This document shows, piece by piece, positions 1 through 46,996 of a stretch of DNA of 46,996 nt (position 1 is the first letter of the stretch; each line of letters starts with the position of its first letter). The notes under the pieces were generated by a model. It was not told where the DNA came from. It searched no databases and saw nothing but the letters and a program-made list of their open reading frames with translations. This DNA comes from Immundisolibacter sp. GTDB lineage: Bacteria; Pseudomonadota; Gammaproteobacteria; Immundisolibacterales; Immundisolibacteraceae. Where the stretch lies: assembly GCF_014359565.1 (NCBI RefSeq), contig NZ_JACIZD010000018.1, forward strand, positions 1 through 46,996, read 5' to 3'. Both the position numbers and the translations under genes were made by a program.

Positions 1-183
1 AAAACCCAAAAACACGCCCCTGGCCCGATCCGTTCCACCTTACCTGTGCAGGCTCAGGCCGCAGGGCCACCGCCTCGGATACTGTTCGAACTGAAGATCA
101 GGGTGATGGCCGGCGGCTTATCTGAATTACAGGTTCAACAGACCGCAGCGGTTCCTCAGCCTGTCCAGCCATCGCTCCGGGGA
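1..183. other. Non-coding stretch at window start
   Basis: No convincing gene is visible here. The open frame from about 46 runs antisense into the HAD phosphatase gene and has no recognisable protein features. The segment lies beyond the stop codon of the minus-strand HAD gene, so it may hold its 3' flank. I see no clear hairpin followed by a T-run. Confidence 0.4.
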
Positions 184-999
184 TCAGCCGGAGAACGTTC
201 CCCCAGGGGGAGGAGGAGCGTCAAGACGTAAGCGCTTCCCTTGATCGAGGCACAGGGTTTCGACGGCGGCGCCGATGTCGTCGGCCAGCCGGCCGCCCGC
301 GGCCAGCCGCATGTCGTCCGCCGGCCGGTACTTGCCGGTACGCACCAGGATGCCGCCGAGGCCGGCGGCGAGCGCGCCGTTGACGTCGGCTTCGACGTCG
401 TCACCGATCATGACCGCCTCGTCCGGGCTGCAGCCGAGCGGACGCAGCGCTGCCGCGAACAGGGCCGGTGCCGGCTTGCCCAGCAGTTCCGCGCTGACCC
501 CGGCCGCATATTCCAGCGCCGCGACGAACGGTCCGGCGTCCAGCGACAGTCCGTCCGCTTCCTTGAAATAGCGGTTGCGACCCAACGCCAGCAGCGGCGC
601 GCCGGCCATCAGCAGTCGAAACGCCTGATTGAGGCCGGCGTAGCTGAAGTGATCCCCGGCATCGCCCACCACCACGGCATTGGGTTGGTGCAGATCGAGC
701 CCGTCGAAGTCCGGTGTGAGGCCAGGATGGATCAGCAGCAGCGGGCGCAGGCCGCGTTCGAGCAGCACCGTGCGCGCAGCGCTGGCCGGGGTCAGCAGCT
801 CGTCAGTGGCCACATCCAGGCCCAGGCGCGCCAGTTCCAGCAGCAGCGCGGCGCGACTCTGGCGCGTGGTGTTGGTGACGAAACGCAGCGCCAGGCCGCT
901 GGCGCGCAGCCGGGCCAGGGCATGCTGCGCGCCGGGTAGCAGGCGCGTGCCCTCGTAGAACACGCCGCCCAGGTCCAGCAGTACGGTACGCAGCTTCAT
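184..999 (-). CDS. HAD-IIA family phosphatase (LHPP/TIGR01458-like)
   Basis: A HAD-superfamily hydrolase of about 271 residues, expected to hydrolyse a phosphate ester or phosphoramide in the cytoplasm. Motif I is LLDLGGVFYEG, with nucleophile Asp near residue 9. The second Asp of the usual DxD is a Gly, as I recall for the LHPP branch, where that position is not acidic. Motif II is VTNTT (about 41-45), the Lys is in GKPAP (about 175) and motif IV is IGDDVEAD (about 198-205). Both GTG (1002) and ATG (999) can start the gene. GGAGG lies 8 bases before the ATG, so ATG is preferred. It follows the cbb3 cluster on the same strand after a 75-base gap. The substrate cannot be read from sequence. 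Confidence 0.85.
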   Translation of the reverse strand: MKLRTVLLDLGGVFYEGTRLLPGAQHALARLRASGLALRFVTNTTRQSRAALLLELARLGLDVATDELLTPASAARTVLLERGLRPLLLIHPGLTPDFDGLDLHQPNAVVVGDAGDHFSYAGLNQAFRLLMAGAPLLALGRNRYFKEADGLSLDAGPFVAALEYAAGVSAELLGKPAPALFAAALRPLGCSPDEAVMIGDDVEADVNGALAAGLGGILVRTGKYRPADDMRLAAGGRLADDIGAAVETLCLDQGKRLRLDAPPPPGGTFSG

Positions 1000-1074
1000 C
1001 ACGCAGGCCTCCGGCCAGCCCGGGCTGGCAGCGCGGGTTCCGCCCGCTGCGGCCTCCTTCTTCCCGATTCGATT

Positions 1075-1809
1075 CTAGTGGTGGTGACCGGTCGTGTGTG
1101 GCGCCGGCGGCGGCCCATCCGGATGGACATGGCCGGCATGGGGCAGGGCGCCGAGCACCGTCCACAGGCCGAAGCCCACCAGCAGGGCGCCGCTCAGGCG
1201 CCGTCCACGGCTGCCGCGCAGGTGGCGCAGCAGCCCGGCTGCGGTACCGCCGGCCAGCAGGATCGCCGGCAGCGTGCCAAGGCCGAAGCCGGCCATGACC
1301 AGGGCGCCGTTGCCCGGGCTGCCGCTGGCCAGCGCCAGGGCCAGCATGCTGTACACCAGGCCGCATGGCAGCCAGCCCCACAGCGCGCCGACCGCCAGCG
1401 CCGCCAGCGGTCCGCGCGGCGGCAGCAGGCCGCCTAGGGCCGGCGTCAGGCGCGTCCACAGGCGGGCACCCAGGGCTTCGATTCGCAGCAGGCCGCGCCA
1501 GCGCAGGGCGAGCGTCAGACCCACCGCCACCAGCAGCGCGCCGAACACGATCCGCAGGGCCAGTCCCAGCCGCAGCAGGTCCAGGCCCCGGCCGAGCAGC
1601 GCGCCGCCGCCGCCGGCCAGCGCGCCGGCCAGGCTGTAGCTCAGCACCCGGCCGGTGCTCAGCAGCAGGGCGGTCAGCGGCGCCGGTCCGCGGCCGGCGC
1701 CGGCCAGTGCGGCGCTGATGCCGCCGCACATGGCCAGGCAGTGGCCGCTGCCGGCCAGACCCGCCAGCAGCGCCGCGGCGAAACCGAGTTCAGGGCCGGG
1801 GCTGATCAT
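1075..1809 (-). CDS. Sulfite exporter TauE/SafE-type membrane protein of the cbb3 cluster
   Basis: A polytopic inner-membrane protein of 244 residues of the family found next to ccoS in many cbb3 oxidase clusters, where a role in copper supply or oxidase maturation is suspected. The N-terminal helix carries the family signature GSGHCLAMCGG (about residues 20-30), with a Cys-containing CxxxC element. About six hydrophobic segments follow. A second Cys motif (GWLPCGLVYS) lies near the middle. The C-terminus is His-rich (HAGHVHPDG, ending TTGHHH), which could bind metal. The ATG at 1809 overlaps the end of ccoS by 20 bases, indicating translational coupling. The name TauE/SafE is a family label; sulfite export is not implied. 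Confidence 0.85.
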   Translation of the reverse strand: MISPGPELGFAAALLAGLAGSGHCLAMCGGISAALAGAGRGPAPLTALLLSTGRVLSYSLAGALAGGGGALLGRGLDLLRLGLALRIVFGALLVAVGLTLALRWRGLLRIEALGARLWTRLTPALGGLLPPRGPLAALAVGALWGWLPCGLVYSMLALALASGSPGNGALVMAGFGLGTLPAILLAGGTAAGLLRHLRGSRGRRLSGALLVGFGLWTVLGALPHAGHVHPDGPPPAPHTTGHHH

Positions 1810-1978
1810 CGTTCGGTGGCCCGGATCGGGGTGGCTGGGTCTCGTCGTCGTGCAGGATGCGCCACGCCGGGCTGTCCAGATCATCGAACTGGCCGCTGCG
1901 CATGGCCCAGAAGAACACCGCCACGGCGATGCCCACCAGCAGCAGGGTAACCGGAACCAGGAAGAACAGGCTTTCCAT
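1790..1978 (-). CDS. ccoS: cbb3-type cytochrome oxidase assembly protein CcoS
   Basis: A 62-residue single-pass membrane protein needed for insertion of heme and copper cofactors into cbb3 oxidase in known systems. The N-terminal helix (about residues 4-26) is followed by the family hallmark FFWAMRSGQFDDLDSPAWRI. The tail is short, acidic and proline-rich. Length and motif match CcoS well. It starts 9 bases after the ccoI stop and overlaps the TauE-type gene, so it belongs to the same transcript. Confidence 0.93.
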   Translation of the reverse strand: MESLFFLVPVTLLLVGIAVAVFFWAMRSGQFDDLDSPAWRILHDDETQPPRSGPPNDDQPRP

Positions 1979-1987
1979 CGGGCGCGG

Positions 1988-4426
1988 CTAGGCCAGCCGG
2001 GGCTCGGCCTGTGCGAGCGTGTTTGCGCGCGGTGAGCGCAGCAGGCGCAGGCTGTTGCCGACCACCAGTGCCGAACTGGCGGACATGCCAAGCGCCGCCA
2101 GCCAGGGCGGCACCAGGCCGGCGGCCGCCAGCGGGATGGCGAGCAGGTTGTAGACCGCCGCCCAGGCGAGGTTCTGGCGCACCACGGCCAGCGTGCGCCG
2201 GGCGGTGTCGATGCCGTCCAGCAGTGGTGCCAGACGCTCGCCCAGCAGCAGCAGATCGGCTTGCGAGTGCGCCAGCGCGGCGCCGCTGGCCAGCGCCACC
2301 GATACGTCCGCGCCGGCCAGTATCGGCGCGTCGTTGACACCGTCGCCGACCATCAGCACCACCTCGCCGCGCTGCTGGCGGGCGCGGATGGCGGCCAGTT
2401 TCTGCTGCGGCGTCTGGCGCGCCTGCCAGTCGCGCACGCCAAGGCGCCCGGCCACGGCCGCCACGGCGGGCGCGGCATCGCCGCTCGAAATGGCCGGCGC
2501 CAGCCCGCGCCGGGCGAGCGCAGCCAGTGTGTCGGCCGCGTCGGTGCGCAGCGGATCGCTGAGCAGGAACAGCGCCACCAGCCGCTGGCCGTCGCCCAGA
2601 CCCACCCAACTGCCGGCGCCGTGCTCGCGTTCCAGCGCGTCGACGGCGGCTGTCTGTCCCGGGCCACCGGCGAACTCGGGCGTGCCCAGGTGCCAGGTCC
2701 GGCCGTCCACCTGGCCACGCACGCCGCCGGCCGTCACCGGCTCCACCTGCGCGGCGGTGAGCCCGCCGGCGTGGGGCAGAAAGGCGCACGCGTAGGGATG
2801 GCTCGAACCGACTTCCAGCGCCGCGGCGACGGCCAGGTGCTGCTCGATCGGCGTGCCGTCCAGGCTGCGGCTGGCGGCGATTTGCGGCCGGCCGGCGGTG
2901 AGTGTGCCGGTCTTGTCGAGCAGCACGCTGCGCACGCGCGTCAGGTTTTCGAGCGCCGCGCCGCGGGTGACCAGCAAGCCGCGCCGCGCCAGGCCGGCAG
3001 CGGCGGCAGCGAAGGCCGTAGGCGTGGCCAGCGCCAGCGCGCAGGGGCAGGACACCACCAGTACCGCCAGCGTGTTGGCCAGCCAGCGCGTCGGTTCGAC
3101 CTGCCACCAGTACTGGCCGGTTGCCGCAGCCGCCAGCAAAACCAGCCCGATGAAGCCGCTCGCCAAACGGTCGGCGAGCAGCGCCAGCGGCGGCCGGTCG
3201 GCCTGTGCGCGCTGCAGCAGGCGGGCGATCTGCGACACCTGCGTGGCCGTGCCGACGCGCTGCAGTTCCACCGTCACCGGTGGCCCGAGGTTGACGCTGC
3301 CGCCGATCAACGCCTCGCCGGCCGTGCGCCGCCGCGGCTCGGACTCGCCGGTCAGCAGAGCCTCATCGACCTGCGTGGCGCCTTCGAGCAGCAGCCCGTC
3401 GGCCGGGATCACCTCGCCGCTGCCGACCAGCACCCGGTCGCCGGGCGCCAGTTCGCTCACCGCCACCGGCGTCGGACCGTCGGCGCCCAGGCGCAGCACG
3501 CTGGCCGGCAGCATGGCCGCCAGTGCCTCGCCGACGCTGCGCACGCGGCCGCGGGCGTCGGCCTCGAACCAGCGGCTCACCGACAGGAAGAACACGAACA
3601 TGACCACCGAGTCGAAGTACACCTCGGCGCCGCCCGTCAGGGTGATCCAAACGCTGGCGCCGCCGGCCAGGGTGAGCGCAATCGCCACCGGCAGGTCCAT
3701 GCCCGGCCGGCCGTGGCGCAGGCCGCGCCAGGCACCCAGAAAGAACGGCGTGCCGGCATACAGCAGCACCGGCAGCGCCACCAGCATGCTGATCAGGCGC
3801 AGGAAGTCGCGCATGGCCGGCTCCAGCGTGTCGCCGGCCAGGTAAAAGGCGAAGGCGAAGCTCGACACCTGCATCATGCCAAGGCCGGCCACCAGCAGCC
3901 GCTTGAGCGCGCTGTGGCGCTCGCGCGTGGCGGCGGCGCGGGCGTCGGCGGCAATGGGGTGCGGCCGGTAGCCGAGCGCGGCCAGCGTCCCCAGCAGTTC
4001 GGACAACTTGAGCTCGGCCGGGCGCCAGGCGAGCTGCACGCGGCCGGTGGCGGGGCTCACGCGCACCTCGCAGACGCCCGGCAGGCGCATGAGCTGGCTT
4101 TCGATCAGCCAAGCACAGGCCGCGCAGCGCAGGCCCTCGACCACGAAGCCGGCCTCGGCGCGCTCGGCCGAGACCTGATGCACGAAGGTGGCCTGCGCCT
4201 GCGGGCGGTCGAAGGCGGTCCATGCGTCGGCAGCAGCGGGCTCGGCGGGGCGCAGCGCCGGGGCGGTGCGAAAGCGGTAGTAGTCGGCATGGCCGCTGCT
4301 CAGGATCAGCTGCGCCACGGCCCGGCAGCCAGGGCAGCACACCGGTCGCGGCGCGCCATCGACGGTGACGGTCAAATCCAGGCCCGGCGGCACCGGCTCG
4401 CTGCAGTGAAAGCAGGCGAGGCTCAC
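1988..4426 (-). CDS. ccoI: Copper-translocating P1B-type ATPase CcoI (FixI)
   Basis: An 812-residue heavy-metal ATPase that exports copper from the cytoplasm for the binuclear centre of the cbb3 oxidase. The N-terminus has a Cys-rich metal-binding module (CFHC at 5-8 and CCPGC at 30-34), followed by an HMA domain with CAAC at 101-104. The transmembrane CPC motif is at 460-462, TGES at 359-362, the phosphorylation motif DKTGT at 504-508, the SHP motif follows, and GDGVNDAP lies in the hinge region. About eight membrane helices are visible. It overlaps ccoH by four bases (ATGA). All catalytic motifs are intact. It fits CcoI/FixI rather than a detoxifying CopA because of its cluster and N-terminal module. 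Confidence 0.96.
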   Translation of the reverse strand: MSLACFHCSEPVPPGLDLTVTVDGAPRPVCCPGCRAVAQLILSSGHADYYRFRTAPALRPAEPAAADAWTAFDRPQAQATFVHQVSAERAEAGFVVEGLRCAACAWLIESQLMRLPGVCEVRVSPATGRVQLAWRPAELKLSELLGTLAALGYRPHPIAADARAAATRERHSALKRLLVAGLGMMQVSSFAFAFYLAGDTLEPAMRDFLRLISMLVALPVLLYAGTPFFLGAWRGLRHGRPGMDLPVAIALTLAGGASVWITLTGGAEVYFDSVVMFVFFLSVSRWFEADARGRVRSVGEALAAMLPASVLRLGADGPTPVAVSELAPGDRVLVGSGEVIPADGLLLEGATQVDEALLTGESEPRRRTAGEALIGGSVNLGPPVTVELQRVGTATQVSQIARLLQRAQADRPPLALLADRLASGFIGLVLLAAAATGQYWWQVEPTRWLANTLAVLVVSCPCALALATPTAFAAAAAGLARRGLLVTRGAALENLTRVRSVLLDKTGTLTAGRPQIAASRSLDGTPIEQHLAVAAALEVGSSHPYACAFLPHAGGLTAAQVEPVTAGGVRGQVDGRTWHLGTPEFAGGPGQTAAVDALEREHGAGSWVGLGDGQRLVALFLLSDPLRTDAADTLAALARRGLAPAISSGDAAPAVAAVAGRLGVRDWQARQTPQQKLAAIRARQQRGEVVLMVGDGVNDAPILAGADVSVALASGAALAHSQADLLLLGERLAPLLDGIDTARRTLAVVRQNLAWAAVYNLLAIPLAAAGLVPPWLAALGMSASSALVVGNSLRLLRSPRANTLAQAEPRLA

Positions 4427-4929
4427 CGCGGCGCCAGTTGCAGCTCGCCGGCGTTTGCCGGCAGCTCGCCGCGCAGGCGCCAGCCTTGATCCGGCGATGC
4501 GATTTCCACGTGATGGCGGATCGCATCGAGCCGGCCCAGATTGCCGGTGTAGCGGTCATCGTCTCCGGGAGTGAGGCGGATTTGCCGGTCGCCGGTGGCG
4601 TCGGTCGGGTGAATGAGCCTCAGTTCGACGGCCTGCGCCGGTACGCCGCGGATGCTCAGTTCCACCGTACCGCTGGGGGCATCGACCCGCAGCGTGGCCG
4701 TGACACCCAGCGCAAGGGCCCGCCGGTCGCGTGACTGGTCGAGGTCGAAGGCGCGGCCGATGCGGGCGTAATCGTCGACCACCAGCGAATCGGCGTTGCG
4801 CACGGCGATCGCCACCGTCAGCAGGCCACCGATGACGGCCGCGATGGGTGGGGCTGCCACCAGCCAGAACCAGCGGTTGCGGTACCAGGGCGTCGGTCCG
4901 ATCGCGCTGGCAGCCGGGCGCTCAGTCAT
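4423..4929 (-). CDS. ccoH: cbb3 oxidase assembly protein CcoH (FixH family)
   Basis: A 168-residue membrane-anchored protein, FixH/CcoH family, which associates with cbb3 assembly intermediates. One transmembrane helix (about residues 18-40, after PWYRNRWFW) is followed by the conserved segment SLVVDDYARIGRAFDLDQ and a periplasmic beta-rich domain. The open frame extends further upstream, but the ATG at 4929 (MTERPAAS) is chosen: it overlaps the end of ccoG by eight bases and gives the family length. The stop overlaps the ccoI start. Confidence 0.9.
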   Translation of the reverse strand: MTERPAASAIGPTPWYRNRWFWLVAAPPIAAVIGGLLTVAIAVRNADSLVVDDYARIGRAFDLDQSRDRRALALGVTATLRVDAPSGTVELSIRGVPAQAVELRLIHPTDATGDRQIRLTPGDDDRYTGNLGRLDAIRHHVEIASPDQGWRLRGELPANAGELQLAPR

Positions 4930-6301
4930 CTTCCACCGGCCCCAGGAAGCGCACCTCATGCTGGGCCGATACGCCGCTGGCACCCGTCACCGTCAGGGTG
5001 AGCGTGCTCACCCGCCGGTGGATGGCGTCCTCGGGTACGCGGATGCGGGTCGGCACCACGGCCACGCCGCCGGGCGGCAGTTCGAATTCTGGCGGATCGG
5101 TCTCGATCACCGCTCCCGGCAGGCCGGCGATGGCTGCCCGGTAGCGCTGGCTGACGGCGGATTTGTTGACCACCTTGAGCGTGTAGACGTTCTCGATCTG
5201 GTCGTCGCCGACCTCCCGGTACAGCCGGCCGCGGTCGGCGATCAGGTCCACGTTCAGCGGCGTGCGTAGCGCCACGGCAGTGCCAAGGCCCACCAGCAGG
5301 GCAGTCAGCAGCAGCCCGTAGATGACGATGCGCGGGCGCAGCACGTGCGTCTTGCCGCCCTCGATGGCCGCTTCGGTCGCATAGCGGATCAGGCCGCGCG
5401 GGTAGCCGACGCGGTCCATGACCGAGTCGCAGGCATCGATGCAGGCGGCGCAGCCGATGCATTCGTATTGCAGGCCATCGCGGATGTCGATGCCGGTCGG
5501 GCAGACCTGCACGCACAGCGTGCAGTCCACGCAGTCGCCCAGGCCGCGCTGGCGCGGATCGACGCCGCGCGGCCGGCCGCCGCGTGGCTCGCCGCGCTTC
5601 TCGTCGTAGGTGATGATCAGCGTGTCCTTGTCGAACATGGCGCTCTGGAAGCGCGCGTAGGGACACATGTAAATGCACACATTCTCGCGCAGGAAGCCGG
5701 CGTTGCCGTAGGTGGCGAAGCCATAGAACAGGCCCCAGAACAGCTCCCAGCCGCCCAGGTTGAACTGCGTCAGTTCCTGCCACAGCTCGGTGCGCGGGGT
5801 GAAGAAGCTGACGAAGGTAAAACCGGTGAACAGGGAAAAGGCGATCCACAGCGTGTGCTTGGCGGTCTTGCGCAGGACCTTCTCGGTCGTCCACGGACCC
5901 TTGTCGAGCTTCATGCGCCGGGCGCGGTCGCCCTCCACCCAGCGCTCCATCCACAGGAAGGTCTCCGTCCACACCGTCTGCGGGCAGGCATAGCCGCACC
6001 ACAGGCGGCCGGCCATGGCGGTAAAAAAGAACAGCGTCAGCGCGGCGCAGATCAGCAGCAGGGTCAGGAAAAAGAAATCCTGCGGCAGGAACAGCAGGCC
6101 GAAGACGTGGAACTGGCGTGCCGGCAGGTCGAACAGCACCGCCTGGCGGCCGTCCCAGGACAGCCACGGCAGGCCATAGAACAGCCCCAGCAGGGCCAGC
6201 ACGGCGAGTTTGCGCAGGCGCTGGAAGCGGCCGTCGATCTCGCGCGGGTAAGCCTTGGGGCGGGAGGCGTAGAACGCTTCCGCGGCGGCGGGTTCAGGCA
6301 T
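4922..6301 (-). CDS. ccoG: cbb3 oxidase accessory protein CcoG, polyferredoxin with two 4Fe-4S motifs
   Basis: A 459-residue membrane iron-sulfur protein (RdxA/FixG family). In characterised bacteria CcoG reduces Cu(II) to Cu(I) for oxidase assembly. Five or six hydrophobic helices lie in the N-terminal half. CGYACPQTVW (102-111) is the family motif. Two ferredoxin motifs follow, with Cys 257/260/263/267 and Cys 281/284/287/291. One more helix and an Ig-like C-terminal domain complete the protein. The start at 6301 overlaps the end of the small upstream membrane gene by eight bases, consistent with tight coupling. Confidence 0.95.
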   Translation of the reverse strand: MPEPAAAEAFYASRPKAYPREIDGRFQRLRKLAVLALLGLFYGLPWLSWDGRQAVLFDLPARQFHVFGLLFLPQDFFFLTLLLICAALTLFFFTAMAGRLWCGYACPQTVWTETFLWMERWVEGDRARRMKLDKGPWTTEKVLRKTAKHTLWIAFSLFTGFTFVSFFTPRTELWQELTQFNLGGWELFWGLFYGFATYGNAGFLRENVCIYMCPYARFQSAMFDKDTLIITYDEKRGEPRGGRPRGVDPRQRGLGDCVDCTLCVQVCPTGIDIRDGLQYECIGCAACIDACDSVMDRVGYPRGLIRYATEAAIEGGKTHVLRPRIVIYGLLLTALLVGLGTAVALRTPLNVDLIADRGRLYREVGDDQIENVYTLKVVNKSAVSQRYRAAIAGLPGAVIETDPPEFELPPGGVAVVPTRIRVPEDAIHRRVSTLTLTVTGASGVSAQHEVRFLGPVEDD

Positions 6302-6599
6302 GCGGCGATTTGACCTTCTGTTTGGGCGGTTCGAGCAGCACCACGGTGGTGAAGCTCGACAGGGCGGTCACCGTCCAGAACATGAAAAAGCCGACCGTGT
6401 AGCCGACTTCACGGCTGATCTGCCAGTCCGGAAAGCTCGCCAGGCGCAGGCCCTCCGGATCGACATTGGCAAAGAACACCGCGGTCGCCACTGCCGCGGT
6501 CAGGAACGACGGCCACAGCACGGCGCCCAGCCGGTGCAGCCAGCCGTGCGGGCGCAGGTGCTCGGCGTCGACGACGAAGTTCTGGTCAGGGCTGTTCAT
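6294..6599 (-). CDS. Small conserved membrane protein of the cbb3 cluster (unnamed)
   Basis: A 101-residue protein with two predicted transmembrane helices (about residues 29-46 and 67-90) separated by a loop ending ISREVGYTVG. It has no cofactor motif, heme-binding CxxCH or Cys pair. It lies between ccoP and ccoG and overlaps both (14 and 8 bases), so it is part of the operon. Its position suggests an accessory or assembly role for the oxidase, but I know no assigned function. The reading frame is supported by the overlaps and by the hydrophobic profile. Confidence 0.85.
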   Translation of the reverse strand: MNSPDQNFVVDAEHLRPHGWLHRLGAVLWPSFLTAAVATAVFFANVDPEGLRLASFPDWQISREVGYTVGFFMFWTVTALSSFTTVVLLEPPKQKVKSPHA

Positions 6600-7479
6600 G
6601 CGACAGGCTATAGACGTAGGCCGCCAGCACGTGGATGCGCTCGGCGCCGAGCAGGTCTTTCTGGGCCGGCATCACGCCCTGGCGACCGTCGCGGATGCTG
6701 GTCTGGATGATCTGCTCGCTGCCGCCGTACAGCCAGTAATCGTCCGTGAGATCCGGTGCGCCGAGCATGGGATTGCCCTTGCCCTCGGGCCCATGGCAGG
6801 CGATGCAGAAGGTCTGGTATTTCTCCTGGCCGGCCGCGATCAGTGCCGGGTCGCCCGCGTGACCGCCGAGGCTGCGTACATAGGCGGCGACGGCCTTCAC
6901 CCCATCCTCGCCCAGTGTCGCGCCCCACGGCATCATCATGGCCATGCGGCCCTGGGTGATGGTCTGCTCGATCTGCTCCGGGCTGCCGCCCCAGTGCCAG
7001 ATGTTGTCGGCCAGGTTCGGAAAGCCGCGGCTGCCGTGGCCGTCGGCGCCGTGGCAGACCGCGCAGTTGGTGACGAACAAGCGCCGGCCGGTGGCCATGG
7101 CGGCCGGATCCTTGGCCAATTCGGGAATGGGCAGGGCGGCGTATTTGGCGAACAGCGGCGCTACATCGCGCTCGACCGCTGCGACTTCGGCCTCGTAGGC
7201 ACCGACCTGGGTCCAGCCGAGCAGGCCCTTGAAGTTGCCAAGGCCCGGGTAGAGCAGCAGATAGCCCAGCGCGAACACGATGGTGATATAGAACAGACCC
7301 AGCCACCAGCGCGGCATGGGGTTGTTGTATTCCTTCAGGCCGTCCCACTCGTGACCGGTGGTGTCGGAGGCGGCAGCCTCGCCGGGGCGTTTTTTCGCCG
7401 TCCAGCGGATCAGCCACAGGCAGGCCAGGATGTTGGCCAGCGACAACACGGTGACATACCAGCTCCAGGCGCTGCTCAT
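6586..7479 (-). CDS. ccoP: cbb3-type cytochrome c oxidase subunit III CcoP (diheme cytochrome c)
   Basis: A 297-residue membrane-anchored diheme cytochrome c that passes electrons from soluble cytochrome c to CcoO and CcoN. Two N-terminal hydrophobic segments (about 8-26 and 58-78) flank a cytoplasmic loop with HEWDGLKEYNNPMPRWW, the typical CcoP signature. Heme sites are CAVCH (139-143) and CIACH (225-229). The ATG at 7479 has a strong AAGGAGG site upstream, which settles the start although the frame is open further 5'. The ATG lies within the last codons of ccoQ, overlapping by four bases. Confidence 0.96.
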   Translation of the reverse strand: MSSAWSWYVTVLSLANILACLWLIRWTAKKRPGEAAASDTTGHEWDGLKEYNNPMPRWWLGLFYITIVFALGYLLLYPGLGNFKGLLGWTQVGAYEAEVAAVERDVAPLFAKYAALPIPELAKDPAAMATGRRLFVTNCAVCHGADGHGSRGFPNLADNIWHWGGSPEQIEQTITQGRMAMMMPWGATLGEDGVKAVAAYVRSLGGHAGDPALIAAGQEKYQTFCIACHGPEGKGNPMLGAPDLTDDYWLYGGSEQIIQTSIRDGRQGVMPAQKDLLGAERIHVLAAYVYSLSHEQP

Positions 7480-7640
7480 CGCATATCCTCCTTGCGCAGC
7501 GGTTTGTCGTCGTCCTGCAGTGGCAGGCGCGCCATGGCGTCGAAGGTGTCGCGCGGCCGGGTGTAAAGCCACAGCGCGCCGCCCACGAACAGCACCAGCA
7601 CCAAGCCCGTGAACAGGCCCCAGGCCACGGCGGCGCTCAT
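7476..7640 (-). CDS. ccoQ: cbb3-type oxidase subunit CcoQ
   Basis: A 54-residue single-helix protein (hydrophobic residues about 5-27) with the polar tail typical of CcoQ/FixQ. It stabilises the cbb3 complex in characterised species. It starts at the ATG at 7640, overlapping the ccoO stop by four bases, and ends overlapping the ccoP start. Identification rests on size, topology and the canonical N-O-Q-P gene order. Confidence 0.9.
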
Positions 7641-8251
7641 CGGCCCGCTCCAGGTGGCAGCGCCTTGCCCAGGCCCTGCAGGTAGACGATCAGGGCGTCG
7701 AGTTCGGTCTTGCCGGCCACGGCAGCCGGCGCGCCCTGGATGTCGGCGTCGGTGTAGGGATCGCCCAGGCGTTTGAGCGCCTGCATGTGGCGCTGCACCG
7801 TGGCGCCGTCCACGGCTTTCTTTTCCAGCCAGACAAAGGCCGGCATGTTCGACTCGGGCACCACGTCGCGCGGGTTGCGCAGATGTACTCGGTGCCAGTC
7901 GTCGCTGTAGCGCCCACCGACCCGCGCCAGATCCGGCCCGGTGCGCTTGCTGCCCCACTGGAACGGCCGGTCATAGACGAACTCGCCGGCTACCGAGTAG
8001 TGGCCGTAGCGCTCGGTTTCGGCGCGAAACGGCCGGATCATCTGCGTGTGGCACAGGTAGCAGCCCTCGCGCACGTACACGTCCCGCCCGGCCAGGGCCA
8101 GCGGCGGGTAGGGCGTGACGCCCTGGATCGGCTGCGTGACCTTGGCGCTGAACATCAGCGGCACGATCTGCACCAGCCCGCCGATGCTGATGACGACGGC
8201 AATCAGCACCGCCAGCAGGCCGACGTTCTTTTCGACGACTTCGTGGTTCAT
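7637..8251 (-). CDS. ccoO: cbb3-type cytochrome c oxidase subunit II CcoO (monoheme)
   Basis: A 204-residue monoheme membrane cytochrome c. An N-terminal anchor (about 10-33) precedes a periplasmic domain with the heme site CYLCH (64-68) in the conserved context [15 protein letters not shown], and an axial-Met region with [10 protein letters not shown]. The start MNHEVVEKN at 8251 has a GGAGCC-type site just upstream and follows the ccoN stop by 10 bases. Longer upstream reading is antisense-like and rejected. It carries electrons from CcoP to the CcoN heme b. Confidence 0.96.
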
Positions 8252-8261
8252 CGGTGGCTCC

Positions 8262-9689
8262 TCAGGCGGCAGCGGTGGCGGGCTGGCCGGCCAATGCCGG
8301 CGGTCGCACCGTGCGCCACAGGTTGTAGACCATGATGAACATGCCCGACAGCACCATCGCGCCGCCCATGAAGCGCACCAGGTAGTACGGCTTGGTGGCC
8401 GCCAGCGCCTCGACGAAGCTGTAGGTGAGCGTGCCGTCGGCATTGACTGCCCGCCACATCAGGCCCTGCATCACCCCGGCGATCCACATGGCGGCCACGT
8501 ACAGCACCACGCCGATGGTGGCCACCCAGAAGTGCCATTCGACCAGGCGCGTGCTGTACACCCGCTCCTTGCCGAACAGCTTGGGGATCAGCGCGTACAT
8601 GGCGCCCAGCGAGATGAAGGCAACCCAGCCGATGCCGCCCGAGTGCACATGGCCGATGGTCCAGTCGGTGTTGTGTGACAGGGCGTTGACGGTCTTGATC
8701 GACATCATCGGCCCCTCGAAGGTCGACATGCCGTAGAACGAGATGGCCACGATCATGAAGCGCAGGATGGGGTCGGTGCGCAGCTTGTCCCAGGCGCCGG
8801 ACAGGGTCATGACGCCGTTGATCATGCCGCCCCAGGAGGGCGCCAGCAGGATCAGCGAGAACGCCATGCCCAGCGACTGCGCCCACTCCGGCAGCGCGGA
8901 ATAGTGCAGGTGGTGCGGGCCGGCCCACATGTAGGTGGAGATCAGCGCCCAGAAGTGCACCACCGACAGCCGGTACGAGTACACCGGCCGCTGCGCCTGC
9001 TTGGGCACGAAGTAATACATCATCCCCAGAAAGCCGGCGGTCAGGAAAAAGCCGACCGCGTTGTGGCCGTACCACCACTGCACCATGGCATCCACGGCGC
9101 CGCTGTAGATGGGGTAGGACTTGGTCAGTCCGGCCGGGATTTCCAGGCTGTTGATCACGTGCAGCACGGCGATGGTCAGGATGTAGGCGCCGTAGAACCA
9201 GTTGGCGACGTAGATGTGGCGGATGCGCCGGCGCGCGATGGTGCCGAAGAACACCACCGCGTAACTGACCCACACCAGCGTGATCAGGATGTCGATCGGC
9301 CACTCCAGCTCGGCGTATTCCTTGCTCGTGGTGATGCCCAGCGGCAGCGTCACGGCGGCCGCCACGATCACCGCCTGCCAGCCCCAGAAGGTGAATGCCG
9401 CCAGGCGCTCGAACGCCAGTCGCACGCCACAGGTGCGTTGCACCACGTAATAACTGGTGGCAAACAGCGCCGAGCCGCCGAAGGCGAAGATCACCGCGTT
9501 GGTGTGCAGCGGGCGCAGCCGGCCATAGCTGAGGTAAGGCAGGCCCATGTTGAGGTCCGGCCAGATCAGCTCGGCGGCGATGAGCACCCCCACCAGCATG
9601 CCGACCACGCCCCACACCACGGTCATCACGGCGAATTGCCGCACGACCTTGTCGTTGTATTCGACTGCGCTGCTTGCGCCTGCCTGCAT
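8262..9689 (-). CDS. ccoN: cbb3-type cytochrome c oxidase catalytic subunit I CcoN
   Basis: A 475-residue heme-copper oxidase subunit with about twelve membrane helices that reduces O2 to water at heme b3-CuB and pumps protons. All expected metal-ligand histidines are present: His62 (LHTNAVIF), His208 (WYGHNAVG), His258/259 (AGPHHLHY) and His346/348 (IGHVHSGG). It is the first gene of a ten-gene minus-strand run reaching the TauE-type gene, most members overlapping or nearly so. An FNR/ANR-like site upstream fits induction under low oxygen. Confidence 0.98.
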
Positions 9690-9751
9690 GGCCTCACCTA
9701 TGTGGTTCGAATCGGATACGCGCCATTGTGCTGCACCGCAAAAGGCCGGCG

Positions 9752-9765
9752 TTGATCCAAGTCAG
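9752..9765 (-). promoter_or_regulatory. Candidate FNR/ANR box upstream of ccoN
   Basis: On the minus strand the sequence reads CTGACTTGGATCAA. It matches 8 of 10 defined positions of the FNR consensus TTGAT-N4-ATCAA, and the right half-site is perfect. It lies about 63 bases before the ccoN start. cbb3 operons are commonly FNR/ANR controlled, so position and motif agree. Binding is inferred. Confidence 0.6.
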
Positions 9766-9804
9766 ATGGCCGCAGCGTGAACGCCCGTTCTGCTTGGCGG
9801 CGCT

Positions 9805-9928
9805 GAATGAGTCCATCCTGGATTTTTCGGTGCCCGCGACGCAAAGGCCTTGTGCGCAGCTTTGCTGCGCGACCTGCCCGTGCGCGGTGCGCAGGCCCGA
9901 TGATCGCCCGGCGCAGCCGGGCTCCTTG
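9805..9928 (-). repeat. Dispersed repeat, copy A (inverted relative to copy B at 44685)
   Basis: Read on the minus strand this begins AAGGAGCCCGGCTGCGCCGG, continues GCGATCATCG, contains a GCGCAGCAAAGCTGCGC hairpin and ends AAATCCAGGATGGACTCATT. The same ends and middle occur at 44685-44782 on the plus strand, where about 28 internal bases are missing. It has two hairpins and no open frame. It lies between the Nudix gene and the ccoN promoter region. Confidence 0.75.
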
Positions 9929-9951
9929 GCGGTGATCGCCTTGGCGGGGTC

Positions 9952-10491
9952 TTACCCCGGCGGTGGCCCGAGCACGTTCATGTGCAGGCCAAACGCGCCG
10001 CGGCGCCGGTCGTCGAAGTAGTGCTGCAGGGCTTCGCGTACGCTGCGGAATGACAGCTCCTGCCAGGGGATGTTTTCTTCGGCGAACAGGGCCACTTCCA
10101 GGCTTTCCTCGCCGGCCGCCCAGCGCGGTTCGCGCAGGTCGGCCAGGTACAGCATGTGCACCTGGCCGATGTGTGGCACGTCGATCATGCTGAACAGGGG
10201 GCCGATGTCGACCTCGATGCAGGCTTCCTCAGCCGCCTCGCGGGCAGCGCCTTCGGCCGTGCCTTCGCCCAGTTCCAGGAAGCCGGCCGGCAGGGTCCAG
10301 CGCCCGTAGGCGGGTTCTATGGCGCGCCGGCACAGCAGGATCTGGCCTTGCCACTGCGGGATGCAGCCCACGATCAGGCGCGGGTTCTGGTAGTGGACGG
10401 TGTCGCAGGCCGGGCACACGTGGCGCTGGCGGTTGTCGCCGGGCGGGACGCGCAGCTCGACCGGCCCGCCGCAGTGGCTGCAATGCCGCAT
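9952..10491 (-). CDS. Nudix hydrolase with N-terminal zinc ribbon
   Basis: A 179-residue Nudix hydrolase that should cleave a nucleoside diphosphate linked to another moiety, perhaps NADH or ADP-ribose. The N-terminus holds a four-Cys zinc ribbon (Cys4, 7, 26, 29), as in NudC-type and related enzymes. The Nudix box spans 70-92: G70, E76, R84-E85 and E88-E89 are present, but the box's late Gly is Cys91. The domain YQNPRLIVGC after the zinc ribbon is typical of the short NUDIX/zinc-ribbon family. It follows the Rieske gene by four bases and is probably cotranscribed. The substrate is unknown. Confidence 0.88.
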   Translation of the reverse strand: MRHCSHCGGPVELRVPPGDNRQRHVCPACDTVHYQNPRLIVGCIPQWQGQILLCRRAIEPAYGRWTLPAGFLELGEGTAEGAAREAAEEACIEVDIGPLFSMIDVPHIGQVHMLYLADLREPRWAAGEESLEVALFAEENIPWQELSFRSVREALQHYFDDRRRGAFGLHMNVLGPPPG

Positions 10492-10495
10492 GCGT

Positions 10496-11755
10496 TCAGA
10501 AGCCCATGAGGTCGCGGTAGCCCTGCCAGAAGCCGCGGATGGAGTTCTCGTCGGTGCCGCTGATGTCGTACAGGTTTTCGGTGCCCGAGCCGCCCATTTC
10601 GACGAAGGACTGCTGGTTGCTGCCGTCCGATACCGAGCGCTGGATGATCTCGCCGGCTTCGGCGTCTTCCATGGCGATCAGTCCGGCCGGGCCCAGCATG
10701 TTGGCCTGGCGCAGGCGGTGCTGGCGCAGTTCCGGCGTGTCGTCGGTGTAGCCGAAGTAGGTCCAGAACAGCTCGAACTGGTCCACGGCGGTGGGGCGGA
10801 TCTGGCGCACGGCCATGCCGTTCTGGATGTGCTGGAACACGCTGTTGGGGAACAGGGACTCGATGGTGATGCAGATGTCGTCGCCGCGCTCGTTGATGTA
10901 GCGCAGGAACTGCGGGGCTTCCAGGGCGTCCTGGCCGCCCTGGATGGTGCGCGTGGTGTTCTGCTTGTAGGTGTCCATGTTCTCCTTGCCGGACGGCTGC
11001 CAGACCGTGAACAGGTTGTGGTAGCGCGCCTCGTTCATTTCGATGGACACCTTTTGCGCCGGGCGGGCGATGCCGAAGGTGGGATAGAACAGGTGCAGCA
11101 GCATGGCGTGGTAGGAGTCGCGCGTGTTCTCGGCGTACAGCTTCCAGTTGGCGTGCACGTACTGGCGGCTGTAGCCCAGGATTTCGATCGGTTTGGTCAT
11201 TACCCGGTCGATGTTGGCCAGCATGGTGTCGCCAAGATACGTCTCGAAGTCCGGGCCGTGCTCGGCGAAGCTCGCGAACACCACGCCGCGCCGGCTGGCC
11301 ACGCGCAGGCGCTGCAGGCCGTGCTGACGCATGTCGAAATCGGCCGGGTAGCCGCCCTTGCCGCCCAGGCCCTTGCGAAACGGCACGCCGATCAGGCCGC
11401 CGGCGGCGTCGTAGGCCCACTGGTGATACACGCAGGTGTGGGTCGGCGTGTTGCCGCGCAGGTCCCGGCACACCAGCGCGCCGCGGTGGGCGCAGCGGTT
11501 GACCCAGGCGTGCAGGGCGCCGGTGTCATCGCGCGTGACCACCACCGGCGTGTCGCCGATGAAGGTGGACACGTAGTCGCCAGCATTGGGCAATTCGGCT
11601 TCCAGCGCGACGTAGTTCCAGGTCGGGCCGCGGAAGATGCGCTCCTGCTCCAGGGCGTAGATGGCCGGGTCGGTGAACACCGCGTAGGGCACGCGGCGCA
11701 GGCCTTCGGCAGGCCAGGCAAAGGGCAGGGCGGGCAGGGTGCTGGGGGCGTTCAT
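10496..11755 (-). CDS. Rieske non-heme iron ring-hydroxylating oxygenase, alpha subunit
   Basis: A 419-residue large subunit of an aromatic-ring hydroxylating oxygenase. The Rieske [2Fe-2S] cluster is bound by Cys88-His90 (CAHRGALV) and Cys108-His111 (CVYHQW). The mononuclear iron site is Asp213, His216 and His221 in ENTRDSYHAMLLH. The sequence, for example FRGPTWNYVALEAE and the Rieske region, resembles anthranilate/salicylate-type (AndAc/NagG) enzymes. That is recalled similarity, not a search. The start at 11755 is set by a GAAGGAG site. No beta subunit, ferredoxin or reductase gene is nearby, so it must borrow partners or act on a different substrate. Confidence 0.9.
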   Translation of the reverse strand: MNAPSTLPALPFAWPAEGLRRVPYAVFTDPAIYALEQERIFRGPTWNYVALEAELPNAGDYVSTFIGDTPVVVTRDDTGALHAWVNRCAHRGALVCRDLRGNTPTHTCVYHQWAYDAAGGLIGVPFRKGLGGKGGYPADFDMRQHGLQRLRVASRRGVVFASFAEHGPDFETYLGDTMLANIDRVMTKPIEILGYSRQYVHANWKLYAENTRDSYHAMLLHLFYPTFGIARPAQKVSIEMNEARYHNLFTVWQPSGKENMDTYKQNTTRTIQGGQDALEAPQFLRYINERGDDICITIESLFPNSVFQHIQNGMAVRQIRPTAVDQFELFWTYFGYTDDTPELRQHRLRQANMLGPAGLIAMEDAEAGEIIQRSVSDGSNQQSFVEMGGSGTENLYDISGTDENSIRGFWQGYRDLMGF

Positions 11756-11792
11756 GGTTGTTTCTCCTTCGGGTGCGGCGGTCTGGCGCACT

Positions 11793-12482
11793 CTAAGCCG
11801 GCCGCTTGGCACCGACAAGCGCGGCCGGGTCGTCGAAGGCATAGCCGAAGCGGGCGATGTCGGCGGCGAAATGCGCGGCCACCCACCGGGCCGTTTCCTC
11901 CGTGTAGTAGCGCCGGTAGTCGCTGCGCTCGCGCGCCTGACGCCGGTGTGGCAGCGGCGGCGGATGGACGCCGATGCGCTGGCACACGTGCGCGAAGTCC
12001 TGCTCCAGGCGCTCGTAGCGGCCGATGAAGTCCACGATCAGCTGGCCGTGCTGGTCGGTGACGTAATCGGCCTGCGGCGTGATCGAGGTGTCGAGGTGGT
12101 ACTGCCAGGGCCGCTGCGGGTCCAGCTTGTAGCGCAGGAAATCGGCGAAGTCGGCGCAGCCGGCCACCAACTGCGGGCGCTCGCGGCGCAGGTGGTGCCA
12201 GGAGCTGACCTGCAGGTCCCACGGGTTGCGCACGAAGGCGAACTTGAACAGGCCGTCGTAGAACTCGCGCGGCAGCATTTCGCGCGCCGCGATGGCCGGC
12301 GCGTGGCGCGGGAACTTGATGCCCAGCGTGTGGCCGGACAGCGCGCTCATGCGGCTGCAGGCCCACAGCAGCGCCCGCCAGGGATCGCGCCGCCGGTACG
12401 GCGCCAGCGCCGCGCGCACGCTGGTGCCGCCTGTCTTGGCGATGTGGATGAACAAGAATCGGTGTCGGTAGCACAGCAGCAT
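11793..12482 (-). CDS. Sulfotransferase family 2 protein (PAPS-dependent)
   Basis: A 229-residue cytosolic sulfotransferase of the carbohydrate (heparan-sulfate type, Sulfotransfer_2) family. The 5'-phosphosulfate loop is HIAKTGGTSV (13-22). The 3'-phosphate motif is FAFVRNPWD (81-89), with the downstream Ser of VSSWHH. It lies 17 bases after the third tandem glycosyltransferase gene and is probably in that transcript. It is therefore likely to sulfate a sugar of the surface glycan made here. The acceptor is not known. Confidence 0.85.
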   Translation of the reverse strand: MLLCYRHRFLFIHIAKTGGTSVRAALAPYRRRDPWRALLWACSRMSALSGHTLGIKFPRHAPAIAAREMLPREFYDGLFKFAFVRNPWDLQVSSWHHLRRERPQLVAGCADFADFLRYKLDPQRPWQYHLDTSITPQADYVTDQHGQLIVDFIGRYERLEQDFAHVCQRIGVHPPPLPHRRQARERSDYRRYYTEETARWVAAHFAADIARFGYAFDDPAALVGAKRPA

Positions 12483-12499
12483 GGGTCAGGCCCTCCGGG

Positions 12500-13597
12500 T
12501 CAGCACCGTGGCGGCAGGCCGAGGGCCTGCAGGTACGCGGCGGCGGCCACATCCTGCCGGTAGTCCTGCACCGCCTGGCGCAGCGTGGCCGCCGGCAGCG
12601 GCGCCGCCAGCGTGGCGGCCATCGCCGCGCTCAGGGCAGGCGCATCGCCGACCGGCACCAGCGGCCCGTAGCGGCCATCGGCCAGCAGCTCGCGCGGACC
12701 GGACAGGCAGTCGGTCGCCACGCTGGGCACGCCCAGCGCCAGCGCCTCGGCGAGCGCATTGGGCGAGCCTTCCCAGCGCGAGCTGAGCACGAACAGGCGC
12801 GCCCGAGCCAGCCAGGCATGGGGATTGGCGACGAAGCCCGGCAGCAGCAGGTCATCGGCCACGCCGAGCGACGCGGCGAGCGCGGCGCACTCCGCCTGTC
12901 CGGCGCCTTCGCCGAGCAGCACCAGGCGCGCCGGCCGCTTGGCGCGCAGGCCGGCGAAGGCGCGCAGCAGGGTGGGGAAGTCCTTCTGGCTGGTGAAGCG
13001 GCCCATGCCGACGATGACCGGCGTGTCCTGCTCCAGCCACGGATGCGGGCAGGGCGCCTGCGCCTGGGCGGCGAGCCCGGGCGTCAGCACTGGGTTGCGG
13101 ATCACCCGCACCCGCTGCGGGGAGAGGCCGAAACGCGGGATGAGGTCGTCGGCCATCGCCTGCGATACGACGATCACCGCCTCGGCGCGCCGGTACAGCG
13201 CGCCGCGCAGCCGATCGCCGACCGTGCGTCGCGCACCGCGCACGCCGCCCAGGTGCGTGCCCAGGCGCAGGCCCAGCGGCATCGATCGGCCGGCCAGCGC
13301 GCGTGCCAGCACGGCGGCGCGGTTGGCGCGGTCCTTGGCCGCCAGCAGCGCCGCCGGGGGTTCGCGGCGCAGGTAGCGGGCCAGCGCCGGCACGGCCGCC
13401 CAGGCATGGCCGCCCGGCAGCGGCAGGTGGCGCACGCCCGCCGGCAGCGCGGTCAGGTGGCGGCTGTCGCGGCGGATGGTCAGCAGGTCCACGCCGTAGC
13501 CGGCGTCGCGGATGCCGGCGGCCAGGTTCAGCAGCATGCGCTCGACGCCGCCGGCGCCGGAGAAGGACGCAAACAGGGCGACCCGGCCGGTGTTCAT
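12500..13597 (-). CDS. Glycosyltransferase family 4 (tandem copy 3)
   Basis: A 365-residue GT-B glycosyltransferase. The N-terminal Rossmann half starts with FASFSGAGGVERMLLNLA. The C-terminal donor-binding half has VGMGRFTSQKDFPTLLRAF, LLGEGAGQ and a conserved EGSPNALAEALALGVPSVAT element (about 280-300). Its C-terminal 60 residues closely resemble those of the next two upstream genes. A tandem duplication is therefore likely. The ATG at 13597 follows the preceding gene by 24 bases. Donor and acceptor cannot be predicted. Confidence 0.9.
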   Translation of the reverse strand: MNTGRVALFASFSGAGGVERMLLNLAAGIRDAGYGVDLLTIRRDSRHLTALPAGVRHLPLPGGHAWAAVPALARYLRREPPAALLAAKDRANRAAVLARALAGRSMPLGLRLGTHLGGVRGARRTVGDRLRGALYRRAEAVIVVSQAMADDLIPRFGLSPQRVRVIRNPVLTPGLAAQAQAPCPHPWLEQDTPVIVGMGRFTSQKDFPTLLRAFAGLRAKRPARLVLLGEGAGQAECAALAASLGVADDLLLPGFVANPHAWLARARLFVLSSRWEGSPNALAEALALGVPSVATDCLSGPRELLADGRYGPLVPVGDAPALSAAMAATLAAPLPAATLRQAVQDYRQDVAAAAYLQALGLPPRC

Positions 13598-13621
13598 GAC
13601 AAAGCCTTCATGCCAAGGCGA

Positions 13622-14749
13622 TCAAGCCAGCGCCGCCGGCAGCGGCCGGCCGAGCGCCGCCAGATAGGCGCCGGCGGCGCGCCGCGCCGCGTAGGGCGCC
13701 GCCGCGCCTTGCAGCAGCGCCCGCGGTGGCGGGGCGGCGAGCGTGGCGGCCATGGCGCCGGTCAAGGCGCCGACATCGCCCACCGGCACCAGCGGGCCGA
13801 TTTGCCCGTCTTGCAGCAGTTCGCGCGGACCGCTCGGGCAGTTGGTGCTGACCGCCGGCGTGCCGCAGGCGAGCGCCTCGATCAGCGCCACCGGCATGCC
13901 CTCGCAGCGCGAGGCCAGCACGAACAGCGCCGCGCGCGCCAGGTGCGGATAGGGGTTGGCGACGAAGCCCGGCAGCTGCACCTGGCCGCCGAGGCCAAGC
14001 TGCGCCACCAGCGCTTCGAGCCGGGTCCGCTGGCGGCCCTCGCCGAGGATCACCAGCCGGCACGGTCGCAGCGCGCGCAACTCGGCGAAGGCCCGGATCA
14101 GGGTTTCGAAATCCTTGCGCGCGCACAACTCGCCGATGCCAAGCACGGTCGGCGGGCCATCCGCGGGCCAGTCCACGCCCTGCGGCGGCTGCGCCATGCG
14201 CGCCGCCAGATCGTCGGTCAGCACCGGGCTCGGCACCACGCGGATGCGCTCGCGCGGCAGACCGGCAAACGCGGCCAGATCATCCGCCGCGCCCTGCGAG
14301 GGCACCAGCACGGCCGCCGCGCGCCGGTACAGGTACCGCATCGACAGGCGCTGCAGCTGCCGCTCGACGGCGCCGCGGCCGGCCAGGTTCACCGACACCG
14401 TGGTGCCCAGGCGCACCGCCACCGGCGTGCGGCGGCCGGTCAGTGCGGCCGCCAGCAGCGCCAGGCGGTTGACGCGGTCCTTGTCGGTGAGCAGCAGCGG
14501 CGGGCGCACGCGGCGCAGGTAGCGCAGCAGCGCCGGCAGGGCGGTGTTCACGTGACGGGCCGGCAGCGGCACGCGCCGTACGCCGGGCGGCAGGGGGGCG
14601 ATGTGCGGACCATGGCCGCGGATGCCGAGCAGGTCGATGCGCAGCCCGGCCTCGCCCCAGGCGGCGAGCAGGTTGCCCATCACCCGGTCCACGCCGCTGT
14701 GGCCGGAGGTGGCCAGCAGCACGGCCAGGTCCGGCGGCGGCAGGCTCAC
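13622..14749 (-). CDS. Glycosyltransferase family 4 (tandem copy 2)
   Basis: A 375-residue GT4 enzyme with the same architecture as its neighbours. The N-terminal half begins LAVLLATSGHSGVDRVMGNL. The C-terminal half has GIGELCARKDFETLIRAF, ILGEGRQR and CEGMPVALIEALACGTPAVS. The ATG at 14749 overlaps the stop of the preceding gene by four bases (translational coupling). It is expected to add one sugar during surface polysaccharide or LPS outer-core synthesis. Confidence 0.9.
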   Translation of the reverse strand: MSLPPPDLAVLLATSGHSGVDRVMGNLLAAWGEAGLRIDLLGIRGHGPHIAPLPPGVRRVPLPARHVNTALPALLRYLRRVRPPLLLTDKDRVNRLALLAAALTGRRTPVAVRLGTTVSVNLAGRGAVERQLQRLSMRYLYRRAAAVLVPSQGAADDLAAFAGLPRERIRVVPSPVLTDDLAARMAQPPQGVDWPADGPPTVLGIGELCARKDFETLIRAFAELRALRPCRLVILGEGRQRTRLEALVAQLGLGGQVQLPGFVANPYPHLARAALFVLASRCEGMPVALIEALACGTPAVSTNCPSGPRELLQDGQIGPLVPVGDVGALTGAMAATLAAPPPRALLQGAAAPYAARRAAGAYLAALGRPLPAALA

Positions 14750-15867
14750 GGCGCGAGCCCGAGCGCCCGCAGATAGGCGCGCGCCGCCACATCGGCCCGG
14801 TAAGGAGCCATCGCCTCACGCAGGGTTGCCGCCGGCAGCGGCGCATCCAGCGTGGTGGCCATGGCCGCGGCCAGGGCGACCGCGTCGCCGGGCGGCACCA
14901 GTGCGCCCCAGCGGCCGTTGTCCAGAATTTCCCGCGGCCCGTGCGGGCAGTCGGTGCTGACCGCCGGCGTGCCGCAGGCCAGCGCCTCGATCAGCACGTT
15001 GGGGCCGCCCTCGTAGGCCGAGGAGACGACGAACAGCGAGGCTTTGGCCATCCAGGCGGCCGGATTGGCCACGAAGCCCGGCAGGTCCAGATCGTCGGCC
15101 ACGCCCAGTTCAGCGGCCAGGGCCAGCAGCGCCGGGCGCAGCGGTCCCTCGCCGATGATCACCAGCCGCGCCGTGCGTTCGCGTCGCAGGCGGGCGAAGG
15201 CGCGCAGCAGCAGGGCGAAGTCCTTGGCCGCCACCAGCCGCCCGGCGGCCAGCAGCAGCGGCCGGTCGGCGTGCGCGACCCACGGGTGCGCGACCGCCTG
15301 CGTTGCCTGCCGGTCAATGTCGCTCGGCACGCTGGGGTTGGGCAGCACGGCGAGGCGCCCGGTCATCGGCCCGATGACCGCCCGCACGTCATCGGCCACG
15401 CCGGCGGAGATGGCGATCACGTGCTCCGCCGCCCGGTAAGCGCGCCGCAGCCGCCGATGGTGCCACAGGCGGTTCGGCCACGGCCGCCGGGCCAGCGAGG
15501 CGGACATTGGGCTGCCGACCCGAAACGCCAGCCGCACCGGCACGCCGGCGCGGCGACGGGCGCGCAGCGCCAGGCGGTTGGCCCACTCGCGGTTGCTCAG
15601 AAGTGTGGCCGGTCGCTCGCGGGCGAGGTAATCGGCCAGCCTCGCCACCGCCGTGCGACCGCGCCGGGCGCCCAGTTCGATCACCCGCACCGCCGGGTCG
15701 AGCAGCCGCAGATCGGCGCTGTCGGCCTGACTCACCAGGACATCCACCGCCACGTCCTGCGCGGCGACTGCATTGGCCAGATTGCACATGACCCGGCCGA
15801 TGCCGTTGGCGCCGCGATGGAAACCGTACAGGGCCAGGCGCGGCCGGCGAGGGGCGGGATCGATCAT
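14746..15867 (-). CDS. Glycosyltransferase family 4 (tandem copy 1)
   Basis: A 373-residue GT4 protein, first gene of the minus-strand glycan run. It opens LALYGFHRGANGIGRVMCNL, has AAGRLVAAKDFALLLRAF and IIGEGPLRPALLA in the donor half, and YEGGPNVLIEALACGTPAVS as the E-x7-E-type element. A 112-base gap separates it from the plus-strand O-antigen ligase-like gene. The two divergent sets probably share that control region. Confidence 0.9.
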   Translation of the reverse strand: MIDPAPRRPRLALYGFHRGANGIGRVMCNLANAVAAQDVAVDVLVSQADSADLRLLDPAVRVIELGARRGRTAVARLADYLARERPATLLSNREWANRLALRARRRAGVPVRLAFRVGSPMSASLARRPWPNRLWHHRRLRRAYRAAEHVIAISAGVADDVRAVIGPMTGRLAVLPNPSVPSDIDRQATQAVAHPWVAHADRPLLLAAGRLVAAKDFALLLRAFARLRRERTARLVIIGEGPLRPALLALAAELGVADDLDLPGFVANPAAWMAKASLFVVSSAYEGGPNVLIEALACGTPAVSTDCPHGPREILDNGRWGALVPPGDAVALAAAMATTLDAPLPAATLREAMAPYRADVAARAYLRALGLAP

Positions 15868-15979
15868 CCGAACGACTATGACGGATGAATGGTGACGGTT
15901 TGGTTGCAGTTGTCGTCTGTAACCGAAACGTCACGGTTCGGTCGCGGTTCTGTCGCGCCGCGGTTCTAGCCTGCGCGGC

Positions 15980-17260
15980 GTGGATCGCATCGCTGTCACC
16001 GGCCTTTACTTGTTTGCCCTGGGCGCCTTCGCGGCCCCGGCCGCCGCCAATGTCGGCCTGGTGCTGACGGCGCTGGCTGCACTGTGTCGGCCGCGCGGCG
16101 CCCTGGCAATGCTGCGCTGCCACCCGGCGTGGCTGCCGCTGCTGGTGCTGGTGGCTTATTTGATCCTGCACAGCACCGGCTTCGCGCTCGCCCGCGGTCT
16201 GTCGTCGGGCGATGTCGATGTCCTGCAAGACCTTGCCAAGTTCGGCCTGGTGCTGCCGGTCGGGCTGGCGGTGGCGGGGCAGCTCGGTCGCGCGCGCCGG
16301 GCGCTGCTGCTCGCCGGCACCGGTCTGCTGCTGTGCATGGCCCTGAACACGCACTGGGCCGAACTGGCGCAGGCACTCACCGACGGCGTGACGCGGCTCG
16401 GCTTCGGGCTGCCGATGATCGCCTTTGGTCTGTATGCCGCGACCGCGTTGCTGGGGCTGTTGCTGCTGGCGCCGGCGTTCATCGAGGCCTTGCTGGCAGC
16501 AGGTCAGCGCCGCGCCGCGCTGGTGGCGATGACCGCCGCCGCGGCGCTGCTGGGCATGGGCTTGTTGCTGTGCCGCTCGCGCGGTGCCTGGCTGGCCTTG
16601 GCGCTGGTAATGCCGGTGTGTGCGGGCCTGATGCTGCGCCGGCGGCGCCTGCCACGCCCGGCGTTCGCGGCCCTGGGCGTGCTGCTGGTCGGTGGATTCC
16701 TGCTGGGTGGCGAGTCGGTGGCGCGCCGACTGGGTGACGACAGCGCGGCGTACCAGGCCTTGGCCGACATGGCGCAGGTGCAGGATGTCGGCCCGACCTT
16801 CGACGCGCTGCCACAGGACTCGGTCGGCCTGCGCCTGCGCTTGTTCGGGCTCGGTTTCGAGCGTTGGCGGGAGCGGCCGCTCACCGGGCTCGGTCCGAAT
16901 GCCGGTGATGGAGTCATCGCCGCGGCGGGCGATCCGGTTTTGCACTCCATGGCGCATCTGCACAACACCTACCTGGAGCTGCTGGTGCGCTTTGGCGCAC
17001 TTGGCCTGGCCGCGTTCGCGGCGGTGATCGCCGGTCTTGCGGCCGGATTGCGTCGCCAAGTTCGCAGTGGGGCGGTGCCGGTGGAACTGGGCCTGTTTCT
17101 GGCCGGTGCGTTGGCGCTGACGCTGATCTGGAGCGCCTTCGATTTTCGTTTGCTGACGCAGGATTTCCGCTTTTACGCGGCGTTGCTGGGCGGCATCGCG
17201 CTGGGCCTGGGCCTGCGCCTGGACCTACCACGGCGCGGGGTTGTGGCATGCGCATCCTGA
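15980..17260 (+). CDS. O-antigen ligase/polymerase family membrane protein (WaaL/Wzy_C-like)
   Basis: A 426-residue polytopic membrane protein of about eleven to twelve helices. The large periplasmic loop (about 250-320) contains RLFGLGFERWRERPLTGLGPN and a downstream HLHNTYLELLVRFG with His residues, the classic signature of the O-antigen ligase/Wzy_C family. It would transfer or polymerise undecaprenyl-linked glycan at the periplasmic face. The assigned start is a GTG at 15980 with no strong ribosome site, so the exact start is uncertain. Its end overlaps the heptosyltransferase gene by 13 bases. Ligase and polymerase cannot be told apart here. Confidence 0.85.
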   Translation: MDRIAVTGLYLFALGAFAAPAAANVGLVLTALAALCRPRGALAMLRCHPAWLPLLVLVAYLILHSTGFALARGLSSGDVDVLQDLAKFGLVLPVGLAVAGQLGRARRALLLAGTGLLLCMALNTHWAELAQALTDGVTRLGFGLPMIAFGLYAATALLGLLLLAPAFIEALLAAGQRRAALVAMTAAAALLGMGLLLCRSRGAWLALALVMPVCAGLMLRRRRLPRPAFAALGVLLVGGFLLGGESVARRLGDDSAAYQALADMAQVQDVGPTFDALPQDSVGLRLRLFGLGFERWRERPLTGLGPNAGDGVIAAAGDPVLHSMAHLHNTYLELLVRFGALGLAAFAAVIAGLAAGLRRQVRSGAVPVELGLFLAGALALTLIWSAFDFRLLTQDFRFYAALLGGIALGLGLRLDLPRRGVVACAS

Positions 17261-18273
17261 TCGTGCGTCTGTCGGCGCTGGGCGACATCGTCATGGCCGG
17301 CGGGCTGCCGGGCGCGCTGCGCGCCCGCTATCCGGCGGCGCACATCGCCTGGCTGGTGCAGGAAGGCTTCGAGGCGCTGCCGGCCGCCAATCCGGCGCTC
17401 GACGAGGTGCTGGTGTGGCCACGCCGCCAGTGGCGGCAGCTGCGGCAGGCCGGTCGCTATGGCGACTGGCTGGGCGCGGTGCGGCGCTTCGTGGGCGGGC
17501 TGCGGGCGCGGCGTTTCGATCTGGCCATCGACGCCCAGGGCCTGCTCAAGAGCGCGCTGTGGGTGCGCGCGTGTGGCGCCCGGCAGCGGCTTGGCGTGGA
17601 CCCGGCCGAGGGCAGCCGCCTGCTGCTGACCCGGGCGCTGCGCACGCCGAACGACAAGACCTTTGCCGCCGAATACGGCTATCTCGCCGCCGAGCTTGGT
17701 CTGGCGGAGCCGGCACCGGCCCTGCCGCTGACCGCACCTGGCCGGGAGGCGGCGCAGGCGCTGCTGACGGCGGCTGGCGTGGCCGGTGACTACGCCGTCC
17801 TGGCGCCGTTCACCACCCGCCCGCAAAAGCACTGGACGCAAGGCGCCTGGAGCGAGTTGGGACGTCGACTCCATGACGAGCGGGGCCTGATGCCACTGCT
17901 GCTGGGCGGGCCGGGTGAGGTGGACGCCGGGCAGCGCATCGAGACCGCCAGCGGTGGCGCGGTGCGCAACCTGGCCGGCCGCACCGACATCGCCGCCGCC
18001 GCCGCGCTGGTGGCCGGCGCGCGCCTGGTGGTGGGTGTCGATACGGGTTTGACCCACATGGGCGTCGCCGCCGGGGTGCCGACGCTGGCGCTGTTCGGCT
18101 CGACCTGCCCGTACCTGAGCGCCCCCGGTCGCCCGCTGACCGTGCTCTACCACGGCCTGTCCTGTTCCCCCTGCAAACGATCGCCCAGCTGCGGCGGCGC
18201 CCATCCGTGCCTGACCAGCATCGGTGTCGACGAAGTGCTGCGTTCCATCCCGGCGGAGGCCGCCATCCGATGA
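17248..18273 (+). CDS. GT9 heptosyltransferase I-like protein (WaaC family)
   Basis: A 341-residue GT-B family 9 enzyme that, by family, transfers L-glycero-D-manno-heptose onto the Kdo-lipid A core. It opens with MRILIVRLSALGDIVMAGGL, the heptosyltransferase signature, has FDLAIDAQGLLKSAL (about 90-104), APFTTRPQKHW (donor region) and VVGVDTGLTHMGVAAGVPTLALFG near 260-283. The C-terminus has a Cys-rich segment (SCSPCKRSPSC). It overlaps the upstream ligase gene and the next GT4 gene (ATGA). WaaC is favoured over WaaF by the start and the ADAQGLLK-like motif. Confidence 0.88.
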   Translation: MRILIVRLSALGDIVMAGGLPGALRARYPAAHIAWLVQEGFEALPAANPALDEVLVWPRRQWRQLRQAGRYGDWLGAVRRFVGGLRARRFDLAIDAQGLLKSALWVRACGARQRLGVDPAEGSRLLLTRALRTPNDKTFAAEYGYLAAELGLAEPAPALPLTAPGREAAQALLTAAGVAGDYAVLAPFTTRPQKHWTQGAWSELGRRLHDERGLMPLLLGGPGEVDAGQRIETASGGAVRNLAGRTDIAAAAALVAGARLVVGVDTGLTHMGVAAGVPTLALFGSTCPYLSAPGRPLTVLYHGLSCSPCKRSPSCGGAHPCLTSIGVDEVLRSIPAEAAIR

Positions 18274-19385
18274 AGATTTTTCACGTCGAAACCGGCTGCC
18301 ACCTGTACGGTGGCGCCCTGCAGGTGCAGTACCTGATGCAGGGCCTGGCGGGCCTGGGGCACCGGAACGTGCTGCTGTGCGACCGGCGCAGTCCGCTGGC
18401 GCAGGCGGCGCAGGGCGTGGCGAAGGTGTACGCCTGCGACACCCGCGGCGACCTCGACCTGGCGCTGGTCGGGCGTCTGTGGCGCCTGCTGCGGCGCGAG
18501 CGGCCGGACCTGCTGCACCTGCACAGCCGGCGCGGCGCCGATCTGCTGGGCGGCATCGCCGGGCGCCTGGCCGGCCTGCCGGTGCTGCTGACCCGGCGCG
18601 TGGACAACCGCGAGCTGCGCGCGCTGGTGCCGCCGAAGTACGCGCTGTTCGATCACGTGGTCGCCATCTCGCAGGGCATTGCCGCGGTACTGCGCGCCGA
18701 TGGCGTGCCGGCGGCCAAGATCTCCTGCGTGCCCAGCGCCGTCGATACCGACGTCTACCGGCCGCAGCGCGATCGCGCCTGGCTGGCGGCGGAAACCGGC
18801 ATCGCGCCGCAGCAGCCGGTGATCGGCATGGTGGCGCAGCTGATTCCACGCAAGGGCCACCGCTTTCTGCTGGCGGCCTTGCCGGCGTTGCTGGCGCGCC
18901 ATCCGGCGGCGCAGGTGCTGCTGCTGGGCCGCGGTCCGCTGCAGGCGCAGTTGCAGGCCGACATCGCCGCGCAGGGTCTGGCCGACCGGGTGCGGATGAT
19001 GGGCTTTCGCGACGACCTGCCGCGCCTGTTGCCGTGCCTGGACCTGCTGGTGCACCCGGCCGAGCGGGAGGGTCTGGGTGTGTCGCTGCTGCAGGCGGCC
19101 GCCTGCGGCGTGCCGATCGTCGCCAGTGACGCCGGCGGCATGCCGGAAGTGGTGCAGGAAAACGGTCATCTGGTGCCGCCCGGCGACGTCGCGGCGCTGG
19201 CGGCGGCCATGGCGCGCGTGCTGGACGAGCCGGGGCAGGCGGTACGGATGGGCGAGCTGGGCCGGGCGCTGGTGCAGCGGCGTTTCTCGGTGGCGGCCAT
19301 GGTGGCCGGCAATCTGGCCGTGTATCGCAAGCTGCTCGGTGGGCACGCGGCCGTGTCGCAGCCGGAGCTGGTAACGGTCGAGTAG
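18270..19385 (+). CDS. Glycosyltransferase family 4
   Basis: A 371-residue GT4 enzyme. It begins MKIFHVETGCHLYGGALQVQ, which resembles LPS-core GT4 proteins encoded next to waaC. The donor half shows GMVAQLIPRKGHRFLLAAL, LLGRGPLQAQLQ and a conserved AEREGLGVSLLQAAACGVPI element. The frame is open 63 bases upstream, but the ATG at 18270 overlaps the waaC-like stop by four bases and is taken as start. It probably extends the LPS core or surface glycan. Confidence 0.9.
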   Translation: MKIFHVETGCHLYGGALQVQYLMQGLAGLGHRNVLLCDRRSPLAQAAQGVAKVYACDTRGDLDLALVGRLWRLLRRERPDLLHLHSRRGADLLGGIAGRLAGLPVLLTRRVDNRELRALVPPKYALFDHVVAISQGIAAVLRADGVPAAKISCVPSAVDTDVYRPQRDRAWLAAETGIAPQQPVIGMVAQLIPRKGHRFLLAALPALLARHPAAQVLLLGRGPLQAQLQADIAAQGLADRVRMMGFRDDLPRLLPCLDLLVHPAEREGLGVSLLQAAACGVPIVASDAGGMPEVVQENGHLVPPGDVAALAAAMARVLDEPGQAVRMGELGRALVQRRFSVAAMVAGNLAVYRKLLGGHAAVSQPELVTVE

Positions 19386-19391
19386 GCGGGT

Positions 19392-20453
19392 TTGCGTACC
19401 GTACAGCTCATCGCCAGCCGCGGCCTGGGTGGCGCGGAGGGCTTTTTCAAGCGGCTTTGCAGCGGGCTGATGGAGCGCGAGTGCGAGGTTCACGCGCTGC
19501 TGCGCGAGGGTGGCGCGCTGCTGGCCGATCTGCCGCCGGATATGGCGCGCTCGGCCCTGCCGCTGCGCACGGTGTGGGATCCGCTGTCCCGGCTGGAAGT
19601 GCGGCGCGAGCTGCAGCGGCTGCGGCCGGACCTGGTGCAGACCTGGATGAGCCGCGCCACGCGCCTGACGCGGGCGCCGCGCGGCATGGTGCACGTGGCA
19701 CGGCTGGGCGGCTATTACACGCCGGCGCGTTTTGCCCATGCCGATGCCGTGGTGGTGAACAGTCGCGGCTTGGCGGACCACCTGCTGGCGGCCGGCTTGC
19801 CGGCGCGGCGCGTGCACCTGATCGGCAATTTCGTGGACGCACCGGCGCCGCTTGCGCCGTCGCAGGCGGCCGACCTGCGCGCCGGTCTGCCCTTGCCGGC
19901 CGATGCCTGGCTGCTGCTGGCGGTCGGCCGCTGTGTGCCGGTCAAGGGCTGGGACGTGCTGCTGCAGGCGTTTGCCAGGCTGCCGCGCGCCATTGCCGGG
20001 CGGCCGGTCGGGTTGCTGCTGCTGGGCGACGGCCCGCTGCGGGAGTCGCTGCAGGAGCAGGCCCGTCAGCTGGGCGTGGCCGGGCGGGTGCACTTCGCCG
20101 GTTGGCAGGCCGATCCGGCGCCGTTCTACGCGCTGGCCGATCTGGTGGTGTTCCCGTCGCGGGCAGCGGAGGCGCTGGGCAACGTGATCCTGGAAGCCTG
20201 GGCGCACGGGCGGCCGGTGCTGAGCAGCGCCTGCCACGGCGCGCGCGAAATCACCTGCCCCGACGTCGATGCCGTGCAGGTGCCGTGCGAGGACGTGGCC
20301 GCGTTGACCGGAGCCATCGCCAGCCTGCTGCCGAACGATGCCCGGCGCGCCGCCCTGGCCGCCGCCGGTCAGGTTCGCATTGGCCGCGACTTCAGCCGGG
20401 AAGCCGTGGTCGGTGCCTATCTGGACCTGTACCGGTACCTGCTGGGGCACTGA
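19392..20453 (+). CDS. Glycosyltransferase family 4
   Basis: A 353-residue GT4 enzyme starting at a TTG (19392), six bases after the previous stop. There is no ATG or GTG in a better place. It begins RTVQLIASRGLGGAEGFFKR. The donor half contains AVGRCVPVKGWDVLLQAF, LLGDGPLRESLQEQ and SRAAEALGNVILEAWAHGRP. The stop lies one base before the deacetylase start, so translation is likely coupled. Acceptor and donor are unknown. Confidence 0.87.
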   Translation: MRTVQLIASRGLGGAEGFFKRLCSGLMERECEVHALLREGGALLADLPPDMARSALPLRTVWDPLSRLEVRRELQRLRPDLVQTWMSRATRLTRAPRGMVHVARLGGYYTPARFAHADAVVVNSRGLADHLLAAGLPARRVHLIGNFVDAPAPLAPSQAADLRAGLPLPADAWLLLAVGRCVPVKGWDVLLQAFARLPRAIAGRPVGLLLLGDGPLRESLQEQARQLGVAGRVHFAGWQADPAPFYALADLVVFPSRAAEALGNVILEAWAHGRPVLSSACHGAREITCPDVDAVQVPCEDVAALTGAIASLLPNDARRAALAAAGQVRIGRDFSREAVVGAYLDLYRYLLGH

Positions 20454-20454
20454 C

Positions 20455-21195
20455 ATGACGGGCACCGGCCGGGTATCCATCCTCATGTATCACCAGGTGG
20501 GCCAGTTCGCGCCGATGCGCGAACACCGCTCGACCTACTGCGATCACCGCAACTTCGCCGCGCAGATGGCCTGGCTGCATCGCCTGCGCTACACGGTGCT
20601 GCGGCTGGACGAGGCCATCGCCGGTCTGCGCGGCGAGCGCCCGCTGCCGTCGCGGGCGGTGGTGCTCACCTTCGACGACGGTTACGAGAACTTCTACGAG
20701 TACGCCTGGCCGGTGCTGGCGCAGTACGGCTTTCCGGCCATGGTCTACCTGCTGGCGGATCGGCTCGGCCAGCCGGCGGCCTGGTTTGCCGCCGACGGCC
20801 GGGCCACGCCGCCGCTGATGAGTGCCTCGCGGGTGCGCGAGCTGCACCGGGCGGGCGTCGACTTTGGCAGCCACGGCCTGTCCCATCAACGCCTGGCGCA
20901 GATCGACCCGGATGTGGCCGGGCAGGAAGTGAGCGACAGCAGGCACCGGCTCGAAGCGGTGCTGGGCGCGCCGGTGCGCCATTTCTGCTATCCCTACGGC
21001 AGCTACGACGAGGCGGTGGTGGCGATGGTCGCCGAGGCGGGGTACGTCAGCGCCACCACCTGCGATCGGGCGGCGGCGTATCCGGGCCAGGACCTGCTGC
21101 GCCTGCCGCGCAAGGCGATTTCGTTCGGCGACAACCTGGCCGGCTACGCGTGGAAACTGCACATGAAGAACCAGCCCCGCGGCGCCGGGTGCTGA
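20455..21195 (+). CDS. Polysaccharide deacetylase family protein (CE4, NodB-like)
   Basis: A 246-residue carbohydrate esterase family 4 protein that removes acyl groups from an amino sugar. The signature VVLTFDDGYEN carries the catalytic Asp pair, and FGSHGLSHQRLAQ gives the HxxxH metal ligands. FCYPYGSYDEAV is the third motif. There is no signal peptide, so it is cytoplasmic or on the inner face of the membrane. The start at 20455 is one base after the previous stop. In this operon it probably trims a sugar intermediate during glycan assembly. Confidence 0.9.
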   Translation: MTGTGRVSILMYHQVGQFAPMREHRSTYCDHRNFAAQMAWLHRLRYTVLRLDEAIAGLRGERPLPSRAVVLTFDDGYENFYEYAWPVLAQYGFPAMVYLLADRLGQPAAWFAADGRATPPLMSASRVRELHRAGVDFGSHGLSHQRLAQIDPDVAGQEVSDSRHRLEAVLGAPVRHFCYPYGSYDEAVVAMVAEAGYVSATTCDRAAAYPGQDLLRLPRKAISFGDNLAGYAWKLHMKNQPRGAGC

Positions 21196-21252
21196 GACGA
21201 GCGTCGTTCGAGCGTTGTCCGGGCGACGCCGGACGCCGTCGAAGCCGGCTTG

Positions 21253-21564
21253 TCAGGCGACCGAGCGGCGGGCGGGCGAATCGAGCCAGCCCAGCACCCG
21301 ATTGACGTCCGCCAGGCGCAGGCTGCCGTCGTCGGCCGATTCCTCGGTCTCGAACACGTCGGCGTCGAGCACCACCAGCTTGCCGGGCGCCACATGCAGG
21401 CAGGCACCGGATGACAGCTGCACCGCGGCCGCGGCGTCCAGCGCCGCGACCAGCGTGTCATCGGCGAATACCGGCTCGCCGCGAGACAGCAGGCGGGTGT
21501 TGCCGTTCGGGTCCACGCACGTCACGCGACCGCACACGGCGCTGATCGAGCCTATGGTTTCCAT
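21253..21564 (-). CDS. Small protein like the N-terminal retention module of LapA-type adhesins
   Basis: A 103-residue protein. It begins METIGSISAVCGRVTCVDPNG, followed by LLSRGEPVFADDTLVAALDA, AAVQLSSGACLHVAPGKLVVLDADVFE. This pattern (a G-x-V-x-x-V-D-x-x-G-x-x-R-x-L-x-x-G-D/E start and a beta-rich FecR-like fold) is recalled from the N-terminal retention module of large RTX adhesins such as LapA. Here it stands alone: no repeats, RTX or dialanine cleavage motif follow. Two Cys residues are present. It lies on the same strand as, and 100 bases beyond the stop of, the LuxR-type regulator. The function is unknown. Confidence 0.6.
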   Translation of the reverse strand: METIGSISAVCGRVTCVDPNGNTRLLSRGEPVFADDTLVAALDAAAAVQLSSGACLHVAPGKLVVLDADVFETEESADDGSLRLADVNRVLGWLDSPARRSVA

Positions 21565-21664
21565 TGCGATGTCTCACCGGATGCCGCCTTGCGGCGCGTT
21601 GCTGCGCACTATGCCGGCAGTTGCCCGCCGTGGCTATTGGACTTTGGTTGCTGCGCCGCGGCGC

Positions 21665-22360
21665 TCAGCACACCGGCGTGGTGGGGCTGGTGTATTGCAT
21701 CCGAGCGGTCACCAGCAGCGCCAGTTGCAGGCGGTCGTGCACGCCGAGCTTGGCGAACACCGAGCCCAGATGCGCCTTGACGGTACGCTCGGTAATGCCA
21801 AGGCGCTGGGCGATGAGCTTGTTGCTGCTGCCCATGCCGATCTGCAGCGCGATTTGCTGCTCGCGGGCGGTGAGCAGGTCAAGGTCGATGCTGCCGTCGG
21901 TGTCCACCTGCAGCGGCGCGTTCTGTCCGACCAGCGCCACCAGCCGGTCGGTCAGGCGCCGGCCAACCCACGCCTCGCCGTTTTGCACCGTGGTGACCGC
22001 CTTGGCCAGCAGACGCGGGTCGATGTAGGCGTTGCAGTAGCCGCGGGCGCCGGCGCGCAGGGCGGCGATGCCCTCCTCGTCGTTGGGCTGGTGGCTGAGC
22101 GCGATGATCCGCGTCTGCGGGCTGAAACTGAGCAAGCCGGCAATGCCGGCAGCGCCAGACAGCGACAGATCGGTCAGCGATAAATCCAGCAGCATGACAT
22201 CGGGCCGCCGCCCGGCCAGGGTGCCTTCGGCTTCCGCCAGCAGACGCACGCGCCGGATCAGCGTGCCGCGCCCGCCCACCGCCACCGCCCAGCGGTCCAT
22301 CAACGAGGCGTCCTCGCTGGTCAGCAGGATCATGCGTCGCGCCCTGTAGTGACTGGTCAT
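21665..22360 (-). CDS. LuxR-type response regulator with degenerate receiver
   Basis: A protein of about 231 residues from the ATG at 22360. Starts at 22399 and 22333 are also possible. The N-terminal receiver-like domain has the phospho-acceptor candidate Asp59 (VMLLDLSLTD) and Ser89. The acidic pair is Ser15-Glu16 (ILLTSED), and the invariant Lys is Ala111 (GARGYCNA). The C-terminal LuxR helix-turn-helix (about 162-215) is intact: LTAREQQIALQI, NKLIAQRLGITERTVKAHL. It is predicted to bind DNA, perhaps without phosphorylation. No sensor kinase is adjacent. It precedes the retention-module-like gene. Confidence 0.85.
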   Translation of the reverse strand: MTSHYRARRMILLTSEDASLMDRWAVAVGGRGTLIRRVRLLAEAEGTLAGRRPDVMLLDLSLTDLSLSGAAGIAGLLSFSPQTRIIALSHQPNDEEGIAALRAGARGYCNAYIDPRLLAKAVTTVQNGEAWVGRRLTDRLVALVGQNAPLQVDTDGSIDLDLLTAREQQIALQIGMGSSNKLIAQRLGITERTVKAHLGSVFAKLGVHDRLQLALLVTARMQYTSPTTPVC

Positions 22361-22473
22361 CCGCCCGTTGCACGCCAGCGCCGGGCCTACCGACAACATC
22401 TATCGGCAGCGGACGCGCGGACTTGAGGCCGGACCTGTGTGTGTGCCCACCATGGCCCGGCATGGGCGGGATT

Positions 22474-23274
22474 CTACAGCGGGCGCCCCGGTGCCGGGGC
22501 GGTGCCTGGGGCCGGCTGGCAGGTGGCGGCCAGGCGCGGCAGGGCGGCCACGAGCAGCCGCTGGGCGGCGGCGATGCCACCGGCCAGATGCTGCTCGATC
22601 TCGGCCAGCAGGCTGCTGCCCCCTCGCCCGGCGGCGCGGTTGGCGACCACTGCCAGGCAGGCGTAGGGCAGGGCAAGTTCCCGCGCCAGGGCGGCTTCGG
22701 GCATGCCGGTCATGCCCACGATGTGGCAGCCGTCGCGCTCCAGGCGGTCGATTTCGGCGCGGGTTTCCAGGCGCGGCCCCTGCGTGGCGGCATAGGTGGC
22801 GCCGTCGATGAGGGCGATGCCGTGCTCGGCCGCTGCCGTGCGCAGCGCCCCGCGCAGGCCGGCGTCGTAGGGCTCGGTGAACTCGATGTGTTCGACGCGG
22901 CCGCCTGCGCCGTCAACGGGATCGCCGTCGAAGAAGGTCGCTTCGCGGCCGTGGGTGTAGTCCACGATCTGGTCCGGCAGCACCAGGGCGCCGGGCGGGA
23001 TGTGGGCCGGGATCGAGCCGACGGTGGCCACCGCCAGCACGGCGCGCGCGCCGGCCTGCTTGAGCGCCCACAGGTTGGCGCGGTAGTTGATGCGGTGCGG
23101 CGGCAGGCTGTGGGCGGCGCCGTGGCGGGGCAGGAAACACACCGCGATGCCGCCGACCTGGCCGCACAGCAGCGGCGCCGCCGGCTCGCCATAGGGCGTG
23201 CTGACCGACTGTGGCGTGAGCGGGCCCAGTTGCGGCCAGCGGTCCAGGCCCGATCCGCCGAGGATCGCGATCAT
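22474..23274 (-). CDS. S-methyl-5'-thioinosine phosphorylase
   Basis: A 266-residue member of the purine nucleoside phosphorylase family. The N-terminus ILGGSGLDRW and FLPRHGAAHSLPPHRINYRAN are family signatures, with the phosphate-binding region at THGREATFFDG. In the base-binding loop, human MTA phosphorylase has Asp; here VVANRAAGRG has Asn212, indicating 6-oxopurine (methylthioinosine) specificity as in Pseudomonas MTIP. The product would be hypoxanthine plus methylthioribose 1-phosphate. It overlaps hpt by four bases, which fits direct passage of hypoxanthine to salvage. Confidence 0.88.
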   Translation of the reverse strand: MIAILGGSGLDRWPQLGPLTPQSVSTPYGEPAAPLLCGQVGGIAVCFLPRHGAAHSLPPHRINYRANLWALKQAGARAVLAVATVGSIPAHIPPGALVLPDQIVDYTHGREATFFDGDPVDGAGGRVEHIEFTEPYDAGLRGALRTAAAEHGIALIDGATYAATQGPRLETRAEIDRLERDGCHIVGMTGMPEAALARELALPYACLAVVANRAAGRGGSSLLAEIEQHLAGGIAAAQRLLVAALPRLAATCQPAPGTAPAPGRPL

Positions 23275-23828
23275 GACGCTTGCGTCACGGCGTAGATGCC
23301 CGGCACGTTGCGCAGATAGCCCTTGTAGTCCATGCCCCAGCCGAACAGGTAGCGGTCGGGCGTGGTCAGCCCCACGAAATCGGCCTCTATGGCTGCCTCG
23401 CGCTGGCAGCGTTTGTCCACCAGTACCAGGGTATGCACGCTGGCGGCGCCGGCGCGCCGGCAAAAATCGACCAGCGCGGCCAGGGTGATGCCGCGGTCGA
23501 GCACGTCGTCCACGATCAGCACATGCCTGCCGGCCAGTTCGGCCGTGGGCGTGACTTTCCAGGCCAGTTCGCCGCCGCTGAGCGCGCCCGCGTAGCGGGT
23601 GGCGTGGATGTAATCGAACTCCAGCGGGAAATCGAGCTGCGGCAGCAGGTGGCCGGCCAGCACCACGCCGCCGGTCATCGGACACAGCAGCAGCGGATTG
23701 TGGCCCGCCAGCGCCGCCGTGACCTCGCCGGCCAGGCGATCGACCGCGGCGCGCACGGTCGCCTCGTCGTACAGGCACTCGGCGGCGCGGTAGACGGCCC
23801 AGGCCTCGGCGGCGAGCGCGTCGCTCAA
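23271..23828 (-). CDS. hpt: Hypoxanthine-guanine phosphoribosyltransferase
   Basis: A 185-residue phosphoribosyltransferase that converts hypoxanthine or guanine plus PRPP to IMP or GMP. The PRPP loop is [15 protein letters not shown], with Asp-Asp at 107-108. The Lys of LVLVDKRCQ and the [16 protein letters not shown]-terminal segment are the usual HPRT elements. The start is a TTG at 23828, overlapping the galU stop by four bases; no ATG lies nearby. Length and start agree with bacterial Hpt of about 180 residues. Confidence 0.9.
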
Positions 23829-24742
23829 GAGCGCGGCTCGAAGGACTCGTTGGCGCGCTCGAGCAGGAATTGCTTGAAGTCCTCGCCGAGCTCCGGGTGG
23901 CGCAGGCCGTACTCGATAGTGGCTTCCAGATACCCCAGCTTGCTGCCGCAGTCGTAGCGGTGGCCGGGGATGTTGTAGGCGAACAGGCGTTCGAACTTGA
24001 TCAGCTCGGCCAGGGCGTCGGTGAGCTGGATCTCGCCGCCGGCGCCGCGCTGGGTGGCGCGCAGCAGGTCGAACACGCGCGGCGTGAGCACGTAGCGGCC
24101 GACCACGCCCAGGTTGGACGGGGCGTTTTCCGGCGCCGGCTTCTCGACGATATCGTCGACTTCGTACAGGCCGTTGCCGACCGCGCGCGGCTTGACGATG
24201 CCGTAACGGCGCGAGAACTCGATCGGGATTTCCTCGACCCCGATGATGCTGGCGCCGCGCTGGTTGTAGACATCGATCATGTCCTTCAGGCAGGTGGCGG
24301 TGTGCAGGCCGGGGTCGCGGGCGGCGATCAGGTCGTCGGCCAGCAGCACCGCAAACGGCGCGTCGCCGACCACCGGCGCGGCGCACAGCACGGCGTGGCC
24401 CAGACCCAGCGGCGCCGCCTGGCGGATGTAGATGCAGGTGACATTCGGCGGCGTGATGTTGCGCACCAGTTCGAGCATGTCGTTCTTGCCGCCTTTCTCG
24501 AGCGTGGCCTCGAGTTCGTAGGCGGTGTCGAAGTGGTCCGGGATGGCGCGCTTGCTGCGTCCGGTGATGAACACCAGCTCGGTGATGCCGGCCGCCACCG
24601 CTTCCTCGACCGCGTACTGGATCAGCGGCTTGTCCACTACCGGCAGCATTTCCTTCGGGTTCGCCTTGGTGGCCGGCAGGAAGCGCGTGCCAAGACCGGC
24701 GACCGGGAAAACTGCCTTGGTGACGCGCTTGATGGCTGTCAT
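23825..24742 (-). CDS. galU: UTP-glucose-1-phosphate uridylyltransferase GalU
   Basis: A 305-residue nucleotidyltransferase that makes UDP-glucose from glucose 1-phosphate and UTP, the donor for LPS and surface glycans. The signature [20 protein letters not shown] plus [12 protein letters not shown] is at the N-terminus, and VLLADDL, GVEEIP and VVGRYVLTP follow. The ATG at 24742 gives the family length. The frame is open further upstream. The gene overlaps hpt and follows speE by 41 bases. It links to the glycan locus at 12.5-21.2 kb functionally, though not by transcript. Confidence 0.95.
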
Positions 24743-24783
24743 CGGGGATGAACTCCTGGTGATGGCGTGAGGAAGTGGCCGTT

Positions 24784-25623
24784 TCAGCCGAGCATGAACT
24801 GGGCTGGAGCCAGCGCACCGCGGTGGCGGGCGGCGTTGTAGTAGCGGCTGGCAAGCGTCGGCGGCGCACCGCCTTCGCCGCGGAAGGTGCTGGCCGACCC
24901 GTCGCGTGCGCCGATGGTCACGCTCCACCAGCCGGATGGGTAGGTGCACTGCGGAAAATCCACGGTGGCCACGTCGTTGAAGCCGGCGGCTTTCAGGTCG
25001 CGCTGCATGGCGCGGATCAGGTCGGCATGGAACAGCGGCGATTCGCTCTGCGCAGCCAGTACGCCACCGCTCGCCAGCGCGCGCTGGCAGTTGCGGTAGA
25101 AGTCCACGCTGAACAGCCCCTGCGCCGGGCCGACCGGGTCGGTGGAGTCGATCAGGATCACGTCGTAGCTGCCCGGCTCGGCATCCGCCACCCAGGCGAT
25201 GCCGTCCTGGAAGTACAGCCGCGCGCGCGGGTCGAAGCTGGCCGCATGCAAGGTGGGAAAGTGCAGCGCCGCCGCCTCGGTGACCGCCTGGTCGAGCTCG
25301 ACCATGTCCACCTGCTGCACGCTGTCGTGCTTGAGCACCTCGCGCAGGGTGCCGCAGTCACCGCCGCCGATGATCAGCACGCGCTTCGGATCGGCGTGGG
25401 TGAACATGGCCGGGTGCACCAGCATCTCGTGGTACACGAACTCGTCCCGCTCGGTGACCATGACCAGGCCGTCGAGGGTCATCAGCTTGCCAAAGCGCGT
25501 GGTCTGGAACACTTCCACGCGCTGGTAGGGCGACTGGAAGTCGTGGATTTGTTCCTTCAGCTCAAGCGAGATGGCGCTGCCTTCGCCGGCCCATTGTTCG
25601 GTGTACCAGGTGTCGTCCAGCAT
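24784..25623 (-). CDS. speE: Spermidine synthase (polyamine aminopropyltransferase)
   Basis: A 279-residue aminopropyltransferase that transfers the aminopropyl group of decarboxylated AdoMet to putrescine, giving spermidine and methylthioadenosine. The start is [11 protein letters not shown]. The Rossmann motif is [17 protein letters not shown] Cys stands in place of the more common Gly in [20 protein letters not shown] is the substrate and catalytic loop, and [11 protein letters not shown] is near the C-terminus. It lies three bases after the arginine decarboxylase gene. No AdoMet decarboxylase gene is seen in the window. Confidence 0.93.
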
Positions 25624-25626
25624 GGC

Positions 25627-26109
25627 TCAGGCCTCGTGGTGCCACAGTACGACGGCGGCGAACACGCAGCCGATCTTTTCCACCTGCATGTCGATGGCCA
25701 GCGATTTCAGTTCGCGGATTTCCCAGCCGCGCATCTTCATGCCTTCCTCGGCCATGCGCCGCACCACGCGCTCGGCGTCCTCGCGGTGGCCGTGGGAGTG
25801 GTATTCCATGATCAGCCCCGGCTTGGCCGGGTCATGCGTCCAGGCGGCGGCCACGGCGGCGCAGATCATCGAGCCAGGGATGTCCGATTCCATCGCCGCA
25901 TAGGCGATCGGCACCAGTGCGCCCGGCGGCAGGCGCATGTCGGCCACGGCCACCTCGCGCGTGGCCGGCGGCACGATGGACGACATCTTGACCAGGTTGG
26001 TGTTGCCGACGCCGGCGTCGAGCAGCGCGCCGTCGAAGGCGTTCAGCGGCGTGAAGCCCTCGCTGCGGCCGGACACGAAGGCGTGCAGGGTGGGGGTCTG
26101 GGTGATCAT
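25627..26109 (-). CDS. Pyruvoyl-dependent arginine decarboxylase
   Basis: A 160-residue small pro-enzyme that self-cleaves and decarboxylates L-arginine to agmatine. The cleavage motif is VKMSSIVPP, with Ser43-Ser44, like the SSIFPP of archaeal PvlArgDC. Glu102 in LIMEYHSHG corresponds to the conserved catalytic Glu. The C-terminal part matches the family's EYHSHG...A...V...M pattern. It is not an AdoMet decarboxylase: the sequence lacks that family's features and is too short. Directly followed by speE, it gives a route to polyamines from arginine via agmatine. Agmatine-to-putrescine genes are not in the window. Confidence 0.85.
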   Translation of the reverse strand: MITQTPTLHAFVSGRSEGFTPLNAFDGALLDAGVGNTNLVKMSSIVPPATREVAVADMRLPPGALVPIAYAAMESDIPGSMICAAVAAAWTHDPAKPGLIMEYHSHGHREDAERVVRRMAEEGMKMRGWEIRELKSLAIDMQVEKIGCVFAAVVLWHHEA

Positions 26110-26175
26110 GGCGGCGAGGGTCTCCAGGGCGGGTCGAAACGGGTAAGGATAGGGCGGCGTTGTGGCGGCTGCGTG

Positions 26176-26820
26176 TCAGGGAGCACGCAGTTCCAGCAGC
26201 ATGGTGTTGATCTTGGCGCCGTGCAGCTGGCGCTGGGCGGCGTCAGCCTCGGCGCGCGACGCGAACGGTCCGACCCGGATGCGGTGCCAGGTCTCGCCGT
26301 TGATGTTGACCGGCTGCACCTGCGCCACCATGCCCTGCAGGGCGAGACTGGCGCGCAGGCGCTCGGCATCGGCACCGTTGCGCGAAGAGCCGGCCTGCAG
26401 GATGTAGCGCCCGCTGGTGCTGGCGGGAGGTGTTACCGGCGGCAGTGCCTGTGGCGCAGGCAGGGGCTGGCTGGGCGCACCCGCGGCGCCCGGCGCGACC
26501 GTTCCCTGAATGGGCGGCGGCGGGGTTTGCAGCGCGGGCGGCACGCTGGCCTGACGTGTCTCCCCGGACGGCTGGTCCGGTACCGGCACTTCGAGTTCCG
26601 GCAGGATGGTGTAGAACTCGAACTTCGGCTTGGGGCCGCTGACGGTCTTGGCGGCATCGGCCGCCTTGGGTGTGGCGTCGGGTATGGCTGCCGGGTCCGG
26701 GCTGAGCACTGAAAAATAGACCATCGCCGCCGCCAGGCCGCCGCTGGCCAGCCCGGTGAAAAAGCCCCGCGCCCAGACGCCGCCGCCGGCGCGCTGCGCG
26801 CCGCGTCGCTTGACGGCCAT
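26176..26820 (-). CDS. SPOR-domain membrane protein (FtsN-like)
   Basis: A 214-residue inner-membrane protein. A short basic cytoplasmic tail is followed by one helix (about 18-42), then a Pro-rich linker (about 65-135) and a C-terminal SPOR domain (YILQAGSSRNGADAERLRAS, WHRIRVGPFASRAEADAAQ) that binds denuded septal peptidoglycan. It is placed immediately after argS, as ftsN-like genes are in several Pseudomonadota. The ATG at 26820 overlaps the argS stop (TAATG). It is probably a divisome protein, but the periplasmic essential segment of true FtsN is not clear here. Confidence 0.85.
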   Translation of the reverse strand: MAVKRRGAQRAGGGVWARGFFTGLASGGLAAAMVYFSVLSPDPAAIPDATPKAADAAKTVSGPKPKFEFYTILPELEVPVPDQPSGETRQASVPPALQTPPPPIQGTVAPGAAGAPSQPLPAPQALPPVTPPASTSGRYILQAGSSRNGADAERLRASLALQGMVAQVQPVNINGETWHRIRVGPFASRAEADAAQRQLHGAKINTMLLELRAP

Positions 26821-28580
26821 TACATCTGCTCCGGCGCCGATACGCCCAGCAGGCGCAGGCCGTTCCTGAGCACCTGACGCACCGCCAGTACCAGCGTCAG
26901 ACGCGCGTTGCGCAGCTCGGCGTCGTCCACCAGGAAGGGATGGTTGTTGTAGTAGGCATGAAACAGCGCGGCCAGCTCGCGCAGGTAGTAGGCGATCTGG
27001 TGCGGCTCATAGGCCAGGGCGGCGCTTTCGATCAGTTCCGGGTAACGGGCCAGCGCGGCGGCCAGATCCAGCTCCGGATGTTCGGCCAGCAGGGCCAGCG
27101 CCTCGGCCGCGGGTTGTTCGTACTTCAGGCCGCGCTCGGCGAGCTGGCGCAGCACCGCGCCGATGCGCGCATGCGCGTACTGCACGTAGTAGACCGGGTT
27201 GTCGTTGCTGCTGGAGCGGGCCAGCTCGAGGTCGAAGTCCAGGTGCTGGTCGCACTTGCGCAGCACGTAGAAAAACCGCGCCGCGTCGTTGCCGACCTCG
27301 TCGCACAGCTCGCGCAGGGTCACGAACTCGCCGCTGCGGGTGGACATGGAGACCTTCTCCAGGCCTCGGTACAGGACCGCGAACTGCACCAGCAGCACGG
27401 TCAGCGTCGAGTCATCGCCGTGCAGGGCGCGCAGGGCGGCGCGGATGCGGTCCATGTAACCGTGGTGGTCGGCGCCCCAGATGTCGATGATGCGGTCGAA
27501 GCCGCGGTTCAGTTTGTCCAGGTGATACGCAACATCGCTGGCGAAGTAGGTCGGCTCGCCGTTCTCGCGGATGACCACCCGGTCCTGGCGATCGCCGAAG
27601 GCGGTGGCCCGAAACCACCAGGCGCCGTCCTTCTGGTACAGGTGATCCCCGGCACGCAGGGCCTGGATGGCGCGGTCCAGCGCGCCGCTGTCGACCAGGC
27701 TGCTCTCGCGAAACCAGCGATCGAAGCTGACCCCGAACGCCGTCAGGTCGTCGTCGATGTCGGCCAGGATGGTGTCGCAGCCGTGGCGGTGCAGGCGGCC
27801 GTAATCGACACTGCCCAGCAGCAGCTTGGCGCGGGCGATCAGCGCGTCCAGGTACTGGTCGGCATCGCCGCCCTGCGGGCCGTCCGGCGGCAGGCCATCC
27901 AGTACCTCGCTGACGGTCCTGCGAAAACCGTCGGCGACCTGCTGTTCGAGCGAGACGGCGATGGCGCGCACGTAATCGCCGCGGTAGCCGCCGGCGGGGA
28001 AGGGCAGTTCCTGGCCCAGGAACTCCAGGTAGCGCAGCCACACGCTGACGGCCAGGATGTCCATCTGCCGGCCGGCGTCGTTGACGTAGTACTCGCGCTC
28101 GACCTCGAAACCGGCCGTGCTCAGCAGGTTGGCCAGGCTGGACCCGTACGCCGCGCCGCGGCCGTGGCCCACGTGCAGCGGGCCGGTCGGGTTGGCGGAC
28201 ACGAACTCCAGGTGCACGCGCTGGCCGTTGCCGATCCGGCCTTGGCCATAGGCGTCGCCAGCCTCGAGCACCTCCAGCAGCACGCCCAACTGGGCAGTCG
28301 GATGCAGGAAGAAGTTGATGAAGCCGGGACCGGCGATCTCCACCCGTTCGACGGCACTGGCGGCCGGCAGGGCGGCGGCGATGCGCTCGGCCAATGCCCG
28401 CGGCGCGGTGCGCGCAGCCTTGCCGAGCGTCATGGCGACGTTGCTGGCGAAATCGCCGTGGGTCTTGTCGCGGGTCCGCTCGATGTGCACCTCGTCGGGG
28501 GCCGGCACGCCGGGGAGGACACCGTCCTCGTGCAGTCGGGTCAGGGCCTGGGCGATAAGGGACTGGAGCAGTGAACGCAA
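26820..28580 (-). CDS. argS: Arginyl-tRNA synthetase
   Basis: A 586-residue class I aminoacyl-tRNA synthetase that charges tRNA-Arg. The HIGH motif is HVGH (136-139) in [15 protein letters not shown]. The KMSKS position is the degenerate KVSMSTR, as in many ArgRS. The C-terminal DALR-type anticodon-binding domain ([19 protein letters not shown]) is present, and the N-terminal Arg-N domain contains [10 protein letters not shown]. Length is normal. It begins a minus-strand run that continues to the methylthioinosine phosphorylase. Confidence 0.97.
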
Positions 28581-28679
28581 AGCCGATTCCTGCGCGAATG
28601 GATGGCGGGCGGGGCGGAAAATTCTAGCAGGCTGCCGGGTCGGTTCCCGGCGTGGGCACGAGCCTGGTCTCGACAGGCC

Positions 28680-28716
28680 AAAAAAAACCGGCCCCGCCGT
28701 GACGGCAGGGCCGGTT
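28680..28716 (-). terminator. Rho-independent terminator after the GST gene
   Basis: On the minus strand the sequence is AACCGGCCC, a 13-14-base loop, GGGCCGGTT, then a run of eight T. This strong stem plus U-tract lies about 25 bases beyond the GST stop codon (28741). Confidence 0.85.
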
Positions 28717-28740
28717 CTCGCAGACCCTTCGGTGTTGCTG

Positions 28741-29349
28741 TCAGCCCATCAGACCTTCGGCCTTCAGCGTCTCGAGCACTGCCGGGCGGGACATCACGCG
28801 GCCAGCATAGGCGCCGATGTTCGGCCACGGCGACAGGTCCAGCTTGGCGTACTGGCACCAGCCGAGCACGGTGCCGAAGTAGCAGTCGGCCACGGTGAAG
28901 GTGTCGCCGAGCAGGTACTGTTTGCCGGCCAGTTGCTGGTCCAGATACCCAAAGCGCTTGCCGATCATGTCGATGGCGGCTTTCTTGGCCTCATCGGTGG
29001 AGGCCGGGTTGAACAGCGGGCCGAAGCTCTTGTGCAGCTCGGTGGCGATGAAGTTCAGCACCTCCATCAGGCGGTAGCGCTCAAGGGTTCCGGCGGCCGG
29101 TGCCAGGCCGCTGGCCGGCTTCTGGTCGGCGATGTACTGCAGCAGCACGCCGACCTCGGTCAGCACCTGGCCGTTGTCCAGCTGCAGGGCCGGCACGTAG
29201 CCTTTCGGGTTGATGGTGGTGAAATCGGCGCCGGTTTCGGTCTTCTTGCCCATCAGGTCGACCTTTTCCAGGTCGAAGCTCAGGCCGGCTTCGCGCAGGG
29301 CAATGTGCGGGGCCATGGAACAGGCACCAGGGGTGTAGTAAAGCTTCAT
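28741..29349 (-). CDS. Glutathione S-transferase (beta-class-like)
   Basis: A 202-residue cytoplasmic thioltransferase that conjugates glutathione to electrophiles. The N-terminal thioredoxin-like domain starts [20 protein letters not shown], with Cys10 as in beta-class enzymes. [10 protein letters not shown] and [13 protein letters not shown] bind GSH. The C-terminal helical domain has [20 protein letters not shown] site precedes the ATG at 29349. It is transcribed alone, ending at a terminator, and divergent from the SDR gene. Confidence 0.93.
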
Positions 29350-29536
29350 GGAAGGCTCCTCGGGTCGTGTGTTCCTGGTCGCGAACCGACCGCCGGGGGT
29401 CGGGCGACAGGCAGGCAAGTGGGGTGTGCACGCAAGCTGCCGGTCAGACCAGCGGTTTGTGTGTCGAAGTAGATTAACCCAGCGGCGTGACACCTGCGTT
29501 GCCGATCGGCTCGCGTAAATCCGACAGAGGCACTGA

Positions 29537-30376
29537 ATGGACGGCCGCCAAATACCCCGCACGGTGCTGATCGCAGGCTGTGGCGATCTGGGTAGCCGGC
29601 TGGCGCGCCTGCTGCTTGACCAGGGTCGGCACGTCATCGGCCTGCGGCGCCAGGCGCGAGCACTGCCACCGCGGGTACAGGCCCTGGCGGCGGACCTTGC
29701 CGTCGGCGTGCCGCAGTTGCCCAGGGTCGATCAGGTCGTGTTCTGCGCCGCCCCGGACAGCGGCGATGCTGCTGCCTACCGCGCTGTCTATGAAGCGGCC
29801 TGGGGCAATCTGCTGGCTGCCTTGTGCGCCGCCGACACGCCGCCGCAGCGAGTCGTGCTGGTGACCAGCACGCGGCCGTATGCGCAGCGGGACGGCGATT
29901 GGGTGGACGAGGACTCGCCCGTCAGCGCCCATGACGCGCAGACGGGCAGCCTGCTGCGCGCCGAATCCATGCTGCGCGACAGCGGCCTGCCCGGACTGGT
30001 GCTGCGCCCGGCCGGGCTGTATGGCGCGGGGGAAGGGCCGCTGCTGCGCAGCCTGCGCGAGGGTCGGGCGCGCTGTGCAGCCGGGGCGCCGCGCTGGAGC
30101 AACCGCATGCACCGTGACGATGCCGCCCGTGCCATCGTGCACCTGCTGGGAGTGGCCGCTCCGGCGCCGCTGTACCTGGGCGTGGACTGTGAACCCACGG
30201 ACCACGCCGAGTTGCTGCGTGAACTGGCTGCCTGGATCGGCGTGCCGGCGCCCGAGTCCGCGCCGCTGCCGCCGCCCGCAGCCAACCGCCGCTGTCGCAA
30301 TGCGCGTCTGCTGGCCAGCGGGTTTCGCTTCGTGTACCCGAGCTGGCGCGAGGGCTATCGGGCCGTGCTTGGCTGA
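29537..30376 (+). CDS. NAD-dependent epimerase/dehydratase-like SDR protein (YeeZ-like)
   Basis: A 279-residue extended-type SDR protein. The nucleotide-binding motif is AGCGDLGSRLARLL, of the atypical GxGxxG form used by the YeeZ group. VLVTSTRPYAQ corresponds to the Ser/Tyr region, but the YxxxK catalytic pair is not apparent. LRPAGLYGAGEGPLL and RMHRDDAARAIVHLL are family signatures. The reaction is unknown. The ATG at 29537 has AGAGG upstream. It is divergent from GST and convergent with the GT4 gene. Confidence 0.82.
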   Translation: MDGRQIPRTVLIAGCGDLGSRLARLLLDQGRHVIGLRRQARALPPRVQALAADLAVGVPQLPRVDQVVFCAAPDSGDAAAYRAVYEAAWGNLLAALCAADTPPQRVVLVTSTRPYAQRDGDWVDEDSPVSAHDAQTGSLLRAESMLRDSGLPGLVLRPAGLYGAGEGPLLRSLREGRARCAAGAPRWSNRMHRDDAARAIVHLLGVAAPAPLYLGVDCEPTDHAELLRELAAWIGVPAPESAPLPPPAANRRCRNARLLASGFRFVYPSWREGYRAVLG

Positions 30377-30415
30377 TTGGGCAAGGTCACCTCGTGCGGC
30401 GACACCGCGCCGGGC

Positions 30416-31462
30416 TCAGCAATGGCCGGTGTCGGGCGCCGGCGCGGCAGCAGGCCTGGCCGGTTGTCTCAATGGCGCCAGGTTGGTCAGGAACTGCAGC
30501 GTGGCGTTGCGCCACGAATACGCCTTGGCGTGCGCCACGCAGGCGGCCGGGTCCAGGCGCAGAGCTTGCTGGACGGCGCGGCCCAAATCCTCATGCAGCA
30601 CCCCGGTCACGTCGGGCAGCACCACGTCCTTCGGTCCAGTGACCGGGAAGGCCGCCACCGGCACGCCGCAGGCCATCGCCTCCAGCAGCACCAGACCAAA
30701 GGTGTCGGTGCGGCTGGGGAACACGAACACGTCCGCTGCCGCCAGGTGCTGCGCCAGCTCCTCGCCATGCTTGAAGCCGGTGAAGCGTACCGTCGGGTAG
30801 CGTTCGCGCAGGCCGGCCAGCGCCGGCCCATCGCCGACCACGAACTTGCTGCCCGGCAGGTCCAGCGCCAGGAAGGCGTCGAGGTTCTTCTCGACCGCCA
30901 CCCGGCCGACGTACATGGCGATCGGTCGCGGCGCGAGCAGGAAGTCCTTGTCGCGTGGCCGGAACAGCGTCGTGTCCACGCCGCGGCTCCAGCGCACCAG
31001 ATGCTCGAAGCCGTGCTCCTCCAGCAAGGCCTGCTGGGAAGCGGTGGCGACCATCGTGCGCGCGGCCGGGGCATGAAAGCGGCGTACCGCAGCGTAGGTC
31101 CAGCGCGCCGGGATCGGCGTGCGCAACGCCAGGTACTCCGGAAACTGCGTGTGGTAGGCGGTGGTGAAGTCCAGGCCACGGTTCAGGCAGTAACGCCGCG
31201 CCGTCTGGCCGAGCGGACCTTCGGTGGCGATGTGGATGGCATCAGGCGCCAGTCCGTCCAGCATCTGCGTCAGACGCCGGCCCGGCAACACCGCCAGGCG
31301 GATCGACCGGTAGCCGGGGCAGGGCAGGGTGCGAAAGCGGTTCGGCCCGATCACCTCCACCGTGTGTCCCAGCGCAGTCAGCTCCTCGCAGGTGCGTTTG
31401 AGGGTGGTGACGACGCCGTTGATCTGCGGTTCCCAGGCATCGCTGACCAGTACGATCCTCAT
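30416..31462 (-). CDS. Glycosyltransferase family 4 (MgtA/SqdX-like)
   Basis: A 348-residue GT4 enzyme. It begins MRIVLVSDAWEPQINGVVTT, the start typical of the SqdX/MgtA-like group of glycolipid glycosyltransferases. YVGRVAVEKNLDAFLALD and SRTDTFGLVLLEAMACGVPV are the donor-side motifs. It overlaps the upstream phosphoesterase gene by four bases, so the two make a transcript. By this pairing it may act on a glycolipid, but the acceptor is unknown. Confidence 0.88.
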   Translation of the reverse strand: MRIVLVSDAWEPQINGVVTTLKRTCEELTALGHTVEVIGPNRFRTLPCPGYRSIRLAVLPGRRLTQMLDGLAPDAIHIATEGPLGQTARRYCLNRGLDFTTAYHTQFPEYLALRTPIPARWTYAAVRRFHAPAARTMVATASQQALLEEHGFEHLVRWSRGVDTTLFRPRDKDFLLAPRPIAMYVGRVAVEKNLDAFLALDLPGSKFVVGDGPALAGLRERYPTVRFTGFKHGEELAQHLAAADVFVFPSRTDTFGLVLLEAMACGVPVAAFPVTGPKDVVLPDVTGVLHEDLGRAVQQALRLDPAACVAHAKAYSWRNATLQFLTNLAPLRQPARPAAAPAPDTGHC

Positions 31463-32259
31463 GCCGCGAGCGCCGGCACGGCGGCTTCGGTCTTCAGCGC
31501 GTGCTGTTGATCCGACCAGTGCAGCAGCTCGATCTTGCCATCGCCATGCTCGACCAGGGCGGTGCAGCTCTCCACCCAATCGCCGCAGTTCAGGTACAGC
31601 ACACCGCCGGCGACGCTGATCTCGGCGCGGTGGATGTGCCCGCACACGACCCCGTCGACGCCGTGTTTGCGGGCCGCCAGCGCCACCGCGGACTCGAAGT
31701 TGGAGATGAAATTCACGGCGTTCTTTACCTTGTGCTTCAGGTGCCCGGCCAGCGACCAGTAGGGCAGGCCAAGCTTGGTGCGCACGAAGTTGACCAGCCG
31801 GTTGGCGCGCAGCAGCAGCGCATAGGCCTGGCTGCCGGCCAGGGCGAGCAGGCGGCTGCATTGCACCACGCTGTCGAACTCGTCGCCGTGCATCACCAGC
31901 AGGCGGCGGCCGTCGGCGGTTTCGTGGATGGCCCGGCTGCGGATGCTGAGGTTACCCATCTGCAGGCCATCGTGCTCGCGCAGCAGCTCGTCGTGGTTGC
32001 CCGGCACGTAGATGACCTCGGTGCCGTGCTTGGCCTTGCCCAGCAGGGTCCGTACCACGTTGTTGTGCGCCTGCGGCCAGTACAGGCCGCGGCGCATGTT
32101 CCAGAAATCGATGATGTCGCCGACCAGGTACAGCCGGTCGCAGGTGACCTGATGCAAGAAATCCAGCAGGAAGTCTGCCCGGCAGCCCCGGAAACCCAGA
32201 TGGACATCGGAAATCCACACCGTACGGTAGTGCCGGGGCTGGCCTTTTGCTGGCGACAT
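31459..32259 (-). CDS. LpxH-like metallophosphoesterase (UDP-2,3-diacylglucosamine pyrophosphatase family)
   Basis: A 266-residue calcineurin-like phosphoesterase. The metal-ligand motifs are ISDVHLGF, GDIIDFWN, PGNHDE, MHGDEFD and GHIHRA. They match LpxH, which hydrolyses UDP-2,3-diacylglucosamine to lipid X in lipid A synthesis, and its longer relatives. With 266 residues it is longer than classic LpxH (about 240), so a related phosphoesterase acting on a different lipid is possible. It is divergent from mazG and coupled to the GT4 gene. Confidence 0.82.
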   Translation of the reverse strand: MSPAKGQPRHYRTVWISDVHLGFRGCRADFLLDFLHQVTCDRLYLVGDIIDFWNMRRGLYWPQAHNNVVRTLLGKAKHGTEVIYVPGNHDELLREHDGLQMGNLSIRSRAIHETADGRRLLVMHGDEFDSVVQCSRLLALAGSQAYALLLRANRLVNFVRTKLGLPYWSLAGHLKHKVKNAVNFISNFESAVALAARKHGVDGVVCGHIHRAEISVAGGVLYLNCGDWVESCTALVEHGDGKIELLHWSDQQHALKTEAAVPALAA

Positions 32260-32291
32260 TCAGGTATCCCCTGGATGAAATTGCGGCCAGT

Positions 32292-32320
32292 TTGAAGATG
32301 GTTTGTTGCAGATTTATTAA
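32292..32320 (+). promoter_or_regulatory. Candidate sigma-70 promoter upstream of mazG
   Basis: TTGAAG and TATTAA are separated by 17 bases, about 80 bases before the mazG start. The surrounding intergenic stretch is unusually AT-rich for this window. Each box matches four of six consensus positions. The region is shared with the divergent phosphoesterase gene, so its orientation is tentative. Confidence 0.35.
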
Positions 32321-32399
32321 CGTGCTGTTTTTGAAATGTAATATTTTTCCGCCGGAATAGCGCCGAAGCTCGCTGCCGCCCGCCCCGATAATAGCCGCC

Positions 32400-33182
32400 A
32401 TGCAACACACCCGCCGTCTGCTCGAACTCATGGCCCGCCTGCGTCACCCGCAGGAAGGCTGCCCCTGGGATCTGCGCCAGGATTTCGCCAGCGTCGCGCC
32501 GTACACGCTGGAGGAAGCTTACGAGGTGGCCGACGCCATCGCGCGCGAGGACTTCGACGATCTGCGCCTGGAACTGGGCGACCTGCTGCTGCAGGTGGTG
32601 TTCCACGCGCAGATGGCGCAGGAGGCCGGCTTGTTCGATTTCGAGGACGTCGCGGCCGGCATCTGCGACAAGCTGCTGCGTCGCCACCCGCACGTGTTCG
32701 CGGGCGCGGTGTTCGACACGGACGCCGAGCGCTCGGCCGCCTGGGAAGCGGCCAAGGCTGCCGAACGCGCCGAGCGGGCGCCGCAGGGCGGCGTGCTGGC
32801 CGGTGTGGCGCTGGCCCAGCCGGCACTCAAGCGCGCGCAAAAGCTGCAGCAGCGTGCGGCGCGGGTCGGGTTCGACTGGCCGGACCTGGCGCCGGTGCTG
32901 GACAAGCTGGACGAGGAACTGGCCGAAGTGCGCGATGCCCTGGCGCAGGGCGACCGCGACGCCGTGGCCGACGAACTGGGCGACCTGCTGTTCGTGATGG
33001 CGAATCTGGCCCGGCACCTCGAGGTGGACGCCGAGGACGCGCTGCGCCGCGGCAATGCCAAGTTCGAGCGCCGCTTTGCCTACATCGAGGCGGCATTGCA
33101 GGCGTCCGGCCGGCAGGCCGAGGACTGCACACTCGCCGAGCTGGATGCGCTGTGGGACGCTGCCAAGGCGCAGGGACTGTAA
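32400..33182 (+). CDS. mazG: Nucleoside triphosphate pyrophosphohydrolase MazG
   Basis: A 260-residue all-alpha NTP pyrophosphohydrolase that clears aberrant NTPs and may lower ppGpp. There are two MazG domains. The first has EGCPWDLRQDFASV, TLEEAYEVADAI and LELGDLLLQVVF. The second has DKLDEELAEVRDAL and DELGDLLFVMANLARHLEVDAE. The ATG at 32400 is the first codon of the conserved N-terminus. Its end is 12 bases from the end of the convergent thioesterase gene. Confidence 0.95.
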   Translation: MQHTRRLLELMARLRHPQEGCPWDLRQDFASVAPYTLEEAYEVADAIAREDFDDLRLELGDLLLQVVFHAQMAQEAGLFDFEDVAAGICDKLLRRHPHVFAGAVFDTDAERSAAWEAAKAAERAERAPQGGVLAGVALAQPALKRAQKLQQRAARVGFDWPDLAPVLDKLDEELAEVRDALAQGDRDAVADELGDLLFVMANLARHLEVDAEDALRRGNAKFERRFAYIEAALQASGRQAEDCTLAELDALWDAAKAQGL

Positions 33183-33193
33183 GGCGTGCCCGC

Positions 33194-33643
33194 TCAGGGC
33201 GGGGCGTCGTCGATCACCGGCGTACCCGGCCGGCTGCGCGACAGACCCCGAAACATGGCCACCGTGTCGCCGTCTGCGCCGCATACGGTGACGTCGTAAA
33301 TACCGCTGCGCGGACGGCGCGCCACCTCGCGCGCGGTCGCGGTCAGCTGTTCGCCGGCGCGCGCCGGGCGCAGGAAATCGATGCTGCAATGCTGGGCGAC
33401 GGTGAGCTCGTTGCCGCTGTTGCAGGCGTAGGCGAAGGCGGTGTCGGCCAGGCTGAAGATGAAGCCGCCGTGGCAGATGCCGTGGCCGTTGAGCATCACG
33501 TCCTGGACGGTCATGGTCAGCACCGCCTGCCCGGGGGCGCAGTGCTGGACCACGATGCCCAGGTGCTGGGCGGCTGTGTCGCGGGCGTAGAGCGCGCGTG
33601 AAACAGCCGCGGCCAGCGCAGATGAGGATTCAGGCTCGGACAT
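33194..33643 (-). CDS. PaaI-type hotdog thioesterase
   Basis: A 149-residue hotdog-fold acyl-CoA thioesterase. The family signature [20 protein letters not shown] (with catalytic Asp) and [14 protein letters not shown] are present, as in phenylacetate-pathway PaaI, but no other paa genes are nearby. It would free CoA from aryl or acyl thioesters. The start MSEPESSS at 33643 is chosen over a longer frame. It sits head-to-head with the endonuclease V gene, whose ATG overlaps this one. Confidence 0.88.
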
Positions 33644-34325
33644 GGTGAGCGAGGATAGCATCGGCATTGCGACGGACCTGTCCTGGCCGCAAACCCCGGC
33701 GCAGGCCATTGCATTGCAGCGCGAGCTGGCCGGCCGCGTCCTGCGGGTGGACGATGTCGGCAGCGTGCGGCGGGTGGCCGGCGTGGACGTGGGTTTTCCG
33801 GGCGGCGGCCAGATCGCCCGGGCGGCCGTGGCGGTGTTGTCGTTCCCAGACCTGCGGCCGGTCGAGCAGGCGCTGGCCGAGCTGCCGGTTGCGTTTCCGT
33901 ATGTTCCCGGCCTGTTGTCATTTCGCGAGCTGCCGGCGGTGCTGGCGGCGCTGGCCGGTCTGGCGCAGCCGGCGGACCTGCTGCTGGTGGACGGTCAGGG
34001 TCTGGCTCACCCGCGCCGTTTCGGCATCGCCTGCCACCTCGGAGTGCTGACCGGGCTGCCCTGCATTGGTGTCGCCAAGACGCGCCTGGTCGGTGCGCAC
34101 GATCCGGTGCCCGACCGGCGTGGTGCCTGGGTGCCGCTGCATGATCGCGGCGAGGTGATCGGCGCGGTGCTGCGCAGCCGGGTCGGCGTCAAGCCCATCT
34201 ATGTCTCGGTGGGACATCGGCTGAGTCTGGAGCGAGCGGTCGAATGGGTCATGGCTTGCACCGGTCGCTATCGTCTGCCACAGACCACGCGCGCGGCCCA
34301 TGCGCTTGCGTCGGCAGACGCGTAA
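33642..34325 (+). CDS. nfi: Endonuclease V (deoxyinosine 3'-endonuclease)
   Basis: A 227-residue repair enzyme that cuts one nucleotide 3' of hypoxanthine in [12 protein letters not shown] provides the first Asp, [13 protein letters not shown] and [21 protein letters not shown] the next catalytic acids, and [10 protein letters not shown] the Lys. These match the family throughout. The ATG at 33642 shares two bases with the antisense thioesterase start. A later internal start cannot be excluded, but the N-terminal region has no good alternative. Confidence 0.93.
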
Positions 34326-34419
34326 AGTTTCGTTCCGCCGTTCCGATACGCAGACCATGTGGCAGGAGCGGTGTAGGATTCCCATGACATCTTCGATCAG
34401 ATCGATCTCAGGCGGAAAC

Positions 34420-34770
34420 ATGTCCCAGCCAGAAGAGGCCGATCGACGAACCAACCGGCGTCGATCACGTGACGAGCGGCTACTGGTGCAAGTGGTCAGT
34501 GCGGTCGGTGCCCCCGAGCTGGCCGGAGCCACCTTGCCGTCGCGCACCTGCGACGTGTCATCAGGCGGCATTGGCCTGTGGCTGGACCGTGAGCTGGCGC
34601 CCGGCGTGCGGCTCGAGTTGTGGGTCAATGTGAACGGCTTGCCCGGCAAGTTCTTCCTGTGCGGGGAGGTGCGCTGGTCGCGGCCCGTGGCGCCGGACTA
34701 CCTGCACGGGATTCAGCTGATCCCGGTGCCGGGCGACGATCTGGCGCGCTGGCAGCGCTGTTTCGAATGA
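34420..34770 (+). CDS. PilZ-domain protein
   Basis: A 116-residue PilZ protein expected to bind cyclic di-GMP. It has an Arg-rich N-terminal segment (RRTNRRRSRDER, 9-20) with RxxxR-type spacing and CDVSSGGIG (44-52), which fits the D/NxSxxG motif (D45, S47, G50). The ATG at 34420 is used; an in-frame ATG at 34384 is possible. It is followed within 40 bases by the DUF1631 gene, a pairing that points to a common pathway. Confidence 0.88.
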   Translation: MSQPEEADRRTNRRRSRDERLLVQVVSAVGAPELAGATLPSRTCDVSSGGIGLWLDRELAPGVRLELWVNVNGLPGKFFLCGEVRWSRPVAPDYLHGIQLIPVPGDDLARWQRCFE

Positions 34771-34809
34771 GTCTTGTGTCGTGACGCGCGTTTCACAGCG
34801 ACCTTGCGT

Positions 34810-36966
34810 ATGAGTTCCCGCAAATCGGCCACGACCGGGGGCGACGACGTGTCTGTGCTTGCCGCGGCGCGCGACACCTTCCTGGCGGCCGTGCAGGCTG
34901 CTTTCGTGGCCATGCTCGGCAAACTCGACGATGCCCTTTTTGGGCTGGCGGAGTCTGCCGACAGCGATCTGGAGCGGGGCAATTACTTCGACGCCATCCG
35001 CGAACTGCGCCTCGGCCGGGAGACCATCGAAAGCCGCTTCATAGACAAGTTGCTCGCCTGCTGGCAGGCCTTGGAGCGTGGTGATGGACCTGCGCAACGC
35101 CAGCTGAGCGGGCAGGATCGCAGCGAGGTCATCGCGCTGACCGCCGCCGTGAGGCGGGCTGAAACCGAATGCGCCGACGCGCTGCGCGAAGTGCGCGACG
35201 GTCTGGCGCTTGCCGTGGGCGTGCCGGACGGCGACGAGATCATTGGACCGCGTCAGGTGTTCGCCGCGTTTGAGTCGGCGAGTCGGGACACGCCAGCGGA
35301 TCCCGCCGTGCGGCTGGTGGTGCTGAAGTTCTTCGAGCGCCATGTGGGCGTGGCCTTGCCCGCGATCTACCGCGCCCTGGCGAGTGCCCTGATGTCGCCC
35401 TCGCAGAGTGCGACCCGCGGCTTGCCGACCACCCTGAGCGACCTGCCGCCGCTGCAGGCGCAGGCGGCGGATGTGGATCAAGGTTCGCCCGAGTTTGACC
35501 TGAACGATCTGATTCAGCGAGCGCTTGCCGGCGGTGAGACCGCCCCGAGCGGTGAGGCGATGAAGCTGCTGGCCACCCTGCAGCAGCACGACAAGCCGGG
35601 CAGCCGCAGCCGGTCGGCTTCGATCGATCTCGCGCGTTTCGCCACGCGGCCGGCCGATGCCGCGGGTGTCGGCGGGGATCTGTCGCAGCAGATGGTGCTG
35701 GACATGGTGGCGCTGCTGTTCGACAGCCTGTTCACGGACAGCGCAGTGCCGGTGTCGGCGCGCCTGCAGATCGCCCGGCTGCAGATCCCGTTTCTGCGCC
35801 TGGCGCTGCGCGATCGCGCCGTGCTGGCACGCCGCTCGCATCTTGGACGGCGCTTTTTCGATCAGTTGATCGCCGTCACCCGTGGCTGGCAGGAGCCGCT
35901 GACGGCGCCGCAGCAGGAACTGCTGGGAGCCCTGATCGACAGCGTCGGCGAAGCCTGCATGGACGATCATCGGGCATTCGCCGCCGCCGCCGAAACGGGC
36001 CTGGCCGACCTGCGCACCTTGTCTTTGCCCTCCCCGGATCCGACACAAACCGCGCAGTCGCATCGCAAGGCGCTGGCGGCGCGGGCCGAGAAGGAACTGG
36101 CCGAGCGGCGGCACCAGGTCGGGCGCTTGCCGGACCCGGTGGACGCGTTCCTGCGCACTCATTGGAAGCAGTATCTGGTGGACTGTCTGGAGCGCCACGG
36201 CGCCGACGCGTCACCCTGGCAGCAAGCATTGGCCACGCTGGACGCGTTGCTGTGGAGTCTTGGCCCCAAGGAAGGTTCTGCGCAGCAGCGCCTCGCCGAA
36301 CTGCGTCCGCGCATGCTGCGTCGGCTGCGCCAGGGCATGGACCAGGTCGGCGTGTCGATGTTCGAGCAGGAGGCGTTCCTGGACACGTTGGACGAAATTC
36401 TGGATCGGGCCCAGGCCGGGCAGCCGGTCTGGGATTGGCAGGAAGAATCCGCGATTGACGAATTGCTCGGTACCCACGTTGCGGACCCGCCGCCGGCCAG
36501 CGGCGTGAGCGTCGTCGATCTGGGAACGCCGGTGCCGCCGGTGCACATGGCGGCGGTCGTTGAACCCGCGCCCCGGGCACCGGCTGCAACGCATCCTGCC
36601 ACGGGGCAGGATGATGTGGCGCCGAGTCCCGAAGCCTCGGCACAGGAAGAAGTGGTGAGTCTGGAAGACCTGGCCGAGGAGATGGAGGTCGAAGATGTGG
36701 TCCCGCTGGCCCTGCCCGGCCAGGGCCAGAGTGAGCCGGCGCAGCTCGCGGACGCTGCGCCGGCCGGCGACGACGCGCGGCTGGAGGCTGTCGACGAGCG
36801 TGCAGACCGTGTAGACGAGCCCGAAGCGCCGGCCGTCACCGAACCGGAACCACCGCCTGCTGCGACCGGCGCGGGCACTCTGGAGGCCCTGCTGCGCCGG
36901 CGCGGCCTGACGTCTGTCGCGCAGGTGGAAGAGGTGGAAATCACCGAGCGGGGCGCGCGCGGCTGA
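34810..36966 (+). CDS. DUF1631 family protein
   Basis: A 718-residue, mostly alpha-helical cytoplasmic protein of the DUF1631 family. Typical segments are LAAARDTFLAAVQAAF near the start, SQQMVLDMVALLFDSLFTD (about 295-315) and LQIARLQIPFLRLALRD. The C-terminal 180 residues are acidic, Pro/Ala-rich and probably disordered, ending in a short conserved EALLRRRG segment. The start MSSRKSATT at 34810 is preferred over one 36 bases upstream. No enzyme motif is visible. Its role is unknown, and it is sometimes mislabelled in databases. Confidence 0.85.
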   Translation: MSSRKSATTGGDDVSVLAAARDTFLAAVQAAFVAMLGKLDDALFGLAESADSDLERGNYFDAIRELRLGRETIESRFIDKLLACWQALERGDGPAQRQLSGQDRSEVIALTAAVRRAETECADALREVRDGLALAVGVPDGDEIIGPRQVFAAFESASRDTPADPAVRLVVLKFFERHVGVALPAIYRALASALMSPSQSATRGLPTTLSDLPPLQAQAADVDQGSPEFDLNDLIQRALAGGETAPSGEAMKLLATLQQHDKPGSRSRSASIDLARFATRPADAAGVGGDLSQQMVLDMVALLFDSLFTDSAVPVSARLQIARLQIPFLRLALRDRAVLARRSHLGRRFFDQLIAVTRGWQEPLTAPQQELLGALIDSVGEACMDDHRAFAAAAETGLADLRTLSLPSPDPTQTAQSHRKALAARAEKELAERRHQVGRLPDPVDAFLRTHWKQYLVDCLERHGADASPWQQALATLDALLWSLGPKEGSAQQRLAELRPRMLRRLRQGMDQVGVSMFEQEAFLDTLDEILDRAQAGQPVWDWQEESAIDELLGTHVADPPPASGVSVVDLGTPVPPVHMAAVVEPAPRAPAATHPATGQDDVAPSPEASAQEEVVSLEDLAEEMEVEDVVPLALPGQGQSEPAQLADAAPAGDDARLEAVDERADRVDEPEAPAVTEPEPPPAATGAGTLEALLRRRGLTSVAQVEEVEITERGARG

Positions 36967-37037
36967 TCGCCGCTGCTGGCCCCCGGCGCCGGGCGGTCGT
37001 TGGCCAACCGTCCGGCTGCTGATGGCTGCGCCTTGAA

Positions 37038-38189
37038 TCAATCTGTGGTCTGCGCGGACGAAACGGCACCAGTCGCCTTCAGCCACGCAATCTGCGCCGC
37101 CTCGAAACCCCAGTCCGCGAGAACCTGATCGGTGTCTGCTCCGACCGGGCGCGGGCCATGTTTCAGCTCCGGCCGGGTGCGGCTGAAGCGGGGTGCCGGG
37201 GCCGGGTGCAGCATGCCATCGACCTCGATGAAGCTCTCGCGCGCCACGGTGTGCGGATGGTGGGGCGCCTCGGCCAGCGACAGCACGGGCGCGAAGCAGG
37301 CGTCGCCGCCTTCCAGAAGCGCGGACCATTCGTCGCGCGTCCTGGTCTTGAAGATGCGGGCCAATTCGGCTTTCAGCTGCGGCCATGCTTTGGCGTCGTG
37401 CTGGTTCTTGAACAATTCCGGATCGGCGCCGGTTTCCCGCACCAGCGTGGCGTAGAACTGCGGCTCCATGGCGCCGACCGACACCCATTTGCCGTCGGCC
37501 GTCTCGTAGGTGTTGTAGTAGTGCGAGGCGCCGTCGAGCATGTTGCTGCCGCGCTCGTCCTGCCACATTCCGGCTTGGTGCATGGCGTAGAACATGCCCA
37601 TCAGCACGGCGCTGCCCTCGACCATGGAGCAGTCGATGACCTGCCCGAGGCCGGATTTTTGCGCTTCGAGCAGGCCGCAGACGATGCCGAAGGCCAGGAA
37701 CATGCCGCCGCCGCCGAAATCGCCCACCAGGTTCAGCGGCGGGATCGGCTTGCCGCCCTTCTCGCCGATGGCATGCAGCGCACCGGCCAGGGCGATGTAG
37801 TTGATGTCGTGCCCGGCGGCCTGCGCCAGCGGGCCGTCCTGGCCCCAGCCGGTCATGCGGCCGTAGACGAGCTTCTCGTTGCGTGCCAGGCATGTGTCGG
37901 GGCCCAGGCCCAGGCGCTCCATCACGCCGGGGCGAAAGCCCTCCAGCAGGGCATCGGCCTGCTCGACCAGCCGCAGCACGGTGGCGACACCGTCCGGGTG
38001 CTTCAGGTCCACGGCGAGCGATGGGCGGTTTCGCCCCAACAAGTCGGCCTTGGCGCCGCTGAACATGTTGCCGCCCGGCCGGTCGACGCGGATCACTTCC
38101 GCACCCATGTCGGCCAGCATCATGGCGCACAGCGGGCCCGGCCCCAGGCCGACCATTTCGATGACTTTGATGCCTTGCAGCGGTCCCAT
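37038..38189 (-). CDS. CaiB/BaiF CoA transferase family protein, alpha-methylacyl-CoA racemase-like
   Basis: A 383-residue class III CoA-transferase-fold enzyme. It starts MGPLQGIKVIEMVGLGPGPL. GHDINYIALAGALHAIG, NLVGDFGGGGMFLAFGIVC and GLGQVIDCSMVEGSAVL are the features of alpha-methylacyl-CoA racemase (MCR/AMACR), which epimerises 2-methylacyl-CoA in branched-chain fatty acid oxidation. His and Asp of the MCR proton-relay are at GHD and VGDFGG. It is divergent from the acyl-CoA ligase gene, so the two probably serve one catabolic route. Confidence 0.87.
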   Translation of the reverse strand: MGPLQGIKVIEMVGLGPGPLCAMMLADMGAEVIRVDRPGGNMFSGAKADLLGRNRPSLAVDLKHPDGVATVLRLVEQADALLEGFRPGVMERLGLGPDTCLARNEKLVYGRMTGWGQDGPLAQAAGHDINYIALAGALHAIGEKGGKPIPPLNLVGDFGGGGMFLAFGIVCGLLEAQKSGLGQVIDCSMVEGSAVLMGMFYAMHQAGMWQDERGSNMLDGASHYYNTYETADGKWVSVGAMEPQFYATLVRETGADPELFKNQHDAKAWPQLKAELARIFKTRTRDEWSALLEGGDACFAPVLSLAEAPHHPHTVARESFIEVDGMLHPAPAPRFSRTRPELKHGPRPVGADTDQVLADWGFEAAQIAWLKATGAVSSAQTTD

Positions 38190-38383
38190 GCCTTGCTCCG
38201 GGGGTGTCGATGTGCGGTCGTGCGCCGCTCCCAAATGATGCCGGCGGCCATCATGCGCTCGCTGGCGCAGAGGCGTGTTCGGCGTTGTGGCACGTAGCTC
38301 AGGACCGGCCTAAACACGGGCTTTTCGCGCCCGTCAATGAACTTGGCGCCGGTTGACGCTCATGGCCTGCATGCGCAAGATTC

Positions 38384-40003
38384 ATGCTAAACGAACGGTT
38401 GGGCGAATGGAAATTCACCATCCCCGGAGGCGCGATGGCGACACGCGATGTGACCGCACGGGACATGCTGCACCGTGCGGCGGACTGGTTCCCGCAGGGC
38501 GAGCGGGTGGTGGACGGCCTGTTTCGCTACACCTATCCACAGCTGCGCGAGCAGGTGCAGCGCTGCGCCGCGCTGTACCACCAGCTGGGCGTGCGCAAGG
38601 GCGATCGTGTCGCCCTGATGACGGTCGGCTCCGTGCAGCATGTGGTGGCGCTGTTTGGCGCCATCGAGCTGGGCGCGATTCCGGCAGCGCTGCACGTGCG
38701 CGAGTCGGTCGGCACGCTGAGCGGCGTCCTGGAACAGCTCTCGCCGCGGGTATTGGTCTACGACGGCGCCTTCGCCGGCGTGGCCGACGAGCTGCGGCAA
38801 CGCAATCGGCTGGTGACCGGCTTTGTGCGCATCGTGTCGCCGCACACGCCGCCGGAGCAGCGGACGGCCGGCACTGACCCCATCCTGCCGCGCGATCTGG
38901 AGGGCTATCGCCTCGACTTCGAGCCGATGGAAATCCATGAGCACGACACGGCCATCATCGCCCTGTCGTCGGGTACCACCGGCCTGCCCAAGGGCGTGAT
39001 GCACAGCAACCGCACGCTCATGGAAAGCGCCCGCGGCGGCAGCTATCTGTGGCGCATGATGCCGTCCGACGCCATGTGCAACATGATGTCGACGGCGTTC
39101 ATCGGCTGGTACAACGTGACCCTGCCGGTGATCAACGCCGGCGCCAAGGTGGTGTTCATGCCGCACTGGGACGCGCAGGGCTTCCTGCAGGCGGTGCAGA
39201 ACGAGCGCTGCACGCATGCCTTCCTGGCCCCGACCATGTGGCGCATGCTGCTGCGCCACGGCCTGGAAGGCTACGACCTGTCGTCGATCACCTCGGCCGG
39301 CTTTGCCGGCGAACCGATGGACACGGCCACGCTGCGCGAGATCAAGGCGCGCATCTCGCCCAATATCTTCAACATCTACGGCAGTACCGAGTCCGGCTCC
39401 TGCTCGGCCGGCACGGTGATGTTCCCGCACGACCTGCAGGACGAGTCGCGCATCGACAGCGTCGGGCGGCCGATGCTCAATTCGGACATCCGCATCATCA
39501 AACCGGGCGGCACCGCCGACGACGTGCTGCCGCCGGGCGAGGAGGGCGAGGTGCTGATCCGCGGCCCATCGGTGGCGGTCGGTTTCTGGTATCGCCCGGA
39601 ACTGGCGCGCAAGGTGTTCGAGGGCCCGTGGTGGCATTCCGGCGACATGGGAATGATCGACGCCGACCGCTACCTGTACCTGCGCGGCCGGATCGACGAC
39701 ATGATCATCTCCGGCGGCATCAACATCCTGCCCAGCGTCGTCGAGGACGCCGTCATGCGCCATCCGGCGGTCAGCGAAGCGGCGGTGATCGGCGTCCCGG
39801 ATGCACGCTGGGGTCAGCGCGTGGTGGCCTGCGTGGTCACGCGCGGCGAGGTGACGGCGCAGGAACTGGACGCTTTCGTGCACGAAACGGACCTTGCGTC
39901 CTACGCCCGCCCGCGCGAGTACCGCTTCATGGACGAGCTGCCCAAGGGCAACACCGGCAAGCTCAGCCGCAAGGGGCTGCGCGCGCTGCTGGCCGGCGAC
40001 TGA
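38384..40003 (+). CDS. AMP-forming acyl-CoA ligase
   Basis: A 539-residue ANL-superfamily enzyme that activates a carboxylic acid to its CoA thioester via acyl-AMP. P-loop-like IIALSSGTTGLPKGV, YGSTESGS (A5) and GDMGMIDADRYLYLRGRIDDMI are the core motifs. The C-terminal lysine is in PKGNTGKLSRKGL. An in-frame ATG at 38435, after GGAGG, could be the real start, shortening the protein by 17 residues. Substrate is unknown; with the racemase, a branched or aromatic acid is plausible. Confidence 0.9.
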   Translation: MLNERLGEWKFTIPGGAMATRDVTARDMLHRAADWFPQGERVVDGLFRYTYPQLREQVQRCAALYHQLGVRKGDRVALMTVGSVQHVVALFGAIELGAIPAALHVRESVGTLSGVLEQLSPRVLVYDGAFAGVADELRQRNRLVTGFVRIVSPHTPPEQRTAGTDPILPRDLEGYRLDFEPMEIHEHDTAIIALSSGTTGLPKGVMHSNRTLMESARGGSYLWRMMPSDAMCNMMSTAFIGWYNVTLPVINAGAKVVFMPHWDAQGFLQAVQNERCTHAFLAPTMWRMLLRHGLEGYDLSSITSAGFAGEPMDTATLREIKARISPNIFNIYGSTESGSCSAGTVMFPHDLQDESRIDSVGRPMLNSDIRIIKPGGTADDVLPPGEEGEVLIRGPSVAVGFWYRPELARKVFEGPWWHSGDMGMIDADRYLYLRGRIDDMIISGGINILPSVVEDAVMRHPAVSEAAVIGVPDARWGQRVVACVVTRGEVTAQELDAFVHETDLASYARPREYRFMDELPKGNTGKLSRKGLRALLAGD

Positions 40004-40180
40004 GAGTCGGCAAGCAGACCCGAACATCATGCGCTGCTGGGGTCCTGCGCCGACTCCGGCGACCACCGCGTGGGCCGTAGGGAACCGGCGAAGCAGCCTA
40101 CTTTCCCGATAGCCCTGAATGCGCCGTCGGAGAATCCGTGGCTGCAAGCTGCTGATTCGCTGGGCGATGGGAAAACTGTG

Positions 40181-40202
40181 GGAGCCCGGCTGCGGCGGGC
40201 GA
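40181..40202 (+). repeat. Partial hairpin copy of the dispersed repeat
   Basis: GGAGCCCGGCTGCGGCGGGC with two further bases matches the hairpin end of copies A and B at about 20 of 22 positions, but the rest of the element is absent. It lies in the leader of the AGCS symporter gene. Confidence 0.45.
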
Positions 40203-40290
40203 GTGCGTGTCTGCCGGCCCGATTCTTGCGGCAAACTGCCCGCCGCCCGGACAGCGGGTGCGCGATTTTCCGGGCCAACACGAGCGCGAA

Positions 40291-41673
40291 ATGCACTACC
40301 TGAACGAATTTTTCACCGCCCTGAACGGCATCGTCTGGGGCGTGCCGATGATCGTGCTGATCCTGGGCACGGGCCTGTATCTGCAGCTGCGGCTCGGCTT
40401 CATGCCGATTTTCAGGATCGGCCACGGATTTCGCATGGTGTGGAAAAGCCGCCAACCGGGCGCCGCCGGCGAGGGCGAGATCTCGCCTTTCGCGGCGCTG
40501 ATGACCGCCCTGTCGGCAACCATCGGCACCGGCAACATTGCCGGTGTGGCCACGGCCATCGCCGTCGGCGGGCCGGGGGCGCTGTTCTGGATGTGGATGA
40601 CGGCCCTGGTCGGCATGGCCACCAAATACGCCGAGGTCGTGCTGGCGGTGAAGTACCGCGAGGTGGACGCCAACGGCGAACACGCCGGCGGCCCCATGTA
40701 CGCCATCAAGAATGGGCTTGGCAAACGCTGGCGCTGGCTGGGTACGTCCTTTGCGATCTTTGGCGGCCTGGCGGGGTTTGGCATCGGCAACATGGTGCAG
40801 GCCAACGGCATCTCCAGCGCCATCCACAACGCCTTCGGCGTCCAGACCTGGGTGACCGGCGTGGTGATGGCAGCGATCACCGGCGCGGTGCTGCTGGGCG
40901 GCATCAGGCGCATCGGGCGTGTCGCCGAATACCTGGTGCCGTTCATGTGCCTGCTCTACCTGGGCTGCGTGGCGGTGGTGCTGTATGTGTTCGCCGACCG
41001 CATTCCGCAGGCGTTGGCGCTGATCTTCACGCAGGCCTTCAACCCGACTGCTGCCACCGGCGGCTTTCTGGGTTCGACCGTTCTGATGGCGATTCAAAAA
41101 GGCGTGGCGCGCGGCATCTTCTCGAACGAAGCCGGCCTGGGCACCGCCGGCATCGCACAGGCTGCGGGCGCCACCAGCAACCCGGTCTATTCCGGCCTGA
41201 TCGGCATGATGGGCACCTTCATCGACACCATCATCGTGTGCACGATGACCGGTCTGGCGATCATGGTCAGCGGCGTGTGGAGCTCCGGCGCAACCGGCGC
41301 CGTGCTCAGCTCCGCCGCCTTCGAGGCGGGCATGCCGGGCATCGGCAAATACCTGCTGGCGGTGACGCTGTCGCTGTTCGCGTTCACCACCATTCTGGGC
41401 TGGAGCTATTACGGCGAGAAGTGCTGGGAATACCTGGTCGGCACCGTGTCCGAGAAGCCGTTTCGGATTTTATGGACCGTGATGGTGTTCTTCGGGGCGG
41501 TGCTCAGCCTGGACTTCGCCTGGCTGGTGGCCGACACCCTGAACGCCCTGATGGCGATTCCCAATCTGATCTCGATACTGCTGCTCAGCCCGGTGATCGT
41601 CGGGCTGACGCGCGAGTACTTCGCGGCCGAGCGCGGGATTGCCGGCGCCCCGGTGCCGGTGCAACTGGATTAG
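40291..41673 (+). CDS. Sodium:alanine/glycine symporter (AGCS family)
   Basis: A 460-residue inner-membrane transporter of about eleven helices that imports alanine or glycine with Na+ or H+. The AGCS signature ISPFAALMTALSATIGTGNI, followed by AGVATAIAVGGPGALFWMW, is at about 66-110. GLTMC-type and GLGTAGIAQAAGATSNP motifs follow. The start MHYLNEFF at 40291 is preceded by GAGCGCG, and an open frame extends upstream without support. A 287-base leader separates it from the acyl-CoA ligase gene; no glycine riboswitch is evident. Confidence 0.92.
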   Translation: MHYLNEFFTALNGIVWGVPMIVLILGTGLYLQLRLGFMPIFRIGHGFRMVWKSRQPGAAGEGEISPFAALMTALSATIGTGNIAGVATAIAVGGPGALFWMWMTALVGMATKYAEVVLAVKYREVDANGEHAGGPMYAIKNGLGKRWRWLGTSFAIFGGLAGFGIGNMVQANGISSAIHNAFGVQTWVTGVVMAAITGAVLLGGIRRIGRVAEYLVPFMCLLYLGCVAVVLYVFADRIPQALALIFTQAFNPTAATGGFLGSTVLMAIQKGVARGIFSNEAGLGTAGIAQAAGATSNPVYSGLIGMMGTFIDTIIVCTMTGLAIMVSGVWSSGATGAVLSSAAFEAGMPGIGKYLLAVTLSLFAFTTILGWSYYGEKCWEYLVGTVSEKPFRILWTVMVFFGAVLSLDFAWLVADTLNALMAIPNLISILLLSPVIVGLTREYFAAERGIAGAPVPVQLD

Positions 41674-41938
41674 CTTGCCGCCCGCCGGCTGACGTGGCCC
41701 ATGTAACCATCCTCGTCGGCCGTCCGCGGCCTGCCGGTGGCGCGCGAGGCCTGGCCTGGTTCGGTCGACCGTAGAAGAACGGGCTGTCTCAAGCGGGAGG
41801 CCCGCGTCCATGTCCTGCTTCTGCCTTTTTTTAGCGGGGGCGGGGGCACGTTGGTCGTCATAAGTCCCCAGACGCAAGAACTGTCGCGGAGCCCAAGGGT
41901 CGAACCGAGTACCCCCTGCAGCGACGAGGAAAATTCCG

Positions 41939-44041
41939 ATGGCTACGCCCAGCAATCACGACGTGGAAACAGGCAAAGGCGGCGAGACGCATCAACGCGT
42001 GCCTGCCAAAGGGAGCCACGACCCGGAAGGCCACCTGACCACCAACCAGGGTATCCGCGTCTCGGACAATCAAAACCAGCTCAAGTCGGGTGAACGCGGC
42101 CCGGTATTGCTCGAAGACTTCGTGCTGCGCGAGAAAATCTTCCACTTCGACCATGAGCGCATTCCCGAGCGCATCGTCCATGCCCGCGGCTCGGCCGCGC
42201 ATGGCTATTTCGAACTCTACGAGTCGCTTTCGGATATCAGCAAGGCTGACCTGTTTCAGCGGGCCGGCGAAAAGACGCCGGTCTTCACCCGCTTTTCGAC
42301 CGTCGCCGGCGGCGCGGGCTCTGTCGATACGCCGCGCGACGTACGCGGCTTCGCCGTCAAGTTCTATACCCGCGAAGGTAACTGGGACCTGGTCGGCAAC
42401 AATATTCCCGTGTTTTTCATCCAGGATGCGATCAAGTTCCCGGACCTGATCCACTCGGTAAAGATGGAGGCCGACCGTGGCTTTCCACAGGCGGCCAGCG
42501 CGCACGATACGTTCTGGGATTTCATCTCGCTGATGCCAGAATCGACTCACATGATCATGTGGGCAATGTCGGATCGCACCATCCCGCGGTCGCTGCGCAC
42601 GATCGAGGGCTTCGGCGTCCACACCTTCAGGCTGGTGAATGCCAACGGCAAGTCGACCTTTGTTAAATTCCACTGGAAGCCGAAACAGGGCCTGCAATCG
42701 ACGCTGTGGGACGAGGCGGTAAAGATCGCCGGCGCGGATCCCGATTTCCACCGCCGCGACCTGTTCGAGGCCATCTCCCGTGGTGATTATCCGGAATGGG
42801 AGTTCGGCATTCAGGCCTTTGATCAAAAGTTTGCCGATGCATTGCCCTTTGACGTGCTGGACCCGACCAAGATCATTCCGGAAGAGGTGTTGCCAATCCG
42901 CATTGTCGGGCGGATGGTGCTGGACCGCTGGCCCGACAATTTCTTTGCCGAAACCGAACAGGTTGCCTATTGCCCGGCCAACGTTGTGCCCGGAATCGAC
43001 TTTACCAACGACCCCTTGCTCCAGGGCCGGCTGTTCTCCTATCTCGATACGCAAAAGAGCCGACTGGGCACCGCCAATTTTCACCAGATTCCCGTCAATG
43101 CGCCCAAATGCCCGGTGATGAACTTTCAGCGCGACGGGCAGATGCAAATGCTTCAGCCCGAGGGCCGCGCCAGCTACGAGCCAAACAGCCTCGATGCTGC
43201 CGGCGAAGAAACTGGCCCGCGCGAATGCCCGGTTACCGGCTTCAAGACCTTCGAGGGTCGCGCCGAGCGTGACGAAGAGGGCGACAAGCTGCGCATCAGG
43301 CCGGAGAGCTTCGCCGACCATTACAGCCAGGCACGGCTGTTCTTTCGCTCGCTGGCCAAGCCGGAGCAGGCGCATCTGGCCTCGGCGCTGGTCTTCGAGC
43401 TGTCCAAGGTGGAACTGGAGCACGTGCGCACGCGCATGCTCTCCAACCTCGTCAACGTCGACCCTGATCTGGCCGGCCGGGTGGCGAAGGGCCTCAACGC
43501 GAGCGTGCCCAAGGCTTCGAAGACCGCGGCGCCGGTGCAGGATCTCGATCTGTCCCCGGCGCTGCGGATCATCGGCGGCCCGCGTCAGCTCGTCACGCTG
43601 GAAGGCCGCACGGTTGGCATTCTGATCGCGGACGGGTCGGATGCGAAGTGCGTGGCCGATCTGGTTGCAGCCGTTGGCGAAGCGGGCGCCCGACCCCTGA
43701 TCATTGCACCCCGGGTCGGCGGCGCGAAAATGTCAGACGGTTCCTTGCGCAAGGCGGATGCCCAACTCGCCGGCTGCCCCTCGGTCATGGTCGATGCCAT
43801 TGCCGTAGTCCTGTCCAAGGAAGGCTGCGACATGTTGATGAATGAGGCGGCGGCCATCCAGTTCATGATGGACGCCTTCGGCCATCTGAAGGCAATCGGC
43901 CATACGCCGGAAGCAAAACCCCTGCTCGACAAGGCGGGTGTCAAGCCGGATGCCGGCGTGGTACCGGCGGACAAGGCATTCGTCAAAGCCGCCGGCACAC
44001 GCTATTGGGACCGTGAGCCCAGTGTGCGCATGTTGGCATAA
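41939..44041 (+). CDS. katE: Large-subunit catalase (HPII/KatE type) with C-terminal DJ-1/PfpI-like domain
   Basis: A 700-residue monofunctional heme catalase. The distal His is His81 in [14 protein letters not shown], the Asn is in [12 protein letters not shown] and the proximal Tyr is in [14 protein letters not shown]. The extra C-terminal domain (about 560-700; [19 protein letters not shown]) is the flavodoxin/DJ-1-like domain of large catalases. The start MATPSNHD has GACGAGG upstream. It stands alone with a DUF3008 gene downstream. The 3' end and following genes look less GC-rich than the rest of the window, hinting at transfer. Confidence 0.96.
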
Positions 44042-44055
44042 CGGCACGGGTGACC

Positions 44056-44103
44056 GGGGTGCCGCTAAAGATACGATGGCAAATCGATTCGAAGCGGCAC
44101 CCC
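44056..44103. repeat. Inverted repeat between katE and the DUF3008 gene
   Basis: GGGGTGCCGCT (44056-44066) and its complement AGCGGCACCCC (44093-44103) form a perfect 11-bp stem with a 26-base loop. No T-run follows, so it is not a clear intrinsic terminator. It could be an attenuator, a processing site or a protein-binding site. Confidence 0.6.
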
Positions 44104-44129
44104 CTTATCAATAGCATGGAGATATTCAA

Positions 44130-44318
44130 ATGCCAGCCAAATCCAAATCCCAGCAAATGGCCGCCGGCGCAGCGCTTGCGGCCAAGCGCGGCAAAAAGAA
44201 GGTCGCTGACCTGAAAGGCTCATCCAAGTCCATGTATAAATCCATGAGCGAAGGAGAGCTTCATGACATGGCGGCAACAAAGCAGAAGGGCAAGCCCGAT
44301 CATGCATCGAAGTCGTGA
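44130..44318 (+). CDS. DUF3008 family small basic protein
   Basis: A 62-residue Lys-rich protein. MPAKSKSQQMAAGAALAAKR, LKGSSKSMYKSMSEGELHDM and ATKQKGKPDHASKS match the DUF3008 pattern throughout. No membrane segment or enzyme motif is visible. Such proteins are often seen near stress genes, and here the gene follows katE by 88 bases. The function is unknown. Confidence 0.88.
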   Translation: MPAKSKSQQMAAGAALAAKRGKKKVADLKGSSKSMYKSMSEGELHDMAATKQKGKPDHASKS

Positions 44319-44426
44319 TATCGGCGAAGCAGTTCCGTCAGGGACACGTCGAATTGCTAGCGCCCGGCTATTGTATCCGGACGCCAATATCGAAATTTTT
44401 TTCCATTGCCTCGCTTGTCATGATCT

Positions 44427-44452
44427 GTTGGGGTTCGCAAGCTCACCCCAAC
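44427..44452 (+). repeat. GTTGGGG-type short palindromic repeat, copy 1
   Basis: The element begins GTTGGGG and ends CCCCAAC around a short GTTCGC centre; the arms form a perfect 7-bp stem. The companion at 44881-44906 has the same form at 24 of 26 positions. Copy 1 abuts the cysteine-synthase remnant at its right end. Similar REP-like sequences are widespread in proteobacterial genomes (general recollection). Confidence 0.75.
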
Positions 44453-44612
44453 CTACGGGCTGGCCGGCGCGCGGCGCCTGGCGCGGGAACTCGGGCCGGG
44501 CCACACCATCGTCACGCTGCTGTGCGACTACGGCCAGCGCTACCAGAACAAGCTGTGGAACCCGGCCTTTCTGCGTGAGAAAGGCCTGCCGACGCCCGAC
44601 TGGCTGGAGTGA
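44451..44612 (+). pseudogene. Cysteine synthase (CysK/CysM family) C-terminal remnant
   Basis: The frame from 44451 to the TGA at 44612 encodes 53 residues including LARELGPGHTIVTLLCDYGQ, RYQNKLWNPAFLR and KGLPTPDWLE, the typical end of a PLP-dependent cysteine synthase. The remainder of the gene, about 250 residues including the PLP-lysine, is absent. Homology stops where the GTTGGGG repeat begins, so the gene was probably cut there. No start codon belongs to it, so it is non-functional. Confidence 0.85.
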
Positions 44613-44684
44613 GGCAGCCGCGGCCAAGCCGGCCCGGGGAGCCCGGATAGCCGAATTAAAGATTGCGAGCCATCGGCGAACTGC

Positions 44685-44782
44685 AGGAGCCCGGCTTCGC
44701 CGGGCGATCATCGCGCAGAAAAGCTGCGTTACAAGGCTATTTCCGGATAGCGGGCGCTGGAAAATCCAGGATGGATTTATTC
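44685..44782 (+). repeat. Dispersed repeat, copy B
   Basis: It begins AGGAGCCCGGCTTCGCCGGG, continues with GCGATCATCG, then CGCAGAAAAGCTGCG and ends AAAATCCAGGATGGATTTAT. It aligns to the reverse complement of copy A (9805-9928) throughout, apart from a deletion of about 28 bases. The two terminal blocks are the best conserved. No open frame. Confidence 0.75.
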
Positions 44783-44850
44783 AGTTTCCTTCAAGCGCGT
44801 GCCGCCCCAGCCAGAACGGCGTGGGTGGATCGCCGCCAAGCGCAGCGCTT

Positions 44851-44878
44851 GTCACGACAGGTCATGACCTATCGTGAC
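44851..44878. repeat. Nested perfect palindrome
   Basis: GTCACGA (44851-44857) pairs with TCGTGAC (44872-44878), enclosing the perfect palindrome GGTCATGACC (44860-44869). An alternative pairing, ACAGGTCA with TGACCTGT (44857-44864 with 44875-44882), excludes the first. The GTTGGGG repeat copy 2 follows at once. The function is unknown. Confidence 0.7.
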
Positions 44879-44880
44879 CT

Positions 44881-44906
44881 GTTGGGGTTCGCAGGCTCCC
44901 CCCAAC
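44881..44906 (+). repeat. GTTGGGG-type short palindromic repeat, copy 2
   Basis: This 26-base copy matches 44427-44452 at 24 of 26 positions. It directly follows the nested palindrome. The shared flank CGCTTGTCA lies before both copies, at 44412 and about 44846, so a slightly longer unit was duplicated. Confidence 0.75.
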
Positions 44907-45030
44907 AGGCTTATTGCGCGCGAGCCGTAGCACCGCAGCGCGCGGCGAATGTGTATGCTTCTTTTCTTTATAGTGCTCGCCGCGCTTGATGCGTGGTCGC
45001 GCCCCCCTGAGTCCGAGCGTCAGGCTCCAC

Positions 45031-46110
45031 ATGGCAGATGTACTGCATCCGCGCATCCGATGCGAACTTGACGACGGCCAAACAGTCGTAGTGACCCCTG
45101 TGGCATTCCAGCCGCTGGGGGTGATTGACCTCTGGAAGATTCAGGCCGACCGCTCTGCAGGGCTTCAGTTCCGATTCCGCGGAAGGGGTGCCAAGTTTGA
45201 CGGCGTTAAACAAGAGGGACAGCTAGACGTCTCGATGACACTGCACTTAACTATGGCACCAACGCCATACGCGTTGGTGGCAGGTGGCTGGCTACCTTTG
45301 CCCTTCGTATTGCCTCAACGGTTTCTGCTTGATCGCAATGTTGTCAGCACCCTTCGTCGAATCCGTGAGCACGGCGCCAGGGATGGAGATGCGACGTTCG
45401 AATGGTGGACAAATTTCTTCCAGGGTGGTGCTGCCATTTTCAACCCTCTCCCGTATGCATACGAGGGTGCACGCAGGCGTATACCAACCAAGGAAGAATT
45501 CGAACAGTCATTTTTGGAGGGCAGGCGAGAACTGGTCCAAGCGTTTCCTGACGCTACCATCATCGCGTTCCACGAAGCGCATGCAGAAGCCGCATACGCA
45601 CAGCTTGAGGCTCTTGTCGTTCGAGGAGAGCGCGACGCCCGCTTTTTGTTGGATGCGGTGCCTCTGATTGTCGAACGAGTATCTCGAAGGTCAGAGGCTA
45701 AAGTACGGGACAAAATCCTTGAGCTTTCGCTCAAGCACGGAGTGATTCCCAACGCGCTAATTTGCCTAGCCATATTTTCTGCCCTCTTTGATGACGTGCA
45801 TGGTTCCGTACCATCGATCGGAAGGCGCTTGGTTAAGCCGAAGGCGAATTACTCGTCAGAAGATGCATACAATGTGATTAGCGACCTTCGCCATGTCGAG
45901 TTGGCTGCCCTGAGCGGAGCAGTAGTCGACGACGGTCAGTTTGCACTTTGTACCGCTGACCGCGCTCTCGCCGAATTCTGGAGTGCACTAGCAGTACGCG
46001 GCGAGAGCACCGTCGATGCGCTACTCAATTTGCACTACTCCCTCGGCACTGAATTTATGCCAAGACTCCAGCAATCCGAGATAAATGAACTCGCAGCCCT
46101 ACTCCGGTGA
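45031..46110 (+). CDS. Hypothetical protein with possible PIN-like fold
   Basis: A 359-residue protein that I do not recognise. RFLLDRNVVSTLRRI (about 98-112) resembles the start of a PIN-like nuclease domain with its first acidic residue. ALSGAVVDDGQFALCTADRALAEFW near the C-terminus could hold the remaining acids, but this is weak. There is no signal peptide or membrane helix. The ATG at 45031 is preferred over a TTG/ATG about 45 bases upstream. Codon use is less GC-rich than in the genes to its left, in line with recent acquisition. Confidence 0.75.
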   Translation: MADVLHPRIRCELDDGQTVVVTPVAFQPLGVIDLWKIQADRSAGLQFRFRGRGAKFDGVKQEGQLDVSMTLHLTMAPTPYALVAGGWLPLPFVLPQRFLLDRNVVSTLRRIREHGARDGDATFEWWTNFFQGGAAIFNPLPYAYEGARRRIPTKEEFEQSFLEGRRELVQAFPDATIIAFHEAHAEAAYAQLEALVVRGERDARFLLDAVPLIVERVSRRSEAKVRDKILELSLKHGVIPNALICLAIFSALFDDVHGSVPSIGRRLVKPKANYSSEDAYNVISDLRHVELAALSGAVVDDGQFALCTADRALAEFWSALAVRGESTVDALLNLHYSLGTEFMPRLQQSEINELAALLR

Positions 46111-46123
46111 GCGCGGTACCCAG

Positions 46124-46215
46124 GTAGGGTGGGCAAAGCGAAGCGTGCCCACGCAGCGCGGCCGGTGATGGCGCCGACAACGTGGGCACGGCCTGACGGC
46201 CTTTGCCCACCCTAC
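46124..46215. repeat. Large interspersed palindromic repeat
   Basis: The left arm starts GTAGGGTGGGCAAAG and has CGTGCCCACG. The right arm ends CTTTGCCCACCCTAC and has CGTGGGCACG. The arms are complementary over about 25 positions with a few mismatches, separated by a GC-rich centre. It lies between two convergent genes (45031-46110 and 46256-46879). The arms resemble repeats widespread in proteobacteria. Confidence 0.8.
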
Positions 46216-46255
46216 GACCTCTTACCGGGGATCCGGTTGACTGCAATGCTAGCAG

Positions 46256-46879
46256 TCATGACATTAGCACTCCGTCGGGGCGCAACATCTGCCAATATGC
46301 CTGAAGCTTTCGTTCAAAGGTCGCGAACGCGCCTTCGAGCACTCCGAGGACAAGATATTCGGCATCGAGAAAATCATGTTCGATCTTCTCGTACCAACAG
46401 TGAGTCAGCGCCGAAGCCTCAGGTACTCTTCCACGGTAACGAAAGAAGACGTCCAGGGACATGAGAAGCTGAACCTGTACCCAGCGGAATAGTGCCCATT
46501 CGGGAGTAACAATTTCAGCAGGAGGTAGTGGTTCCTCTCCGGGCGATGGTTCAAGGGCGCCGTAGAACTTCAAGACTGAGGCGGTATCGGTAGCGATGAT
46601 GCGGATTGCTTCATTCTTGGCGCTTTCCCTATCGGAGTCACTGCCGCTCAACAATTCAGGAAAGACCTCGGCGATAACCTGCGCCCGCTGGATAAAGGAG
46701 GCAACGTTTCCACGGGTCTTGCAGTTTTCTTCATCAAGGGCTTCATCGGCGACTTCTGGGAATACGTATTTCCCAGTTGCAAGATCGGGATGAAACCGAT
46801 AGCGAATGTCTATGATGTTTTCGGAAGGCTTTCCACTCGGAATGTGCGAGTCGATTTCCCTCCGGAGGAGGGCTTGGAT
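46256..46879 (-). pseudogene. Hypothetical gene truncated at its 5' end by an IS30-family element
   Basis: The reading frame is open from 46879, immediately after the transposase stop, to the stop at 46256: 207 codons. No ATG, GTG or TTG occurs in the first 75 codons. The first possible start is a TTG at 46654, leaving a 132-residue protein. The upstream 75 codons read as ordinary protein, with REIDSHIPSGKPSENIID, RYRFHPDLATGKYVFPEV and NCKTRGNVASFIQRAQ, so they are probably real. The gene appears to have lost its start to the insertion. DAEYLVLGVLEGAFATFERKL may be the end of a PIN-like domain, but that is tentative. Confidence 0.65.
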
Positions 46880-46996
46880 TCAAGAATCAAGTGCAACACG
46901 ATTTGAGAAATTGGCGATTTCTTCGGCCATGGCTTCGTCCGGTGTTCTCCAGTCCAAGGTTTTTCGAGGACGGCCGTTCAGAAGCCGGGCGATGTC
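46880..46996 (-). CDS. IS30-family transposase, C-terminal end (element runs off window)
   Basis: The last 38 codons read DIARLLNGRPRKTLDWRTPD, then EAMAEEIANFSNRVALDS and TGA at 46880. LNxRPRKTLxxxTPxE is the C-terminal signature of IS30 transposases. The N-terminal helix-turn-helix and DDE catalytic residues lie beyond the window. The stop is directly followed in frame by the truncated hypothetical gene, so the element's terminal inverted repeat should lie at about 46860-46900. Confidence 0.88.
   Translation of the reverse strand, partial: DIARLLNGRPRKTLDWRTPDEAMAEEIANFSNRVALDS

Follow-up and report, generated by a model that had tools for sequence, protein, structure and literature searches.

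The window analysed here, the whole stretch of 46,996 nucleotides, carries an intact open reading frame on the forward strand at 45031-46110, which runs from ATG to TGA over 359 codons and encodes a protein of 359 amino acids, as the original prediction had reported. The same frame stays open in the 5' direction as far as a TTG at 44986. The gene, the parts of its product discussed below and the elements on its 3' side are as follows:

45031-46110, forward strand: gene of an unnamed, probably PIN-like family, intact, coding for a 359-residue two-domain protein (reading frame, family, conservation and model).
45031-45300, forward strand: beta domain at the N-terminus (residues 1-90), with a weak Sm/Lsm resemblance over residues 3-71 and an LVxGGWLP motif at its end.
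45304-46065, forward strand: probable PIN-like alpha/beta domain, residues 92-345 (models and VIA-align).
45325-45348, forward strand: LLDRNVVS, residues 99-106, end of the first putative PIN strand, with invariant D101.
45463-45465, forward strand: invariant E145, second acid, last residue of the helix that follows the second putative PIN strand.
45466-45834, forward strand: residues 146-268, a long region between the second and third acids that is mostly helical (model).
45835-45837, forward strand: invariant K269 (alignment).
45862-45885, forward strand: DAYNVISD, a helix that carries the invariant residues N281 and D285, the latter being the third acid (alignment and model).
45949-45969, forward strand: CTADRAL, residues 307-313, last core strand followed by invariant T308 and D310, the fourth acid.
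46256-46871, reverse strand: orphan reading frame, unrelated to the PIN-like family, 5' end truncated by an insertion sequence.
46872-46996, reverse strand: 3' end of this insertion sequence, with eight further near-identical matches in the genome, several of them at contig ends; the contig ends inside it.

The 0.7 kb or so upstream of the gene holds a cysteine-synthase-like fragment and a dispersed repeat, and the nearest plausible gene on the same strand lies at 44130-44318 (presumably DUF3008-like). The fragment, at 44480-44613, is by eye what we take to be the C-terminal part of a cysteine synthase. The repeat at 44664-44798 is extragenic; parts of the sequence upstream of the gene recur at more than 40 places in the genome with 76-95% identity, nearly all of these matches falling within the repeat. 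Just 3' of the gene, at 46124-46215, a perfect inverted repeat of 15 nt (GTAGGGTGGGCAAAG / CTTTGCCCACCCTAC) was observed, which resembles a common type of small repeat element. From 45000 to 46750 the GC content of individual windows is 0.53-0.58 (highest 0.576), lower than the 0.58-0.67 seen between 40000 and 44000. Scans for promoters and terminators returned nothing above shuffled sequences. No VapB-like antitoxin gene was recognised adjoining 45031-46110, and neither MkoA nor MkoB adjoins it. Since no partner lies nearby, the copy in the window, if it works, acts alone or with a distant gene.

The original prediction had joined this gene with a truncated neighbour, whose C-terminus (DAEYLVLGVL...ATFERKL) was said to have a similar look, into a possible convergent pair of nuclease-like proteins. 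The truncated reading frame indeed exists at 46256-46871 on the reverse strand; an insertion sequence that we take to be IS30-like interrupts its 5' end at about 46872. The similar look, on the other hand, was not borne out: comparison with the family gave no HMM match even with the filters off and only chance matches by BLASTP (best E 0.29). This orphan frame matched nothing in Pfam or in the plasmid collection and has relatives in none of 298 other genomes. The proposal of a convergent nuclease pair was rejected on these grounds.

Searches of the Pfam, PADLOC and NCBIfam models gave no match for the 45031-46110 protein itself, and its family is named by no profile in these libraries. No paper describing the family was found in the literature; it may be listed in an existing classification of PIN domains. 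A search with a profile made from an alignment of ten members detected the family on 27 genome contigs and five viral contigs. By tblastn, relatives were present on 11 of 72,556 plasmid records (25.8-34.9% identity at the best places), and no relative was matched in 50,697 phage records. The closest relative, in a betaproteobacterial MAG (locus L012), is 37% identical. The dN/dS ratio was 0.066-0.261 in 19 of 23 close pairs (60-98.5% identity; dS was not computable for the remaining four), which points to purifying selection between close members. The family is divergent but real, and the frame at 45031-46110 is a real gene, because relatives recur on plasmids and on genome and viral contigs and dN/dS is low. 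It is also rare, patchy and accessory, as it was found in one of eight genomes of the host order, namely the window's own (none of the seven others), and in three of 398 genomes drawn from the phylum (the window's own, G307 and G394; two of the 397 others). In the tree the window protein groups with L012 (99/94) and then joins a set of five rows (97/92) with L003, L013 and L014, among whose members are a Desulfomonile and an Eisenbacteria MAG; long branches are seen for several rows. At one locus (L033, 7920-9035) the gene is split into two frames and appears to have decayed.

We aligned 38 members, the window protein and 37 relatives, leaving out L016, L020, L023, L027 and L042 as near-copies, L009 and L033 as split or short, and the second hit of L038. 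All 38 share eight invariant residues, P89, D101, E145, K269, N281, D285, T308 and D310, and the window copy retains every one of them; an LVxGGWLP motif is conserved at the end of the N-terminal domain. The PIN signature consists of the acids D-E-D-D in that order, with LLDxN at the first acid and TxD at the last, and the quartet D101, E145, D285 and D310 follows this order. The LLDRNVVS and CTADRAL segments that had first drawn attention as reminiscent of PIN-like nucleases are thus noteworthy beyond chance, D101, T308 and D310 being among the invariant residues, and the search for conserved acids in homologues, proposed with that reading, yielded all four.

AlphaFold2 gave confident models both for the full-length protein (pLDDT 86.0, pTM 0.87, 28 sequences) and for residues 92-345 alone (pLDDT 86.2, pTM 0.85, 27 sequences). 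The full-length model contains two domains, one of strands and a single helix at residues 9-89, and one of strands and helices at residues 97-345 with a long helical stretch from 154 to 268. The helices within residues 146-268 are modelled at 154-171, 182-213, 219-235, 243-252 and 263-268. D101 comes directly after strand 97-100, and right after a strand in the domain-alone model too. E145 is the final residue of helix 140-145, itself following strand 136-138, and it ends the corresponding helix in the domain-alone model too. In both models, D285 lies within the long helix that precedes the last core strand (276-298 in the full-length model), and D310 is found, in agreement between the two, two or three residues past this last strand (305-308 in the full-length model). 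In the DSSP strings of both models, the acids are therefore placed at the end of strand 1, in the helix after strand 2, in the helix that leads into the last core strand, and at the end of that strand, which are the strand and helix positions of the acids in PIN domains.

Comparison of the models with known structures was less clear-cut. Foldseek against the PDB and viral models returned no match at E <= 0.001, either for the full-length protein or for the domain alone. With VIA-align, whose own note states that a Z below 8 can arise by chance, which weakens the cyclodipeptide synthase and TyrRS rows and the PIN rows alike, the full-length model matched Sm/Lsm proteins over residues 3-71 in many rows, with Z reaching 4.8 at best (51-52 residues, rmsd 3.5); the helix of the modelled N-terminal domain comes after two strands, not at its start. 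Exosome chains were matched over the second domain (best rows Z 4.4-4.5, 123-128 residues, 14-16% identity), presumably Rrp44 at residues of its PIN domain, and the same list holds cyclodipeptide synthases (Z 4.8) and TyrRS (Z 3.8). Of the 50 rows listed for the domain alone, 12 with Z 2.5-4.2 are titled VapC or VapBC, PIN domain or protein-only RNase P, and we take about seven more to be PIN proteins. The best row is nevertheless a cyclodipeptide synthase (9j61_C, Z 5.7, rmsd 4.4, 149 residues), which together with a TyrRS entry of Z 4.4 (157 residues) ranks above every PIN row; a second TyrRS entry has Z 4.2.

Sequence profiles were also compared. The PF01850 profile did not match the window protein at E 10, and a scan of 28 members against Pfam hit no PIN family at E 1, and PF01850 in no case, except for one match to DUF5615 (E 0.14), presumably a PIN-like family. 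Sequence searches of solved structures gave nothing significant, either with the window protein (best E 0.31) or in two further searches (best E 3.5 and 0.25). HHalign was run against 20 PF01850 members, those that passed a filter for an early D-T/A/S/M-N/S/D motif after 28 of 30 loci had been submitted, a choice which favours a good match at the first motif; PIN_8 and PIN_12 were left out as they had too few members. The probability was 1.6-2.6% in local mode and 15% in global mode for the insert-free core. For the domain, it was the LLDxN motif that drove the local score, which was 18.55 against a maximum of 15.38 in column shuffles (0 of 100 reached it). For the insert-free core, whose better score is biased as the core was picked from the motifs, the local score was 18.13 against a shuffle maximum of 17.78 and the global score 21.68 against 10.15 (0 of 100 in each case). 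When the insert was retained, one of the 100 shuffles scored higher than the true global alignment, and the global alignment to the PF01850 members fails to line up all four acids. With no PF01850 match, weak HHalign values and insignificant hits to solved structures, sequence-profile proof of a PIN domain was not reached; weak as they are, these tests lean towards PIN.

Taken together, a PIN domain in the 45031-46110 protein is probable, mainly because the invariant acids sit at the correct positions of the fold. The original prediction, partly supported as a whole, held up in its PIN-like reading, with an invariant acidic cluster at PIN positions of a confident model and PIN proteins recurring among the weak fold matches; the fold assignment itself stops short of proof, since the structural matches are weak, a cyclodipeptide synthase scores higher and profile support, without a Pfam PIN match, is weak.

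The original prediction had also allowed for a defence or mobile-element system, and the link to defence gained support from the gene neighbourhoods of relatives. Defence-type genes were found beside the family gene in 12 of 36 non-redundant loci, a raw count without matched background; the remaining 24 have no recognised defence gene among their annotated neighbours, of which only selected ones were annotated singly. At L002 (RefSeq genes), mkoA (762-4202), mkoB (4199-5938) and the family gene (5935-7080) follow one another with consecutive overlaps of 4 bp, and the profile matches are strong (MkoA E 1.9e-221, MkoB E 4.6e-91). L025 shows the same layout, with the family gene third after mkoA-mkoB (MkoB E 3.8e-91), as does its near-copy L027. 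An AbiJ_NTD4 gene lies directly upstream at L021, where IetA and IetS are also upstream, and at L024, where GajB and GajA (Gabija) are downstream. At L006 a weak Abi_C match is directly upstream, and Shedu and IetS are downstream. An Xre-MbcA antitoxin gene and a RES gene directly precede the family gene at L022, and L032 has a homologous gene. Other loci have hsdR, a methylase and hsdS of a type I restriction-modification (R-M) system (L003), an Eco57I/N6 methylase (L028) or an HNH gene (L010) near the family gene, or a HEC-01A-like ATPase and DUF4276 downstream (L013); a neighbour at L008 is annotated as a restriction endonuclease, without recognition by PADLOC. A MiaB-like radical SAM gene precedes the nearest relative, L012, and the Sphingopyxis plasmid copies L004 and L011 are near lasso-peptide and DUF1810 genes.

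Two further features of these neighbourhoods were observed. A small gene of 169-175 amino acids, whose product to the eye has one apparent membrane segment, is common to the downstream side of L011, L022, L023, L026 and L032 (64-79% identity, excluding near-copy pairs); in the Sphingomonadales relatives it comes directly after the family gene (L022 8876-9385, L032 3099-3608, L026 9020-9547, L011 6975-7496). A UvrD-type helicase with a Top1 zinc ribbon and a protein of 377-473 amino acids without assignment lie convergent to the family gene at L002 (7087-11284) and L025 (9084-12993), and are present at L009 as well.

A role as core Mokosh component was considered and rejected: the two genomes with near full-length MkoB in the draw of 398 (G263 and G081) are not among the three that bear the family. 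The MkoB and family draws, which have the same labels and size (398), were taken as one set, and the 176 MkoB matches in it, mostly partial and weak, were not read as Mokosh.

With moderate confidence, we favour the view that the gene encodes a PIN-like, metal-dependent nuclease, most likely an RNase, with a small beta domain, and that this mobile accessory gene, which stands alone in this window, serves in anti-phage defence or abortive infection. D101, E145, D285 and D310 would bind Mg2+ or Mn2+ and cleave RNA endonucleolytically, with N281, T308 and K269 assisting the acid cluster, while the beta domain (possibly RNA-binding and Sm-like) and the helical insert may select a partner or the substrate. 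The gene, an accessory one spread by horizontal transfer, would contribute to defence against phages or to abortive infection, by itself in the window and, in several relatives, probably cotranscribed with other defence genes.

Several other explanations were weighed against this one. The PIN-like superfamily includes DNA nucleases, and the neighbours of the relatives include type I R-M, HNH, Shedu, Gabija and MkoB with its PLD domain, mostly DNA-acting or nuclease systems; a FEN-like or structure-specific PIN-like enzyme acting on phage or plasmid DNA might suit such company. We consider this unlikely, as the PIN structures named in the VIA-align lists are the exosome PIN domain, VapC and protein-only RNase P, all of them RNases, and the N-terminal domain weakly resembles Sm/Lsm RNA-binding folds. 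No FEN-like row occurs among the VIA-align matches listed, an absence that carries little weight, and the same holds for other PIN families missing from these lists. Likewise, it seems improbable that the protein is a non-nuclease of Rossmann-like fold, akin for example to a cyclodipeptide synthase or a class I tRNA synthetase. The top VIA-align rows of the domain (9j61_C, then TyrRS) and the lack of significant Foldseek matches are what such a protein might give, but Z values of this size are common by chance, and the invariant set combines four acids with N, T and K, whereas the key residues of cyclodipeptide synthases and tRNA synthetases are different.

Two more explanations concern the biological role. 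A VapC-like toxin whose antitoxin has been lost or is encoded elsewhere could account for the order of the PIN motifs and for the Xre-MbcA and RES pair directly upstream at L022. The protein is nevertheless 359 amino acids long, against at most 262 for PF01850 open frames above the curated cut-off in related genomes, no VapB-like partner occurs in the window, and the partners of the relatives vary, with no single conserved antitoxin; a toxin of this type is thus very unlikely. The position of L012 after the MiaB-like gene and of the Sphingopyxis plasmid copies near lasso-peptide and DUF1810 genes could instead suggest a housekeeping or stress RNA-processing enzyme that hitch-hikes in defence islands. 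Its very patchy occurrence, in three of the 398 phylum genomes including its own and in none of the seven others of the order, and its presence on 11 plasmid records make such an enzyme an improbable candidate.

Beyond the favoured reading, a PIN-like RNase used in defence, a wider role can be proposed, which we regard as possible but doubtful: members could form a new family of modular PIN-like RNases with an Sm-like RNA-binding domain, a common accessory effector that plugs into unrelated anti-phage systems (Mokosh, AbiJ-like, RES-Xre, R-M) and is also able to work as one-gene defence. If the favoured reading is right, a nuclease family recurrent beside known defence systems would have been missed by current libraries, and its third-gene position after mkoA-mkoB at L002 and L025 would make its effect on Mokosh or AbiJ protection, or protection by the gene alone, simple to test.

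Among known systems, VapC-type PIN RNases (PF01850) have the same order of acids, with a first motif resembling LLDxN and TxD as the last, and several VapC structures are among the VIA-align rows. The family differs from them in its additional N-terminal beta domain and long helical insert, in having no PF01850 match and, for the window copy, in the lack of a VapB partner; in addition, the window protein has R after the first Asp where the compared PIN proteins have T or S. The N-terminal PIN domain of Rrp44/Dis3 is similar to the extent of the VIA-align match (Z 4.4-4.5 over 123-128 residues), but Rrp44 carries an RNB module, which is missing from the window protein, a bacterial accessory gene product only 14-16% identical to it. 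Protein-only RNase P of the HARP type, a PIN fold with a helical insertion, accounts for four entries among the VIA-align rows listed for the domain (Z 3.2-4.0); the Z values are weak, there is no Pfam match, and the family, a rare accessory gene, is presumably not a core enzyme of tRNA processing. AbiJ/HEPN proteins are related to the family by position, through the AbiJ_NTD4 genes directly upstream at L021 and L024 and the weak Abi_C match at L006, whereas the family proteins themselves have no HEPN or AbiJ match. In the portion of PMC3710099 concerned, AbiJ fusions are described and no PIN partner is mentioned. As for type I Mokosh (MkoA-MkoB), the family is not a core part of it and the window gene has neither component next to it, but the association in relatives is close, the family gene overlapping mkoB by 4 bp at L002 and following it at L025 and L027.
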